In this document: positions 1-64,000 of the stretch, piece after piece
Layout of the letters: each line of letters starts with the position of its first letter
Position numbering within the stretch: the stretch's first letter is position 1
Source: Gammaproteobacteria bacterium
Lineage (GTDB): Bacteria > Pseudomonadota > Gammaproteobacteria > GRL18
Direction of reading: 5' to 3'
Assembly: GCA_015488755.1 (NCBI GenBank)
Contig: WFNB01000119.1
Location: forward strand, 1-64,000
Length of the DNA stretch: 64,000 nucleotides
Position numbers and translations under genes: made by a program
Notes under the pieces: model-generated
Databases searched by the model: none
What the model was told of the DNA's origin: nothing
Seen by the model: only the letters and a program-made list of their open reading frames with translations

Positions 1-1
1 A

Positions 2-271
2 AAGAAAGTCAGTGCCAAGAAAAAAGTGGCTGCTAAAAAGAAAGCAAGCACTAAGAAAAAAGTAGCTGCTAAAAAGAAAGCAAGCACTAAGAAAAAAGTA
101 GCTGCTAAAAAGAAAGCAAGCACTAAGAAAAAAGTAGCTGCTAAAAAGAAAGTCAGCGCTAAGAAAAAAGTGGCTGCTAAAAAGAAAGTCAGTGCTAAGA
201 AAAAAGTGGCTGCTAAAAAGAAAGTCAGCGCTAAGAAAAAGGTGGCTACCAAAAAGAAAACAAAGAGGTAA
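2..271 (+). CDS. Histone H1-like Lys/Ala-rich repeat protein (5' end truncated by window edge)
   Basis: Frame is open from base 2 (KKVSAKKKVAAKKKAST...); periodic KKKVAA/KKKAST/KKKVSA repeats, ends KKKTKR*. Confidence 0.8.
   Translation, partial: KKVSAKKKVAAKKKASTKKKVAAKKKASTKKKVAAKKKASTKKKVAAKKKVSAKKKVAAKKKVSAKKKVAAKKKVSAKKKVATKKKTKR
26..260 (+). repeat. In-gene tandem repeat, ~36-nt unit (KKKVAAKKKAST / KKKVAAKKKVSA)
   Basis: Repeated aaaaaagtagctgctaaaaagaaagcaagcactaag units visible in sequence. Confidence 0.85.
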
Positions 272-324
272 AACTTAGATAAGTGGTCGCTATAGTAGGA
301 GAGAGAGTCAGAGACAAATGCTAT

Positions 325-352
325 AAAAAAGGGGCTCAATGCCCCTTTTTTA
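325..352. terminator. Bidirectional Rho-independent terminator
   Basis: AAAAAAGGGGCTCAATGCCCCTTTTTT: GGGGC/GCCCC stem with A and T tracts, between convergent genes. Confidence 0.85.
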
Positions 353-595
353 TTATGCGCCAATATCTCCAGGCGCTTCCTCAAATGAAAAAGGGCTTTG
401 CTTGTCTAGCCAAGCTTGCCATTGTTCATGATGAGTCACATCAATGCCTTCAGCCGTTGCTGTTGATTGCAGATAGCTTTGTAAGTCAGAGAGCAGTTCT
501 GAGTCCATAAGTTCAATATGTGTTTGCACATTCGTGTGTAACACATTATAAATAAGTTTCAGTTCTGTTATTGCATAAGAGGAAAGTGCTTTCAT
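353..595 (-). CDS. Small hypothetical protein downstream of purH (80 aa)
   Basis: ORF co-directional with purH; no recognised domain. Confidence 0.5.
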   Translation of the reverse strand: MKALSSYAITELKLIYNVLHTNVQTHIELMDSELLSDLQSYLQSTATAEGIDVTHHEQWQAWLDKQSPFSFEEAPGDIGA

Positions 596-618
596 AATTA
601 TAGTCCAAGCTCAATCAA

Positions 619-2190
619 TTAATGGCGGAAATGACGCATACCAGTAAAGACCATGGCAATGCCATGTTCATCTGCAGCATCAATCACTTCTTGATCTCTC
701 ATAGAACCACCTGGCTGGATCACAGCACTGATGCCTGCTTCAGCTGCCGCATCAAGGCCATCACGGAAGGGGAAAAAAGCATCTGATGCCATAACAGAAC
801 CAGGTACTACCAGACTTTCATCAGCGGCTTTAATACCCGCAATTTTTGCTGAATACACACGACTCATTTGCCCAGCACCAACACCAATAGTTTGTTTATC
901 TCTAGCATAGACAATGGCATTTGATTTAACAAACTTAGCCACTTTCCACGTAAAGATAAGATCCTGCATCTGTTCATCTGTAGGCACTTTCTTGGTGACG
1001 ACGTTTAAGTCTGCCTCAGTGATCATACCTAAATCACGCTCCTGTACGAGAAGCCCACCATTGACACGCTTATAATCCCATGTTTGGACTGGCTTATCAG
1101 ACCATTGACCACAGGCTAACACTCGCACATTTTTCTTTTCTGCTAAAATCGCTTTTGCTTCTTCATCAATCTGCGGTGCAATAATAACCTCAACAAATTG
1201 ACGATCAATAATTGCCTTGGCTGTCTGTGCATCTAAGGTTTGATTAAACGCAATAATACCGCCAAAAGCCGATGTGGGATCGGTTTGAAATGCTCGGTCA
1301 TAGGCTTCTAACTGATTACTTCCCAAAGCAACACCACATGGATTCGCATGCTTAACAATCACACAGGCCGGAGCCTCATCAAATTGCTTAACACATTCTA
1401 AAGCCGCATCCGTATCACCAATATTATTGTAAGAAAGTTCTTTACCCTGTATTTGGATGGCAGTAGCGATACAAGCTTCTTTAGGCGACGATTCTACATA
1501 AAAGGCTGCATTTTGATGTGGATTTTCCCCGTAGCGCATTTGTTGTGACTTATCAAATTGCAAACTAACGGTTTGGGGGAAGGTCGTTTTACTATGATCA
1601 TTAATATTGATAGTGCCCAAGTAGTTGGCAATATGACCATCGTATTTAGCTGTGTGCTCAAATGCTTGGACGGCTAACTTAAATAATGTCTCTGTTGCCA
1701 ACTTACCTTGAGAAGCCTGCATTTCATCAATAATTTGTGTATAACTCTTAGGATTCACAACAATGGCAACACTTTTATGATTTTTTGCTGCCGCACGAAC
1801 CATAGTCGGCCCACCAATATCAATATTTTCAATAGCCGTTGCTAAATCACAATCCGGCTTAGCAATGGTTGCTTCAAATGGGTAAAGATTAACCACCACC
1901 ATGTCAATAGCATCAATACCGTGCTGTGCCATAATATCATCATCAATGCCCCGTCTGCCAAGAATGCCACCATGCACTTTAGGGTGCAGAGTTTTTACTC
2001 TACCATCCATCATTTCAGGAAAACCGGTATAATCTGAAACTTCAGTAACAGGAATATGATTATCTTGCAATAATTTCGCGGTACCACCTGTAGATAAAAT
2101 AGTTACTTGCATATCGGCCAATGCTCTGGCGAAGTCAATAATATTATCTTTGTCTGAAACACTAATAAGTGCCGTTTTAATTGTGGCCAT
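619..2190 (-). CDS. purH: Bifunctional AICAR formyltransferase/IMP cyclohydrolase
   Basis: Full-length PurH-like; [36 protein letters not shown]-term [11 protein letters not shown]. Confidence 0.97.
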
Positions 2191-2379
2191 TCAAAAAACT
2201 CCAATAGTTAGTAATAAAGACCATTCTTTATACGTTGCATAATCCTAAATAAATCAGCTTAGGATAATAAGTGTAAATGCTGTTGGAAACAATAATAATA
2301 AGGGGATAGTTAACAAATTAATGTAAAAATATCGATGATCGTTAAGTGAGAAAAGTAGCATGCTGACTGATTCAATACA

Positions 2380-2733
2380 TTAGCCATCAATATTATACTG
2401 TTTGATTTTTTTTCGTAAGGTACCACGATTAATACCCAGCATTTGTGATGCCTTGCTTTGGTTACCGCTGGTATGCTCCAAAATAGTTTCTAGTAATGGT
2501 ACTTCAACCTCAGCCAAAACAAGCGAGTATAAATTTTCGATAGAATGGCCTTCAAGATCCTCGATATAACTTGCTAATACTTTGCGTACACAATCACGCA
2601 GGGTGCTATTATCATCCGTTGCAACCTTATTTATTGGGGTCACATTATCGACAGAGACATTATTTTCAGAACAAGGTGTACTGTTTTCTTCTAGCTTGGC
2701 TGGTGAATTAATGTTGCTTTGGGTCATGGGCAT
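2380..2733 (-). CDS. fis: Fis-family DNA-binding protein
   Basis: C-term LLETILEHTSGNQSKASQMLGINRGTLRKKIKQY; located after dusB as in enterobacteria. Confidence 0.92.
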   Translation of the reverse strand: MPMTQSNINSPAKLEENSTPCSENNVSVDNVTPINKVATDDNSTLRDCVRKVLASYIEDLEGHSIENLYSLVLAEVEVPLLETILEHTSGNQSKASQMLGINRGTLRKKIKQYNIDG

Positions 2734-2767
2734 AAACGATAACCTAAAAAATAAATGGGTAAACTAT

Positions 2768-2795
2768 GGTGCTATGTGGTGCTATATAGTGCTAT
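2768..2795. promoter_or_regulatory. Three ~10-bp-phased direct repeats between dusB and fis
   Basis: GGTGCTAT-gt-GGTGCTAT-at-AGTGCTAT. Confidence 0.5.
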
Positions 2796-2903
2796 TTTAA
2801 AGAAGTCAATCTGACTATTATTCTCATATATTTATAATATACAAGAAATGGCTGAGCAAAGTGGTTCTTTTTTGATTATTGTCATAAAGAAACAAACAAA
2901 CGA

Positions 2904-3965
2904 TCATTGGCAACTTTGTAATTGCTTATTAAAAAAATCAGAGACAAGTGTGTACTGCTGTCGTGCACTTTTTACTTGATTTATCTGCTGCCAGAATGCC
3001 GTACCATTAGATAAAGGTTTAACAATTGATGCTATGTGCTTTCTGGCAATTCTAACACCATGTGCTGCACCATAAAAAATATAAAGCTCATTAAGTAGAC
3101 CGAGCATTATAACACACTTTTCTTCTATTGAAGGCTCCGCTAAATGTTCTCCGGTCATTAAAAAGTGGTTAATATCGGCAAAGATCCATGGTGATTTAAG
3201 CGCTGATCGACCAATCATAATCGCATCTACTCCTGTATATTGGATCACCTGCAATGCCTTTTCTGCACTATTAATATCCCCATTGGCTATAATAGGAATA
3301 TCTACCTGTTCTTTAACTCGCCTTATTGTTTCATATTCTGCATCACCTTGATAACCACAGGCACGAGTTCGACCATGTATTGTTAATGCTTGTACACCAC
3401 ACTCTTGTGCAATTTGAGCAATTTTTGGGGCATTTTTATTGCTTTTATCCCAGCCTGTGCGAATTTTAAGGGTTACTGGGACAGAGCTGGCTTGAACAAC
3501 CGTAGATAATATTTTACTGACTAACAATTCATCTTTTAATAGTGCTGAGCCCGCTAAAACATTGCAGACCTTCTTGGCTGGACAGCCCATATTAATATCA
3601 ATAATATCAGCGCCATGGCGTATATTGTACTGTGCTGCCTGAGCCATTTGATCCGCTTGGGTGCCTAAAATTTGTACGGCGATAGGTTTGTTTTCACCCT
3701 CATGGTTCAAACGAGACTGCGTTTTTTGAGAGTTGAATAATTCAGGCTTTGAGGTCACCATTTCAGAAAAACTCATAGCCGCACCGAGTTTACGGCATAG
3801 TTGGCGAAAGGGTCGATCAGTAATACCTGCCATAGGTGCTAAAAATAAAGGCACAGAAATTGAGGAAAATTCTTTTACAAACGCATGTTGTGTGAAATTT
3901 TGAGTGCTACACGGTGCTTGAAATTTCCAAGAGCCTATATTCATAACTGCAAAATATCGTGTCAA
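2904..3965 (-). CDS. dusB: tRNA-dihydrouridine synthase B
   Basis: VPLFLAPMAGITDRPFR, INMGCPAKKV, HGRTR; upstream of fis. Start codon may be internal. Confidence 0.93.
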   Translation of the reverse strand: MTRYFAVMNIGSWKFQAPCSTQNFTQHAFVKEFSSISVPLFLAPMAGITDRPFRQLCRKLGAAMSFSEMVTSKPELFNSQKTQSRLNHEGENKPIAVQILGTQADQMAQAAQYNIRHGADIIDINMGCPAKKVCNVLAGSALLKDELLVSKILSTVVQASSVPVTLKIRTGWDKSNKNAPKIAQIAQECGVQALTIHGRTRACGYQGDAEYETIRRVKEQVDIPIIANGDINSAEKALQVIQYTGVDAIMIGRSALKSPWIFADINHFLMTGEHLAEPSIEEKCVIMLGLLNELYIFYGAAHGVRIARKHIASIVKPLSNGTAFWQQINQVKSARQQYTLVSDFFNKQLQSCQ

Positions 3966-3969
3966 TACG

Positions 3970-6057
3970 TTATAAGTAGTTAAATTGAAAACTTAATAAC
4001 GAGTCAGGATCAGGATCAACAATTTGCAAATGCACTTTTTGGCTTTGATTATGTTTAATTCCTTGTTGCAAGGAAATTTCTTTAGGAAGATATTCATTAG
4101 GCATAAATTTCCTACGAGCAATTGTTTCACCTAAAGAGTTGGAAAAAACAACTTCTAAGTTAGGATAAGTTTGCGTATAAGGTGCTTTGTTTTTAAAGGT
4201 TAAATAAATTTCTAAGGCATTTTTTGTATTAGGGTGGGTGCGCACATCATGAGTTACTGTAACAATTTTTTTAGGGTTACTTCTTAGTGGCAAAGCACAT
4301 TGGGTAATAGGACATAAGGTTTCAAGAATAGGTCTAATACTAGCATCCTGAGCAAATTTAATGCTATTAAAATGCAGGTATTGAATGGCCAAAAGTAGCA
4401 ATAGCAATACTGTTGCTGCTGACCATGCAAAAACAGTAGCAGGATTACTTGATGAACTTGTCTGAGTTAGAAAAGAAGGCACAACTTCTTCAGGAACTAA
4501 CTGACTTTTTTTCTTATGAGTCTTTGCATTTAGCAATACGTCATTATTTGCCTGCTCATTAGTATCAAGATCACTTATATCAAGATCACTAATATCAGCT
4601 TCACTAGACGATGGGGCTGGACTACCTGATGCCGCCTCATTGCTTAAAAAGTCATTCTCCAATTGCTCAAGCTCAGCAAGTAGATCATCACCATTATCAA
4701 GCTGATTAAAATCATCATCTAGGCTGGAAAATTCATCATCTAAACTGGACAGCTCATCATCAAGTGAACTATCTAATGAATGCTTTCCACCTGATAGGCT
4801 ACTATTAATATCATCCAGTTCATTAAGAAGATCATTATCAGCCTGATGGTCTTCTGCTTCTATTAATTCATTGAGTATATCAATATCATTTTCATCAACA
4901 TGATTGGTTGTATAATCGGTAATTAACAGATCGTCATCGTCTTCATCTTCTTGTACACTAAAATCAACAATATCAAATTCATCAAGCTGTGGCTCATCAA
5001 TAACTTCTATTTTTTCAACTTCTTCAGGTACGACCTTTGCTATCTCAACCTCAGCAATGACCTCTGCTTGTTCTATTTTACTATCAGAAGGTTCATCATT
5101 ACTTGGGCTAGGCCTATTTTCTATAATAGTTACCGCATCATGATCAGCTTGCATGCTTGTTTCAAGTTTAGCTAGCTCAGAATCAAGACTCTCATTATCA
5201 AGCACTTCTGATTCAAGACTAGGCTCTGGTATTTCAGGTGGTGTTTCTGTCTGCCCTAGCATAGCAGTAGAAAGATCATCTTTAGCTGCGTAATTCATCG
5301 CTCCAAGAGGGGCTATTTCAGTTTCTGCTTCGACATCTACTGGTTCTGCTTCGACATCTACTGGCTCTTGCTTAATTTCTTGTTCTGCCATTTTAGTAGA
5401 CAGAACTGACGGCTCATCAATAGTCTGGCTTATGTTCTCAGATATGGTACTAGCAGTTGTGCCCGATTTTATCTGCTCAGTTGTGTCCCGTACCTCTGTT
5501 TCACCTAGCGAAGACAGAATAGGAGAATCATCATCTTTGCTAAAAGAGGTTGCTTGACGCGTGTTTTGTAGCTCTTTGGTCGCCGCAGATAGCGAAGCCA
5601 CAATTTGATCCATTCTTTCTTTAATGCTCAGTTCTTTACCATCGGATGAATTAGCCATACTCTGTTCTGAAGTATGAGTGTTTTCTGGCCTATTTTCTAG
5701 CCTAGTAGAGTGTTTTTCTATACTGTCGTGATTAGAGTACAGAGGCTCTTGTAATAGGCTTGATGTATCTTCTGGTTCAGGCTTTTTCTGCTTTGTTGGT
5801 GAACCACCATTACTTGCTAATTGCGCTTGCAACTGACTCAGTTTATCAACTGCACCTTCACTATTTGCTGGAGAAGTAGATTGTTGAACAATGTCACCAT
5901 CAGAAATAGTACTCGGACTATCATTTCTTTCATAAAGACGATTTGTAGCATTAAAAATATGATCACATTGACCACAGCGAACCTGACCATGAGCAATATC
6001 AAGGTATTCTTGGGTGATTTCAAAATGCGTATTGCAGCTTGGACAATGGGTATACAT
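3970..6057 (-). CDS. MJ0042-type zinc-ribbon / DUF3426-like protein with long acidic linker
   Basis: N-term MYTHCPSCNTHFEI...VRCGQCDHIFNA; TM segment (VFAWSAATVLLLLLLAIQYL); C-term DUF3426-like region. Confidence 0.85.
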   Translation of the reverse strand: MYTHCPSCNTHFEITQEYLDIAHGQVRCGQCDHIFNATNRLYERNDSPSTISDGDIVQQSTSPANSEGAVDKLSQLQAQLASNGGSPTKQKKPEPEDTSSLLQEPLYSNHDSIEKHSTRLENRPENTHTSEQSMANSSDGKELSIKERMDQIVASLSAATKELQNTRQATSFSKDDDSPILSSLGETEVRDTTEQIKSGTTASTISENISQTIDEPSVLSTKMAEQEIKQEPVDVEAEPVDVEAETEIAPLGAMNYAAKDDLSTAMLGQTETPPEIPEPSLESEVLDNESLDSELAKLETSMQADHDAVTIIENRPSPSNDEPSDSKIEQAEVIAEVEIAKVVPEEVEKIEVIDEPQLDEFDIVDFSVQEDEDDDDLLITDYTTNHVDENDIDILNELIEAEDHQADNDLLNELDDINSSLSGGKHSLDSSLDDELSSLDDEFSSLDDDFNQLDNGDDLLAELEQLENDFLSNEAASGSPAPSSSEADISDLDISDLDTNEQANNDVLLNAKTHKKKSQLVPEEVVPSFLTQTSSSSNPATVFAWSAATVLLLLLLAIQYLHFNSIKFAQDASIRPILETLCPITQCALPLRSNPKKIVTVTHDVRTHPNTKNALEIYLTFKNKAPYTQTYPNLEVVFSNSLGETIARRKFMPNEYLPKEISLQQGIKHNQSQKVHLQIVDPDPDSLLSFQFNYL

Positions 6058-6225
6058 TTGGCGAAATATTTCCTTGGATCAACGAGTTACTAAACCAGTA
6101 ATACTTAAAAATAACAAAATCTAAAATCACAAGTATTATAGATATACAAAGAGTATAGACAACAACAAAGCGAATTTTGTGATCCTACCACCATTAAAAA
6201 AAATAATCTGTAAACTGGTTATAGT

Positions 6226-7116
6226 TTAGACATCAAATTTTGTCCCACTAATGCGGATCCAATCCTCCTCCTGAGTAATTTCATCAATATGGAACCATTT
6301 TTGATAAGCCAAGGACACGCTTTGAGCTTGTTCTGCCAATATACCCGATAGAATAATATGCCCATTGGGGCTGACATGTGATGCCAGCATCGGGGCTAAA
6401 TCAACCAGAGGGCCTGCCAGTATATTGGCCATTAATAATGGACATTGTAGGGTGTTATGTTGTTTTTTAAAGCCAGGAACTGAAAATAACTCCAGTTTAT
6501 CTAAGACATGATTTTTGTCGGCATTGGCTTCAGTGGCCATCAGTGCTTGTGGATCTAAGTCAACGGCATAGACCTTACTGGCTCCGAGGAGATTAGCAGC
6601 AATACCAAGAATGCCTGAGCCACACCCATAATCAATCACCTCAATGGCTTGCTTGAAATGTTGATCCAGCCATTGTAAGCATAGGGCGGTGGTCGGGTGC
6701 GTTCCCGTACCAAAAGCCAAACCAGGATCCAGCATAATATTGACCGCATCAGGCTCAGGAGGTGTATGCCAACTGGGACAAATCCAAACCCGCGAACCAA
6801 ATTTCATGGGTTTAAAATCATCCATCCAAGCACGGATCCAATCTTTATCTTCCAGAGGGTTAAGCGTATACGTTGGTAGAAAACCACACTCTTGCCTAAT
6901 AAAACTCAGCACAGACTCAATATCAATATCTGCATCAAATAAGCCGGTTAAAAAAAGTTCTTGCCAAAGAGGGGTGCTACCAAGCGGTGGTTCAAAAATG
7001 GGATCATCATGGGCATCTTGCAAGGTCACCGCAGCGGCACCCGCCTGACTGAGTAAGTCAGACAACTGCTCACTGCTTTCTTTAGTTGCTTCAAAGGTCA
7101 GCTGTAACCAAGCCAT
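6226..7116 (-). CDS. prmA: Ribosomal protein L11 methyltransferase
   Basis: LDPGLAFGTGTHPTTALCLQWL, VIDYGCGSGILGIAA. Confidence 0.95.
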   Translation of the reverse strand: MAWLQLTFEATKESSEQLSDLLSQAGAAAVTLQDAHDDPIFEPPLGSTPLWQELFLTGLFDADIDIESVLSFIRQECGFLPTYTLNPLEDKDWIRAWMDDFKPMKFGSRVWICPSWHTPPEPDAVNIMLDPGLAFGTGTHPTTALCLQWLDQHFKQAIEVIDYGCGSGILGIAANLLGASKVYAVDLDPQALMATEANADKNHVLDKLELFSVPGFKKQHNTLQCPLLMANILAGPLVDLAPMLASHVSPNGHIILSGILAEQAQSVSLAYQKWFHIDEITQEEDWIRISGTKFDV

Positions 7117-7146
7117 AATATAATATCCCTAAAGTTAAGCTCAGTT

Positions 7147-8487
7147 CTATAAACCCAGCTTCTTTTCTAGATAATGAATATTAGTGCCACCTGCTTTAAA
7201 GGCAGTATCAGAAAGAATATCCTGCTGTAGAGGAATATTGGTCTTAATTCCCTGAACCACCATTTCACTTAATGCAGTATTCATACGGGCAATAGCAATA
7301 CTGCGGTCATTACCATAGGTAATTAATTTACCGATCATTGAATCATAGTATGGCGGTACGGTATAACCACTATAAATATGAGAATCCACTCGAACACCTG
7401 GTCCACCGGGGGCATGATAGGTGTCAATTTTTCCAGGGCTAGGCATAAAATTCTTAGGATCTTCAGCATTAATGCGACACTCAATCGCATGTCCTCGAAT
7501 TTTAATATCACTTTGAGAAAAACTCAGAGGTAAACCTGCCGCAACTCGTAATTGTTCACGTACCAAATCAACCCCAGTAATAAATTCAGTAACGGGGTGT
7601 TCAACCTGTAGACGAGTGTTCATTTCAATAAAATAAAACTCACCATTTTCATACAAGAATTCAAATGTACCCGCACCACGGTAGCCAATTTGTCGGCACG
7701 CCTCAGCACAACGACTACCAATTTTATTACGTATTTCTTCGGAAATACCCGGAGCAGGCGCTTCTTCAACGACTTTTTGATGACGACGTTGCATAGAACA
7801 ATCACGCTCACCTAAATGCACCGCATTGCCATGTTCATCAGCAATCACCTGAATTTCAATATGACGAGGTGTCTCAAGGTATTTTTCCATATAGACTTCA
7901 TCATTACCAAAGGTCGCACCAGCTTCTGTTTTTGTCAATGAAATGGCATTTAATAAACTGGCTTCGGAGCGCACGACTCGCATCCCACGGCCACCACCAC
8001 CACCGGAAGCTTTAATAATCACTGGATAGCCTATTTTCTGACCAATACGAATATTAACGTCAGGATCATCACCGAGTGCACCATCTGAACCAGGCACGGT
8101 AGGAACTTCCGCTTTAAGCATGGCCTTAATGGCCTGTACTTTATCACCCATCGTGCGAATTGAATCCGGACGAGGGCCGATAAAAACAAAGCCACTTTCT
8201 TCAACACGTTCGGCAAAATCTGCATTTTCTGAAAGAAAGCCATAGCCAGGGTGAATTGCCTGAGCGTCGGTGACTTCAGCAGCACTGATTAATGCCGGTA
8301 CATTTAGATAACTTTCCATAGAGGAAGCAGGACCAATACAAACCGACTCATCGGCAAGCAATACATGCTTAAGGTTTTTATCCGCATCAGAGTGAACGGC
8401 AACGGTTTTAATACCTAACTCACGGCAAGCGCGTTGAATACGTAAGGCTATTTCACCGCGATTAGCAATTACTATCTTCTCAAACAT
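7147..8487 (-). CDS. accC: Acetyl-CoA carboxylase biotin carboxylase subunit
   Basis: [17 protein letters not shown]..., [29 protein letters not shown]. Confidence 0.97.
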
Positions 8488-8551
8488 CAGAGGGTTCCAT
8501 ATAATGAATGGTGTTTATCAAATAGGTATAATTAAACGATGGTTTAATACC

Positions 8552-9058
8552 TTATTCTATAATGCAAATGGTTTGGCCATATTCAACAGGCTCACCATTT
8601 TCAACACAAATGGCTTTAATTGTACCACTGGCATCGGCTTCAATTTGATTAAGCAATTTCATTGCTTCAATAATACAAACCGTTTCACCCTTATTTACTT
8701 TTTGACCAACTTCAATGAAGGCTGCGGCACCGGGAGAAGGTGCACTATAAAAGGTACCCACCATCGGCGATTTGACTTCATGGCCAGTCACTTTTTCAGG
8801 CTCAGCAGATGCCGCTTCAGTAGGGGCAGCAATAGGTGCTTGTGCAAGAGGCGGTGCATAAGGGGCAGCAGACATAGGCATTGCAATAGGGCCAGCAGGA
8901 CTATTACGTGAAATTCGTACCGACTCTTCACCTTCGTGAATTTCAATTTCTGCAACACCGGATTCATCTAATAATTCTATAAGTTTTTTTATTTTACGAA
9001 TATCCATTAATTTAAACCTTTTAGTATCAATATTTGTTTGGTTTGGCTTGTCATACAA
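8552..9058 (-). CDS. accB: Acetyl-CoA carboxylase biotin carboxyl carrier protein
   Basis: [15 protein letters not shown] biotinylation motif; start probably at internal [13 protein letters not shown]. Confidence 0.95.
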
Positions 9059-9063
9059 CAGCG

Positions 9064-9504
9064 CTATTTTTTAAGATATGAAATAGCATAATTTAATGCC
9101 AGTTCATATCCCTTGGGACCGAGACCACTAATCACACCAATCGCAATATCTGAGAAAAAAGAACGATGTCGAAAACTTTCTCGTTTATATACATTGGATA
9201 GGTGCAGCTCAACAAAGGGAATATCAACAGCTAATAATGCATCTCTTAGAGCAACACTCGTATGGGTATAAGCTGCCGGATTAAAAATAATAAAATCAAC
9301 TTGCTTTTGATAGGCTTGGTGAATTGTTTCAATTAATTGATGTTCTGCATTACTTTGCAAACACTCCAAACTATGCCCAGCATCACGAGCCAATGTGTTA
9401 AGTAGGGTATTAATATCATCTAATGTTGCCCGACCATAGTGGGTAGGTTCACGCACACCCAATAAATTAAGGTTTGGGCCATTGAGTACTAGAATCTGCG
9501 CCAT
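9064..9504 (-). CDS. aroQ: Type II 3-dehydroquinate dehydratase
   Basis: [41 protein letters not shown]. Confidence 0.96.
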
Positions 9505-9725
9505 ATTAAATGTAATGCTCCAAAAAAACAGCTAATGAATAAAACGCTCATTAGCTATATATCTAAACCACATTAGATTGTGGCTTTGGGTATAACAAAA
9601 ACATAAGATTTGTTGTTAATATGATCAATTATTACTCAAAAAAGACACGAACAGCATCGAATGAGAATAAATTGATATTATTTTTTTATTTTGCTACAGA
9701 TATCGGGCTTTGTCCAGAAAATTTA

Positions 9726-9749
9726 GGACAATTATTTTAATAATTGTCC
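9726..9749. repeat. 24-bp palindrome downstream of the dsbD-tlpA genes
   Basis: GGACAATTATT-TT-AATAATTGTCC. Confidence 0.7.
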
Positions 9750-9801
9750 ATTCACAGAAGATAGCCACATAATCACAGCAAATTTTGCTTAAACAGGGCA
9801 T

Positions 9802-10335
9802 TTACAGCAAGGGCTTTATTTGATTAAGGAGCTTTTCTTTCGACATCAGACCTCCTGCTCGATAACGTATAATGCCCTGTTTATCAAAAATAATACTATA
9901 AGGCAAAGCACCACTATGATTGCCGTATTGATAAGAAACCTGCATGGCTGAACGGCCACCAACCAATATTGGGTAATTTATCCCTAATTGCTTAACAAAG
10001 TCAGCCACCTTTATTTCATCATCAGTGGCAATACCAATAATAATAAAATCCTGATCCTTATATTGCTTATAAATATCAATGAAATCAGGAATTTCACGTC
10101 GGCAAGGAGGACACCATGTAGCCCAAAAGTTAACTAATATGACCTTGTTTTGCCATTGTGAAAAGGCTTGGGGCTGACCACTTAAATCAGGTAAGCTAAA
10201 ATCGTGGCGTTTTATATGATGTGATTTATTAACCACCTCTGGGCTATTATGAGTATCTAAAAGAGTCTCATAAGCAAGCCAAGAAAGAAAAACAATCAAA
10301 CTCAGAGCAAGAACAAAAATAGTACGTGTTTTCAT
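9802..10335 (-). CDS. TlpA/ResA-like thioredoxin-fold protein
   Basis: N-term signal anchor; NFWATWCPPCRREIPDF CxxC. Confidence 0.9.
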   Translation of the reverse strand: MKTRTIFVLALSLIVFLSWLAYETLLDTHNSPEVVNKSHHIKRHDFSLPDLSGQPQAFSQWQNKVILVNFWATWCPPCRREIPDFIDIYKQYKDQDFIIIGIATDDEIKVADFVKQLGINYPILVGGRSAMQVSYQYGNHSGALPYSIIFDKQGIIRYRAGGLMSKEKLLNQIKPLL

Positions 10336-10347
10336 AATATAAAACGC

Positions 10348-12690
10348 TTATTGAGCACTTTTTTCAAAGGCATGCACATGCTGAGCAAAGTCATCGCCAT
10401 TTTTATAGCCGACCACTCGAAAATTACGTTTCTCTCCCGAGCTAGGGTGAAAGAATAAAATTGCTGGGGGAGCCGGTATTTGAAAAGACTTTAGTAGTGC
10501 TTCATCCTGCTTATCCATTTCAGTAACATCCGCTTGTAGCACCATAAAATTTGCCAATGAAGAAAGTACTTTAGCTGACTTAAAGGTGGTATTTTCCATA
10601 CTTTTACAATAGGTGCACCAATCGGCATAAAAATCGAGCATAACGGCCTGATTGTTTTGCTTGGCTTGCTCTAATTTTGCTTCTAAATCAGCGACTGATT
10701 TTATTTTTTCAAAGACCACATGGCTAGGAGCGACATTACCGGCAACAGCAAGTGAGTATTCGCCCTTAAGTGGTTGCAAATAATTTTTATTCCCAGAAGA
10801 AGCACCGATGATTAAGAGACTAGCATACAACATCAAAATCAAGCCTAAGGCTTTCCATAAGCGTGACCAACCCGTAGTATTTTCATGAATGGGTGTTAAT
10901 GCGCCCATGTAAACCCCAGCAACAAAGATGAGCAGTGCCCATAACCACATAATAATAATTTCTGGCAATACTCGTTCCAACATCCAGATTGCTACGGCCA
11001 GCATCATCACGCCAAAGACCGCTTTGACTGTATCCATCCAAACACCCGCTCTAGGCATAAGTTTACCCGCGGAGGTTCCAATAATAATCAAGGGAATCCC
11101 CATGCCCAAACTCATAACAAATAAAGCACTACCCCCTAAGAAAGGATCACCTGTTTGACTGATAAATAATAAAATACCCATTAACGGTGGCGCCATACAC
11201 GGGCCAACAATCAAAGCTGACAGCACGCCCATAATAGCCACGCCAATTAAGGTGCCACCTTCTTGCTTATTACTTAGCTCTGAAATCTTTGATTGTATAG
11301 AGGATGGCAGTTGCAGTTCATAAAAACCAAACATCGATAATGCTAATAAAACAAAAATTAGAGAAAAACTGCCCAATACCCAAGGATTTTGAAAAATAAT
11401 CTGAATATTATTTCCTGACAGACCAGCAACAACACCCACCAAGGTATACACCACTGCCATTGAAAGTACATACACAACAGACATCACAAAGGCACTGCTA
11501 CTGGCCTTACTCCCTTGTCCGGCAATAATACCCGATAAAATAGGGATCATAGGAAAGACACAGGGTGTAAATGCTAAACCTAAACCAATTAAGAAAAAGG
11601 TGGCTAATGCCAGTAAGGTATTTTCAGAGCTGAGCATCCCAGCCAAAACATCCTGCTCAGACTGTTGTTCAATAGCATTTATTGCTGTTGTTTTATCTGC
11701 AGGTGTGGGGATTTGAATGGCACTTTTTTGAATGGCACTTTGTGGATCACGACTAGAAGGTGTTTTAATCTCAAGTTTAGAGATATCTAAGTCAATATTT
11801 TTGGTCACCTTAGGATAACAGATCCCTGCCTCAGAACACCCTTGATAAATCACTTGAACCGCTAATGGCTTGGTTTTATCACCAGAACCCGTGATAGGAA
11901 TATTAATACTCAAATCATGATAATAAGCTTCATAATCACCTAAATATTCATCGCTTTTGGCTTTGCCATCAGGCAGGTTCGGTGATGCGATGGAGAAACC
12001 ATCGGCATTGATTAATTTAAATTTAAGTTTATCTTTATACAAGTAATGTTTATCGGCAATCGACCATAATGCTGAAAGCTGGTTTTTATTATTTATTGAT
12101 AGTGAAAATTTGAATGCCTCCTCAATATCCAGAACATCATCCTGAGCATTTAAGTCCTTACCAAGATTGGCTAATTGATTTAGGGTCTTGGCTGTAGAAA
12201 CCGTATTATTAGCCACTGCCTTATTATTTTTGCTGACGGCAGAGAGCACCGCATCGGGTTGGCTAAAAGACACCGTCTGCTTTAATGGTGGATAACAAAT
12301 ACCACCTGAGGCACATCCCTGAGATTTAGCCTGCAAACTCAGTGTCTCACCGGCTTTTTTCTTTGATGTAAAAGGGATTGTGGCACTGACCTCATGCTTA
12401 TAAATTTGTATCTCGCCAAAATACGGATCCTTTTTGGTCACACTTGGAGACAGCTTTATCTCACCTAAAACTAGGTCATCATCCTTAGAACGAAACGCAA
12501 TCTTATCTCGATAAAGGTAGTAACCATCGGCAATTTTCCATGACACAATAAGCTCAGTACCATCAGCGGAGCGTATTACCTTGCTTTGCTGTATAGCAAA
12601 GGCCTGTTCAGGGGGAAGGAAGTCCTGCTCAGCCTGTACTGTGCTGATAAAGAAAAATAGGGAAAAAAATACAATGAATCGCATGAACAT
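10348..12690 (-). CDS. dsbD: Thiol:disulfide interchange protein DsbD
   Basis: Two DsbD-alpha-like N-terminal repeats (QGCASGGICYPP; QGCSEAGICYP), polytopic core, C-term thioredoxin DFYADWCTYCK. Confidence 0.94.
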   Translation of the reverse strand: MFMRFIVFFSLFFFISTVQAEQDFLPPEQAFAIQQSKVIRSADGTELIVSWKIADGYYLYRDKIAFRSKDDDLVLGEIKLSPSVTKKDPYFGEIQIYKHEVSATIPFTSKKKAGETLSLQAKSQGCASGGICYPPLKQTVSFSQPDAVLSAVSKNNKAVANNTVSTAKTLNQLANLGKDLNAQDDVLDIEEAFKFSLSINNKNQLSALWSIADKHYLYKDKLKFKLINADGFSIASPNLPDGKAKSDEYLGDYEAYYHDLSINIPITGSGDKTKPLAVQVIYQGCSEAGICYPKVTKNIDLDISKLEIKTPSSRDPQSAIQKSAIQIPTPADKTTAINAIEQQSEQDVLAGMLSSENTLLALATFFLIGLGLAFTPCVFPMIPILSGIIAGQGSKASSSAFVMSVVYVLSMAVVYTLVGVVAGLSGNNIQIIFQNPWVLGSFSLIFVLLALSMFGFYELQLPSSIQSKISELSNKQEGGTLIGVAIMGVLSALIVGPCMAPPLMGILLFISQTGDPFLGGSALFVMSLGMGIPLIIIGTSAGKLMPRAGVWMDTVKAVFGVMMLAVAIWMLERVLPEIIIMWLWALLIFVAGVYMGALTPIHENTTGWSRLWKALGLILMLYASLLIIGASSGNKNYLQPLKGEYSLAVAGNVAPSHVVFEKIKSVADLEAKLEQAKQNNQAVMLDFYADWCTYCKSMENTTFKSAKVLSSLANFMVLQADVTEMDKQDEALLKSFQIPAPPAILFFHPSSGEKRNFRVVGYKNGDDFAQHVHAFEKSAQ

Positions 12691-12806
12691 TATTTTATGA
12701 CCATTTATGTTGGGCTGTTGGCAGTGGCTTACTCAAATTTGCAAACAACTGCCATCAGGTTTTATATTAAGACCAGTGAAAGGTTCTTTTGCTTTCTTTT
12801 CAATTT

Positions 12807-13166
12807 TTATGCTTGGTTTATACTACTATCAATCCATTTTAGATAGTCTGGTAAACCATTACTTATATCAATCGCAATAATTTCAGGAACTTCATAGGGA
12901 TGTAATGAGCGAATAACCCGTTCCAATGAAGCATATTTTTCTTGTGTTGTTTTTATCAAGATCATAGTCTCTTTTGCAGATTCAACATTTTCTTCCCAGT
13001 GATAAATAGAGTATAGCGCAGGTAACACATTGACACAGGCGGCTAGCTTTTGTGCCACTATATTCTCAGCAATATTGATAGCAACTTCCTCTTCAGGGCA
13101 CGTGCAAAACACTAATTGATAGGCTATTTTTTGCTGTTCTTTTTGCTGTTCAATACTACTTTTCAT
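12807..13166 (-). CDS. cutA: CutA-family divalent-cation tolerance protein
   Basis: VAQKLAACVNVLPALYSIYHWEENVE, LHPYEVPEIIAIDI. Confidence 0.93.
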   Translation of the reverse strand: MKSSIEQQKEQQKIAYQLVFCTCPEEEVAINIAENIVAQKLAACVNVLPALYSIYHWEENVESAKETMILIKTTQEKYASLERVIRSLHPYEVPEIIAIDISNGLPDYLKWIDSSINQA

Positions 13167-13392
13167 TTGAAAAAAATACTTCCTTACCCCATCTACTCAG
13201 TATAGAATCTGAAGATGAGTCTGATAAATGGCTTAAATGCTCAAATTTTAAGTGAACAATACCGGATTAGCAACCAACTTAAATGATGCCTATCTACAAT
13301 TATTAGCTGTTTATTGTTTATCGCTCATAAGAAGTCAGACCCATAGACAAATAAAAAATTCATTTTTTATCCTCCTAGCTATTGAGAATATT

Positions 13393-13911
13393 ATGCCCAT
13401 ACTACCTTTGTTCTTACTAATTTTTATCAGTATACCTCTGATAGAAATCTATTTATTAATTGAAGTAGGCAGTGCCATTGGTGCTCTACCTACGGTAATT
13501 GCGGTTGTTTCTACCGCAGTACTTGGCATTACACTGATCCGCATACAAGGTTTTTCAACCTTACAAAAAGCACAACATTCTATGGCACAAGGTGTGCCTC
13601 CAGCAATGGAAATGTTTGAGGGCATCATGTTACTTATCGCTGCGCTATGCTTGCTTATGCCTGGATTTTTTACCGATACTATTGGCTTTTTATTATTAGT
13701 CCCTCCTCTTAGGAAGCTCTTAGCCTCTGTTATCATTGGCAGTGCCCTCTTAAAATCTCGTTATGTTAGCAACGCTAATAAGACAAACAATGACTACTAT
13801 GAAGGCACTTATGAAGATATAAGCACCAAGACACAAGCCCAAAACAGTCTTCGCCAAGGCAATATTATTGAAGGCAGTGTTGAAGCAAATGAGACAAAAA
13901 CAAAAAAATAA
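13393..13911 (+). CDS. fxsA: FxsA-family membrane protein
   Basis: MPILPLFLLIFISIPLIEIYLLIEVGSAIGALPTV; ORF track begins at 13252 but ATG at 13393 fits the family start. Confidence 0.85.
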   Translation: MPILPLFLLIFISIPLIEIYLLIEVGSAIGALPTVIAVVSTAVLGITLIRIQGFSTLQKAQHSMAQGVPPAMEMFEGIMLLIAALCLLMPGFFTDTIGFLLLVPPLRKLLASVIIGSALLKSRYVSNANKTNNDYYEGTYEDISTKTQAQNSLRQGNIIEGSVEANETKTKK

Positions 13912-13978
13912 AAATTTTATGATAATTAATACTTGAAAAACAAAGTCCTGTCCCAAAGTTATCAACCATGAAATAATT

Positions 13979-14005
13979 CCGGCTCATTTCTAAGCCGGTT
14001 TTTTT
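13979..14005 (+). terminator. Rho-independent terminator downstream of fxsA
   Basis: CCGGCT-CATTTCTA-AGCCGG followed by T7. Confidence 0.8.
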
Positions 14006-14031
14006 AACATCATAGCTTAGCACTCTATAAT
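14003..14031 (+). promoter_or_regulatory. Candidate sigma70-type promoter for groESL
   Basis: TTTAAC (14003-14008), 17-nt spacer, perfect TATAAT (14026-14031). Confidence 0.6.
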
Positions 14032-14043
14032 GAGAGTGCTAAG
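14016..14043. promoter_or_regulatory. CIRCE-like operator (HrcA-type) upstream of groES
   Basis: CTTAGCACTC-tataatga-GAGTGCTAAG; core arms match TTAGCACTC/GAGTGCTAA, spacer 8 instead of canonical 9. Confidence 0.85.
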
Positions 14044-14068
14044 TTTACTATAACGGAGAAAGTGTAAC

Positions 14069-14356
14069 GTGAATATTCGTCCATTAGGAGACCGCATTGT
14101 TGTGCGTCGTCTTGAAGAAGAAACAAAAACTGCCGGTGGCATTTACATCCCTGATTCAGCTACTGAAAAACCTTCTGAAGGTGAAGTAGTTGCTGTCGGT
14201 AACGGTCGTACTACTAACAATGGTGACTTGATTGCAATGGAAGTTAAGGTTGCCGACAAAGTTATTTTTGGTAAATACTCTGGTAGCGAAGTTAAAGTGG
14301 GAGATGAAACTCTACTGATTATGCGTGAAGAAGACGTATTAGCTGTCGTTGAATAA
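14069..14356 (+). CDS. groES: Co-chaperonin GroES
   Basis: [25 protein letters not shown]... Confidence 0.98.
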
Positions 14357-14429
14357 GTCTGTAAAGACTCAGAAAAACAATACAGTTAAGTTATTCCATT
14401 TTTAATATAGAATTATTATTGAGGTATAA

Positions 14430-16076
<1,647 letters not shown>

Positions 16077-16129
16077 TACGACGAAAGTCTATGATAAGCT
16101 ATTAAATCTTATAGCCTTATAAACTGCCT

Positions 16130-16163
16130 AGGGCTGGATTCTTATCCAGCCCTTTCTTTTTCT
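16130..16163 (+). terminator. Rho-independent terminator downstream of groEL
   Basis: AGGGCTGGAT-tctt-ATCCAGCCCT followed by TTCTTTTTCT. Confidence 0.88.
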
Positions 16164-16200
16164 AGTGCTCTTTTTCTCAGCAAACTTAGATATGCAAATT

Positions 16201-17016
16201 CTACTTTGCATCATCATAGCGATAATATTTAGCACCACCCTTCATAAAGTAATAATTTTTTAACCCTTTATTCTCTAAATGATATTGTAACCAGCGAACC
16301 TGTTTGCCTGAATTGCCATAGGCTAACAATACTTTGTTTTCTTCAATAGCCTTATTGATATAACGGTTAAGCTTTCTAGTATCGTCCAACGGAGCTGATT
16401 TGTCAGCCAGCAAAAAAAGGCCATTACCCCGGCGTTGCTTTTTGTCTCGAATATCAATCAGTACCGATCCCAAAATTAATTTTTCAAATTCACTTAAAGG
16501 CAATGTGTGTTTGTTAAGTTCTGCTTTGCTGATTAATTTTTCTGGATCCAGAGGGCTTTCTCCTAATAAACTGGCATATTCAGGGTGTGCTTGTGACCAC
16601 TCAAAGACCCCTGCATCAAAAACTAATATATTGGATAGTTTAGATTTTTTAGCTGCCTTAAATGATTTCATACAGCGACGACCATTACAATAAAAGACAA
16701 TGGTTTTATCTGTGTTTTTTGCTAAGGCATTAATATCTTTGTTAAACGTCAATGAATGTAGGGGAATATTCACAGCACCCACAATATTAATCACTTCATA
16801 CTCAAAGTGACTACGCGCATCGACAACAATATATTTATTATCAATATAACCCTGATAAAAATCATCCAGCTCAATAAATGGCATCTCAGGATATTTTTCC
16901 CTACCGGGGAAGCCTTCACTTTTATCGGCAAAACTAAGAGGAGCGATTAAAAGACATAGAAGCAAAGTAATGGTGCTAGAAAAATAGTTTGGAAAATGGA
17001 TGCTTAGCTTATTCAT
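16201..17016 (-). CDS. Exported rhodanese-like domain protein (tandem rhodanese-like)
   Basis: Signal peptide; YIVVDARSHFEYEV... VFYCNGRRCMKSFKA; second degenerate domain SVLIDIRDKKQRRGNG. Confidence 0.85.
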   Translation of the reverse strand: MNKLSIHFPNYFSSTITLLLCLLIAPLSFADKSEGFPGREKYPEMPFIELDDFYQGYIDNKYIVVDARSHFEYEVINIVGAVNIPLHSLTFNKDINALAKNTDKTIVFYCNGRRCMKSFKAAKKSKLSNILVFDAGVFEWSQAHPEYASLLGESPLDPEKLISKAELNKHTLPLSEFEKLILGSVLIDIRDKKQRRGNGLFLLADKSAPLDDTRKLNRYINKAIEENKVLLAYGNSGKQVRWLQYHLENKGLKNYYFMKGGAKYYRYDDAK

Positions 17017-17280
17017 GGGAGTTTGTACCTAATGTTATAAAATATAAGAAATTACTACTATTCAGTATTTTGTAAACTCAAAACCCTTATTCAATATATT
17101 GTCTTGTATAAGATGTAATTGTGCATTACCTCTCAAGAGAATAGTCAAATTGTTGATACTTATCAAGCTAAAGGGGTTAATTTTTTCTATGTTAGAGGAT
17201 GGTTAATTAAGCTATTTTCAGCACACCATTCTAAGGGGCATCTTTTGCGAATAGTGCACATAATTAATGAATAATATAGC

Positions 17281-17448
17281 AATATTCATACATAGGTACT
17301 TAAGGATAACTCTGTGTTTACGGAGAAAGTTTTTGCCACATGGATGTGGCAATAAAGCCTCCATAGATGGATTTACGGCGTCTTGCGTAGTAAATACAGA
17401 GTTATCCTGCCTCAGACATGCTTAAGTATCTACCTATGTAGCAATATT
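17281..17448. repeat. Nested-palindrome intergenic repeat (MITE-like), copy C
   Basis: TIRs TACATAGGTA/TACCTATGTA and GGATAACTCTGTGTTTAC/GTAAATACAGAGTTATCC; inner hairpin GCCACA-TGGA-TGTGGC; core AAAGCCTCCATAGATGGATTTACGGCGTC. Confidence 0.8.
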
Positions 17449-17450
17449 AG

Positions 17451-18359
17451 TTATTTCTTTTTCTTTGCTCTGGGATGAGCCTTATCATAAACTGAGGCAA
17501 GATGCTGAAAGTCTAAATGAGTGTATATTTGTGTTGTTGAAATATCAACATGACCAAGAAGTTCTTGCACGGCACGTAGATTGCCACTGGACTCTAATAT
17601 ATGAGTAGCAAAAGAATGACGTAACATATGTGGATGAAGGTGTATAGGAAGCCCTTGCTCGAGCGCCATTTTCTCTAAACGTTGCTGTACTCCACGTTGA
17701 GTAATACGAGTACCAAAACGAGATACAAAAATCGCCGGCTCATCCGACTTAGCCAATGTACTTCTAACAGCCAACCATTTTTGTAATGCCTCTATCGCTT
17801 TTTGTCCTACGGGTAACTCACGTTCCTTATTACCCTTTCCTAAAACACGAAGTTGCTGCTCTGGTATGTTAATATCAGAAAAATCAATACCTATTAACTC
17901 AGACAAACGCAGACCACAAGAATAAATTAACTCAAACATAGCCTGATCACGAATAGATAAGGGATCATCTTCTGAATGTGTCAGCAATTGATCAAGTTGT
18001 TCAATATCAGGTGCTTTAGGCAATCTACGGCCGCTTTTAGGTGCCCGAATACCATTGAGCGGATTGTGACTAAGCACCTGCTCTTTTATTAGATAGGCAT
18101 ATAAGCGACGTAATGAGGATAGCTGTCTTTGAATTGTTTTTGCAGAAAGATTTTTACGGTGTTGTAATGCCGTATAACTACGGTATTGGTGATTATCAAT
18201 TAAGTGCCATGAATCAATACCTTGCTCAGAAAAATAAGCCATCGCCTGAGTGAGATCACGTTGGTAATTTACTAAGGTATTTCTAGCCAGTTGGCGTTCT
18301 ACTTTTAAGTAATTAATAAAAGCATCAAGCGTTTGTTGCATAGTTAATAGTTGCACCAC
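17451..18359 (-). CDS. xerC: Tyrosine recombinase XerC
   Basis: Phage-integrase R-H-R-Y: SCGLRLSELIGID, HMLRHSFATHILESSGNLRAVQELLGH, STTQIYTHLD; dapF-DUF484-xerC synteny. Confidence 0.93.
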   Translation of the reverse strand: MVQLLTMQQTLDAFINYLKVERQLARNTLVNYQRDLTQAMAYFSEQGIDSWHLIDNHQYRSYTALQHRKNLSAKTIQRQLSSLRRLYAYLIKEQVLSHNPLNGIRAPKSGRRLPKAPDIEQLDQLLTHSEDDPLSIRDQAMFELIYSCGLRLSELIGIDFSDINIPEQQLRVLGKGNKERELPVGQKAIEALQKWLAVRSTLAKSDEPAIFVSRFGTRITQRGVQQRLEKMALEQGLPIHLHPHMLRHSFATHILESSGNLRAVQELLGHVDISTTQIYTHLDFQHLASVYDKAHPRAKKKK

Positions 18360-18367
18360 CTATCAGT

Positions 18368-19087
18368 TTATAAAAAGGTATGTAACTTATGACTTAAAAT
18401 CTCACCCAGACGATCTAAAAATAATGTTCCCATATCGCCATTAAAACGCCGAACATTATGGCTACCGAGTATTAAGGCTCCAAAGCAATTATTTTTCTCA
18501 ACAAACAAAGGAATGACCGCAATAGAAGTAATGTTTTGTGCTTTATTCTCAAAAAGCGCTTCTAATGGTAATTGTTTAAAAAAACCACACATCGGTTTTC
18601 TGGTTGTTAAAAGCTTATTAAGTTCGTTAGATAAGACACTTTTGGCTGGTATAAAAAGATAATCTGGTTGCTCATCAATCGGTTCAATAAATAATTTAAG
18701 GGCAATGGCATCAACAGAAAAATCATCACATAGTACTTCATCTAATATCACCTCACAGGCATCAATCCCATCACTGTCTAAAAGTGATAATGTCAGCTTG
18801 TGCATGCGTTGGTTAGAGAGTTCATTTTCTTTAGCAATTTTAATCAACTCGCTAAGCTGTGATTTGTGCTGTGTGTTTTGCTCTCTTAATAAAGTAACCT
18901 GACGTTCAATTAGAGAGATTGCCGCTCCACGCTTATGGGGAATTTCCAATGACGCCAAAAGTGCTGGTTGCTGATTAAAAAAATCAGGGTGTTCTTGCAA
19001 ATAATCACAGGTGATCTGACTATCTGTTTTTGTTACTTGTGGTGATCCCACAATAGAATCTTGTTGTAATTTACTGCTTGAATTCAT
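18368..19087 (-). CDS. DUF484-family protein
   Basis: DYLQEHPDFFNQQPALLASLEIPH...; between dapF and xerC. Confidence 0.9.
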   Translation of the reverse strand: MNSSSKLQQDSIVGSPQVTKTDSQITCDYLQEHPDFFNQQPALLASLEIPHKRGAAISLIERQVTLLREQNTQHKSQLSELIKIAKENELSNQRMHKLTLSLLDSDGIDACEVILDEVLCDDFSVDAIALKLFIEPIDEQPDYLFIPAKSVLSNELNKLLTTRKPMCGFFKQLPLEALFENKAQNITSIAVIPLFVEKNNCFGALILGSHNVRRFNGDMGTLFLDRLGEILSHKLHTFL

Positions 19088-19965
19088 AATATTATTTGAC
19101 CTTCATAAACAAAACTTGCAGGACCTGTCATTATTAACGAATGATCACCCTGTTGCCATTGTATGTGTAATTTACCCGCAGGTAAGATGACGGAAACATT
19201 TTCTGTGAGCCAACCCTGAGTAATGCCATTGGCTACCGCAGCACAAGCACCTGTACCACAGGCAAGTGTTTCACCGGAACCACGCTCATAAACCCGAAGG
19301 TAAATCGTGTGCTCATCAATAATTTGCATAAAACCAACATTGACCCGCATTGGAAACGCTGGGTGAGATTCTAATAAACGGCCGACCTTTTGTACAGGAT
19401 AATTATCCAGATCGGTGACACGGATAGTAATATGAGGATTCCCCATAGACACTGCCGAAAACTCAATGGTTTTATCTTGTTCTTTGCTTGCATAGGGTAT
19501 CGTTAAAGTGTAGCGATTATTACTTTGATGATCCTCTTTTTCATAGCTGGCAGACTCCGGCAAAAAAGGCAGTTTTTCCGGTGCAAACACAGGCTGCCCC
19601 ATATCCACACTGACATCACCATCTTGATTTATTTTTAAACAAATAACACCACCATAAGTTTCTACTAGAATAGTAGACTTTGTGGTCAGTTTTTTTTCCT
19701 GTACAAAGCGAGCAAAACAACGTGCACCATTACCACATTGCTCAACTTCACCACCATCAGCATTAAAAATTCGGTATTTAAAATCAATATCAAGCTGACT
19801 ATTATCTGCTTTTTCTACCAATAATAACTGATCACAACCAACCCCAAAATGTCGATCAGCAATAAACTTAACCTGCTCTTGTGTTAGACTAATGCGTTGT
19901 GAAATGGCATCAATAACAACAAAGTCATTACCAAGACCATGCATTTTAGTAAAATTAAGTTGCAT
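19084..19965 (-). CDS. dapF: Diaminopimelate epimerase
   Basis: FTKMHGLGNDFVVID, NADGGEVEQCGNGARCFARFV, GSGETLACGTGACA. Confidence 0.98.
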   Translation of the reverse strand: MQLNFTKMHGLGNDFVVIDAISQRISLTQEQVKFIADRHFGVGCDQLLLVEKADNSQLDIDFKYRIFNADGGEVEQCGNGARCFARFVQEKKLTTKSTILVETYGGVICLKINQDGDVSVDMGQPVFAPEKLPFLPESASYEKEDHQSNNRYTLTIPYASKEQDKTIEFSAVSMGNPHITIRVTDLDNYPVQKVGRLLESHPAFPMRVNVGFMQIIDEHTIYLRVYERGSGETLACGTGACAAVANGITQGWLTENVSVILPAGKLHIQWQQGDHSLIMTGPASFVYEGQIIL

Positions 19966-20048
19966 CGTTTATCGAATCCAAATAATTACAATATTGCCTG
20001 AAACTATAACAGATACTCACATTTGTTACGAATACAGACGCCCTAAAT

Positions 20049-21290
20049 ATGCTTAATTTTACCACTTTACCGCCCTTATCTCTTTACATTCACTATCCAT
20101 GGTGTGTACAAAAATGTCCCTATTGTGATTTTAATTCACATGCTCTTCAAAAAGCCTCATTAAAATCTGAACATGTAGATGAAAAACAAAGAGATAGCTT
20201 GTATGTTAAGGCACTAATACAGGATCTAGAATCTGAATTACCCACGGTTTGGGGAAGAACCATACAAAGTATTTTTATTGGCGGTGGCACACCCAGTTTA
20301 ATCACCCCAGAAGCATTACACTCTCTATTAAGCCAAATACGTGCTCGAATACCCGTCTCACCCTTAGCAGAAGTAACCATGGAGGCTAATCCTGGGGCGG
20401 TGGATCAATATAAATTTGCCGAATTTCATAGTGCCGGAATTAATCGCTTATCCATCGGTGTGCAAACCTTTAATGATCAATTACTCACAAAAATTGGCCG
20501 CATTCACAATGCTCAGCAGGCAAGACAGGCTATTGAGTGCGCCCAGAATATTGGCTTTGATAATATTAATTTGGATATCATGTATGCCTTACCGGAACAG
20601 TCCATAAAAAGTGCTTTATCAGATGTACAAGAGGCTATTCATTTTAAGCCCACACACATATCCCACTACCAATTGACTATTGAGGCCAATACCGCCTTTG
20701 CCCAACAGCCACCCAAATTACCTGATGATGATCATAGCTATGCTATGCAGCTCCAAGCTCAGGCATTATTGGCACGGGCAGGCTTTGAGCATTATGAAAT
20801 ATCTGCCTATGCTCGTTCAGGCAAGCAATGTCAGCATAACCTAAACTATTGGCAATTTGGTGATTATTTAGGCATTGGTGCCGGTGCACACGGAAAAATA
20901 AGCAATGCTGCTGAACAAACTATTAGCCGTCGTTGGAAAAACAAACATCCTCAACATTATATTGATGCTCAACAAAGCCATCAAAAAGAAAAAACAGCAG
21001 CAAAAAATAATCTGGTGATTCATAACTCTATGTTAGGAGGGCAGCACTATTTATCAGAGGCCGATATTGGCTTTGAGTTTATGCTCAATAGTACACGTCT
21101 GGTGGCTGGCTTTGAGCAACAACTCTTTGCTGCTCACACAGGTTTAAGCATCAAGCAAATTGAAGCCGGTTTGCAAAAAGCATTACAATTAGGTTTAATT
21201 GAATATTCAAGTAAACAAGCTAAGGACTTTATTCGACCAACCACACGGGGGCTTCAGTATCTTAATGAATTACAAGAACTCTTCCTATAA
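20049..21290 (+). CDS. hemW: Radical SAM heme chaperone HemW-like
   Basis: LYIHYPWCVQKCPYCDFNSH, IFIGGGTPSL. Confidence 0.95.
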   Translation: MLNFTTLPPLSLYIHYPWCVQKCPYCDFNSHALQKASLKSEHVDEKQRDSLYVKALIQDLESELPTVWGRTIQSIFIGGGTPSLITPEALHSLLSQIRARIPVSPLAEVTMEANPGAVDQYKFAEFHSAGINRLSIGVQTFNDQLLTKIGRIHNAQQARQAIECAQNIGFDNINLDIMYALPEQSIKSALSDVQEAIHFKPTHISHYQLTIEANTAFAQQPPKLPDDDHSYAMQLQAQALLARAGFEHYEISAYARSGKQCQHNLNYWQFGDYLGIGAGAHGKISNAAEQTISRRWKNKHPQHYIDAQQSHQKEKTAAKNNLVIHNSMLGGQHYLSEADIGFEFMLNSTRLVAGFEQQLFAAHTGLSIKQIEAGLQKALQLGLIEYSSKQAKDFIRPTTRGLQYLNELQELFL

Positions 21291-22884
21291 ATACCCAAAA
21301 AATAAACGATGCCATAAAGGACAGCTAACGACTCCCGTAGATGAGCGCTACCAATACGTCCATTATTGTTATACCAGTGAAGACGTACGTAATATAGATT
21401 ATTTGATGGTTGAGCGTGGTTTTGTTGAGACTTCATATAAATTAATGATCCGTGCAGCAAAGGCATTATTAGCCTTTATTAATCGTAATTATGCAACGGC
21501 TGAACACATTAGCATTGTCTGTGGTGCTGGTAATAATGCAGGTGATGGCTATGCGCTGGCACGACTAGCAAAAATACAGACTAAAGAACCCCTTTTAACT
21601 GTCCAAGTAATCTCTATTATTGAGCCTAAGCACCTCTCTGGTGATGCCCACACTGCTTACTTGGATTGGCTGGCATGTGATGGCACAATCACTTCAATGG
21701 CTGAGCATCACTTTAATACTACTGATCTCATTGTAGATGCACTATTAGGCACAGGTTTAAACCGTAGCTTAGAAGGTGAATGGTATGATGCCGTAGTCGC
21801 AATGAATAATAGCCCAAAACCGGTTTTGGCTGTTGATATACCATCTGGGCTCAACGCCAATACCGGTGCCAGTCTCGGTATTGCTACCAATGCCACCCAC
21901 ACCATTACTTTTATTGCACAAAAAATTGGCATGTATACTGCACAGGCTCGCTACTATTGTGGTGATATTCATTTTTCCTCATTAGGGGTTGCTGATGATT
22001 TGTATCAAGAAGTTTACTATAGTGCTGTTTTATTAGAATGGGCAGATATCGCTAGAAAATTACCTTGTCGAAGTCCAATTAGCCATAAGGGCGATCATGG
22101 CCATCTGCTCATTATTGGTGGTGACTACGGCATGGCTGGTGCTTGCCGTATTGCTGGAGAAGCAGCACTTAGAAGTGGCACAGGACTGGTCAGCATTGCT
22201 ACCCGTTCAGAAAATGTCAACGCTATTACTGGGTCACGCCCTGAATTAATGGTACATGGTGTTGAAACAGCTGATGATTTAGAGCCCCTACTAGCCAAGG
22301 CAACAGCTATTGCCATAGGGCCAGGTTTAGGAACTGAACAATGGGGATTTATTTTACTGGACAGGGTTATTCAACTGATCAAACAGCAATACAACTCTAA
22401 GACCCGAAAAATAAGCTGTGTATTTGATGCTGATGCACTTAATATCATGTCCCAGCATAATTTAGTATTACAAAGCCCTGATGTCATTTACACCCCTCAT
22501 TTTGGCGAGGCCAGTCGTTTATTAAAACATAAGTCAGAGCAACCAACCGATGATACCGATCGCTTTGCCATGATCCAACAGCTCAAACAACGCTATTATG
22601 GTACGTTTGTTTTAAAAGGTGCTGGCACATTGATTAATAGTGGTGGTGATATTTTGATTTGTCCCTATGGTAATGAAGGCATGGCCAGTGCAGGTATGGG
22701 AGACTGTTTAACTGGGATTATTGGTGCTCTACTAGCACAAAAACTCAGTCTGCCTGATGCTGTACAATTGGGTGTTTGTCTGCATGCAAAGGCTGGCGAC
22801 TTAGTTGCACAAGAAGGTAAAAATGGTATGCTGGTGAGTGATTTGTTCCCTAAAATTCGCCAGCTTATGAATTATCAAGAGTAA
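21265..22884 (+). CDS. nnr: Bifunctional NAD(P)H-hydrate epimerase/ADP-dependent hydratase
   Basis: VCGAGNNAGDGYALARL; C-term KGAGTLI...GMASAGMGDCLTGIIGALLAQ; ORF listed from 21199, in-frame ATG at 21265 more likely. Confidence 0.92.
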   Translation: MNYKNSSYKYPKNKRCHKGQLTTPVDERYQYVHYCYTSEDVRNIDYLMVERGFVETSYKLMIRAAKALLAFINRNYATAEHISIVCGAGNNAGDGYALARLAKIQTKEPLLTVQVISIIEPKHLSGDAHTAYLDWLACDGTITSMAEHHFNTTDLIVDALLGTGLNRSLEGEWYDAVVAMNNSPKPVLAVDIPSGLNANTGASLGIATNATHTITFIAQKIGMYTAQARYYCGDIHFSSLGVADDLYQEVYYSAVLLEWADIARKLPCRSPISHKGDHGHLLIIGGDYGMAGACRIAGEAALRSGTGLVSIATRSENVNAITGSRPELMVHGVETADDLEPLLAKATAIAIGPGLGTEQWGFILLDRVIQLIKQQYNSKTRKISCVFDADALNIMSQHNLVLQSPDVIYTPHFGEASRLLKHKSEQPTDDTDRFAMIQQLKQRYYGTFVLKGAGTLINSGGDILICPYGNEGMASAGMGDCLTGIIGALLAQKLSLPDAVQLGVCLHAKAGDLVAQEGKNGMLVSDLFPKIRQLMNYQE

Positions 22885-22921
22885 CCAAAATAATAATCCT
22901 AAATAAATCCGTTACGCCTTA

Positions 22922-24397
22922 CTAAAGCCCAAGTTTATCCCAGAGTGCATCAATTTTTTTAACCACTGCTTCGTCTTTGACAATGGCTCGTCCCCATTCT
23001 CTATCGGTTTCCCCCTGCCATTTGTTGGTGGCATCCATACCCATTTTTGATCCCAAACCAGAAACCGGTGAAGCAAAGTCTAGGTAGTCAATGGGTGTAT
23101 TTTCTACCAGTAAGGTATCTCTGGCCGGATCCATACGGGTTGTCATGGCCCAAATAACATCATTCCAGTCACGAACATTAATATCATCATCACATACGAT
23201 AACAAATTTGGTATACATAAATTGTCGCAAAAACGACCAGACACCAAACATGACCCTTTTTGCATGACCAGGATATTCTTTTTTCATGCTCACAACCGCC
23301 ATACGATAGGAGCACCCTTCAGGCGGTAGATAGAAATCGACAATTTCAGGAAATTGTTTTTGTAAAATTGGCACAAAGACTTCATTAAGTGCCACACCTA
23401 AGACCGCAGGCTCATCCGGTGGTCGCCCCGTATAGGTGCTATGATAAATAGGATCCTTACGCATAGTAATACGTTCAATGGTAAAGACGGGGAAATTATC
23501 CACTTCATTATAATAGCCGGTATGATCACCAAAAGGCCCTTCAGGGGCTTCATCCCCTAGTTCAAGAAAACCTTCAAGAACAATTTCACTACGAGCGGGC
23601 ACCTGTAGCTCATTACCGATGGATTTAACCAATTCTGTTTTAGCACCACGTAATAAACCAGCAAAAGCATATTCAGATAACGAATCTGGCACCGGAGTCA
23701 CCGCTGCCAGTATAGTAGCGGGATCGGTTCCTAAGGCAACAGAAATAGGAAACCGTTCCCCTGGGTTTTTCGCTTGCCAATCTCTATAATCCAAGGCTCC
23801 ACCACGATGTGCTAACCAACGCATAATCACTCGATTTTTGGCAATCACTTGCTGGCGATAAATACCAATATTTTGGCGTTCTTTATTGGGTCCTTTGGTT
23901 ACCACCAGCCCCCAAGTAATCAATGGTCCCGCATCTTCTGGCCAACAAGTTTGAATGGGTAATTTATACAAATCAACCTCATCCCCTTCCCATACTATTT
24001 TTTGACAAGGAGCACGCTTCACCACCTTGGGTGCCATGTCAAGCACTTTACGGTAAATAGGTAGGGTTTCCAGAGCCGCTTTAAACCCTTTAGGTGGCTC
24101 AGGTTCTTTTAAAAAGGCCAAAAGCTTACCAATCTCTCGTAATTGAGATACCTTGTCTTCTCCCATACCTAAGGCTACTCGTTTAGGCGTACCAAATAAG
24201 TTAGTTAATACCGGCACCGTATGACCAAGGGGATTTTCAAATAATAGCGCAGGCCCTTTGGCTCGTAACACCCGATCCGAAATTTCAGTCATTTCTAGAT
24301 AAGGGTCAATTGAATGCGCTATGCGTTTAAGCTCACCCATCTCTTCGAGCTTATCAATAAACTCACGCAAATCATTATATTTCATAAAAACCTTCAA
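22922..24397 (-). CDS. ubiD: 4-hydroxy-3-polyprenylbenzoate decarboxylase
   Basis: [22 protein letters not shown]...; [24 protein letters not shown]. Confidence 0.96.
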
Positions 24398-24426
24398 TAA
24401 ATAGTCGTTGCTGATTATCTTATTTG

Positions 24427-25186
24427 TTACACTCGGTAACCACCATGTCTCCTACGATTAATCACATCCATAATAAAAACACCTAATAAAAAACCAATAC
24501 CAGAAACCATAACCAAGAGTAGATAATTTTTATTCATTAAACTAAATAATGATAATTTTGTAGCACTTACTATTGAGTTATCCTCACTGATAATAGACCT
24601 TATTGATGTCTCTGAGTCATTGCCTATGGCAAGGTTAGCAATCAGAGAAAGACGCTCTTTAAGTTGTTGATTTTCTTTTTGCATCTGTATTTCTTGTGCT
24701 TCTTTATCCTGCACATCGAGTTGCTCCCACGCCTTTAATTCTTCTTTAAGCATAGCAATCGTCTCTTCATATGATTGCTTCTGTGCTTGCCATGTTGAAT
24801 CAATAGTTAATGATGTGTTTTGCTCATTTTTTTTAGGGGGCTTATTTTTCAGTGCATATTCTAGTTGTTTTATTTTTTTTTGCCAGTGGTTCTTCTTGTG
24901 TTAAGAATTTACTTTTCACCCAACCTATCGTACCTTTAGCCGTTTTTATTTGACTAAATGCATGCTTTTTTTTAAGCACTTTAACCTTAGCACCACTGCT
25001 TATTAAGGCTCTAATAGGGCTATTAAAACTCGCTTGAGTATGTATACCTAATTGTAACTTAGGACTAATATAATAGTTTTTTCCTCCTTCATCAGGAGCA
25101 GCACTCACATTGTTTAATGTGGGTAGCGAAAGTATTAGCAAGCAAAATATACCATGCAATGTTTGTCGACTCACGATAACTTTCAT
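24427..25186 (-). pseudogene. SH3-domain/coiled-coil/TM protein (TIGR04211/YgiM-like) split by a frameshift at an A9 tract
   Basis: ORF 24842..25186 (signal peptide + SH3) and ORF 24427..24753 (coiled coil + TM) join in one frame if one A is removed from the 9-A run at 24873-24881: ...LAKKIKQLEYALKNKPPKKNEQNTSLTIDSTWQAQKQSYEETIAMLKEELKAWEQ... Confidence 0.75.
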
Positions 25187-25249
25187 ATTTTCTTTTCCTT
25201 AATCCATCTATTAATAAGAGTTTTCTAAGATAATACCTGTAAGCCTAAT

Positions 25250-27301
25250 TTATTTAGGCTTAATGCCACTATGTCTTAATAAAGCATCAATAGACGGTTT
25301 ACGCCCTCTAAAACGAATAAAAAGATCCATAGGGTCTTCAACACCCCCTGTTTCTAAAATGGTCTGCATAAATCGTTGTCCTGTTTGAGGGTCAAAAATA
25401 CCATGTTCTTCAAATAAAGAAAAAGCATCCGCAGATAATACCTCTGCCCATTTATAACTATAGTAACCCGCCGCATAACCACCAGCAAAAATATGAGAAA
25501 AGCCATGCTGGAAACGGTTAAACTCAGGTGGTTTAATTAAGGCAACTTGTTCTCGCGTGGCATTAAGTATCTCTTGTACTTGGTGCTTCTCAGTGCATTG
25601 ATAGTGTATATGAAGCGTAAAATCGAATAAGGAAAACTCTACTTGGCGAAGCATTTGCAGGCCTGATTGAAAATTTTTAGCCGCATTCATCTTAGCAAAT
25701 AATTCATCAGGCAAGGTTTCACCTGTTTGATAATGCTTGGCCATCAGATTTAATGATTCCTGCTGCCAACACCAATTTTCCATAAATTGACTGGGCAATT
25801 CTACTGCATCCCAAGCCACTCCATTGATACCAGACACAGCAGTATAATCGACCTGAGTCAGCATATGTTGTAGGCCATGGCCAAATTCATGAAACAAGGT
25901 GGTGACTTCATCATGAGTGAAGAGTGCCGGATTCTCACCAATAGGCGGGGTCAGGTTGCAGGTTAAATACGTAACGGGAATTTGTACCACGCCATTATGA
26001 GCATAGCGTAGCAAACATTCATCCATCCAGGCGCCACCACGCTTATGAGGTCGGGCATAGAGATCCAGATAAAACTGGCCTCTTAATGTCCCTTGTGCAT
26101 CAGTAATTTCATAAAAACGGACATCAGGATGCCATGTTTCAACACCGGCTACGGCTGAAACATCAATACCATAAAGACGTTTTACTATAGCAAACAAACC
26201 TTCTAACACTTGATGTTCAGGGAAATAAGGCTTTAAAATTTCTTGTGATAGCTGATATTGATGCAGGCGTAGTTTTTCTGCTACATAATTAAGATCCCAA
26301 GCCTGTATATCATTCAAGCCCAGTTCCTGCTGAGCGAAATCTCTTAGCTCTTGAAGATCCTGTTCAGCTATAGGTTTTGACTTTTCTGCTAATTGTTCTA
26401 AAAAATCAATCACATCATCACTTGAGTCTGCCATTTTAGTGGCCAAAGAATAGTCAGCATAATGCTTAAAATTCAGTAATTGGGCAAGTTTTTGACGTAA
26501 AAAAACAATGCGTTCCATCAGCTCGGTATTATCCCATTGACCTGCATTAGGCCCCTGATCAGAGGCGCGAGTAACATAAGCAGTATAAAACTCTTGGCGT
26601 AGCTCACGATCATCCGCATGAGTCATAATGGCAAAATAACTGGGGAATTGCAGATTAAACAAGTAGACATCAGTATTATTGGCATCGTCTAATTGTGCCG
26701 CCTGTCGAGCCATAGCCAATGCGGAATCTGGCAAGCCTGATAGCTTTGTTTTAGTAGTAATGTGTTTTTCCCAACCATTAGTAGCATCCAGCACATTATT
26801 TTCATAGCGGGACTTTAATTGTGATAATTCTTGTTTAATGGCTTTAAATTGTTGCTTTTTATCCTCATCAAGATCAATACCAGATAAATGAAAATCCCGT
26901 TGTTGATTACTGAGAATTTTCTTCTGTGCTGTATCTAGGTACGCATAGTCTGTACTATTAACAAGGCTATTAATGGCATCATACAAGTCATTATTTTGTC
27001 CCATTTGGGTATGATATTCACTAAGTAACGGTAGGCAATGTTCATGTGCTTGGCGCAGTTGTTCTGAATTTTTAACCGCATTTAAGTGACTCACAGGAGA
27101 CCACACACGACTGAGCCGGTCATCCATTTCTTGTAATGCTTGCATCAGATTGCCCCAAGTATATGGCTTTGTCTGAGCTAATAGCTGGCTTAGTTGCTGA
27201 CGGTTGTCGTGTAGCACTTGCTCAATAGCGGGTAGCACATGTTCTGCTTCAATCTGACCAAAATGGGGCAGACCACTAAAATCTAATAATGGGTTTGTCA
27301 T
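25250..27301 (-). CDS. prlC: Oligopeptidase A (M3 family)
   Basis: LFHEFGHGLQHML zinc site; MTNPLLDFSGLPHFGQIEAEHVLPAI. Confidence 0.97.
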   Translation of the reverse strand: MTNPLLDFSGLPHFGQIEAEHVLPAIEQVLHDNRQQLSQLLAQTKPYTWGNLMQALQEMDDRLSRVWSPVSHLNAVKNSEQLRQAHEHCLPLLSEYHTQMGQNNDLYDAINSLVNSTDYAYLDTAQKKILSNQQRDFHLSGIDLDEDKKQQFKAIKQELSQLKSRYENNVLDATNGWEKHITTKTKLSGLPDSALAMARQAAQLDDANNTDVYLFNLQFPSYFAIMTHADDRELRQEFYTAYVTRASDQGPNAGQWDNTELMERIVFLRQKLAQLLNFKHYADYSLATKMADSSDDVIDFLEQLAEKSKPIAEQDLQELRDFAQQELGLNDIQAWDLNYVAEKLRLHQYQLSQEILKPYFPEHQVLEGLFAIVKRLYGIDVSAVAGVETWHPDVRFYEITDAQGTLRGQFYLDLYARPHKRGGAWMDECLLRYAHNGVVQIPVTYLTCNLTPPIGENPALFTHDEVTTLFHEFGHGLQHMLTQVDYTAVSGINGVAWDAVELPSQFMENWCWQQESLNLMAKHYQTGETLPDELFAKMNAAKNFQSGLQMLRQVEFSLFDFTLHIHYQCTEKHQVQEILNATREQVALIKPPEFNRFQHGFSHIFAGGYAAGYYSYKWAEVLSADAFSLFEEHGIFDPQTGQRFMQTILETGGVEDPMDLFIRFRGRKPSIDALLRHSGIKPK

Positions 27302-27426
27302 AAATTTTCCAATAGCAATTTAAGCAAGATAAAATCCAAAATAGCATTGTCTCATTTTAAGATTAAGACTGATAGTGAAGCAAAGAGTTTGTTATGATAA
27401 ATGAGACTTAAACACTTGTAATTTAT

Positions 27427-29934
27427 ATGGATAAAATTGATTTGCCTGCTATTAATACCACTCTGGAAGCCTTTTTACTGACTCGACAATGGCGTGATAC
27501 TGCCAAGGGTATTGTATTGGATCTTTGGTTTGCCAGCCAACAAGGAGCCTGCCATGTGCTCATTGAAAAACAACAGGCTATCTTCTTTATTCGTCAACAG
27601 GATCATCACTTGGTGCAGCAATTATTATCGCCTACTATGAGAATAACGATAAAAGCACTGCAATTAAAGAACTTTGATCATCAAGCTGTTTCTGGGGTCT
27701 ATTTTACCCGACAAAAGGACTTATATCAGGCTCGCACTCTATTACAAGAACATCACATCAAACACTATGAAGCCGATATCAGGCCAACTGAGCGCTATCT
27801 AATGGAGCGATTTTTAACAGGAGCAGTCACCATTGAGCCTACAGAAAGCTCAGTCTCAGAAAAGATACCCAAAAAACCACTTTTTATTAATCCCAAAATA
27901 AGTCCCCATAAGCTGAATAAGCCAAAACTCACCATCATGTCATTGGATATTGAAACCGCCTATGATTCTCAAGAGTTATATTGCATTTCTATGCTCTGTG
28001 AACACTGGCAGATAAGCTTGATTAAAGCCGATACCAAGAAAGAAAATATAAAAAATACCACTAAGATTGAGTGCTTTTTAGATGAAAAATCACTTATGCT
28101 ACGCTTTATTGAATTAATGCTTACACAAGACCCTGATATTATTATTGGCTGGAATGTCATTAATTTTGACTTTCGATTTTTACAAAAAAAAGCAGACAGC
28201 TTACATCTCTCATTAGCCATTGGCCGAGCACAAAGTTTACCTGTGTGGCGCAAAGCACAAACAGAGCAAGCGCATTTTTTTCTCTTAATACCTGGCCGAG
28301 TTGTGCTTGATGGTATTGAAACACTTAAAAGTGCTACATGGAATTTTCCTAGCTTTTCACTGGAGTCCGTTGCTCAAAATATATTAGGGCGTGGTAAAAA
28401 AATAGCCGAAAAAGAGCATATTATGCAAGTTGATAGCTTGTATAAGGCAAAAGAAATTAAACGTCAATATCAGCAAGATAAAGCCGCACTGATTGCCTAC
28501 AATATCGAAGATTGTCAACTGGTATGGGATATTTTTAAACAAACACAACTGCTTGAATTTGCCTTACAACGAGCACAATTAACAGGCTTAGAAATGGATC
28601 GCACGGGTGGTTCTGTGGCCGCCTTTGATAACCTTTATCTTCCCCGACTACACCGTAAAGGCTTTGTTGCCCCTAATGTATTTGATCACAAGGAAACCTT
28701 CTCAGCACCCGGTGGCTATGTTATGAACTCCAAACCTGGTTTTTATCAGAGTGTTTTAGTCTTGGACTATAAAAGCTTATACCCCGCTATTATTAGAACG
28801 TTTGGCATTGACCCCTATGCTCGAATAATTGCCGAGTCATTAGATAAACAAGACTGCATTCCTGGTTTTAATGATATTTCTTTTGCAAGAGATGACACTA
28901 TATTGCCAGAAATCATTGAACACTTATGGCAAGCAAGAGATCAGGCAAAAAAAGAGGCCAATAAGACACTTTCTCAGGCCATAAAAATCATTATGAATTC
29001 TTTTTATGGTGTCCTAGGAACCTCAGGCTGTCGAGTACATGATGCTCGTTTAACCAGTGCCATTACCTTAAGAGGGCATGAATTAATGAAAAAAACAGCC
29101 TTACTTATTGAGGAGGAAGGCTATGATGTTATTTATGGTGATACAGATTCCGTATTTGTGTCATTGGGTGGTCTTCATCATTTGGCTCAAAAACAGTCCA
29201 CTGAAACACAAGCCACTCAGGCAGATAGTATTGGCCATGCGTTAGTAGCCAAAATTAATCATTATTGGCAACACACACTGGCTGAGCAATACCAGATAGA
29301 CTCCGCACTAGAAATGGAGTATGAAGTTCATTATAGTAAATTTTTTATGCCTACAATACGAGGCTCTACAAAAGGCAGTAAAAAACGCTATGCAGGAATG
29401 ATTCAAGACAAGACACAAAAAAACAATGATAAGATTATTTTTAAAGGTTTAGAAAGCGTCAGAACAGATTGGACAGAATTAGCCAGAGAAGTACAACAAG
29501 AAATATATCAGCGTATTTTTCATGAACGCCCTTATAAAGAGTATTTAAAAAACATCATCCTACAGCTCAAACAAGGTCAGCTGGATCATAAATTAATCTA
29601 TAGAAAACGCTTGCGCCAAGCCTTATCTGAGTATAAAAAGAATTGCCCTCCCCATGCTCAGGCGGCCATTAAAGCACAAAACTATATTAAGAAAAAAGAG
29701 CTTAAAAAAAATGAGACCAAGCAAAGCAATTACCAAACGACATCTTATCAACAAGGCTGTTGGATTCACTATTTCATAACCAAAAATGGTGCCGAACCAG
29801 CGCAATATAATACCTATGCGCTGGATTATGATCATTATATAGAAAAACAAATTGCACCCGTGGTGGACGCACTGCTTAGTGTATTTGATAGCTCATTAGA
29901 AAAAATCATACAAACACAATATGAACTGTTTTAG
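27427..29934 (+). CDS. polB: DNA polymerase II (family B)
   Basis: SLDIETAY exonuclease motif, VLDYKSLYPAIIRTF, NSFYGVLGT, YGDTDSVFVSL. Confidence 0.96.
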   Translation: MDKIDLPAINTTLEAFLLTRQWRDTAKGIVLDLWFASQQGACHVLIEKQQAIFFIRQQDHHLVQQLLSPTMRITIKALQLKNFDHQAVSGVYFTRQKDLYQARTLLQEHHIKHYEADIRPTERYLMERFLTGAVTIEPTESSVSEKIPKKPLFINPKISPHKLNKPKLTIMSLDIETAYDSQELYCISMLCEHWQISLIKADTKKENIKNTTKIECFLDEKSLMLRFIELMLTQDPDIIIGWNVINFDFRFLQKKADSLHLSLAIGRAQSLPVWRKAQTEQAHFFLLIPGRVVLDGIETLKSATWNFPSFSLESVAQNILGRGKKIAEKEHIMQVDSLYKAKEIKRQYQQDKAALIAYNIEDCQLVWDIFKQTQLLEFALQRAQLTGLEMDRTGGSVAAFDNLYLPRLHRKGFVAPNVFDHKETFSAPGGYVMNSKPGFYQSVLVLDYKSLYPAIIRTFGIDPYARIIAESLDKQDCIPGFNDISFARDDTILPEIIEHLWQARDQAKKEANKTLSQAIKIIMNSFYGVLGTSGCRVHDARLTSAITLRGHELMKKTALLIEEEGYDVIYGDTDSVFVSLGGLHHLAQKQSTETQATQADSIGHALVAKINHYWQHTLAEQYQIDSALEMEYEVHYSKFFMPTIRGSTKGSKKRYAGMIQDKTQKNNDKIIFKGLESVRTDWTELAREVQQEIYQRIFHERPYKEYLKNIILQLKQGQLDHKLIYRKRLRQALSEYKKNCPPHAQAAIKAQNYIKKKELKKNETKQSNYQTTSYQQGCWIHYFITKNGAEPAQYNTYALDYDHYIEKQIAPVVDALLSVFDSSLEKIIQTQYELF

Positions 29935-29938
29935 TGAC

Positions 29939-31465
29939 TCATTGTGGTATTATTTTAGCCCATTTTTTAGGACCACTTTGGTGTACGGATTCACCATGAA
30001 CATCAACACCCACGGTAACAGGCATATCTTTAATTTCAAATTCATAAATGGCCTCCATACCCAACTCAGCATAAGCAATAATAGTGGCTTTTTCTATGGC
30101 CTTAGAAATCAAATAAGCAGCACCACCAACCGCCGTTAGATAAACAGCCTTGTGCTTTTTAATGGCATCAATAGCAATAGCTCCCCGTTCTGCTTTACCT
30201 ACCATACCAATAAGACCTGTTTGAGCCAGCATGGTTTCGGTGTATTTATCCATACGAGTAGCGGTTGTAGGGCCTGCTGGACCGACCGGTTCATCTCTAA
30301 CGGCATCTACGGGGCCAACGTAGTAAATAAAGCGGTTAGTAAAATCAACCCCATCAGGCAAGGCCTCTCCCCTAGCTAGGGTATCAATAATGCGTTTGTG
30401 GGCAGCATCACGACCGGTCAATAGTTTGCCACTGAGTAAGAGTTGTTCACCCGGTTGCCAGTGTTGAATATCTTCTTTGCTTAAGTTGTCTAAATTAATA
30501 TGACGTGCCTGAGCAGATGGCTGCCAAGTAATATCGGGCCAGTCAGTTAATGCTGGGGGAGTCAATACAGCAGGACCGGAACCATCTAAGGTAAAATGAG
30601 TGTGGCGAGTCGCGGCACAATTAGGAATAATCGCCACCGGCAAAGAGGCCGCATGGGTAGGATAATCCAGCACCTTCACATCCACAACCGTTGTTAAACC
30701 ACCCAACCCCTGAGCACCGATGCCCAAGGCATTGATCTTTTCATATAGCTCAAGACGCAGTTCTTCTGGACGAGTCAGGCGTTTACCTTGTTCCGCTTCA
30801 CGGATTAAGTCTTGCATAGTCACCGGAGCAAGCAAGGATTCTTTGGCCAATAACATGGCTTTTTCAGGTGTCCCGCCAATACCAACACCTAGAATACCGG
30901 GTGGGCACCAACCAGCACCCATATCCGCAACGGATTTTAGTACCCATGCTACCAGATCAGAGCTGGGATTCAGAGCAGCAAATTTTGCCTTGTTTTCTGA
31001 GCCACCACCCTTGGCGGCCAATTTGACCTTAACGGTATGACCGGAGACCAATTTAGTGTGAATAATCGCAGGAGTATTGTCTTTGGTATTAATTCTTGCA
31101 CCTGCTGGATCAGCTAATACCGATGCTCTGAGAATATTATCCGGATAATTATAGGCCTGACGCACTCCTTCATTTATCATGTCTTCCAGACTCATAGTGC
31201 AGTCCCATTGAACAGCCATACCGACTTCAATAAAGATAACCGCAATACCCGTATCTTGGCAAATAGGTCGATGCCCTTGAGCACATAAACGGGAATTGTA
31301 TAAAATTTGGGCAATGGCATCTTTTGCTGGCGCAGATTGTTCTTGCTCATAGGCTTTAGCCAGTGCTTGAATATAATCTTTGGGATGGTAGTAGGAGATA
31401 AATTGCAGGGCATCAGCAATACTGTTGATCAGGTCATCTTGTTTTATGATTGTCATCATCATCAC
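29939..31465 (-). CDS. fumA: Class I fumarate hydratase (Fe-S)
   Basis: PICQDTGIAVIF, KGGGSENKAKF, GPTTATRMD; fused alpha+beta domains. Confidence 0.94.
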   Translation of the reverse strand: MMMMTIIKQDDLINSIADALQFISYYHPKDYIQALAKAYEQEQSAPAKDAIAQILYNSRLCAQGHRPICQDTGIAVIFIEVGMAVQWDCTMSLEDMINEGVRQAYNYPDNILRASVLADPAGARINTKDNTPAIIHTKLVSGHTVKVKLAAKGGGSENKAKFAALNPSSDLVAWVLKSVADMGAGWCPPGILGVGIGGTPEKAMLLAKESLLAPVTMQDLIREAEQGKRLTRPEELRLELYEKINALGIGAQGLGGLTTVVDVKVLDYPTHAASLPVAIIPNCAATRHTHFTLDGSGPAVLTPPALTDWPDITWQPSAQARHINLDNLSKEDIQHWQPGEQLLLSGKLLTGRDAAHKRIIDTLARGEALPDGVDFTNRFIYYVGPVDAVRDEPVGPAGPTTATRMDKYTETMLAQTGLIGMVGKAERGAIAIDAIKKHKAVYLTAVGGAAYLISKAIEKATIIAYAELGMEAIYEFEIKDMPVTVGVDVHGESVHQSGPKKWAKIIPQ

Positions 31466-31613
31466 CTATGGATATAGTGAGTAAAAAGATCAGTATATCA
31501 GGCTAAATACTCATGAGGTACTTATAATTAAAAAGTCACACTTTGGAGTAGAAGTTCTGTCCTGCAACAAGTAACAGAACAAAAACTTCCAACATCTTAC
31601 TTCTTAACTTAGC

Positions 31614-31800
31614 TAACCTGAACTCTGGATAAGATTATCTTGAAAATAACTTCAGAGTGTTGATTAGCCTGTGTTTGTGAAAGAAGTCTCTTTGGCATGG
31701 ATGCCAAAGTGAAGCCTACAAGGATGTATTAACGGCGACTTCTGTAACAAATACAGGCTAATTAATACGTTACTCGTTCAGTTATCTAGAACTCAGGTTA
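31614..31800. repeat. Nested-palindrome repeat copy A
   Basis: TIR TAACCTGA...TCAGGTTA; inner arms AGCCTGTGTTTGTGAAAGAAGTC/GACTTCTGTAACAAATACAGGCT; hairpin CTTTGGCA-TGGA-TGCCAAAG. Confidence 0.88.
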
Positions 31801-32526
31801 TCTAAAGAATTTCTCTAACTCATCAGCACCACCAATTAATTTACCATCCATAAAAATCTGGGGTGTGGTGTGAGCACCGCTCAATGCCGTTAATGAACGA
31901 TTTGTGACATTCTGGCTTAATTCAATTTCTTCAAAAGGTAAGCCTTGTGCGATTAATAGTTCTTTGGCACGGGTACAGTGAGGGCAACCTTTACGAGTAA
32001 TCACACTCACTGTTGGCAAGGCTTTTGCTTCTGGGTTAATAAATGTTAAAACCGTATCCGCATCGGATACACCAAATGGGTCGCCATCAACTTCAGGCTC
32101 AATAAACATTTTTTCAATCACACCATCATTCACAATCATCGCATAGCGCCATGACCGAGAACCAAAGCCTAAGTTTTGCTTATCCACTAACATACCCATG
32201 CCCTTTGAAAAATCCCCATTACCATCGGGCAACATGGTAATTTTTTCAGCACTTTGATCATCCTGCCAAGCATTCATAACAAAGGTATCATTAACAGATA
32301 AACAATAAATATCATCAATACCATTGTCTTTAAAGACGGGATAAAGTTCATTGTAGCGTGGTAAATGGCTGGATGAACAGGTGGGTGTAAATGCTCCGGG
32401 TAGAGCAAAAACAACCACTTTCTTATTGGCAAATAAATCATTGCTGGTGACATCAAGCCACTCACTATTTTGACGGGTTTTAAAAGTGACTTCAGGGATA
32501 GTTTGTCCTTCACGATTGTCTAACAT
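31798..32526 (-). CDS. Hybrid peroxiredoxin-glutaredoxin (Prx5-like + Grx fusion)
   Basis: FALPGAFTPTCSSSHLPRYNEL (peroxidatic Cys) and C-terminal VSVITRKGCPHCTRAKELL. Confidence 0.95.
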   Translation of the reverse strand: MLDNREGQTIPEVTFKTRQNSEWLDVTSNDLFANKKVVVFALPGAFTPTCSSSHLPRYNELYPVFKDNGIDDIYCLSVNDTFVMNAWQDDQSAEKITMLPDGNGDFSKGMGMLVDKQNLGFGSRSWRYAMIVNDGVIEKMFIEPEVDGDPFGVSDADTVLTFINPEAKALPTVSVITRKGCPHCTRAKELLIAQGLPFEEIELSQNVTNRSLTALSGAHTTPQIFMDGKLIGGADELEKFFR

Positions 32527-32688
32527 AGTCTTTCTCCAAAAATTTTAAATGGTTTTTTAGCTTATTCATTAAGTTATGCTATTTGCTAACTGATGGAAGC
32601 AGTGTACAAGGCTTATAACTATTAATAAAATGAATTAATTAGAATGATATGATAGAAAAAAGCGATTATAAAGGCTAAGCTATATAAG

Positions 32689-32871
32689 CTGAGTTCTGGA
32701 TAACTGAATAAGTAACGTATTAATTAGCCTGTATTTGTTACAGAAGTCGCCGTTAATACATCCTTGTAGGCTTCACTTTGGCATCCATGCCAAAGAGACT
32801 TCTTTCACAAACACAGGCTAATCAACACTTTGAAGTTATTTCCAAGATAATCTTATCCAGAGTTCAGGTTA
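32689..32871. repeat. Nested-palindrome repeat copy B (inverted relative to copy A, ~97% identical by eye)
   Basis: Aligns over ~182 bp with reverse complement of copy A with only a handful of mismatches. Confidence 0.9.
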
Positions 32872-32911
32872 TATATTAAGCTATTCAATAGACAAGGTTT
32901 TAGGACTTATT

Positions 32912-33826
32912 ATGAGGCTACCCAGTTTAAAACACCTGCATTATCTGATCAGTGTTCACCAGCACCAGCACTTTGGCACAGCGGCAAAAGCCTGTCATGT
33001 CAGCCAATCAACCCTCAGTAGCGGTATTGCCGCATTAGAAGCACTCTTGGGGGTACGTTTGATTGAGCGGGATAATAAAAAAATATTATTTACACCGCTG
33101 GCAGAGGAAGTGGTCAAGCAAGCACAACATATTCTGGTTAGCGTGGCTGAGTTAAATGAACAAGTACAAGCATTTGCAAAACCCTTTGGTGGTGTGCTGA
33201 AGCTGGGGGTGATCCCAACCATTGCGCCATTTTTAATACCTCAGTTTCTATTGCTTATAAAACAGCAATTTCCAGACTTGAAAGTCTTTGTCCGAGAAGG
33301 GCAAAGCGCTGTTGTCTTACAACAATTAGATGAAGGTACATTGGATTTGGTACTACTGGCTCTGCCATATGATTGTCATGGCATGATCACAAAAAGCTTT
33401 TATCATGATAAATTTTATTTTGCCTACCATAAAGAGTCCCAATTAACAACTAAACATCTTAATACCGACTTTTCAAATCTCTCTGATCATTCTTTGCTAT
33501 TGCTTGAAGATGGCCATTGTATGCGGGATCATGCCCTATCGGCCTGCCATTTGGAGCACTCAGAAAAAATCCATTCATTTTCTGCTAGCAGTCTGCACAC
33601 ATTGGTACAAATGGTTAATAATGATTTGGGGGTTACTTTTTTACCTAAAATGGCCATTTCATCTGGTATTTTAGATAATACCGACATCCTCATTCGCCCT
33701 CTGGAAGAAAATCATCATAATTATCGTGAAATTGGCTTTGCTTGGCGCTCACAATCCAATCGCCATGAAGAATTTGAGCACGTCGTCGCATTAATGCAGA
33801 CTCATAGCCAACATTTATTCTTATAG
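32912..33826 (+). CDS. oxyR: OxyR-like LysR-family peroxide regulator
   Basis: LysR HTH N-term; redox Cys pair in LLLEDGHCMRDHALSAC; divergent from prx-grx gene. Confidence 0.92.
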   Translation: MRLPSLKHLHYLISVHQHQHFGTAAKACHVSQSTLSSGIAALEALLGVRLIERDNKKILFTPLAEEVVKQAQHILVSVAELNEQVQAFAKPFGGVLKLGVIPTIAPFLIPQFLLLIKQQFPDLKVFVREGQSAVVLQQLDEGTLDLVLLALPYDCHGMITKSFYHDKFYFAYHKESQLTTKHLNTDFSNLSDHSLLLLEDGHCMRDHALSACHLEHSEKIHSFSASSLHTLVQMVNNDLGVTFLPKMAISSGILDNTDILIRPLEENHHNYREIGFAWRSQSNRHEEFEHVVALMQTHSQHLFL

Positions 33827-33845
33827 GCTATGACTGCAAAATTTA

Positions 33846-34763
33846 TCAAGGCTGAAACGATTCCAGATCATTGGCAAAGATAATGTCCCCCTGATACTCT
33901 TTTTTTATCTGTTGCACTGTTTCATCTTGCCGATAAATACTGCGAGCCATCATGTGAGTCAGTAATAATTTTTTTACCCTAGCCTGTCCAGCAATTTTAC
34001 CGATATAACTGGGCTTCATATGCAATAATTGTGGTACTCCTGTGGCATCCTCAGCAATGGTATTATGGGCTACCAGAATATCCGAATCTTGCGCTAAATC
34101 GGGCATCGTATTAAGGCGACCACTCATATCTCCAGTAAAACTGATCACACAGCCTGCTACTTCAACCCGATAAGCTAAAGCTGGAAATGGTCCGTGGTGT
34201 ACAGAAATGGTTTTAATAATAAAATCATTATCCTTATATACCGGTCGAACATTACGGTTCTTATACGTCCATTGAATATTTTTGGTTTTAATTTTATAGG
34301 CACTATCTGCTTTATTGTCTATAAAAGGAGATAAATAAGGATAAACACCTTGTTTCGCACCAAATAAACGCTCTACAAATTGCTCTGCTGAGGCAATAAA
34401 AGTATCACCAGAAGGGCCATAGATAAAGAGATTAGTGGCTCGATCACTAAAAAAACCACCCTTAATATAGGCACTTAAATCGGCACTATGATCAACATGA
34501 AAGTGAGTAAATAAAAAGACCCGTAAATCCTCAAATTTGGCCTGAGTTTTCTTAAAGTTTTGTACCGTTCCAGGTCCAGCATCAATAACAATACGCGCCT
34601 TATTATCCAGCCAGATAAGATAGCCTGTTGAGGCTCGATCAGTTACTAATTCTGGCCCCCCAGTGCCCAACATCTGTAGGCGAACCCGCTTGCTATCACA
34701 TTGGGTCAGTGCATACGATACGCTATGCAATGATATAAATAAAAGCATAAAAATGATTTTCAT
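33846..34763 (-). CDS. Exported MBL-fold metallohydrolase (RNase Z/arylsulfatase-like fold)
   Basis: Signal peptide, LFTHFHVDHSADL, ISFTGDMS, LLLTHMM. Confidence 0.87.
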   Translation of the reverse strand: MKIIFMLLFISLHSVSYALTQCDSKRVRLQMLGTGGPELVTDRASTGYLIWLDNKARIVIDAGPGTVQNFKKTQAKFEDLRVFLFTHFHVDHSADLSAYIKGGFFSDRATNLFIYGPSGDTFIASAEQFVERLFGAKQGVYPYLSPFIDNKADSAYKIKTKNIQWTYKNRNVRPVYKDNDFIIKTISVHHGPFPALAYRVEVAGCVISFTGDMSGRLNTMPDLAQDSDILVAHNTIAEDATGVPQLLHMKPSYIGKIAGQARVKKLLLTHMMARSIYRQDETVQQIKKEYQGDIIFANDLESFQP

Positions 34764-34926
34764 AAGTACCCTAAAAAATTTGTTTTACATAAGACGACTA
34801 TAATGACCGGAAAGCCATGCGGATTATTCCAAAAAAATAAAATCCTGATTATCCAATTTGTTTGGCATGTGATTTTCTGGCCTATTCATCGTATAATCAG
34901 GGGATCAATAGTGAGCAGGAAATAAC

Positions 34927-35688
34927 ATGGAAAATCAAAACCCATCTGACGATACCACACATTTTGGTTATAAAACGGTTCATACAGAAGAAAAAGTCGC
35001 TAAAGTGGCTGAAGTCTTTCATTCTGTTGCCAGTAAATATGACATGATGAATGATTTAATGTCCATGGGAGTACACCGGATATGGAAGCGTTTAACCATT
35101 GAAAAAAGTGGTGTCCGCCGTGGCCATAGGGTCTTAGATTTAGCCGGAGGCACGGGTGACTTAACCGCTAAGTTTTCTAAAATAGTTGGTGCTAGTGGGC
35201 AGGTTGTTCTCGGTGACATTAATGATTCCATGCTTAAAGTTGGTCGGACTCGTTTATTAGATAAAGGTATTGTCGGCAATGTTGATTATGTGCAGGCCAA
35301 TGCGGAGTGTCTGCCCTTTCCTGATAATAGTTTTGACTGCATCACTATTGCTTTTGGTTTGCGCAATGTCACCGATAAAGATGCCGCCTTAGCCTCCATG
35401 TTTCGGGTCTTAAAACCCGGAGGTCGCTTATTAATTCTAGAATTTTCCAAACCGGTGGCACCGGGTTTAAGCCCTTTATATGATTTCTATTCTTTTAATA
35501 TTTTACCAGTTATGGGCAAAATAATTGCAAATGACTCTGACAGTTACCGCTATTTAGCAGAGTCCATTCGTATGCATCCTGATCAAGAAACCTTAAAAGA
35601 TATGATGACTACAGCAGGTTTTGAGCGTTGTGAGTACAGCAATTTAACCGGTGGCATTGTCGCCCTGCACCGTGGTTTTAAATTTTAA
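34927..35688 (+). CDS. ubiE: Ubiquinone/menaquinone biosynthesis C-methyltransferase
   Basis: [45 protein letters not shown]. Confidence 0.98.
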
Positions 35689-36392
35689 TGACTCAAACAA
35701 CTGAACAAACAAGCAATACTCTCAATGCTGGTAAGCCACTACTTATTCCACTACTAGGTGCTATGGAAGCTGGTTTAAATCAACTCTTTGCCATGGATCC
35801 CGATAGCCTCATCTCTCTATCACGTTTTAAAGGACGTATTATTGCTCTTCATATCAGCGATATTGAGCAATGCTTATACTTTTTCCCTGACACATCAGGC
35901 GTGCAAATTATCAGTCATTATGAAGGCCAAGCCGATACGATTATCAGTGGCTCATTACTGACCTTTGCACGCATGGCAATGAGTAGTGAAAAAGAAAAAA
36001 CTCAGGCTATCTTTAAAGGTGACATTAGCATCAGCGGTGATATTGCTCTAGGACAACATTTTCAGGCACTGTTTAAACAACTGGATATTGATTGGGAAGA
36101 ACACATCTCCCATATTACCGGTGATGTTATTGCCCACTCACTAGGAAATATTGCCAGAGGTTTACTTGGTTGGGGTAAGCAAACACTTAACACCCTCAGT
36201 ATGGATGCCAGTGAATATGTGCAATACGAAAGCAAAGACATTGCCTCAACACCAGAGCTTGAGTATTTTAGTGAACGAATTGATCGCATACGCAGTGATG
36301 TTGATCGAGCTGAAGCTCGGGTCAATCGTTTATTACAAAGCCAATTATCAACGGAACCACACGCGCAACCTTCCAGCAAGCCATCCATATAA
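35688..36392 (+). CDS. ubiJ: SCP2-domain ubiquinone accessory factor
   Basis: Between ubiE and ubiB; SCP2-like domain then C-term coiled coil. Confidence 0.9.
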   Translation: MTQTTEQTSNTLNAGKPLLIPLLGAMEAGLNQLFAMDPDSLISLSRFKGRIIALHISDIEQCLYFFPDTSGVQIISHYEGQADTIISGSLLTFARMAMSSEKEKTQAIFKGDISISGDIALGQHFQALFKQLDIDWEEHISHITGDVIAHSLGNIARGLLGWGKQTLNTLSMDASEYVQYESKDIASTPELEYFSERIDRIRSDVDRAEARVNRLLQSQLSTEPHAQPSSKPSI

Positions 36393-36395
36393 GAA

Positions 36396-38033
36396 GTGTA
36401 TCGAGTGAAAAGCATTACCCATTTTTTCCATTTACTATTTATTAGCCGCATATTACTACGCTATGGTTTTGATGATTTATTAATCAATACCCATTTATTT
36501 CGCCCACTGCGTTTACTACGTGTTTTTACCCCTTCCTTTTGGTTTCGACAACGAACTCGCCGTCCTCGTGGTGAACGCATCCGCAAAGCCTTAGAAGATT
36601 TAGGGCCAATTTTTGTTAAGTTTGGCCAAATTCTCTCCACTCGGCGCGATCTATTACCTGATGACTTAGCCGATGAATTGGCAAAATTACAAGATCAAGT
36701 ACCCCCTTTTTCTGGTGATAAAGCCGTTAAAATTATTGAAGAATCCTTTAAACGACCCATTGAACAAATATTTGCTGAGTTTAATCGTACCCCTCTAGCT
36801 TCAGCATCCATTGCTCAGGTGCATACTGCTACTTTGTTAGATGGTCGTGAAATGGTGGTTAAGGTGGTACGCCCTGATATTGAAAAAGTGATCCGCCGAG
36901 ATTTAGAATTGCTATATCTTATTGCGGATAAAGTTGAAAAATACTGGTCTGAAGGCAAGCGATTGCGCCCCCATGAAGTGGTGGCAGAGTTCGATAAAAA
37001 TATTATTGATGAGCTGGACTTACTTAGAGAAGCTGCCAATGCATCTGAACTAAGACGTAACTTTAAAGACTCACCCCTGCTGTATATTCCCGAGGTTGAC
37101 TGGGATCATTGCCGTAAAAAAGTCATGGTTATGGAGCGTATTCACGGTATGCCGGTCACCAATATGGATGATCTTAAAGCCATGGATATTGATTTTAAGG
37201 CTCTGGCCGAAATGGGAGTCGAGATATTTTTTACTCAAGTATTTCGTGATAATTTTTTCCATGCTGACATGCATCCGGGAAATATTTTTGTATCTAATTC
37301 CGGCCAATACATTGCTATTGATTTTGGTATTATGGGAAGCTTAAGCAGTGATGATCAACGTTATCTGGCAGAAAATTTTCTCGCCTTTTTTAATCGTGAT
37401 TATTATCGGGTAGCAGAGTTGCATGTGCAATCAGGTTGGGTACCTGCTGATACCCGAGTGGATGATTTTGAGTCCGCCATTCGTTCTGTTTGTGAACCTA
37501 TTTTTGAAAAACCCTTACATGAAATTTCTTTTGGCCAGCTTTTATTGCGCTTATTTCAAACCGCTCGACGCTTTAATATGGAAGTACAACCACAATTAGT
37601 TTTATTACAAAAAACCCTATTAAATATCGAAGGTTTGGGCCGGCAACTCTATCCTCAGTTAGATTTATGGGACACCGCCAAACCCTTTTTAGAAAACTGG
37701 ATGAAAGAGCAATTAGGCTTTCGTTCTTTTGCCAAACAAGTGAAACATAATGCCCCTTTATGGATGGAGCAATTACCAGAATTTCCTAGCCATGTCTTTG
37801 ATGTCGTGCAACAAGCTCGCAAGGGACAGTTACGCATTAATTACCAAAGTGACACTCTCAATCGTATTGAACATAAAATTGTTCAACAAACTAAGCGCAG
37901 CACTCAAGCAATTATCAGCTCAGCCTTACTCATTAGTGGTGCAATATTGTATTCACAAAATATGCTTAATGAGGCACAAATTGTTTTTGGACTTGGTAGT
38001 ATCAGTGCGTTATGGCTATTTTTTACATCATAA
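36396..38033 (+). CDS. ubiB: Ubiquinone biosynthesis ABC1/ADCK-family kinase-like protein
   Basis: EDLGPIFVKFGQILSTRRDLLPDDLADELAKLQDQVPPF; FHADMHPGNIFVS. Confidence 0.97.
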   Translation: MYRVKSITHFFHLLFISRILLRYGFDDLLINTHLFRPLRLLRVFTPSFWFRQRTRRPRGERIRKALEDLGPIFVKFGQILSTRRDLLPDDLADELAKLQDQVPPFSGDKAVKIIEESFKRPIEQIFAEFNRTPLASASIAQVHTATLLDGREMVVKVVRPDIEKVIRRDLELLYLIADKVEKYWSEGKRLRPHEVVAEFDKNIIDELDLLREAANASELRRNFKDSPLLYIPEVDWDHCRKKVMVMERIHGMPVTNMDDLKAMDIDFKALAEMGVEIFFTQVFRDNFFHADMHPGNIFVSNSGQYIAIDFGIMGSLSSDDQRYLAENFLAFFNRDYYRVAELHVQSGWVPADTRVDDFESAIRSVCEPIFEKPLHEISFGQLLLRLFQTARRFNMEVQPQLVLLQKTLLNIEGLGRQLYPQLDLWDTAKPFLENWMKEQLGFRSFAKQVKHNAPLWMEQLPEFPSHVFDVVQQARKGQLRINYQSDTLNRIEHKIVQQTKRSTQAIISSALLISGAILYSQNMLNEAQIVFGLGSISALWLFFTS

Positions 38034-38078
38034 ATCCATATCAAGCCAAAAACTTAACTAACCTCTTTAGCTTTACAA

Positions 38079-39077
38079 TTAAAAATTATCACCATCAATT
38101 AAATTACCCAGCCCACCTAAGACGGAGCCCTCACCTTGTGAACCACCATTTTGCGGTGCTGAAGCCAACATTCGACCGGCTAAGCGTGAAAATGGCAGAG
38201 ATTGCATCCAAATTTTACCTGGCCCTTGAACTCGGGCAAAAAATAGTCCTTCACCACCAAAGAGAGCGGACTTAATTCCCCCTACTTTCTGTATGTCAAA
38301 TTCAACCGTTTGTGTCATAGCCACAATACAACCGGTATCCACATGCAGTATTTCCCCTTCTTCTAGTTCACGCTCAATAACCGTACCCCCTGCATGAACA
38401 AAGACCATGCCATCACCTTCAAGACGTTGCATAACAAAACCTTCACCGCCAAATAAACCCGTTAAGATCTTTTTCTGGAAATGAATGCCTATAGCAACCC
38501 CTTTGGCTGCACATAAAAAGCTGTCTTTTTGACAAATAAGAACACCATTTACATTAGGTAAGGTAATGGGAATAATATTGCCAGGGAAGGGGGCACCAAA
38601 GGCCACATGTGCTTTACCGGTACCTTCATGGGTAAAGACAGTGGTAAACATGCTTTCACCGGTTATCAGACGCTTACCAGCGCCTAATAACTTGTCCATA
38701 AAACCACCCTGATTATCATTGTGGGAGCCATCACCAAAAACAGTATCAAGATTAATCGTGGCATCTTTGTACATCATCGCACCAGCCTCAGCCACTGCGC
38801 TTTCACCAGGATCAAGTTCTATTTCTACAAACTGCATCTCAGAACCATGAATAGTAAAGTCAATTTCATCTGACGAAACGGTTGTTACAGGAGGAGGGGC
38901 ACTTACCTGAGAGTTTGCTAACTGTTGAAATTCACCTACTTGACTGATCGGCAACCATTCGGCAAAACCTTCACGCCATGCGTGTCCATCTTTATTGGTT
39001 GTTGTTTGAGCAATAGCATCAGCCAGTGTTAATGGCCCCATTTGCTCACCATTATAACTAAGATACCATGATGACAT
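38079..39077 (-). CDS. GYF_2 (DUF4339)-like domain + AIM24/TIGR00266-family protein
   Basis: N-term WYLSYNGEQMGPLTLADA...WREGFAEWLPI; C-part EIELDPGESAVAEAGAMMYKDATI, CQKDSFLCAAKGV. Confidence 0.87.
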   Translation of the reverse strand: MSSWYLSYNGEQMGPLTLADAIAQTTTNKDGHAWREGFAEWLPISQVGEFQQLANSQVSAPPPVTTVSSDEIDFTIHGSEMQFVEIELDPGESAVAEAGAMMYKDATINLDTVFGDGSHNDNQGGFMDKLLGAGKRLITGESMFTTVFTHEGTGKAHVAFGAPFPGNIIPITLPNVNGVLICQKDSFLCAAKGVAIGIHFQKKILTGLFGGEGFVMQRLEGDGMVFVHAGGTVIERELEEGEILHVDTGCIVAMTQTVEFDIQKVGGIKSALFGGEGLFFARVQGPGKIWMQSLPFSRLAGRMLASAPQNGGSQGEGSVLGGLGNLIDGDNF

Positions 39078-39080
39078 AAT

Positions 39081-39776
39081 TTATTCCTTTGTTTGAAATT
39101 GTTCATTAAGCTGGGTTATGGTTTCAATTGGGAGTTTAAGGCAGTTTGCCAATTGAGTTAAGTAATTTTGTTCTTCACTGGTATCTACTGTAATGGCTAA
39201 AAGAGAGACCATATAAACTTGTTGTGCACTTTCAGCATCATTTACTTGAGCACAGATCTGCTCTAGTGTCGGTGGAGTATCAATACGCTGTTGCACATAA
39301 TCAAAACCATCTTGATCACTATTAATGGCTGTAAGCTGTTGTAAAATTTTTGTTTCTTCATCGGGGTCAATATAACCATCAGCATTTGCCGCAGCAAGCA
39401 TTGCATCAATTAACAAAAGTGCCATTGTTTGTGGTTTCTCTTCTGCAGGTGATGTTTCTACTGCATTAGAGGATATTGGCGGTGGCGCTTTGGGGGGCGC
39501 TGATGAAGTAACTGACGATATAGGTGGTGGAGGCGGTGGTGCTGCTGTTTTAAGCCCTTGAGCCGGTTGAATTGGGGGTGGCATATTAGCACTAGATGTT
39601 GCAGAGCGAGTATTATTTTGATCTTGTGTGAAATGCTCATAGGCTGCAATAGCAATACCCAAAGCCCCCATACCCAAGGCTGCTTTGTTCCCCATTTTAC
39701 CACCTGAAAGAGTGCCTTTAAGTAAGCCTCCCAATAAACTTTGTGCATCAAACATTAAATTGTCCTTATCAAGCAA
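39081..39776 (-). CDS. DUF533/TerB-like protein with Pro-rich linker
   Basis: N-term GGLLKGTLSGGKMGNKAALGMGALGIAIAAYEHF; C-term ALLLIDAMLAAANADGYIDPDEETKIL. Confidence 0.87.
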   Translation of the reverse strand: MLDKDNLMFDAQSLLGGLLKGTLSGGKMGNKAALGMGALGIAIAAYEHFTQDQNNTRSATSSANMPPPIQPAQGLKTAAPPPPPPISSVTSSAPPKAPPPISSNAVETSPAEEKPQTMALLLIDAMLAAANADGYIDPDEETKILQQLTAINSDQDGFDYVQQRIDTPPTLEQICAQVNDAESAQQVYMVSLLAITVDTSEEQNYLTQLANCLKLPIETITQLNEQFQTKE

Positions 39777-39857
39777 ATAATAACTAAAAATAATAGCCTG
39801 TTCATAAATTGAAAACAGGTATCACTCATAAAAAAAGTAGCAATAATCGTAAATCAA

Positions 39858-42800
39858 TCAGCAAAGATCCCAATTCATTTTTGCAGCATGACGACTATGG
39901 GTACTTTGTAGAAACGTTTCATACTTCTCAATAGTAGCCTGCAATAACAAATTTTGATTAAACTGCTTGGTAAATAAGTAACTTTTTTTACCTATATAAT
40001 CCGTTACTTCATCAATTTTTGTGATGAGCATTTTATAAGAATCAAAAGTAAGTGGCTGACTGGCATAGACTTCCATTAAACCATTTTCTTCTATAAATAG
40101 AGCAACGGCTTGGGAAGACATTTTTTTGCTCAAAATTAAGTCATCAAAATAGTTAACAATCATATCCGCTGCTTCTTCATTTTGTACTTCGTTAATTAAG
40201 TGCAGTGCAGGGATTGTGTATTGATTTTCTGAACCAAATCTCATGTTAATGGTATTAGATGGTGCATTGATATTACTTTTTGTATCACGCTCAGACAAAA
40301 CTTTCAAAACATGTAGTTTAAAGAAATGAGTGAACTGAGTGTTCAATATTGAGGCTTCTGATCGATAAGAAGCAAGTAATTTTTTATTTAGCAACTCATC
40401 TACTTTGAGCATAAAAACAGTAAAATAAGTTTGAATAGGCTTGTCAATATCATTCTCAAATTGCTCAATAATATCAATAAATAAAGGTCTATTATTTTTC
40501 CAATGATGACTTAAAAAAAGCAATTCTTCCATATGCATATAGTGTAAACGAATGTGATCAGCCGCACTAAGACCATCAAGTTCATCAACTTTAGTGGAAT
40601 TCATAATTTGCACAATATGAGCACAAATATAAGCAATCATTGAGCGAGCCACAATGAGATCTTGTTCTTTATTTGCATCGTTAATACCAAAACCATAGCA
40701 CTTATCTACAAGCCATTTTTGTGCCATTTCTTGTGTTTTTTTATGTCGTGTACGAAATTTATCTTCACTGACTGCAAACACAATAAGCTCTGTCATAATA
40801 CTGTCGTAGCTTAAACTAAAGACACTATCCAAGCTGACAATATGATCAAACTCTTGATCCAAAACACTCTTAAGTATACGTTCACTTTGACAAACAATGA
40901 TCAATTGCTTCTGTTCTTCATAACCATGTTCATCATCAAAAGAAATATTTTCATCTTCCCATTCTGGTGAAAAATAGAATAGAACCGAATTATCTAAGTC
41001 TGCTTCAATAACAGCAAAATCATCTTCGTCCATACCACCTAATCTGGCAATAGACTGTTTAAATGTAACACTCGGTTGGTACTCATCTTGTTCATTTAAG
41101 CAATTTTTAAAGCCATTGACTGTAGCTTCATCAAGAGCTTCTCTATGCAAGCAAAATTCATAGTGTTGTTGTGGTGAGACTGATTCTAAGCCTAAAAGTT
41201 CATCCTGATCATGAGTTCTCAGATAGTCTGCAACACGATTAATTAAAGACTCATCTTTTTTATAAGCAGAACGTTCAATACCTTCTAATAGCATTATATT
41301 GGTAATTAATTCTGCTTTTTTATTATGTTTTATAATATAATTTATAGTATTGGCTATTTTAGTTTCATCAATATCTTCAGAATGGACACTAGCAAGTAAC
41401 TCTGGAACAATCGTTTTCTTAATCGTTTGTTCAATTGTTACTTCATTTGTTTCTTGCATTAGGTTAAATAATACAGTAAGTAGCTTATTATCTGAGCTAA
41501 TCCTATGAAACAAGTCTGCTTCATGCCATAAACGTTCACTATTATTTTCATTAAAATTATCAAGCAGGCATTCTTTATATTCTTCAACAGCTAAAAATGG
41601 CGTAATAAAATCAATAATAAATTCTTCAGCTGTATTAAATTCAACTAATTTCCAATACATGCAATTTAAGGCATCACTAAAATATTTATTAGCAGACAAA
41701 CCATAAAAATTAATTTGCCGTTTGACCATTTCTTGCCAGCGCTTAAACATGATTTCTAATTTAAAACCATGATAGGAATTCTCGCCATTTAAGAAATTCT
41801 CCCCATAGGGTCGTTCTTTGGTTTGTATTTTCCACTCACTCAACAAGTAGGGTAGCTTGTTAAAAAGTATTCGTTCCTTAATTGCACCTAAGGAAAACTG
41901 ATCTTGCATCCGAATGTATTTTTTATACGCTTGAAGATTTAACCTCTGGCGCATATAAAAACCAAAAGCAGTAATGCCTATATGATGTGTATATTTAGGA
42001 GAGGCACTATTAACACCTTCAGAAATACAATGTTTTGTTTCTAATGCTGAGGTATCAAAGTCGAAAATTTCAACACTAGAATCATCATTAACCCAAATAT
42101 TTCCGGGTTTAAGATCACGATGAATCACTCCTACATTATTGGCTTGCTTTACTGCATTTTCAATATGAGTATAGAGTTTTATTTTTTTATTTCGACTGTA
42201 TGATTTCCATTTATTTGTTTTTAAAAAGCTACTGAGTTCACTACCATTTTTGAATTTTTTAGAGGCCACAAAAATACAGTTTTTCACCATGAAAAATTGT
42301 TCTACTATTTGGGCAATATTTTTTAATAGTCGATCCACATCATCATCACGACCATTATCTAAATGTTGTAAATAAGACTTTAATTTATAAGCCTGTGATT
42401 GATGATTAGTCGCCAAAAGAAAATCAATGGGATCGTTTGCACTTAAGGGGGTGTTATATTTTTTGGCTCTTAGCGAAATAAGTGCTTCTTTAATCCAAGA
42501 ATTAAAGACTAATGTCCGACCTTTTTCCTGAGTTAAAAAATCTTGAAATTTTATAACCCATTCATCTGTTATTCCAGACTTAGTCTCTCTTAGCTGAATA
42601 AAGTAAATATCAAGATTACGCCCAGTTTCTACTGGTCGGGTAATTTTACATTGCTTCTTTTTATTTAAAGAAAATCTTGATTTTGGTTGTAGCTTATTTT
42701 TTAATAGTTGTACGAACTTAGCATCATGCTTAACCACATGTAATGCCAGAAATGCAGAAATTTTATTAATTTCATTTTGATCATAAACACCAAGTTGCTT

Positions 42801-43817
42801 AACTAGGTCATGATTTATCATTGCTTGCCAAATTTTTTGCCCTGATAGCTGCCCAGTATCACTATTCTCTTGGCTACTAATAAAGCCTGCTTCCAGAAAT
42901 TTATCCCATAATCTATCAGCCCATTTTTTATTAATGTGTAAACTTTGCAGAATTTTACTGGAGGTAATATTGGACTTGGTTATTGTAAATGTCTCTTGTG
43001 CCCGCGCTTCAGTTGGACCTCGGTACACTTCATTTAAAAAATTAGCATTATTATCTTTTTCCCAAGGTAAATTAGGAATATGCGTCGTTTGCTTAAACAC
43101 AGATATTAACCTATCCATGCTTTTACCAAAAAATTTTAAATAACGATTAATATTATAATGATAAGGGGTAACATTGAGTATCTCACGTTGTTTTTCTCCC
43201 ACCTTAATTTGACGTGAGGCGCTAACAAAGGCTGCAACCATCGGATCATTATAGGGTCGAAGGTAAATAACACCTGACTGTTGAGCCACCTGATAATTAG
43301 CCTGATCGGAAATAAAAAAAAGGGTTTTTTCTTTTGTAGTGACCTGTTTTAAATATAAATTAAGTTTATTTACCAGAGCCAAAACTTGCCCTGATAACAT
43401 GGGCACGCCCTCATCATCTAAAAAATAAATAATAAGCCTATTATTATTTTTAACTAAGCCTAACTCATGGGGAATAGCATGTTGTTTGATATATTCGATT
43501 ATTTGAATAAATTGCTGAATATCTGCATCTTCTGCTTGAGGGAATAATAATTCAAATTGGAGCTGGCAAACAAAACCCTGTCTAATAGTATTAATACTAA
43601 GGAAAAAGTCACCTTGGGTATTTTCACAGTCATTTATCCACTGATTAATATCAGATAAACAGCTTGAACGATAAATATTGGCATCTGAACGTCTGCTCAT
43701 TTTGCTATAATTATGCGTCGTTGCAAAGTGGATAAATTTTTTGTACGTCTCGCTCAAACCAGTGCTTCTCCAAAAGCTGTGGATAATAATCATCCTTAAA
43801 GGGTTTAAAATATACAT
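39858..43817 (-). CDS. Very large protein (1319 aa ORF) with an embedded Hanks-type Ser/Thr kinase-like domain; other regions unrecognised
   Basis: Catalytic loop GVIHRDLKPGNIWV, DFG-position FDFDTSA, alphaF-like DQFSLGA; true start uncertain (candidate ATG at 43700). Confidence 0.8.
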   Translation of the reverse strand: MYILNPLRMIIIHSFWRSTGLSETYKKFIHFATTHNYSKMSRRSDANIYRSSCLSDINQWINDCENTQGDFFLSINTIRQGFVCQLQFELLFPQAEDADIQQFIQIIEYIKQHAIPHELGLVKNNNRLIIYFLDDEGVPMLSGQVLALVNKLNLYLKQVTTKEKTLFFISDQANYQVAQQSGVIYLRPYNDPMVAAFVSASRQIKVGEKQREILNVTPYHYNINRYLKFFGKSMDRLISVFKQTTHIPNLPWEKDNNANFLNEVYRGPTEARAQETFTITKSNITSSKILQSLHINKKWADRLWDKFLEAGFISSQENSDTGQLSGQKIWQAMINHDLVKQLGVYDQNEINKISAFLALHVVKHDAKFVQLLKNKLQPKSRFSLNKKKQCKITRPVETGRNLDIYFIQLRETKSGITDEWVIKFQDFLTQEKGRTLVFNSWIKEALISLRAKKYNTPLSANDPIDFLLATNHQSQAYKLKSYLQHLDNGRDDDVDRLLKNIAQIVEQFFMVKNCIFVASKKFKNGSELSSFLKTNKWKSYSRNKKIKLYTHIENAVKQANNVGVIHRDLKPGNIWVNDDSSVEIFDFDTSALETKHCISEGVNSASPKYTHHIGITAFGFYMRQRLNLQAYKKYIRMQDQFSLGAIKERILFNKLPYLLSEWKIQTKERPYGENFLNGENSYHGFKLEIMFKRWQEMVKRQINFYGLSANKYFSDALNCMYWKLVEFNTAEEFIIDFITPFLAVEEYKECLLDNFNENNSERLWHEADLFHRISSDNKLLTVLFNLMQETNEVTIEQTIKKTIVPELLASVHSEDIDETKIANTINYIIKHNKKAELITNIMLLEGIERSAYKKDESLINRVADYLRTHDQDELLGLESVSPQQHYEFCLHREALDEATVNGFKNCLNEQDEYQPSVTFKQSIARLGGMDEDDFAVIEADLDNSVLFYFSPEWEDENISFDDEHGYEEQKQLIIVCQSERILKSVLDQEFDHIVSLDSVFSLSYDSIMTELIVFAVSEDKFRTRHKKTQEMAQKWLVDKCYGFGINDANKEQDLIVARSMIAYICAHIVQIMNSTKVDELDGLSAADHIRLHYMHMEELLFLSHHWKNNRPLFIDIIEQFENDIDKPIQTYFTVFMLKVDELLNKKLLASYRSEASILNTQFTHFFKLHVLKVLSERDTKSNINAPSNTINMRFGSENQYTIPALHLINEVQNEEAADMIVNYFDDLILSKKMSSQAVALFIEENGLMEVYASQPLTFDSYKMLITKIDEVTDYIGKKSYLFTKQFNQNLLLQATIEKYETFLQSTHSRHAAKMNWDLC

Positions 43818-43989
43818 CCTATTAGCTTGCTAAGCAAGGCTTAAACATAGGCAGATAATAGCAATTGCATTTTTTGTGCAAACTAACATACAGTGCTGGT
43901 AGTAGCATATTTTTTATGGCAAGATCATCACTAAATTTTTAATTATCTAAACTATTCTAAAACAAAGTCTAAAACGAGGAAATGCATTC

Positions 43990-45201
43990 ATGTCAGATTC
44001 TTTTACACATGTCAGTCATCAATCATGGGGAAGTCGCTTAGGCAACTCTATAAAAGGAATTTTATTTGGCTTATTCTTATTTATTATTGCATTTCCACTA
44101 CTTTTTTGGAACGAAGGGCGAGCCATTGAAACAGAAAAAAGTCTAAAGGAAGGAGCAGCTGCAGTTATTAAGGTAAGTTCTGAGCGCATTGACCCTGCTA
44201 ATGAAGGTAAGTTAGTGTATCTTTCTGGCTTGGCAAACACCAAAGAAGAACTCCATGACCGCTTATTTAATGTCACTGCACAAGCAATCCGCTTATCTCG
44301 AAAGGTCTCTGTTTACCAATGGAAAGAGCACTCTGAGTCTAAAACAGAAAAAGAACTCGGTGGTAGCACAAAAACCACCACAACATATACTTACTCAAAA
44401 GAATGGTCACCCATTCTGACCGCTTCCTCTTCATTTAAACACCCAGAAGGGCATCAAAACCCTAGTATGAAGCGTTATAAAGATCAGACCATTTATGCCA
44501 AAAATGTATCCCTTGGTCAATTTAAACTCAGTTCTGCTCAAATTCAAGACATCTCTGGAGGACAAAGTATTACTCTTTCTGAGAAAAATATCCCTAAAAA
44601 TGTGCAGGCAAGCATTGTTAGTGGTGAAATTTACATCGGTGATCCGAACCAAGAAACTATCGGTGATTTGCGTATTAGCTTTTATGAGACCAAACCAAGC
44701 ACCATAAGTCTTGTTGCTGCACAGGTGGGTAATAGCTTTGCCGCCTACCAAACAGAAGCAGGCAAACCCATCCAATTATTAACAATGGGTGTAGTTACTG
44801 CAAAAGAGATGTTTGCCAATGAACTGGCAAATAATCGTCTATTGACATGGGGCTTGCGTTTTCTTGGCTTTATTATCATGATGATGGGCTTATCAATGAT
44901 TATGAAACCACTAATCGTATTTGCTGATGTCGTGCCGTTTATTGGTAATCTTTTAGGAATTGGTACGAGTTTAATCTCTGCAGTTATTGCGTTTGTCTTT
45001 TCGTTACTTACCATTGCCTTCGCATGGGTATTCTATCGTCCATTGGTAGCGCTGGGACTTGTTGCACTCATTGTTGGGCCTTTAGTTTACCTTAAAAGAA
45101 AAGCCAAAACGAATACCAGTAATACACAAGAAGCCCCTCAAAATAAGCCGGTTAATATACCCTCAAGTAGTGCACCCCCACCTCCGCCGCCAACTATCTA
45201 A
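43990..45201 (+). CDS. TMEM43 (LUMA)-family membrane protein
   Basis: Membrane-anchored N-term GILFGLFLFIIAFPLLFWNEGRAIETEKSLKEGAAAV; long extracytoplasmic domain; C-terminal TM cluster and Pro-rich tail. Confidence 0.85.
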   Translation: MSDSFTHVSHQSWGSRLGNSIKGILFGLFLFIIAFPLLFWNEGRAIETEKSLKEGAAAVIKVSSERIDPANEGKLVYLSGLANTKEELHDRLFNVTAQAIRLSRKVSVYQWKEHSESKTEKELGGSTKTTTTYTYSKEWSPILTASSSFKHPEGHQNPSMKRYKDQTIYAKNVSLGQFKLSSAQIQDISGGQSITLSEKNIPKNVQASIVSGEIYIGDPNQETIGDLRISFYETKPSTISLVAAQVGNSFAAYQTEAGKPIQLLTMGVVTAKEMFANELANNRLLTWGLRFLGFIIMMMGLSMIMKPLIVFADVVPFIGNLLGIGTSLISAVIAFVFSLLTIAFAWVFYRPLVALGLVALIVGPLVYLKRKAKTNTSNTQEAPQNKPVNIPSSSAPPPPPPTI

Positions 45202-45213
45202 ACATACGACTCA

Positions 45214-45247
45214 TACACCCAGACACACGTACCAGTGTCTGGGTGTA
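45214..45247. terminator. Strong 13-bp hairpin downstream of the TMEM43-family gene, no T tract
   Basis: TACACCCAGACAC-acgtacca-GTGTCTGGGTGTA perfect stem. Confidence 0.6.
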
Positions 45248-45491
45248 AAAAACCATACCATAATTTTATAAATACCTACCTGTTAAGCACCAAAATAACA
45301 ATAAAAAATCATCAAAAACACATAGCATAACGAATTACTAGCACATTTTACTTCTAAAACACCTAAAAATAGCCTTTTTTTTATATAGATTTTTTTAAAA
45401 ACTATTCTAATATATTAAGTGTAGGAAAAATTGTTCCTAGCAATTAAAGTATTTTATACACATGCCGAAAGGATCAGTAGAGGAAAATATA

Positions 45492-45914
45492 ATGAAGAAG
45501 TTAGTCAATTTAAGTGCATTACTCTTTTTGTTTGTCTTATTAAGCCCTCAAATTACATTTGCTGGTGATGGTGTTTCACCCATGGTAGTAGAGGGTGCAA
45601 AAACTGTGACCACAGAAGAAGCAAAAAAATTATTTGATGATGGCGTTTTATTTATTGATGTACGCAAAGATAAAGACTGGAATGCAGGTCGTGTATCCGA
45701 TGCTGTGCAACTCAATGTAAAAACAAAGCTTTCAGAAGAAACCATGTTAGCTGAAATGAAGAAGGGTGATCCAGTCGTTATTTACTGTAATGGTGAAAAA
45801 TGCATGAGAAGCTCAAAAGCCTGCAAAAAAGCGGTAGAGTGGGGATTTACCAATGTGTACTATTATCGTGATGGCTTTCCTGCATGGAAAAATGCCGGTT
45901 ATCCCGTTGAATAG
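45492..45914 (+). CDS. Exported single-domain rhodanese-like protein
   Basis: Signal peptide; FIDVRKDKDWNAGRV; VIYCNGEKCMRSSKACKKA; SD-like aggaaaat before ATG 45492 (ORF listed from 45462). Confidence 0.9.
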   Translation: MKKLVNLSALLFLFVLLSPQITFAGDGVSPMVVEGAKTVTTEEAKKLFDDGVLFIDVRKDKDWNAGRVSDAVQLNVKTKLSEETMLAEMKKGDPVVIYCNGEKCMRSSKACKKAVEWGFTNVYYYRDGFPAWKNAGYPVE

Positions 45915-45962
45915 TAAAATACCAATAAGATTATAATAGTAAGTTTTTTGTCTGGAGCGGTA

Positions 45963-46003
45963 TTAACAATCTTAGGTTATGTAGAGTTATCTAAGATTGT
46001 TAA
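45963..46003. repeat. Perfect 13-bp inverted repeat between rhodanese and MCP genes
   Basis: TTAACAATCTTAG-(15 nt)-CTAAGATTGTTAA. Confidence 0.8.
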
Positions 46004-46057
46004 ATTTTAGGAGATGATAATATTTATTATATAATAAAGAAGTGAGTAGTTAATACC

Positions 46058-47926
46058 ATGAATTTAAAAAATAGAATTGTTATTACCGTTGTTATTATGG
46101 CCATTGTCATCGTCAGCGCTGGTTTTATTTCGAGCTATTTAAAACTAGACAAGGCTGAAGGCCGTTATAATGAATTAGCAATTAATGGTAATCAACAACT
46201 CCTGAATGTAGTCACTCAAAGTCAGATTATTTCTATGGCACCGAATATTAAAAATATTACTCGTGATAGAAAAATAAAAAAAGCAGTAGCGAATAAAGAT
46301 ATTGCTTTCTTACAAGAAAATGCCTCCACTACTTACTTTTCTTTAGAGGGTCAGGGTGTCATTTCAAATATGCAATTAATGGATTCTGAAGGCAAGATTT
46401 TATTTAATGCCAGAGACAAAACACAGATATCAGCCATTAATCAACTATCACTATTATCCATTCAACAAAAAAAGAACGTCTCTTCTATTACCAGAGATGC
46501 CCAAGGGCATTTACAAACAGAACTTATTTTCCCTATTACTAAGAGGGGTAAGATTATTGGTGCAGGCTCTTTCTCCCTTGATATTAAACGCACCATTAAA
46601 ATATTAAAAAAACGTTTGCATGCTCAAATTTATATTAACAATAAATCAGGAAATCTAGAGTCTTATTCAGATATGGACTTAGAAAATGAAATTAAAAATC
46701 GATTAACTTTTGACAAATTGCCAGAACACGTTTTATTAAAAAATTCAGATAAAATATATTCTACGACAGCCTTACCTATAAAAACCTCAGAAAATGAATT
46801 ATTAGCCAGCTTAATTATTATCGTTGATAATACAAAAAGTTATAATGCACAAGAGACGATTAATAGCAGTGCAATTTTATTATTGCTTATTATCAGCCTA
46901 ATGGCAGTTATTTTTATTTATTGGTATTTAGGGGGTGCTTTACAACCATTAAATCTTATCTCAAAATCATTAACTGCAGTCAGTGAGGGAGACTTAACTG
47001 TCGCTATTGAGCAAAGTAAAAATAAAGATGAAATAGCCGAAATACAAAGGGCCATTGCTAATACAATTATCAACTTACATGATTTGGTTTCAGACATTAC
47101 TCCTGTGGTCAACGAGGTTAATCAATCATCTGACATATTGGCTCAGACCATGCAAGATAATCAAAACAACATTGATCAACAACAAAATAATATTAATCAA
47201 GTAAGTGATGCGATTAATAATGTACAAACTGCGATTGCTACCATTTCACAACATAGTGAGCAGATGACAGAACATTCCCAACAAACAAATATTGAGCTTA
47301 GCAAAGGGGGTGAAATCATTCATCAAACATTAAATTCAATTAAAAAAATAGCCGAACAAGTCAATCATGCTGAAATAGTCATTAATGAGCTATCTAATGA
47401 AACTCAATCCATTGGCAGTATTCTTGATGTGATCAAAGGGATTGCAGAACAAACCAACCTATTAGCACTTAACGCCGCAATTGAAGCCGCAAGAGCAGGT
47501 GAACAAGGCCGTGGTTTTGCTGTGGTTGCCGATGAAGTACGATCTCTGGCCGGAAAAACTCAAGAATCCACACAAGAAATAGAACAAAAAATTGAACGTC
47601 TTCGCTCAGGGGTAAGCTCTGCTGTAATCGAAATGAAAAGTAGTAGTACAGAGGCACAAACTTGTGTAGAGCTTGCTAATCAGACAGAAGAATCTTTATC
47701 CATAATCACCCCTAAAGTAGCAGAAATTGAAGTCAGCAACATTAAGATAAATAATTCTATTTTAGAGCAAGAAAAAGCCATAGAAGGGATTAACCAAAAT
47801 ATATCCATTATTAGTAAATTATCTGAAAATAGTGTCGATAAAAATCAAGAAGCCGTTAATATCAGTGCCAGTTTAAAACAACTCTCTGATAATTTAGATA
47901 AAATGATCATCAAATTTAAAGTCTAA
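46058..47926 (+). CDS. Methyl-accepting chemotaxis protein
   Basis: N-term TM + sensor domain, HAMP-like region, [40 protein letters not shown]. Confidence 0.97.
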
Positions 47927-47936
47927 TCGTATTTTT

Positions 47937-48197
47937 ATGGTAAAAAAAAATTGGTTTGTCTATATCATTTTATGTAGTGATGATTCACTCTATACAGGGA
48001 TTACCACAGACATAGATAAACGCTTTGAGCAGCATAACAATAAAAAGGGTGCTAAATATTTTTATGGCCGTTCACCAAAAAAAGTGATTTATATTGAAGA
48101 TAATCATGATCGTAGCAGTGCCAGCAAACGTGAATATGAAATAAAACAGTATTCACGAGATAAAAAACAGCAGCTTATTTTACAAGATTCAAATTAA
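47937..48197 (+). CDS. GIY-YIG nuclease-family protein (YhbQ-like)
   Basis: WFVYIILCSDDSLYTGITTDIDKRFEQHN. Confidence 0.93.
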   Translation: MVKKNWFVYIILCSDDSLYTGITTDIDKRFEQHNNKKGAKYFYGRSPKKVIYIEDNHDRSSASKREYEIKQYSRDKKQQLILQDSN

Positions 48198-48199
48198 GA

Positions 48200-50266
48200 T
48201 TATTTAAAGCTATTGACTTTATTAATAAATTCAGCCTTTAAACTTTTAGCACTATTATCAGCATAACGTATTTGTATGTAGTGATTAACAATCGTCTGTA
48301 TTAGTAAAGCATCATTAGGAAACTTCTTAATGGCTCTTATTTTTATAGCCTCAGGGCCTTCATTATTAATACCTTTAGCACTAGAAATCAATAAACCCTT
48401 TTTATTTAATTTTTTAATAAATAGTAAATACGTCTCATACACTCTATCTTTTTCTTTATATTGTTTATAAAGATTGTTTGCCTGAAAAATAATTAATAAG
48501 CCTGAAATACTGGTAATTAATAGTAACATCAGTGTTTGCAAACTGTCATTTAAGCCCATCAACTTTAATAATAAGCCTTGCTTTGTTTTATCATAACCTA
48601 ATATCCAATTATTCCAAGTATGTTTCATACTATCAATAGACTGCCTCACTTTCTGATAAGCACGGTAAATTTTTGTTTTTTTCTGGGCAGACAATTCGGG
48701 TAAGTTGGCTAAATTTAACGATGAAAAGCTCAAACCTTCAAGATAGGTCTGAAATATATCAGCTTCAATACGTTCAGGTGGGATCATTGCTGTGGGATCC
48801 ACTCGGAACCAACCTTTATGTTCTAACCAGACTTCTGCCCAAGCATGAGCATTAGCCTGACGAACAAGGTAATAATTACCGATACTATTTTTTTCTAAGC
48901 CCTGATAACCAGTCACAACGCGAGCGGGAATATTAGCTGCTCGCATCAATAGCACAAAACTACTGGCATAGTGTTCACAAAAGCCTCTTTTATAGTTAAA
49001 TAAAAACTCATCACTGGGATTGTTTGTCATAATAGTGGGGTGTTTAGTGTAATAAAAAGGCTGATTTTTAAAATAATTTAAACCGGCCAAAACAATATCC
49101 TGCTTATTTTTAAATTGCTTACGCCATTGCTCACCTAAGGCATAGGTTTTAGGGTTACTACTAGGAGGAAAATATAAAGCATTGTGTAATTCATTTTCTC
49201 TAACAGGGTTTAAGTAAAATTCTGTCATAGATGTCACCCGATATTGAGTAAGTTGGTGAATATTATGTTTATTAATAACTTGTAAATCATTACTTATAAA
49301 AAAACCTTGAATCGTATCACCTTCTATTTTACTTGGCATTTCTAAAGCAAATAACCATTTTTGTTGATGGGGTTCTAGCGTAATGGTATAAGAGGTGGCG
49401 TCTCTGGTTTTTGTCACAATAGCATTAAATGGTTTATGCAGTGCTCTGGGGTTTTCCTGAGTCCATAAAAAACCATCCGTTTTACTTAGCACTGGACCAC
49501 GCCAATATAACTTATCCGCTGTCGGTGGTTTGCCTTTAAAGTCCACACGAAAAGCAATTTCATCAGAATCAACCAAATTACTGACACTACCAGGGTACAT
49601 TTTATCAGATAAACCGGTTTTCCCCATTTGATTATCATCCGGTAAGCTCCAAAGAGGCCCTGGAATTCTAGGAAAAAATAAAAAAAGAATAATAGCAATG
49701 GGCAGAGCCTTACTAAAAAGCTGAATGATTATTTTTATATGTGTGGCTAAAGGAATGGGGTCTTGTGGTTTTCGACTAAAGGCACTAAGCATAAGCACTA
49801 AAATAAAACTCATGACTGATGCAAATAGAGCAAGCAATAAACTTTGAGAATGAAAGAAATAGGTAATTAAAATAAAACAGCCAAGGTAAATAATAATAAA
49901 AATATTACGTTTATCTTGATCATTTTTCACCTCTAAAAATTTTAAACTGATCATAATGCTTAATAAACTGAGCGCAGCTTGCTGAGAAAAATGAAAACCA
50001 TAGCTGGTACTAATAATGATAATTGCACTTGAAATAAGTAGTAGTCGGATCACTCTTTTTGGTAAGCGAATAAATCCTAAGTTGTGGATGCTAAACCACG
50101 CTAATAAGAGAACAACATAAAAAGCAACAAATAGGGGAGCACTTAATAGATGAGGTAATAATAAAGCAAAAATAACAATGGGTAATAGTGTATATGCATT
50201 TATTATAAAGCCCATTTTGGTAAAAGCAGAATCAAGAGTTTTAGCGTTTAACCACTTTATATTCAT
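48200..50266 (-). CDS. TgpA-like transglutaminase (DUF3488 + transglutaminase core)
   Basis: Multiple N-term TMs; KRGFCEHYASSFVLLMRAANIPARVVTGYQG; HAWAEVWLEHKGWFRVDPTA. Confidence 0.92.
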   Translation of the reverse strand: MNIKWLNAKTLDSAFTKMGFIINAYTLLPIVIFALLLPHLLSAPLFVAFYVVLLLAWFSIHNLGFIRLPKRVIRLLLISSAIIIISTSYGFHFSQQAALSLLSIMISLKFLEVKNDQDKRNIFIIIYLGCFILITYFFHSQSLLLALFASVMSFILVLMLSAFSRKPQDPIPLATHIKIIIQLFSKALPIAIILFLFFPRIPGPLWSLPDDNQMGKTGLSDKMYPGSVSNLVDSDEIAFRVDFKGKPPTADKLYWRGPVLSKTDGFLWTQENPRALHKPFNAIVTKTRDATSYTITLEPHQQKWLFALEMPSKIEGDTIQGFFISNDLQVINKHNIHQLTQYRVTSMTEFYLNPVRENELHNALYFPPSSNPKTYALGEQWRKQFKNKQDIVLAGLNYFKNQPFYYTKHPTIMTNNPSDEFLFNYKRGFCEHYASSFVLLMRAANIPARVVTGYQGLEKNSIGNYYLVRQANAHAWAEVWLEHKGWFRVDPTAMIPPERIEADIFQTYLEGLSFSSLNLANLPELSAQKKTKIYRAYQKVRQSIDSMKHTWNNWILGYDKTKQGLLLKLMGLNDSLQTLMLLLITSISGLLIIFQANNLYKQYKEKDRVYETYLLFIKKLNKKGLLISSAKGINNEGPEAIKIRAIKKFPNDALLIQTIVNHYIQIRYADNSAKSLKAEFINKVNSFK

Positions 50267-50268
50267 TA

Positions 50269-51237
50269 TTAAGCCACCTGATAAAGTGCTAGCATTTTAA
50301 GGCAAACATGTTGATGTGTTATTCCTTGACTAATGGCAATGCGTTGCTCAGGCAAGACCAAACCATAACGATCGCCCTTATTATGAGCATCAATAATAAG
50401 GCGGCATAGTTGACTTAAGCGTGATTCAGTATCACCACTTAAGTCGTTCCAATTAAACCAATACTCATGATTATTAGCACCTAAAAAGGTTTTGCTCATA
50501 AGCCCCTGTTCACGAGCATAAGCCTTCCAATGAATATGGTTCAGAGGCTCTCCTTTTTGATACGCTTTAAAACCACTAAAATCATCAAAGCCTCTACCCT
50601 TATCACTTTGGCCTTCACTATTGGAACCATTTAGAGGAATATGAAAAAATGAGGTACTGGGTTGTGGATAAACAATCGCATGAGACTTGAGTTGTATATT
50701 ACCCCATGCATAAAATAATCCCAAAGGATAACAACTTGAGATAGTAAGAACAGGCAACTGAAATAAACCACGCTGCTGGCTTTGAGCAGAGAGATGGATA
50801 ATTGTTTTTTCACCTGAACAGATATCAGAAAAAATAGTATTATTAGGATCTTTTTTAGCAAAACCAATAGCAATTGAATAATGATCATCAGCAATATTCT
50901 GTTGTCTGGCTGTGTTATGTTGAATTACTAAAGGAAACAAAATAGGTTGACAACAAAAAACTGGCTGAATATGAGACAAAGAAAAATGCAAGTTTACTAG
51001 ATTTTTCTGTGTCATATACATAGCAAGCAATGCAATTCCAACCAATAAGAAGGTAAAGAAAAAGATTAATGAATTGGTAAAATTAGTAGCAGCAGCTAAC
51101 ATAATAAAAATAAGTAAAGTAAAGATAAGACCCTCACGGGTAGGTAAAATATAAATATTCTTAGATTGAAGAACCGCTTCGTCGGTTGCTTCTACTCGTT
51201 TTAATAACCATTTCTTTAGTTTACTAATTGCTTTCAT
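50269..51237 (-). CDS. DUF58-family protein
   Basis: Two N-term TMs; GFDDFSGFKAYQKGEPLNHIHWKAYAR; adjacent to TgpA-like gene. Confidence 0.9.
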   Translation of the reverse strand: MKAISKLKKWLLKRVEATDEAVLQSKNIYILPTREGLIFTLLIFIMLAAATNFTNSLIFFFTFLLVGIALLAMYMTQKNLVNLHFSLSHIQPVFCCQPILFPLVIQHNTARQQNIADDHYSIAIGFAKKDPNNTIFSDICSGEKTIIHLSAQSQQRGLFQLPVLTISSCYPLGLFYAWGNIQLKSHAIVYPQPSTSFFHIPLNGSNSEGQSDKGRGFDDFSGFKAYQKGEPLNHIHWKAYAREQGLMSKTFLGANNHEYWFNWNDLSGDTESRLSQLCRLIIDAHNKGDRYGLVLPEQRIAISQGITHQHVCLKMLALYQVA

Positions 51238-51478
51238 TGTTACTTAGACCTGCATTAAATGGCGATTATTTTATTTTTCATACTCTATTTTTGACTCAAA
51301 TGGGGCATGACTGCTCAGTTACTAATATATAACAAATATTTGTTTGAATAACTCAGCTCTGATAGACAATTAAGCTAGGAAGGCACTAACACACTGAATT
51401 ATTACCTAAATGATAGATTGGATTGAATAGTAAAGAAAGTAAAAAGGAATAGAGAAATTATTAATAACAAGAAATGTG

Positions 51479-51509
51479 ATTGACTTAATACCCATTGAAT
51501 TAAGTCAAT
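51479..51509. promoter_or_regulatory. Perfect 11-bp inverted repeat upstream of frd/sdh operon
   Basis: ATTGACTTAAT-acccattga-ATTAAGTCAAT, 77 nt before the ATG at 51587. Confidence 0.6.
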
Positions 51510-51586
51510 TGAATACAAGCATTAATATTACTTAACTTTTCTGCTACTATGAATTGTAGGAGACAAAGCTATCAGAGGATATAAAA

Positions 51587-52381
51587 ATGAGGCACGATAG
51601 AATACAAAAAAGTATCAATGCGTACTTATGTCGTAATGTCAGCCATATTTATGCCCGCTTAGATATTATTCAAAGCATCAGCGGACTTATTCTAGCAGCC
51701 TTTATTATTATTCATTTATTACTAGAAGCCAGTATCATTATTAGTAAAGATGCTATGCTGATGGTGAGCAAATTTTTTGAAGGCTACTATTTTTTTGGTG
51801 AGAAATATCCTGGAATTATTTCATTTCTAGCAGCAGCTATTTTCTTCATATTAATCATCCATGCACTAATAGCCCTACGTAAATTCCCCTCCAACTATCG
51901 TCAATACCATATTTTAAAACAACACATGAAACAATTTCATCATAGTGATACTCATTTATGGTTTTATCAAGCGGTTACTGGTTTTATGATGTTTTTTTTA
52001 GCCTCAGTTCATTTGTATATCATGATGACTCAGCCTGCTAATATCGGGCCTTATGCTTCTGCCGATCGGATATATACAGATTGGCTATGGCCTTTGTATT
52101 TACTTTTACTTATCAGTGTTGTTATTCATGCTGGCATTGGTTTATACCGCCTTGCTCTGAAATGGGGGATCTTTGAACGCAATGTTCATGGTAACCAAAA
52201 ATACGTGGCCAAAAAATCAAAAATAAATCGCCAAATATTTAAAAAAATTATGCTTATAGGGATCAGCCTTTATGTAATCATTGGTTTTACTTCATTAGTT
52301 AGTTATTTAAAAGTTGGCTATGAGCATCGAGATAAAGCCGGTGAGCGCTATGAATCAATAGAAAAAGAGGTTCAGCTATGA
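51587..52381 (+). CDS. frdC: Fumarate reductase/succinate dehydrogenase cytochrome b subunit (Wolinella FrdC-like, probable diheme)
   Basis: Five-TM layout with conserved His in [48 protein letters not shown]; precedes frdA/frdB. Confidence 0.87.
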
Positions 52382-54387
52382 AGATTATTTACACTGATGT
52401 TCTGGTCATTGGTGGTGGCCTTGCTGGATTACGAGTTGCCACAGGTGTAAAAGCCCGAGGCCATGATGTTACAGTATTGAGCTTAGTACCGCCTAAGCGC
52501 TCACACTCAGCTGCTGCTCAAGGTGGCATGCAAGCCAGCTTAGCCAACTCAGCTATGGGTGCTGGAGATAATGAGGATATTCATTTTGCAGATACGATTA
52601 AGGGAAGCGACTGGGGTGCTGATCAAATTGTCGCTCGTATGTTTGTTAATACTGCTCCCAAAGCCATACGAGAACTTGCCGCTTGGGGGGTGCCTTGGAG
52701 TCGGGTACAACGAGGTGATCATCAAGCCATTATTAACACTAAAAAAGTAACCATTCATGAGCGTGATGATGCACATGGTTTAATTAATGCCCGTGATTTT
52801 GGTGGTACCAAAAAATGGCGCACCTGTTTTACCTCAGATGGGACAGGCCATAGCATGTTATATGCAATGGATAATAAGGCTCATGAGCAAAAAATAGATG
52901 TTCAGGAGCGCATGGAAGCATTAGCACTAATCCATGATATTTCTTCTAAAAATGAGCATCGCTGTTATGGTGCTGTAGTACGCAATTTAATGACAGGTGA
53001 ATTGCTTGCCTATGTTGCCAAAGCAACCACCATTGCAACCGGAGGTTATGGTCGCATCTTCAGCGTATCCACCAATGCCATTATTTGTGAAGGCATTGGT
53101 CAAGCCATTGCTTTAGAAACAGGGGTCGCAACATTAGGCAATATGGAAGCCATTCAATTTCACCCCACTGCTATTGTTCCTGTAGGCATTTTAGCCACTG
53201 AAGGCTGTCGTGGTGACGGCGGCGTATTACGTGATGTTGATGGCTACCGGTTTATGCCTGATTATGAGCCAGAGAAAAAAGATCTGGCCTCTCGTGATGT
53301 GGTCTCAAGACGGATGACCGAACACATACGTAAAGGTAAGGGGGTAGCCTCACGTTATGGTGACCATTTATGGTTAGATATTACTTTATTAGGACGGGAT
53401 CATATCGAAAAAAACCTCCGCGAAGTCAATGATATTTGCCATAATTTTTTAGGTATCGATCCAGCAAAAGACTGGATCCCTGTACGGCCTACTCAACATT
53501 ATTCTATGGGGGGTATCCGTACCAAATACACCGGTGAGTCCAGTACCTTAAAAGGCTTATATTCCTGTGGAGAGGCCGCCTGTTGGGATCTTCATGGTTT
53601 TAATCGCCTAGGAGGTAATTCTGTCAGTGAAACCGTTGTGGCCGGTATGCTTGTAGCAGAATACATTGCAGATTTTTGTGATGCCGTGCACAGCACAGTA
53701 GACATTAATAGTGATGTGGTTGAACATTTTATCAAATGTGAACAAGGCAAATTGGATACCTTATTGACCTATGAAAATGGTGAAGATGCCTATGAGTTAC
53801 GTGAAGCAATGGAAACCATTATGATGGAAAAAGTGGGTATTTTTCGTAATGGTAAGGATTTAGAAATAGCCGTAAAAGAGCTACAAAAACTACTAAAACG
53901 CAGTAAACAGATATCCGTAAAGCGATCAAAATCCAAAGCCGCTAACCCTGCTTTAGAAAATGCTTATCGAACTCAAAAAATGATTAAAATTGCCTTAACT
54001 GCTGCTTATGGTGCGCTACTTAGAACAGAAAGTCGAGGCGCACATTCACGAGAAGATTACCCTGAACGCAATGATAAAGAGTGGCTAAAACGTACCATTA
54101 TGCAATGGTCAAAAGTAGAAGAGGATCTCCCTCAAGTAAGTTATGAAAAAATTGATATTAATAGTATGGAGTTACCACCAGGTTTTCGTGGCTATGGTAA
54201 AGATATGACTATTAGCCACCCAACAAGTGCCATTCGCCAGCAAGCCGTCGATCAAGCGAGGGAAAAAAACAGCATAATCGGTGATCGTTTCAGCTTACAA
54301 GAAATGCTCATGCCCTATAAGCACTTATTGCCAGCAAAGTATCGTACCAAGAATGAACGTTTAGATGAGGGATTTTCTAATGAGTAA
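52378..54387 (+). CDS. frdA: Fumarate reductase/succinate dehydrogenase flavoprotein subunit
   Basis: [78 protein letters not shown]. Confidence 0.93.
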
Positions 54388-55177
54388 TAGCCAAATAGCA
54401 TCCAAAGCACCTAAACAAGCACGTCAATTACATTTTCATATTTTACGTTTTGATCCACATCTAAAAGGAGACAAGCCAAGAATTGAGACCTTTATTATAG
54501 AAGAATCACCGGGTATGACTTTATTTATAGCTTTAAATGACATTCGCAGAAACCATGATGCCTCACTAAAGTTTGACTTTGTTTGCCGAGCAGGGATATG
54601 TGGCAGTTGTGCTATGGTGATTAATGGTAAACCCGGCTTAGCATGTCATACATTAACAGCCACTCTGGATACGGATATCAGTCTGGCGCCCTTACCTGTG
54701 TTTGAATTAATTGGTGACTTATCAGTATACACAGGTAATTGGATGCGTGGTTTAAATGAGCGTCTTGAAGCTTGGATACACCAACAGGAAGAACATGATT
54801 TTAACCGTTTAGAAGAACCTATGGAACCCGATTTAGCGGATGAAATTTATGAGCTCGATCGTTGTATAGAATGTGGTTGCTGCATTGCTGGCTGTGGCAC
54901 CATACAAATGCGAGAAGAGTTTGTTGGTGCCGTGGGGTTAAATAAAATCGCCCGCTATCAAATTGATCCAAGGGATAAACGCAGTGATGCCGATTATTAT
55001 GAATTGATTGGTGATGAAGATGGAGTCTTCAGCTGTATGACCTTACTGGGCTGTGAAGATGTTTGCCCTAAAAATTTACCGTTGCAATCAAGAATTGCTT
55101 ATTTACGTAGAAAAATGCTACAAATTGGCCTGACAAGTGTGCAGGATAATTGCTTATGCGTATCAACTCCAACTTAA
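54365..55177 (+). CDS. frdB: Fumarate reductase/succinate dehydrogenase iron-sulfur subunit
   Basis: [39 protein letters not shown]. Confidence 0.93.
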
Positions 55178-55427
55178 AATAACTGTGATAGCTCAAACCT
55201 CATCTGACAGTTACCGTCTTTTTAAGGTGTCTGTTATGTTAGAGTTCCTTTTGTTTTAAAATAAAGATTCAACACCTTTATCAAAACGGGTAACTCTCTT
55301 CTAATCAAGTAGAAGTGTCAGACGAAGTCAGAACTAATACATATAAGCTCATCTATGAAGCAATATGTTTGAGTCGCTAATTCTGCTACAATTAGCGCTT
55401 ATTTCACATAGAACCGCTTAATTATTC

Positions 55428-56882
55428 ATGTTTTTTTCTGAGCAACGTCAACAATTTTTTAAACCCTTAACCAGCAAATATAGAGAGCAGGTCATTGAGT
55501 GTTTACGCTTATTGTATGATCGCCTTTATAGCGCTAATGCTGATTATGGCGAATCACTGCGCCGTAATCAAGTCATTGAAATTTTTGAAGAAGCTTTGGC
55601 TCGTGCCCCTATATTAGAGCAAGACTGTGAACCCGAAGACAATTTGGGCAGTCCCCGTTTTAAACACACCCGTGAACAAGCCAGTTGGTCTTTAACTCTA
55701 TTAGTTGAAAACGGTTGGATTGATAAACAAGTGGATCAGATCACCTTTCAATCGACCTATCCTTTTAGTCGCATGGGACGTTTATTTACTCAAGCACTGG
55801 TTGAAGCAAAGAGTAAGAAAATTCGCACCCGCCACCGCAATACTCGCAATACACTCAATGCCTTAGATGCTTTTTTAAATCGTGGTGAAGTGCATGATTT
55901 ATTAGATGCTTATGAATACTCAGAACGAATTATTGCTGACTTTAGCGATATCATCTCTGAGCTTGAAGAGCGCAAACGAGAATTAGTACGTGAGGTTGAA
56001 ACTCAGGCTTTGGTACAACAGGCATCTGAACATTTTTTTGATTTTATGGAAAAACGCTTCCAACCTGATTTGGCCATTCGTCTCTCTGCTGATAGTGTTG
56101 AAAAACACCGTGATCAAATTGAACAAAGTATTGCCAAGATCCGTCGTAAACGTAAAGAATTTAAAAAACAGGCCGAACTGCGTTTGCGCCAAGTTGCCCC
56201 AGAATTATTAACCTCCCAAGAGCAATCCATTTTATGGCATATTCTTGATACTATTGAGCTGCGCATGCGTAAGGCCAGTGATACCATGCTGCCTGCTTTA
56301 CGCCGTGCTTTACAAAGCTTTACTAAACGAGCGGATATTATTATTCGTCAAATTGCCTATTTAGGTGGACAAAGCCAAAGTGATGTTCTTAGTATTTGTG
56401 CTACTCTAAAAAATCTAAGCCCCGATGAGGCTGATGAACGTTTACACAAAGTTGCTCATAAAGTGTCCCCTATAGCTATCCGATTAATTGATCCTAAACA
56501 AGTATTCTTAAGCGAACGTCAGAAAAAACGGCTTGTGCAAACAGAAATTATAGAAGAAGAGGCATTAAATACACAAGCCCAACAAGAAATCATTATTGAT
56601 CAACTGTTAGATCAAGCCTTTGCCATTCGAAATGATGATTTAAAAAATTACTTACACCATCAATTCAGCCAAGCCTTAGAGAAAAATATCCCTATTAATA
56701 CGGCTGATTTGAGTATTAATAATGCCAACGATTTATTAGCCATGGCACATGTAATAGAGCTTGGTGGGGTTAATCAAATCAGTTCGGACTATCAATTTTC
56801 TATAGACCCTGTAGGACGCAGCAATAGCAACATCTATTTTAAACAATTTGATGAATTTTTAATTTCACTCAAAAAAATATAA
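55428..56882 (+). CDS. Wadjet/Mks-type condensin kleisin-like subunit (JetA/MksF-like)
   Basis: MFFSEQRQQFFKPLTSKYREQVIECLRLLYDRLY...; first gene of three-gene SMC operon. Confidence 0.82.
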   Translation: MFFSEQRQQFFKPLTSKYREQVIECLRLLYDRLYSANADYGESLRRNQVIEIFEEALARAPILEQDCEPEDNLGSPRFKHTREQASWSLTLLVENGWIDKQVDQITFQSTYPFSRMGRLFTQALVEAKSKKIRTRHRNTRNTLNALDAFLNRGEVHDLLDAYEYSERIIADFSDIISELEERKRELVREVETQALVQQASEHFFDFMEKRFQPDLAIRLSADSVEKHRDQIEQSIAKIRRKRKEFKKQAELRLRQVAPELLTSQEQSILWHILDTIELRMRKASDTMLPALRRALQSFTKRADIIIRQIAYLGGQSQSDVLSICATLKNLSPDEADERLHKVAHKVSPIAIRLIDPKQVFLSERQKKRLVQTEIIEEEALNTQAQQEIIIDQLLDQAFAIRNDDLKNYLHHQFSQALEKNIPINTADLSINNANDLLAMAHVIELGGVNQISSDYQFSIDPVGRSNSNIYFKQFDEFLISLKKI

Positions 56883-56904
56883 ACCAACCAATAATGAAAC
56901 TACC

Positions 56905-57564
56905 ATGATCAGCGACCTATTTACCGAACAATTAGAAAAAAAGAATTATACTCTGGAAGAATTTTCTGAGTTACTTATTCGCCTCTTAGATTATGGTGTC
57001 TTATGCCGTGATGAAAGTCAGGTAGAAGAACACTTATATGATCGTTTTATCCAATTAAAAAATCTTATTGAAGATTATCTACAGATCATTGGTATTCGTT
57101 TACAACATGATAAACGCTTTCATTTTGTTCGTATTTATCCTCCCGGTGCTCAGGTTCCCGGCCTACAAGATGAAGTAGAACAAGCCTTTAATAATGGCTT
57201 TCGGCAACGTTTATCACAGTCTGATATTGCTGTTATTCTAGTATTACGTGCTGAGTATGATAAGTCTTTACGCGAGGGACAAATTGATGAAAATGGTTGT
57301 GTGATGATCGCTATGGAAGCATTAAGCATTGGTATGAAAAATTTATTAAACCGAAGCCTACCTGATACCATGACTGAACGTAACCGCCTATTATCTCGTT
57401 TGAAACAATTACGCCTCATTCATTTTAAACTCGATGATAATGAAGAACAGGCTGATAATTGGCTTAAGATCCGACCAACCATCAGCCAATTTATTAATGA
57501 AGAAGCCTTGATGATTTTATCTACTGGTAAAAACACCACTGCCAGCCATAATGACCCAAAATAG
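56905..57564 (+). CDS. DUF4194/MksE-like (JetB-like) subunit
   Basis: Winged-helix-type subunit: YGVLCRDESQVEEHLYDRF...FHFVRIYPPGAQVPG; between JetA- and JetC-like genes. Confidence 0.85.
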   Translation: MISDLFTEQLEKKNYTLEEFSELLIRLLDYGVLCRDESQVEEHLYDRFIQLKNLIEDYLQIIGIRLQHDKRFHFVRIYPPGAQVPGLQDEVEQAFNNGFRQRLSQSDIAVILVLRAEYDKSLREGQIDENGCVMIAMEALSIGMKNLLNRSLPDTMTERNRLLSRLKQLRLIHFKLDDNEEQADNWLKIRPTISQFINEEALMILSTGKNTTASHNDPK

Positions 57565-57583
57565 ATAAGCGATAGCCCTAACT

Positions 57584-60500
57584 ATGTTTGCAAAAAAAGT
57601 AATTTTTATCAATTGGGGAAATATCCCTCTGCTTGACTTTGAGTTTGGCCCCATTAATTTATTCTCTGGTGGCAATGGCTCAGGTAAAACAACCGCTGCT
57701 GATGGTATTCAAAGCATTATGACTGCGGCACATGAAAATCTCTACAATTACAACCCGGGTCAGGATGAAACCACTCAACGAGGTCGCCGTGGCAAACAGG
57801 TAAGAACTTTGGCTTCTTATCTCTTAGGTTGTGATGATGGCAGTTATGCTCGCCCTTGGAATACAGATGGTTATCTTGTTGCTGTCTTTCACCCCACCCA
57901 AGGTGAAACAGCCGAACCCTTCAGCGCTATTATGGCCATGCGTGCTCATATTGATCAGTCCAGTCAACAAAAGCAAGCTCGTTTGGATAATTTAAGTTTT
58001 TTTATTCTACAAGGTGACATGCTTGAACAAGACGATTTTATTCAACTTGATGAGCATAAAAAACAGCACATCATTCCCATTAATGATATCCAAAATACAT
58101 TAAAGCAACGCTATGGTGAAAACACGGTTGAATATTATAGCAAAAAGAGACCCTATTTAAGACGTTTATATGCGGCTCTAAGAGGTAAAACAGATGCTGT
58201 CTCTGATCGCGAAGCCATGCATGCTGCAAAAACCTTTTCTTCTTTTATGGCATACAAACCTGTTAAAAGCATTAATGATTTTGTTGCCCATGAGATTTTA
58301 GAAAATAAAGACATGAGTGATGCTGTGCATGATATTTCAGATGCTATGAAAACCATTCATGGTATGGAAGAAGATGCTCGCTTTATTATTAGAGCAATTG
58401 ATTTACTGCAAACCACTGAACAACATTGCCATACATATATGACTCATTGGATTGACTCAATGGTTAATCAATACAAAGAAGCTCGCTATAATGCTCTACT
58501 GAATCAATCTGATTATATTCAAGCAAAAAAAGAACAACATCATATTTTTGAAGCCATTATCGATCATGAAAATAAAATTGCTATTAACGAAGATCGACGT
58601 CAACAAAGCCACCAAGAAATTATTACTCTTGAAGCACAGCGCCAAGGCATTAAAGCACTTAAAGACAAAGATGAATTACAAACCACAATCACACATCATA
58701 ATGAGCAGCTAGGCAAACAAAGCACTCCGTTATTAGAACAAAATTTTCTACTCACTAAAAATACTCAAAGTAGCTCTGATTTATTAAAGCAATTACAAAA
58801 AAGCAATTTAGGAACCGATATTCCTGCCTTTGATAACAAAGAATTAATTACTCAACTAGGTAAAGTCATTGCTCTTAAACATACATCTGAAATTGATCTA
58901 CACAGTTTATTGGGAAGTGACTGGATTGATATTTCCCCTTTAGAAAATCATTTAGATAAGGCCTTAATTGCCGAACAAGATCATAATCATTTAGTACATT
59001 TATTGCAAAGTAATGATGTACATAAAAATGGGGTTAGCTTGCGTGATCAATTACAACAACTATTAAATCAGCAAAAACATCAATTACAACACAACCAACA
59101 TAGAATTGAGCAAAAACAACAAGAAATTGATGCGCTAGAGAGTCATAAAATCACCTATCCTCATTATGTACAAGCTGCCTTAAATAGCATCGAACAACAA
59201 TGCCCAGAAGCAGATCCTCGTGTACTATGTGACTATGTTGAAATATCTGATCCTCAATGGCAAATGGCCATTGAGGGTTATCTTGGTGGTGCTCGTTATT
59301 CTATTTTAGTTGCTCCTGAATATGAAGCACAAGCAATGACGATTGTACGCAATATGCCCGGTGGCAATCGTATTCGAGCAAAAGTAATTCAGGGCAGTCG
59401 AGCTAAAAAAGATTTACAAAGGATCACTATTGCCAGTAACTCTATCGTTAATATTATGCATTTTGAACATAAAACAGCTGAATATTATTTAACTGCCTCT
59501 TATGGATCAGTATTACGAGTGGCCGATACAGAGGCTTTACGCAATACAGCACGAGGCATTACTAGCGAGGGTTTAGCTTGTGGCAGCTATAGTATGTGGC
59601 GTTGCGACTTAAATGATACGGAATTGGTTTTTGGTCAAGGCGCAAGGGAACGAGCACTATTAGCAAAGCAAGAAGAATTAATTAAACAAAGTAATGAAGC
59701 TAATAAATTACAACAAATTTACCATAGTAATAGAGATATTTTTAATTGTCTTGAACAAATAAAACCCCTTAATTATGTCAGCATCATTCATAGTATGCTA
59801 GAACATCATCGACGTTTACAATACGCTGAAAACGCACTTCATGATTTAGATGTAAGTGATTTTAATGAACTTGAAGAGCAATTAGATCAACAAAAATCCT
59901 ATTATGCTCAATTAGATGAACAGGAAAAAACACTTAACAAAGAACTCGGTGGCTTACAAGTTAAGCAACAAAAACAACAAGAAGTTGTCCACAACTTGAA
60001 TAGCGAGCAGGCTAATTATCAAAATCAAGTAGAGCAATGTGAAGCACAAATAAAAAAAATAAGCCGTATTCAAAGTGACTTTATCATTCAAGATATACTC
60101 GATCAAGCAGATGAGAAACTACAAATTGATCACTTTAGCTATGATAAAGAACACATTCAAGAAAAATTAAATAAAATGACCCTGATGATTGAACAATCTG
60201 TTATGGAACACAATCAGCATTGTAAAAATTATGATGCCATTGTCTATGATTCTGATTCATACACTCTGCATAGTCATGATTTTTTTAAGCGTATTAATCA
60301 GCTCTCTGGTGAAGTAGATAGCATAAAAAACCGTCTAAAAAATAATGTGCTAGCAGAAAAGAAAGATAAGCTTGCTAGCTTAAAAGAAGATTTTAATACG
60401 GCCTTTGTGACTCATTTATGCCATTCTATTTATCAAGCGATTAATGATGGTAAGAGGATCTTAGATGATCTTAATATTGAATTAGCCCATCATCGTTTTG

Positions 60501-61219
60501 GTACTGATCAAGAACGTTTTCGCTTTGCCTATCGTTGGGTACCAGAGTTTCAAGAATATTATAAATTTTTTAAAGAAGTGATCCAGCAACCCAATCTTGG
60601 TGATGGTACAACCTTATTTAATGCTGAGCTATCTAAAAATGCTAAAAAAATTCGAGATAAAATTCTCTCTATGTTATTAAATGAGGATGAACAAAAAGCC
60701 ATGCGTGAACTGGATCGCATCAGTGATTATCGCAACTACCGTCATTATGAAATTTATAAAGAACCCAAAGATAAGCAACCCATTGCCTTGAGTCAATATG
60801 GTACTGGTTCTGGAGGTCAGTTAGAAACACCTGCTTATATTATTCGCTCCGCAGCCATTACCTCTGCCTTTCGTTTTAATGAGGGTAATAGTCATTTACG
60901 TATGGTCATGGTCGATGAGGCATTTTCTAAAATGGATGAGGCTCGCTCAAGAGAGGTCATTAACTATTTAACCAATACCCTAGGATTGCAATTAATTTTT
61001 ATTATGCCCACCAGTAAATCGGGCCCTTTTATGGATTTAATCAGTAATCAATTTGTCTTTAGTAAATGTCCTATAACTAAAGCCAGAGGTGAATTACAGA
61101 CTCGTATGTTAGTGGATCGTAAAATTTGTGATCAAGAAAAACTTAAAGAATTATGGGCCAATCATAGAAAAACCATCCGCCACCAAGCCATGCTGGATTT
61201 TATGGAAGATTTATCCTAA
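57584..61219 (+). CDS. SMC-like ATPase (JetC/MksB-like)
   Basis: Walker A LFSGGNGSGKTTAADG, long coiled coils, signature YGTGSGGQLETPAYI, Walker B MVMVDEAFSKMDEAR. Confidence 0.92.
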   Translation: MFAKKVIFINWGNIPLLDFEFGPINLFSGGNGSGKTTAADGIQSIMTAAHENLYNYNPGQDETTQRGRRGKQVRTLASYLLGCDDGSYARPWNTDGYLVAVFHPTQGETAEPFSAIMAMRAHIDQSSQQKQARLDNLSFFILQGDMLEQDDFIQLDEHKKQHIIPINDIQNTLKQRYGENTVEYYSKKRPYLRRLYAALRGKTDAVSDREAMHAAKTFSSFMAYKPVKSINDFVAHEILENKDMSDAVHDISDAMKTIHGMEEDARFIIRAIDLLQTTEQHCHTYMTHWIDSMVNQYKEARYNALLNQSDYIQAKKEQHHIFEAIIDHENKIAINEDRRQQSHQEIITLEAQRQGIKALKDKDELQTTITHHNEQLGKQSTPLLEQNFLLTKNTQSSSDLLKQLQKSNLGTDIPAFDNKELITQLGKVIALKHTSEIDLHSLLGSDWIDISPLENHLDKALIAEQDHNHLVHLLQSNDVHKNGVSLRDQLQQLLNQQKHQLQHNQHRIEQKQQEIDALESHKITYPHYVQAALNSIEQQCPEADPRVLCDYVEISDPQWQMAIEGYLGGARYSILVAPEYEAQAMTIVRNMPGGNRIRAKVIQGSRAKKDLQRITIASNSIVNIMHFEHKTAEYYLTASYGSVLRVADTEALRNTARGITSEGLACGSYSMWRCDLNDTELVFGQGARERALLAKQEELIKQSNEANKLQQIYHSNRDIFNCLEQIKPLNYVSIIHSMLEHHRRLQYAENALHDLDVSDFNELEEQLDQQKSYYAQLDEQEKTLNKELGGLQVKQQKQQEVVHNLNSEQANYQNQVEQCEAQIKKISRIQSDFIIQDILDQADEKLQIDHFSYDKEHIQEKLNKMTLMIEQSVMEHNQHCKNYDAIVYDSDSYTLHSHDFFKRINQLSGEVDSIKNRLKNNVLAEKKDKLASLKEDFNTAFVTHLCHSIYQAINDGKRILDDLNIELAHHRFGTDQERFRFAYRWVPEFQEYYKFFKEVIQQPNLGDGTTLFNAELSKNAKKIRDKILSMLLNEDEQKAMRELDRISDYRNYRHYEIYKEPKDKQPIALSQYGTGSGGQLETPAYIIRSAAITSAFRFNEGNSHLRMVMVDEAFSKMDEARSREVINYLTNTLGLQLIFIMPTSKSGPFMDLISNQFVFSKCPITKARGELQTRMLVDRKICDQEKLKELWANHRKTIRHQAMLDFMEDLS

Positions 61220-61256
61220 AGTGACTATTATTATAAACAATAAATGGAAACTGAGT

Positions 61257-61691
61257 ATGCAAAAAATATCTTTACAGCCAATTTACCTATTATTATTTTT
61301 GGTAATAGTGAGTTTTTTTACATCCGCTTGTAGCAGTAAAAATGAAAGTGATTTAGGTATTACCGAAGAGGTCTTGCAAAACGAATGGAAACCTATTATT
61401 CGTCAAGAATTAATTAATTTTTATAATACTCATTATATGGCTTCATTGTCTAATCCTGAACAAATGCTTGCCATGCTTAATAAAATTAATGCCCTTGAAA
61501 TTACTGAAATTTCATTAAAAGAGAGAGGCGCTAAAACAACCAGTTGGTCATTTAGTAACCAAAAAAGGGCTTCTTATATTCATATTGCTTATACTATGGG
61601 CGATGCCACACCACCTGATGGAATAACACAGCGTGATTTAAAAGTGATTATTTCAGGCATTAATCGTATTGATCGTGTAGAAGGTTTGTAA
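61257..61691 (+). CDS. Putative lipoprotein downstream of SMC operon
   Basis: Signal peptide with lipobox FFTSAC; ATG at 61257 in frame with ORF 61128..61691. Confidence 0.75.
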   Translation: MQKISLQPIYLLLFLVIVSFFTSACSSKNESDLGITEEVLQNEWKPIIRQELINFYNTHYMASLSNPEQMLAMLNKINALEITEISLKERGAKTTSWSFSNQKRASYIHIAYTMGDATPPDGITQRDLKVIISGINRIDRVEGL

Positions 61692-61719
61692 TCACCTTAC
61701 TGTCAGCAAATAGTACGTA

Positions 61720-61746
61720 TTACTTAGCAATACAGAAACTGCTAAC
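61720..61746. repeat. Direct-repeat copy of mnmE 3' end (att-like, distal)
   Basis: ATTACTTAGCAATACAGAAACTGCTAA, 26/27 identical to 62703-62729. Confidence 0.88.
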
Positions 61747-61868
61747 TTCTCTTAATTAATTGATTATACTTAACTTTTACTTCCAAGCAGCGACAAAAAT
61801 ACACAAATAAGTACACATTTTAAAAACTTACCCTTAATCAGTAATGAATTAGAATAGTTTTGTATCAA

Positions 61869-61880
61869 TGTCAATTGACA
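61869..61880. promoter_or_regulatory. Palindrome upstream of vapB, candidate autoregulatory operator
   Basis: TGTCAATTGACA perfect palindrome 59 nt before ATG. Confidence 0.4.
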
Positions 61881-61938
61881 CTTACCTATCATAAATGCTA
61901 TTTTACATTATATTTATCGATACCTAAAAGGTAAAATT

Positions 61939-62169
61939 ATGATTTCAGCAAAACTATCCAGTAAATATCAAATAGCAATTCCAAAAGCCATTAGGGAAAA
62001 TATGGGTATCAAATCTGGACAACAATTTACTTTAATTACCAGAGGCTCAATCATTGAAATGATACCTATGCAATCAATTGATAATGCCCGAGGCTCTTTT
62101 TCTGAATTCAAAACAACAGATACAGTGAAACCAGAAGAATATCGTGACAGGCAGGATAGAAACCCATGA
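61939..62169 (+). CDS. vapB: AbrB/VapB-type antitoxin
   Basis: MISAKLSSKYQIAIPKAIRENMGIKSGQQFTLI; overlaps PIN gene start by 4 nt. Confidence 0.9.
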   Translation: MISAKLSSKYQIAIPKAIRENMGIKSGQQFTLITRGSIIEMIPMQSIDNARGSFSEFKTTDTVKPEEYRDRQDRNP

Positions 62170-62537
62170 TCTTGGTTGATACTTGTGGATGGATTGAGTG
62201 GTTAACTGACGGTATTCTTGCAAATAAATACAAATCTTATATGCAAGAGGTTGAATCTATTATTGTCCCAACTTCAGTACAATTTGAATTATATAAATGG
62301 GCAAGTAGAGTTAAAAACAAACAGGAAGCCTTAAAAGTCATCGCTTTAACCGAACAAGGAAAGGTCATTCCTTTAACTACTTCACTTTCGCTCCTATCTG
62401 GTGATTTAGCTCAGGAATATAAGCTGTCTTTTGCTGATGCAATTATTTATGCAACAGCCCAAAATGAACAAGTTGAACTTATCACTTCTGACGATCATTT
62501 TCTTAATTTACCTAGGGTTGTTTATTTTAAAAAATAA
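62166..62537 (+). CDS. vapC: PIN-domain toxin (VapC-type)
   Basis: MILVDTCGWIEWL; SFADAIIYATAQ; LITSDDHF. Confidence 0.92.
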   Translation: MILVDTCGWIEWLTDGILANKYKSYMQEVESIIVPTSVQFELYKWASRVKNKQEALKVIALTEQGKVIPLTTSLSLLSGDLAQEYKLSFADAIIYATAQNEQVELITSDDHFLNLPRVVYFKK

Positions 62538-62702
62538 AAACCAAATTCTTATTTATAGGTTCTTTTAAAAATTCAATAAAAAAGGGGGTAATTGACGCTA
62601 ATTTTAGTAAAAGCTCACTTCATCCAACTGGTTAAGGATATCATCTTCAACAAAACAAATTTTTTGATCGTTACCTGTTGCTGAATACGTTTTTTAGGGT
62701 TG

Positions 62703-62729
62703 ATTACTTACCAATACAGAAACTGCTAA
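62703..62729. repeat. Direct-repeat copy at the mnmE 3' end (att-like, proximal)
   Basis: ATTACTTACCAATACAGAAACTGCTAA spanning stop and last codons of mnmE. Confidence 0.88.
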
Positions 62730-64000
62730 AAATCCTTCCAAGTAAGTCATCCGAGGTGAATTCTCCCGTAATTTCGGAGAGGTAATTTTGCGCCTGACGT
62801 AATTCTTCAGCAAGAAGTTCTCCTGCTGAGAATTGTTGTAGTTGAACAAGTCCTTTTTCGACTGATTCTATGGCTTTATTAATGGCTTCTAAATGTCGGC
62901 GACGAGCCATAAAGCTACCTTCACCAGCATTTTGATAGCCCATAGATTTTTTAAGATGATCCTTAAGTAGTTCAATACCTTTTTGTTCTTTAGCTGATAG
63001 ATATATTGATGTAAGTCCTTTTTTTTCTATAATTTGTGGGGCTTTATCTGCTAAATCAATTTTATTATGTATTAATGTAATCGCAATAGTATCAGGAAAT
63101 TGTGCCAATAATTGCTTATTGTTTTGTTCATTATCAGAATTATTTTCATCCATTACCAATAATATTTGATCCGCCGTATCAATGACTTTCCAAGCACGTT
63201 CAATGCCTATTTTTTCAACTTCACAATTGCTTTCACGTAAACCAGCTGTATCAATAATATGCAAAGGCATACCATCAATATTAATTTCTTCTTTTAAGAC
63301 ATCTCTTGTCGTTCCAGCAATGTCGGTCACTATGGCAGATTCTTTACCTGATAGAGCATTAAGTAAGCTGGATTTTCCGGCATTAGGCTGACCTACAATG
63401 GCAACATTCATCCCTTCTCTTAATAAGCACCCTTGCTGTGCCTGAAGTAAAATATTTTTTAAATCTGATAAAATCATTTTAGTATCAGTTTCTACCTTAC
63501 CATCAGAAAGAAAATCAATTTCTTCTTCAGGAAAATCAATTGCTGCTTCAACATAAATACGTAATAAAATCAGTGCTTCAACCTGAGTATGTATTAATTT
63601 TGAAAAATCACCTTGTAAAGAACGTTGTGCTGATCGAGCTGCTTGTTCATTACTGGCATCGATTAAATCGGCAATGGCTTCTGCCTGAGCGAGATCGAGT
63701 TTATCATTTAAAAAAGCTCGCTCACTAAATTCCCCTGGTTTTGCTGCCTCTGCCCCAAGAGAAAAAACACGTTGTAATAGCATATCCATAACCACAGGAC
63801 CGCCATGACCTTGTAGCTCAACAACCTCTTCACCAGTAAACGAATGAGGAGCAGGGAAATATAAAACAATACCAGAATCAATAGTATGATTTTCTTTATC
63901 GAAAAAAGGTACGTAATGAGCATAACGTGGTTTAGGAGTTTGCTGAATAATTTCTTCAACAATTGCTAGAGATTTAGCTCCAGAGAGGCGAATAATACCT
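62704..64000 (-). CDS. mnmE: tRNA modification GTPase MnmE (N-terminus beyond window)
   Basis: [37 protein letters not shown]-term FCIGK*; frame remains open to base 64000 ([19 protein letters not shown]...), so listed ORF start at 63795 is internal. Confidence 0.97.

Follow-up and report, generated by a model that had tools for sequence, protein, structure and literature searches.

A recurring AIM24, DUF533 and TMEM43 module with a candidate GYF/poly-proline interface in a gammaproteobacterial genome

The window analysed here is a stretch of 64,000 nucleotides from a gammaproteobacterium (contig WFNB01000119.1, positions 1 to 64,000), in which four open reading frames encode a GYF_2-AIM24 protein, a DUF533/TerB-like protein, a kinase protein of 1319 residues and a TMEM43-family protein (Table 1). 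A sequence-only reading had described these genes as one candidate system, and its positions, strands and intergenic distances agree exactly with the ORF calls; namely, the AIM24 and DUF533 genes are separated by exactly 3 nt (39078-39080), and the divergent kinase and TMEM43 genes by exactly 172 bp (43818-43989). The family names that it had given, AIM24, GYF_2, DUF533, TMEM43 and kinase, were borne out by Pfam. A promoter and terminator scan of the locus returned about the same site counts as in shuffled sequence.

Table 1. Features of the locus, in window coordinates
Feature	Position	Strand	Basis
GYF_2-AIM24 fusion protein, 332 aa	38079-39077	-	Pfam PF14237 and PF01987; PDB relatives 1yox PA3696 (E 2e-85) and 7z3c AglX/GltJ GYF domain
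GYF_2 domain, residues 4-50, candidate poly-proline reader	38928-39068	-	Pfam; 7z3c profile match
AIM24 domain, residues 74-294	38196-38858	-	Pfam
DUF533/TerB-like protein, ORF of 231 aa to TTG 39776	39081-39776	-	ORF call, Pfam
DUF533/TerB-like protein with likely ATG start	39081-39755	-	Homologue starts
DUF533 Pro-rich linker with PPPPPP, candidate GYF_2 ligand	39477-39581	-	Sequence
DUF533 Gly-rich hydrophobic segment, possible membrane association	39630-39683	-	Sequence, low-confidence helix
DUF533 TerB-like helical domain	39084-39428	-	Structure model and fold match
1319-aa orphan with Ser/Thr kinase domain, outside the conserved module	39858-43817	-	ORF call, Pfam
Ser/Thr kinase domain of the 1319-aa protein, residues ~500-662	41832-42320	-	Pkinase
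TMEM43-family inner-membrane protein, 403 aa	43990-45201	+	Pfam; AlphaFold model
TMEM43 C-terminal tail PPPPPP, candidate GYF_2 ligand, predicted cytoplasmic	45175-45192	+	Sequence; family topology

In the fusion protein, the Pfam matches to GYF_2 (3e-12) and then AIM24 (5e-72) lie in a single reading frame and are both over the cut-off. A profile made from the GYF_2 domains of 16 fusion proteins matched 7z3c (Myxococcus AglX/GltJ) at 5e-15, with W4, G14-P15, W34, G37 and W41 invariant across the profile; the aromatic/GP signature of a poly-proline-binding GYF domain is present, in the GYF_2 subtype. AIM24 has a solved relative, 1yox (PA3696), and its fold is of the double-stranded beta-helix type, which tends to oligomerise. 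EOP-1, a fungal protein of the AIM24 family, self-associates (PMC13075794). Several of the fusion proteins carry a Pro-rich linker of their own, so that GYF_2 could bind in cis. Also, seven other gammaproteobacterial genomes in a set of 369 (G049, G091, G107, G142, G187, G295, and G387) have full-length GYF_2-AIM24 with no TMEM43 or DUF533 match, and the adaptor must therefore have further roles or partners.

The neighbourhoods of AIM24 and GYF_2 genes gave several separate observations. A peptidase M48 gene directly follows AIM24, with or without GYF_2, in three gammaproteobacterial genomes (L041:8048-10153, L042:5254-7193, and L043:1852-3792), and the peptidase is possibly a second partner of AIM24. 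GYF_2-AIM24 is flanked by a protein of 347-359 aa with no Pfam match and by an SprA-related (PF12118) gene in three genomes whose TMEM43 has a PPP tail (L244:6742-9775, L250:6163-9188, and L251:5373-8385); their labels are delta proteobacterium, Proteobacteria and Desulfobulbaceae. A planctomycete locus (L229:520-1695) encodes an SPFH/YdjI-type-looking protein with a C-terminal GYF_2, another GYF_2 fusion of the membrane-scaffold kind. In congeners, an AIM24 gene lacking GYF_2 lies a few kb beyond ubiE-ubiJ-ubiB (L046:1-9056, L047, and L048), and it is this neighbourhood that the GYF_2 fusion occupies in the window (34927-39077).

The DUF533 protein matched PF04391 at 2e-35 (122.6 bits vs a cut-off of 29.6), while its score for TerB (PF05099) was below the cut-off. 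Nonetheless, its predicted structure matched 2ou3, a tellurite-resistance protein of COG3793, with a Foldseek probability of 1.00 (E 5.9e-3), and on the strength of this modelled fold the label TerB-like, as assigned in the sequence-only reading, is a fair one. Its homologues begin at MFDAQ, for which reason translation is more likely to start at ATG 39755 than at TTG 39776. The Gly-rich segment is a helix of low confidence in the model, and its hydropathy is under the usual transmembrane threshold. The proline-rich linker reads TAAPPPPPPISS, and poly-proline linkers are also found in the DUF533 proteins of G014, BB4, Desulfosarcina widdelii, LJ_bin-4625 and others. Of about 30 gammaproteobacterial DUF533 relatives, only those from the window genome, G014, G005 and G139 contain PPPP; a linker with at least PPPP was found in eight genomes with the fusion vs one without it (G392).

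TMEM43 (PF07787) was matched at 1e-78 (264.7 bits vs a cut-off of 23.3). In the AlphaFold model, which has a mean pLDDT of 93, a single helix at the N-terminus is followed by a large beta-rich domain and then by three C-terminal helices and a flexible tail; the helices span residues 13-58, 271-304, 316-349 and 351-376, and their orientation is borrowed from the animal homologues. In flies and humans, both termini of TMEM43 are cytoplasmic (N-in/C-in; PMC9307560), and the bacterial tail, SSSAPPPPPPTI, which contains PPPPPP, would hence share a compartment with AIM24. Comparison of the model with PDB folds gave no significant match, and the fold thus offers no functional clue. In some other loci, the TMEM43 tail runs into a TPR-like repeat region (L153:9944-11545, L171:8880-10655, and L207:9992-11560), the join being proline-rich in L153 and L171. 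A TMEM43 gene is also present in a metagenome-assembled genome labelled Bordetella parapertussis (L165, CAMATZ010000026.1), a label that merits checking.

In terms of gene linkage, DUF533 with a proline-rich linker adjoins GYF_2-AIM24 in eight genomes, which belong to Gammaproteobacteria, Desulfobacterota and Acidobacteriota apart from one unassigned genome, so that the adjacency extends over at least three phyla. In G014, the two genes are on the same strand and again 3 nt apart but set among different genes; the gap is 13 nt in D. widdelii, the genes overlap by 4 nt in a Holophagae MAG and converge in LJ_bin-4625, and they also adjoin each other in a Desulfobacteraceae MAG and a Thermoanaerobaculaceae MAG. 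BB4 (G005, JADGDG010000006.1) has the order DUF533, TMEM43 (reversed), AIM24, beside 2-oxoglutarate-dehydrogenase-like genes. The cluster is re-arranged between the window and BB4, and the neighbours that differ among clusters include ubiB, the 2-oxoglutarate-dehydrogenase-like genes, and a glutamate symporter with DUF188; the genes therefore stay together while moving. For TMEM43 itself, proximity to AIM24 was limited to the window genome and BB4: among the best 80 of 400 TMEM43 loci, with flanks extending at most 10 kb, no adjacency to AIM24 was found beyond the genus, and most of these 80 loci have neither AIM24 nor DUF533 as a neighbour.

The sequence-only reading had also pointed to the poly-proline segments as possible ligands of the GYF-like domain. 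Of the 49 non-overlapping ORFs of the window, those for DUF533 and TMEM43 alone encode PPPP; likewise, it is confined to these two proteins in the BB4 stretch and to DUF533 in the G014 stretch. For a wider comparison, 400 TMEM43 relatives were found in GTDB with a TMEM43 alignment, the best 80 were kept, and 77 genomes, most of those surveyed being drafts, were tested for GYF_2 and AIM24 together in one frame (the fusion) and for at least three consecutive prolines in the TMEM43 tail past the last membrane helix (PPP). GYF_2, AIM24 and DUF533 were each searched genome-wide in the first 50 genomes; in the other 27, all with complete tails, a search for GYF_2 was followed by a scan of the GYF_2 loci for AIM24. 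Because the first set was non-random, including all PPPP tails, these 27 remaining loci were tested later as a held-out set. PPP tails were found in 13/18 genomes with the fusion vs 2/32 without it in the first set, and in 3/3 vs 1/24 in the held-out set; combined, the figures are 16/21 and 3/56 (Fisher, 1.1e-9). In five fusion genomes TMEM43 lacks PPP, and two of these (G408 and G409) have PPP on DUF533 instead. An unexplained exception is G139/G392, with poly-proline DUF533 and poly-proline TMEM43 yet no match to GYF_2 or AIM24; the TMEM43 of G139 ends in PTPPPPPAM (loci in this genome, L143:9127-9873 and L110:7889-9091), and an assembly gap or another reader domain is suggested to account for the absence. 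Given that the TMEM43 tails track the fusion across the 77 genomes, candidate GYF ligands are the best reading of the poly-proline segments from sequence comparison.

A full four-gene system for membrane surveillance or defence, with signalling by the 1319-residue kinase as the sequence-only reading had it, would fit the position of the kinase gene, which is on the same strand as DUF533 and AIM24 and about 100 nt upstream, the intact-looking HRDLKPGN and DFD motifs within its Pkinase match (6e-9, residues 500-662), and the weak similarity of this domain to PD-T4-6, MkoA, Mad6 and PglW in the defence library. These last matches, however, are confined to the catalytic core, and the NCBIfam scores are far below the curated cut-offs (38 bits vs 460 for Mad6 and 17 bits vs 990 for PglW); a known anti-phage kinase system (BREX PglW, Mad6, Mokosh, or PD-T4-6) was hence rejected. 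The matches obtained from 57 relatives and from a plasmid cover the catalytic domain alone, with no full-length relative in those 57 or among plasmids, and the N-terminal 488 residues matched only themselves in 369 genomes of the class. Scans of GTDB (85k species) and IMG/VR gave no close relative, a phage protein search was empty, and the matches in PHROGs were just to kinase domains and, weakly, to tellurite proteins. Furthermore, the kinase gene is absent from the sister loci in G014 and BB4, and its GC content of 0.324 is below both the mean of 40 genes (0.393) and the values of the flanking AIM24, DUF533 and TMEM43 genes (0.40-0.44). We therefore rejected the kinase as a conserved component, judge its gene to be an unrelated, one-off accessory insertion outside the module, and regard the four-gene system as very improbable. 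AT-rich genes are also present further right in the window (46-52 kb), where a low-GC stretch (48200-51237) contains a TgpA-type transglutaminase gene beside a weak DUF58 match.

That the remaining genes are unrelated housekeeping genes brought together by chance would suit the rarity of TMEM43 near AIM24 and the many TMEM43 loci with neither neighbour, but it is scarcely credible in view of the re-arranged cluster of BB4 beside different genes and of the DUF533/GYF_2-AIM24 pair recurring in other phyla. More weight, though still that of an unlikely explanation, belongs to shared ancestry, chiefly in Desulfobacterota, as the cause of the tail-fusion co-occurrence with no mutual binding, the DUF533-AIM24 linkage then reflecting a separate function. 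Indeed, 9/16 concordant genomes are Desulfobacterota, and although the differing independent pairs on the TMEM43 tree almost always follow the fusion, well-supported branches hold just 2-5 such pairs, too few for a sign test. Against ancestry, the association persists upon permutation within phyla, as assigned from record titles (p = 0.0016), the tail state changes at least eight times on the tree, and separate cases are found in Gammaproteobacteria, Acidobacteriota and Verrucomicrobiota; also, the linked DUF533 is itself poly-proline, and PPP is rare at other C-termini: of the remaining ORFs at these loci, 12/864 have it within their last 40 residues. Of the four-gene proposal, therefore, the kinase part does not stand, while the AIM24/TerB-like/TMEM43 core belongs together by the DUF533-AIM24 linkage in at least three phyla and the tail-fusion tracking of TMEM43; the co-occurrence in other genomes disfavours chance adjacency for these three, and a recurring three-protein module is supported.

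We consider it rather probable that this module is a scaffold at the inner membrane, in which GYF_2 displayed by AIM24 binds the poly-proline of both the TMEM43 tail and the DUF533 linker. AIM24 would self-assemble and thereby present multiple N-terminal GYF_2 domains, which may bind the cytoplasmic PPPPPP tail of inner-membrane TMEM43 and also the linker of TerB-like DUF533. The AIM24 oligomer would then tie several tails and linkers into clusters beneath the inner membrane, and the complex would probably organise a membrane patch or sense its state, with TerB as an output or a cap. AIM24 genes occur in ter clusters, and TerB sits at the surface of the inner membrane (PMC5822837); by analogy with Ter systems and with AIM24 of mitochondria, the module may have a role in stress or in membrane organisation.

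Among known systems, the ter-associated AIM24/TerB networks share AIM24 and TerB-type domains with the module, and their TerB is reported at the membrane surface; such networks in group I ter clusters are attributed to Anantharaman et al. 2012, as cited in PMC5822837. The locus does not, however, qualify as a Ter system, since no TerD-family or TerC gene was found among the 17 window ORFs run through Pfam, neighbouring genes included; its TerB domain is of the DUF533 type with a poly-proline linker, and no described counterpart was found for the GYF_2 fusion and TMEM43. GltJ/AglX of Myxococcus (7z3c) has a GYF_2-type domain with the conserved W, GP, W...G...W pattern, but GltJ serves gliding motility (its NCBIfam match scores far under the cut-off), whereas GYF_2 here is fused to AIM24. 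Mitochondrial Aim24 and fungal EOP-1 and IDC4 share the AIM24 domain, and scaffold or self-association roles are reported (PMC13075794, PMC6162560); GYF_2 is not described in them, and the fungal proteins have a Pro/Gln-rich N-terminus, whereas the prolines here are mainly on the partners of AIM24. Animal TMEM43/LUMA belongs to the same Pfam family and is likewise predicted to have a single helix at the N-terminus, a large loop domain and three helices towards the C-terminus, while the poly-proline tail was noted for a subset of the bacterial members, whose tails were those compared.

Our search of open-access papers found none that links AIM24 or TMEM43 to GYF_2 or DUF533, and no bacterial partner or role for TMEM43 or AIM24. 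Both proteins are conserved from bacteria to humans; TMEM43 is the protein of arrhythmogenic cardiomyopathy type 5, and AIM24 is involved in mitochondrial membrane architecture. We tentatively propose that bacterial TMEM43 and AIM24, whose eukaryotic kin are two organelle-membrane proteins, might be joined, together with a TerB-like effector, in a multivalent GYF/poly-proline scaffold, an undescribed membrane-organising complex of bacteria in at least four phyla. This provides a concrete partner hypothesis for both TMEM43 and AIM24, with a predicted interface between a short tail peptide and a domain of about 60 residues, and, if true, would mean that multivalent GYF/poly-proline scaffolding is used by bacteria.
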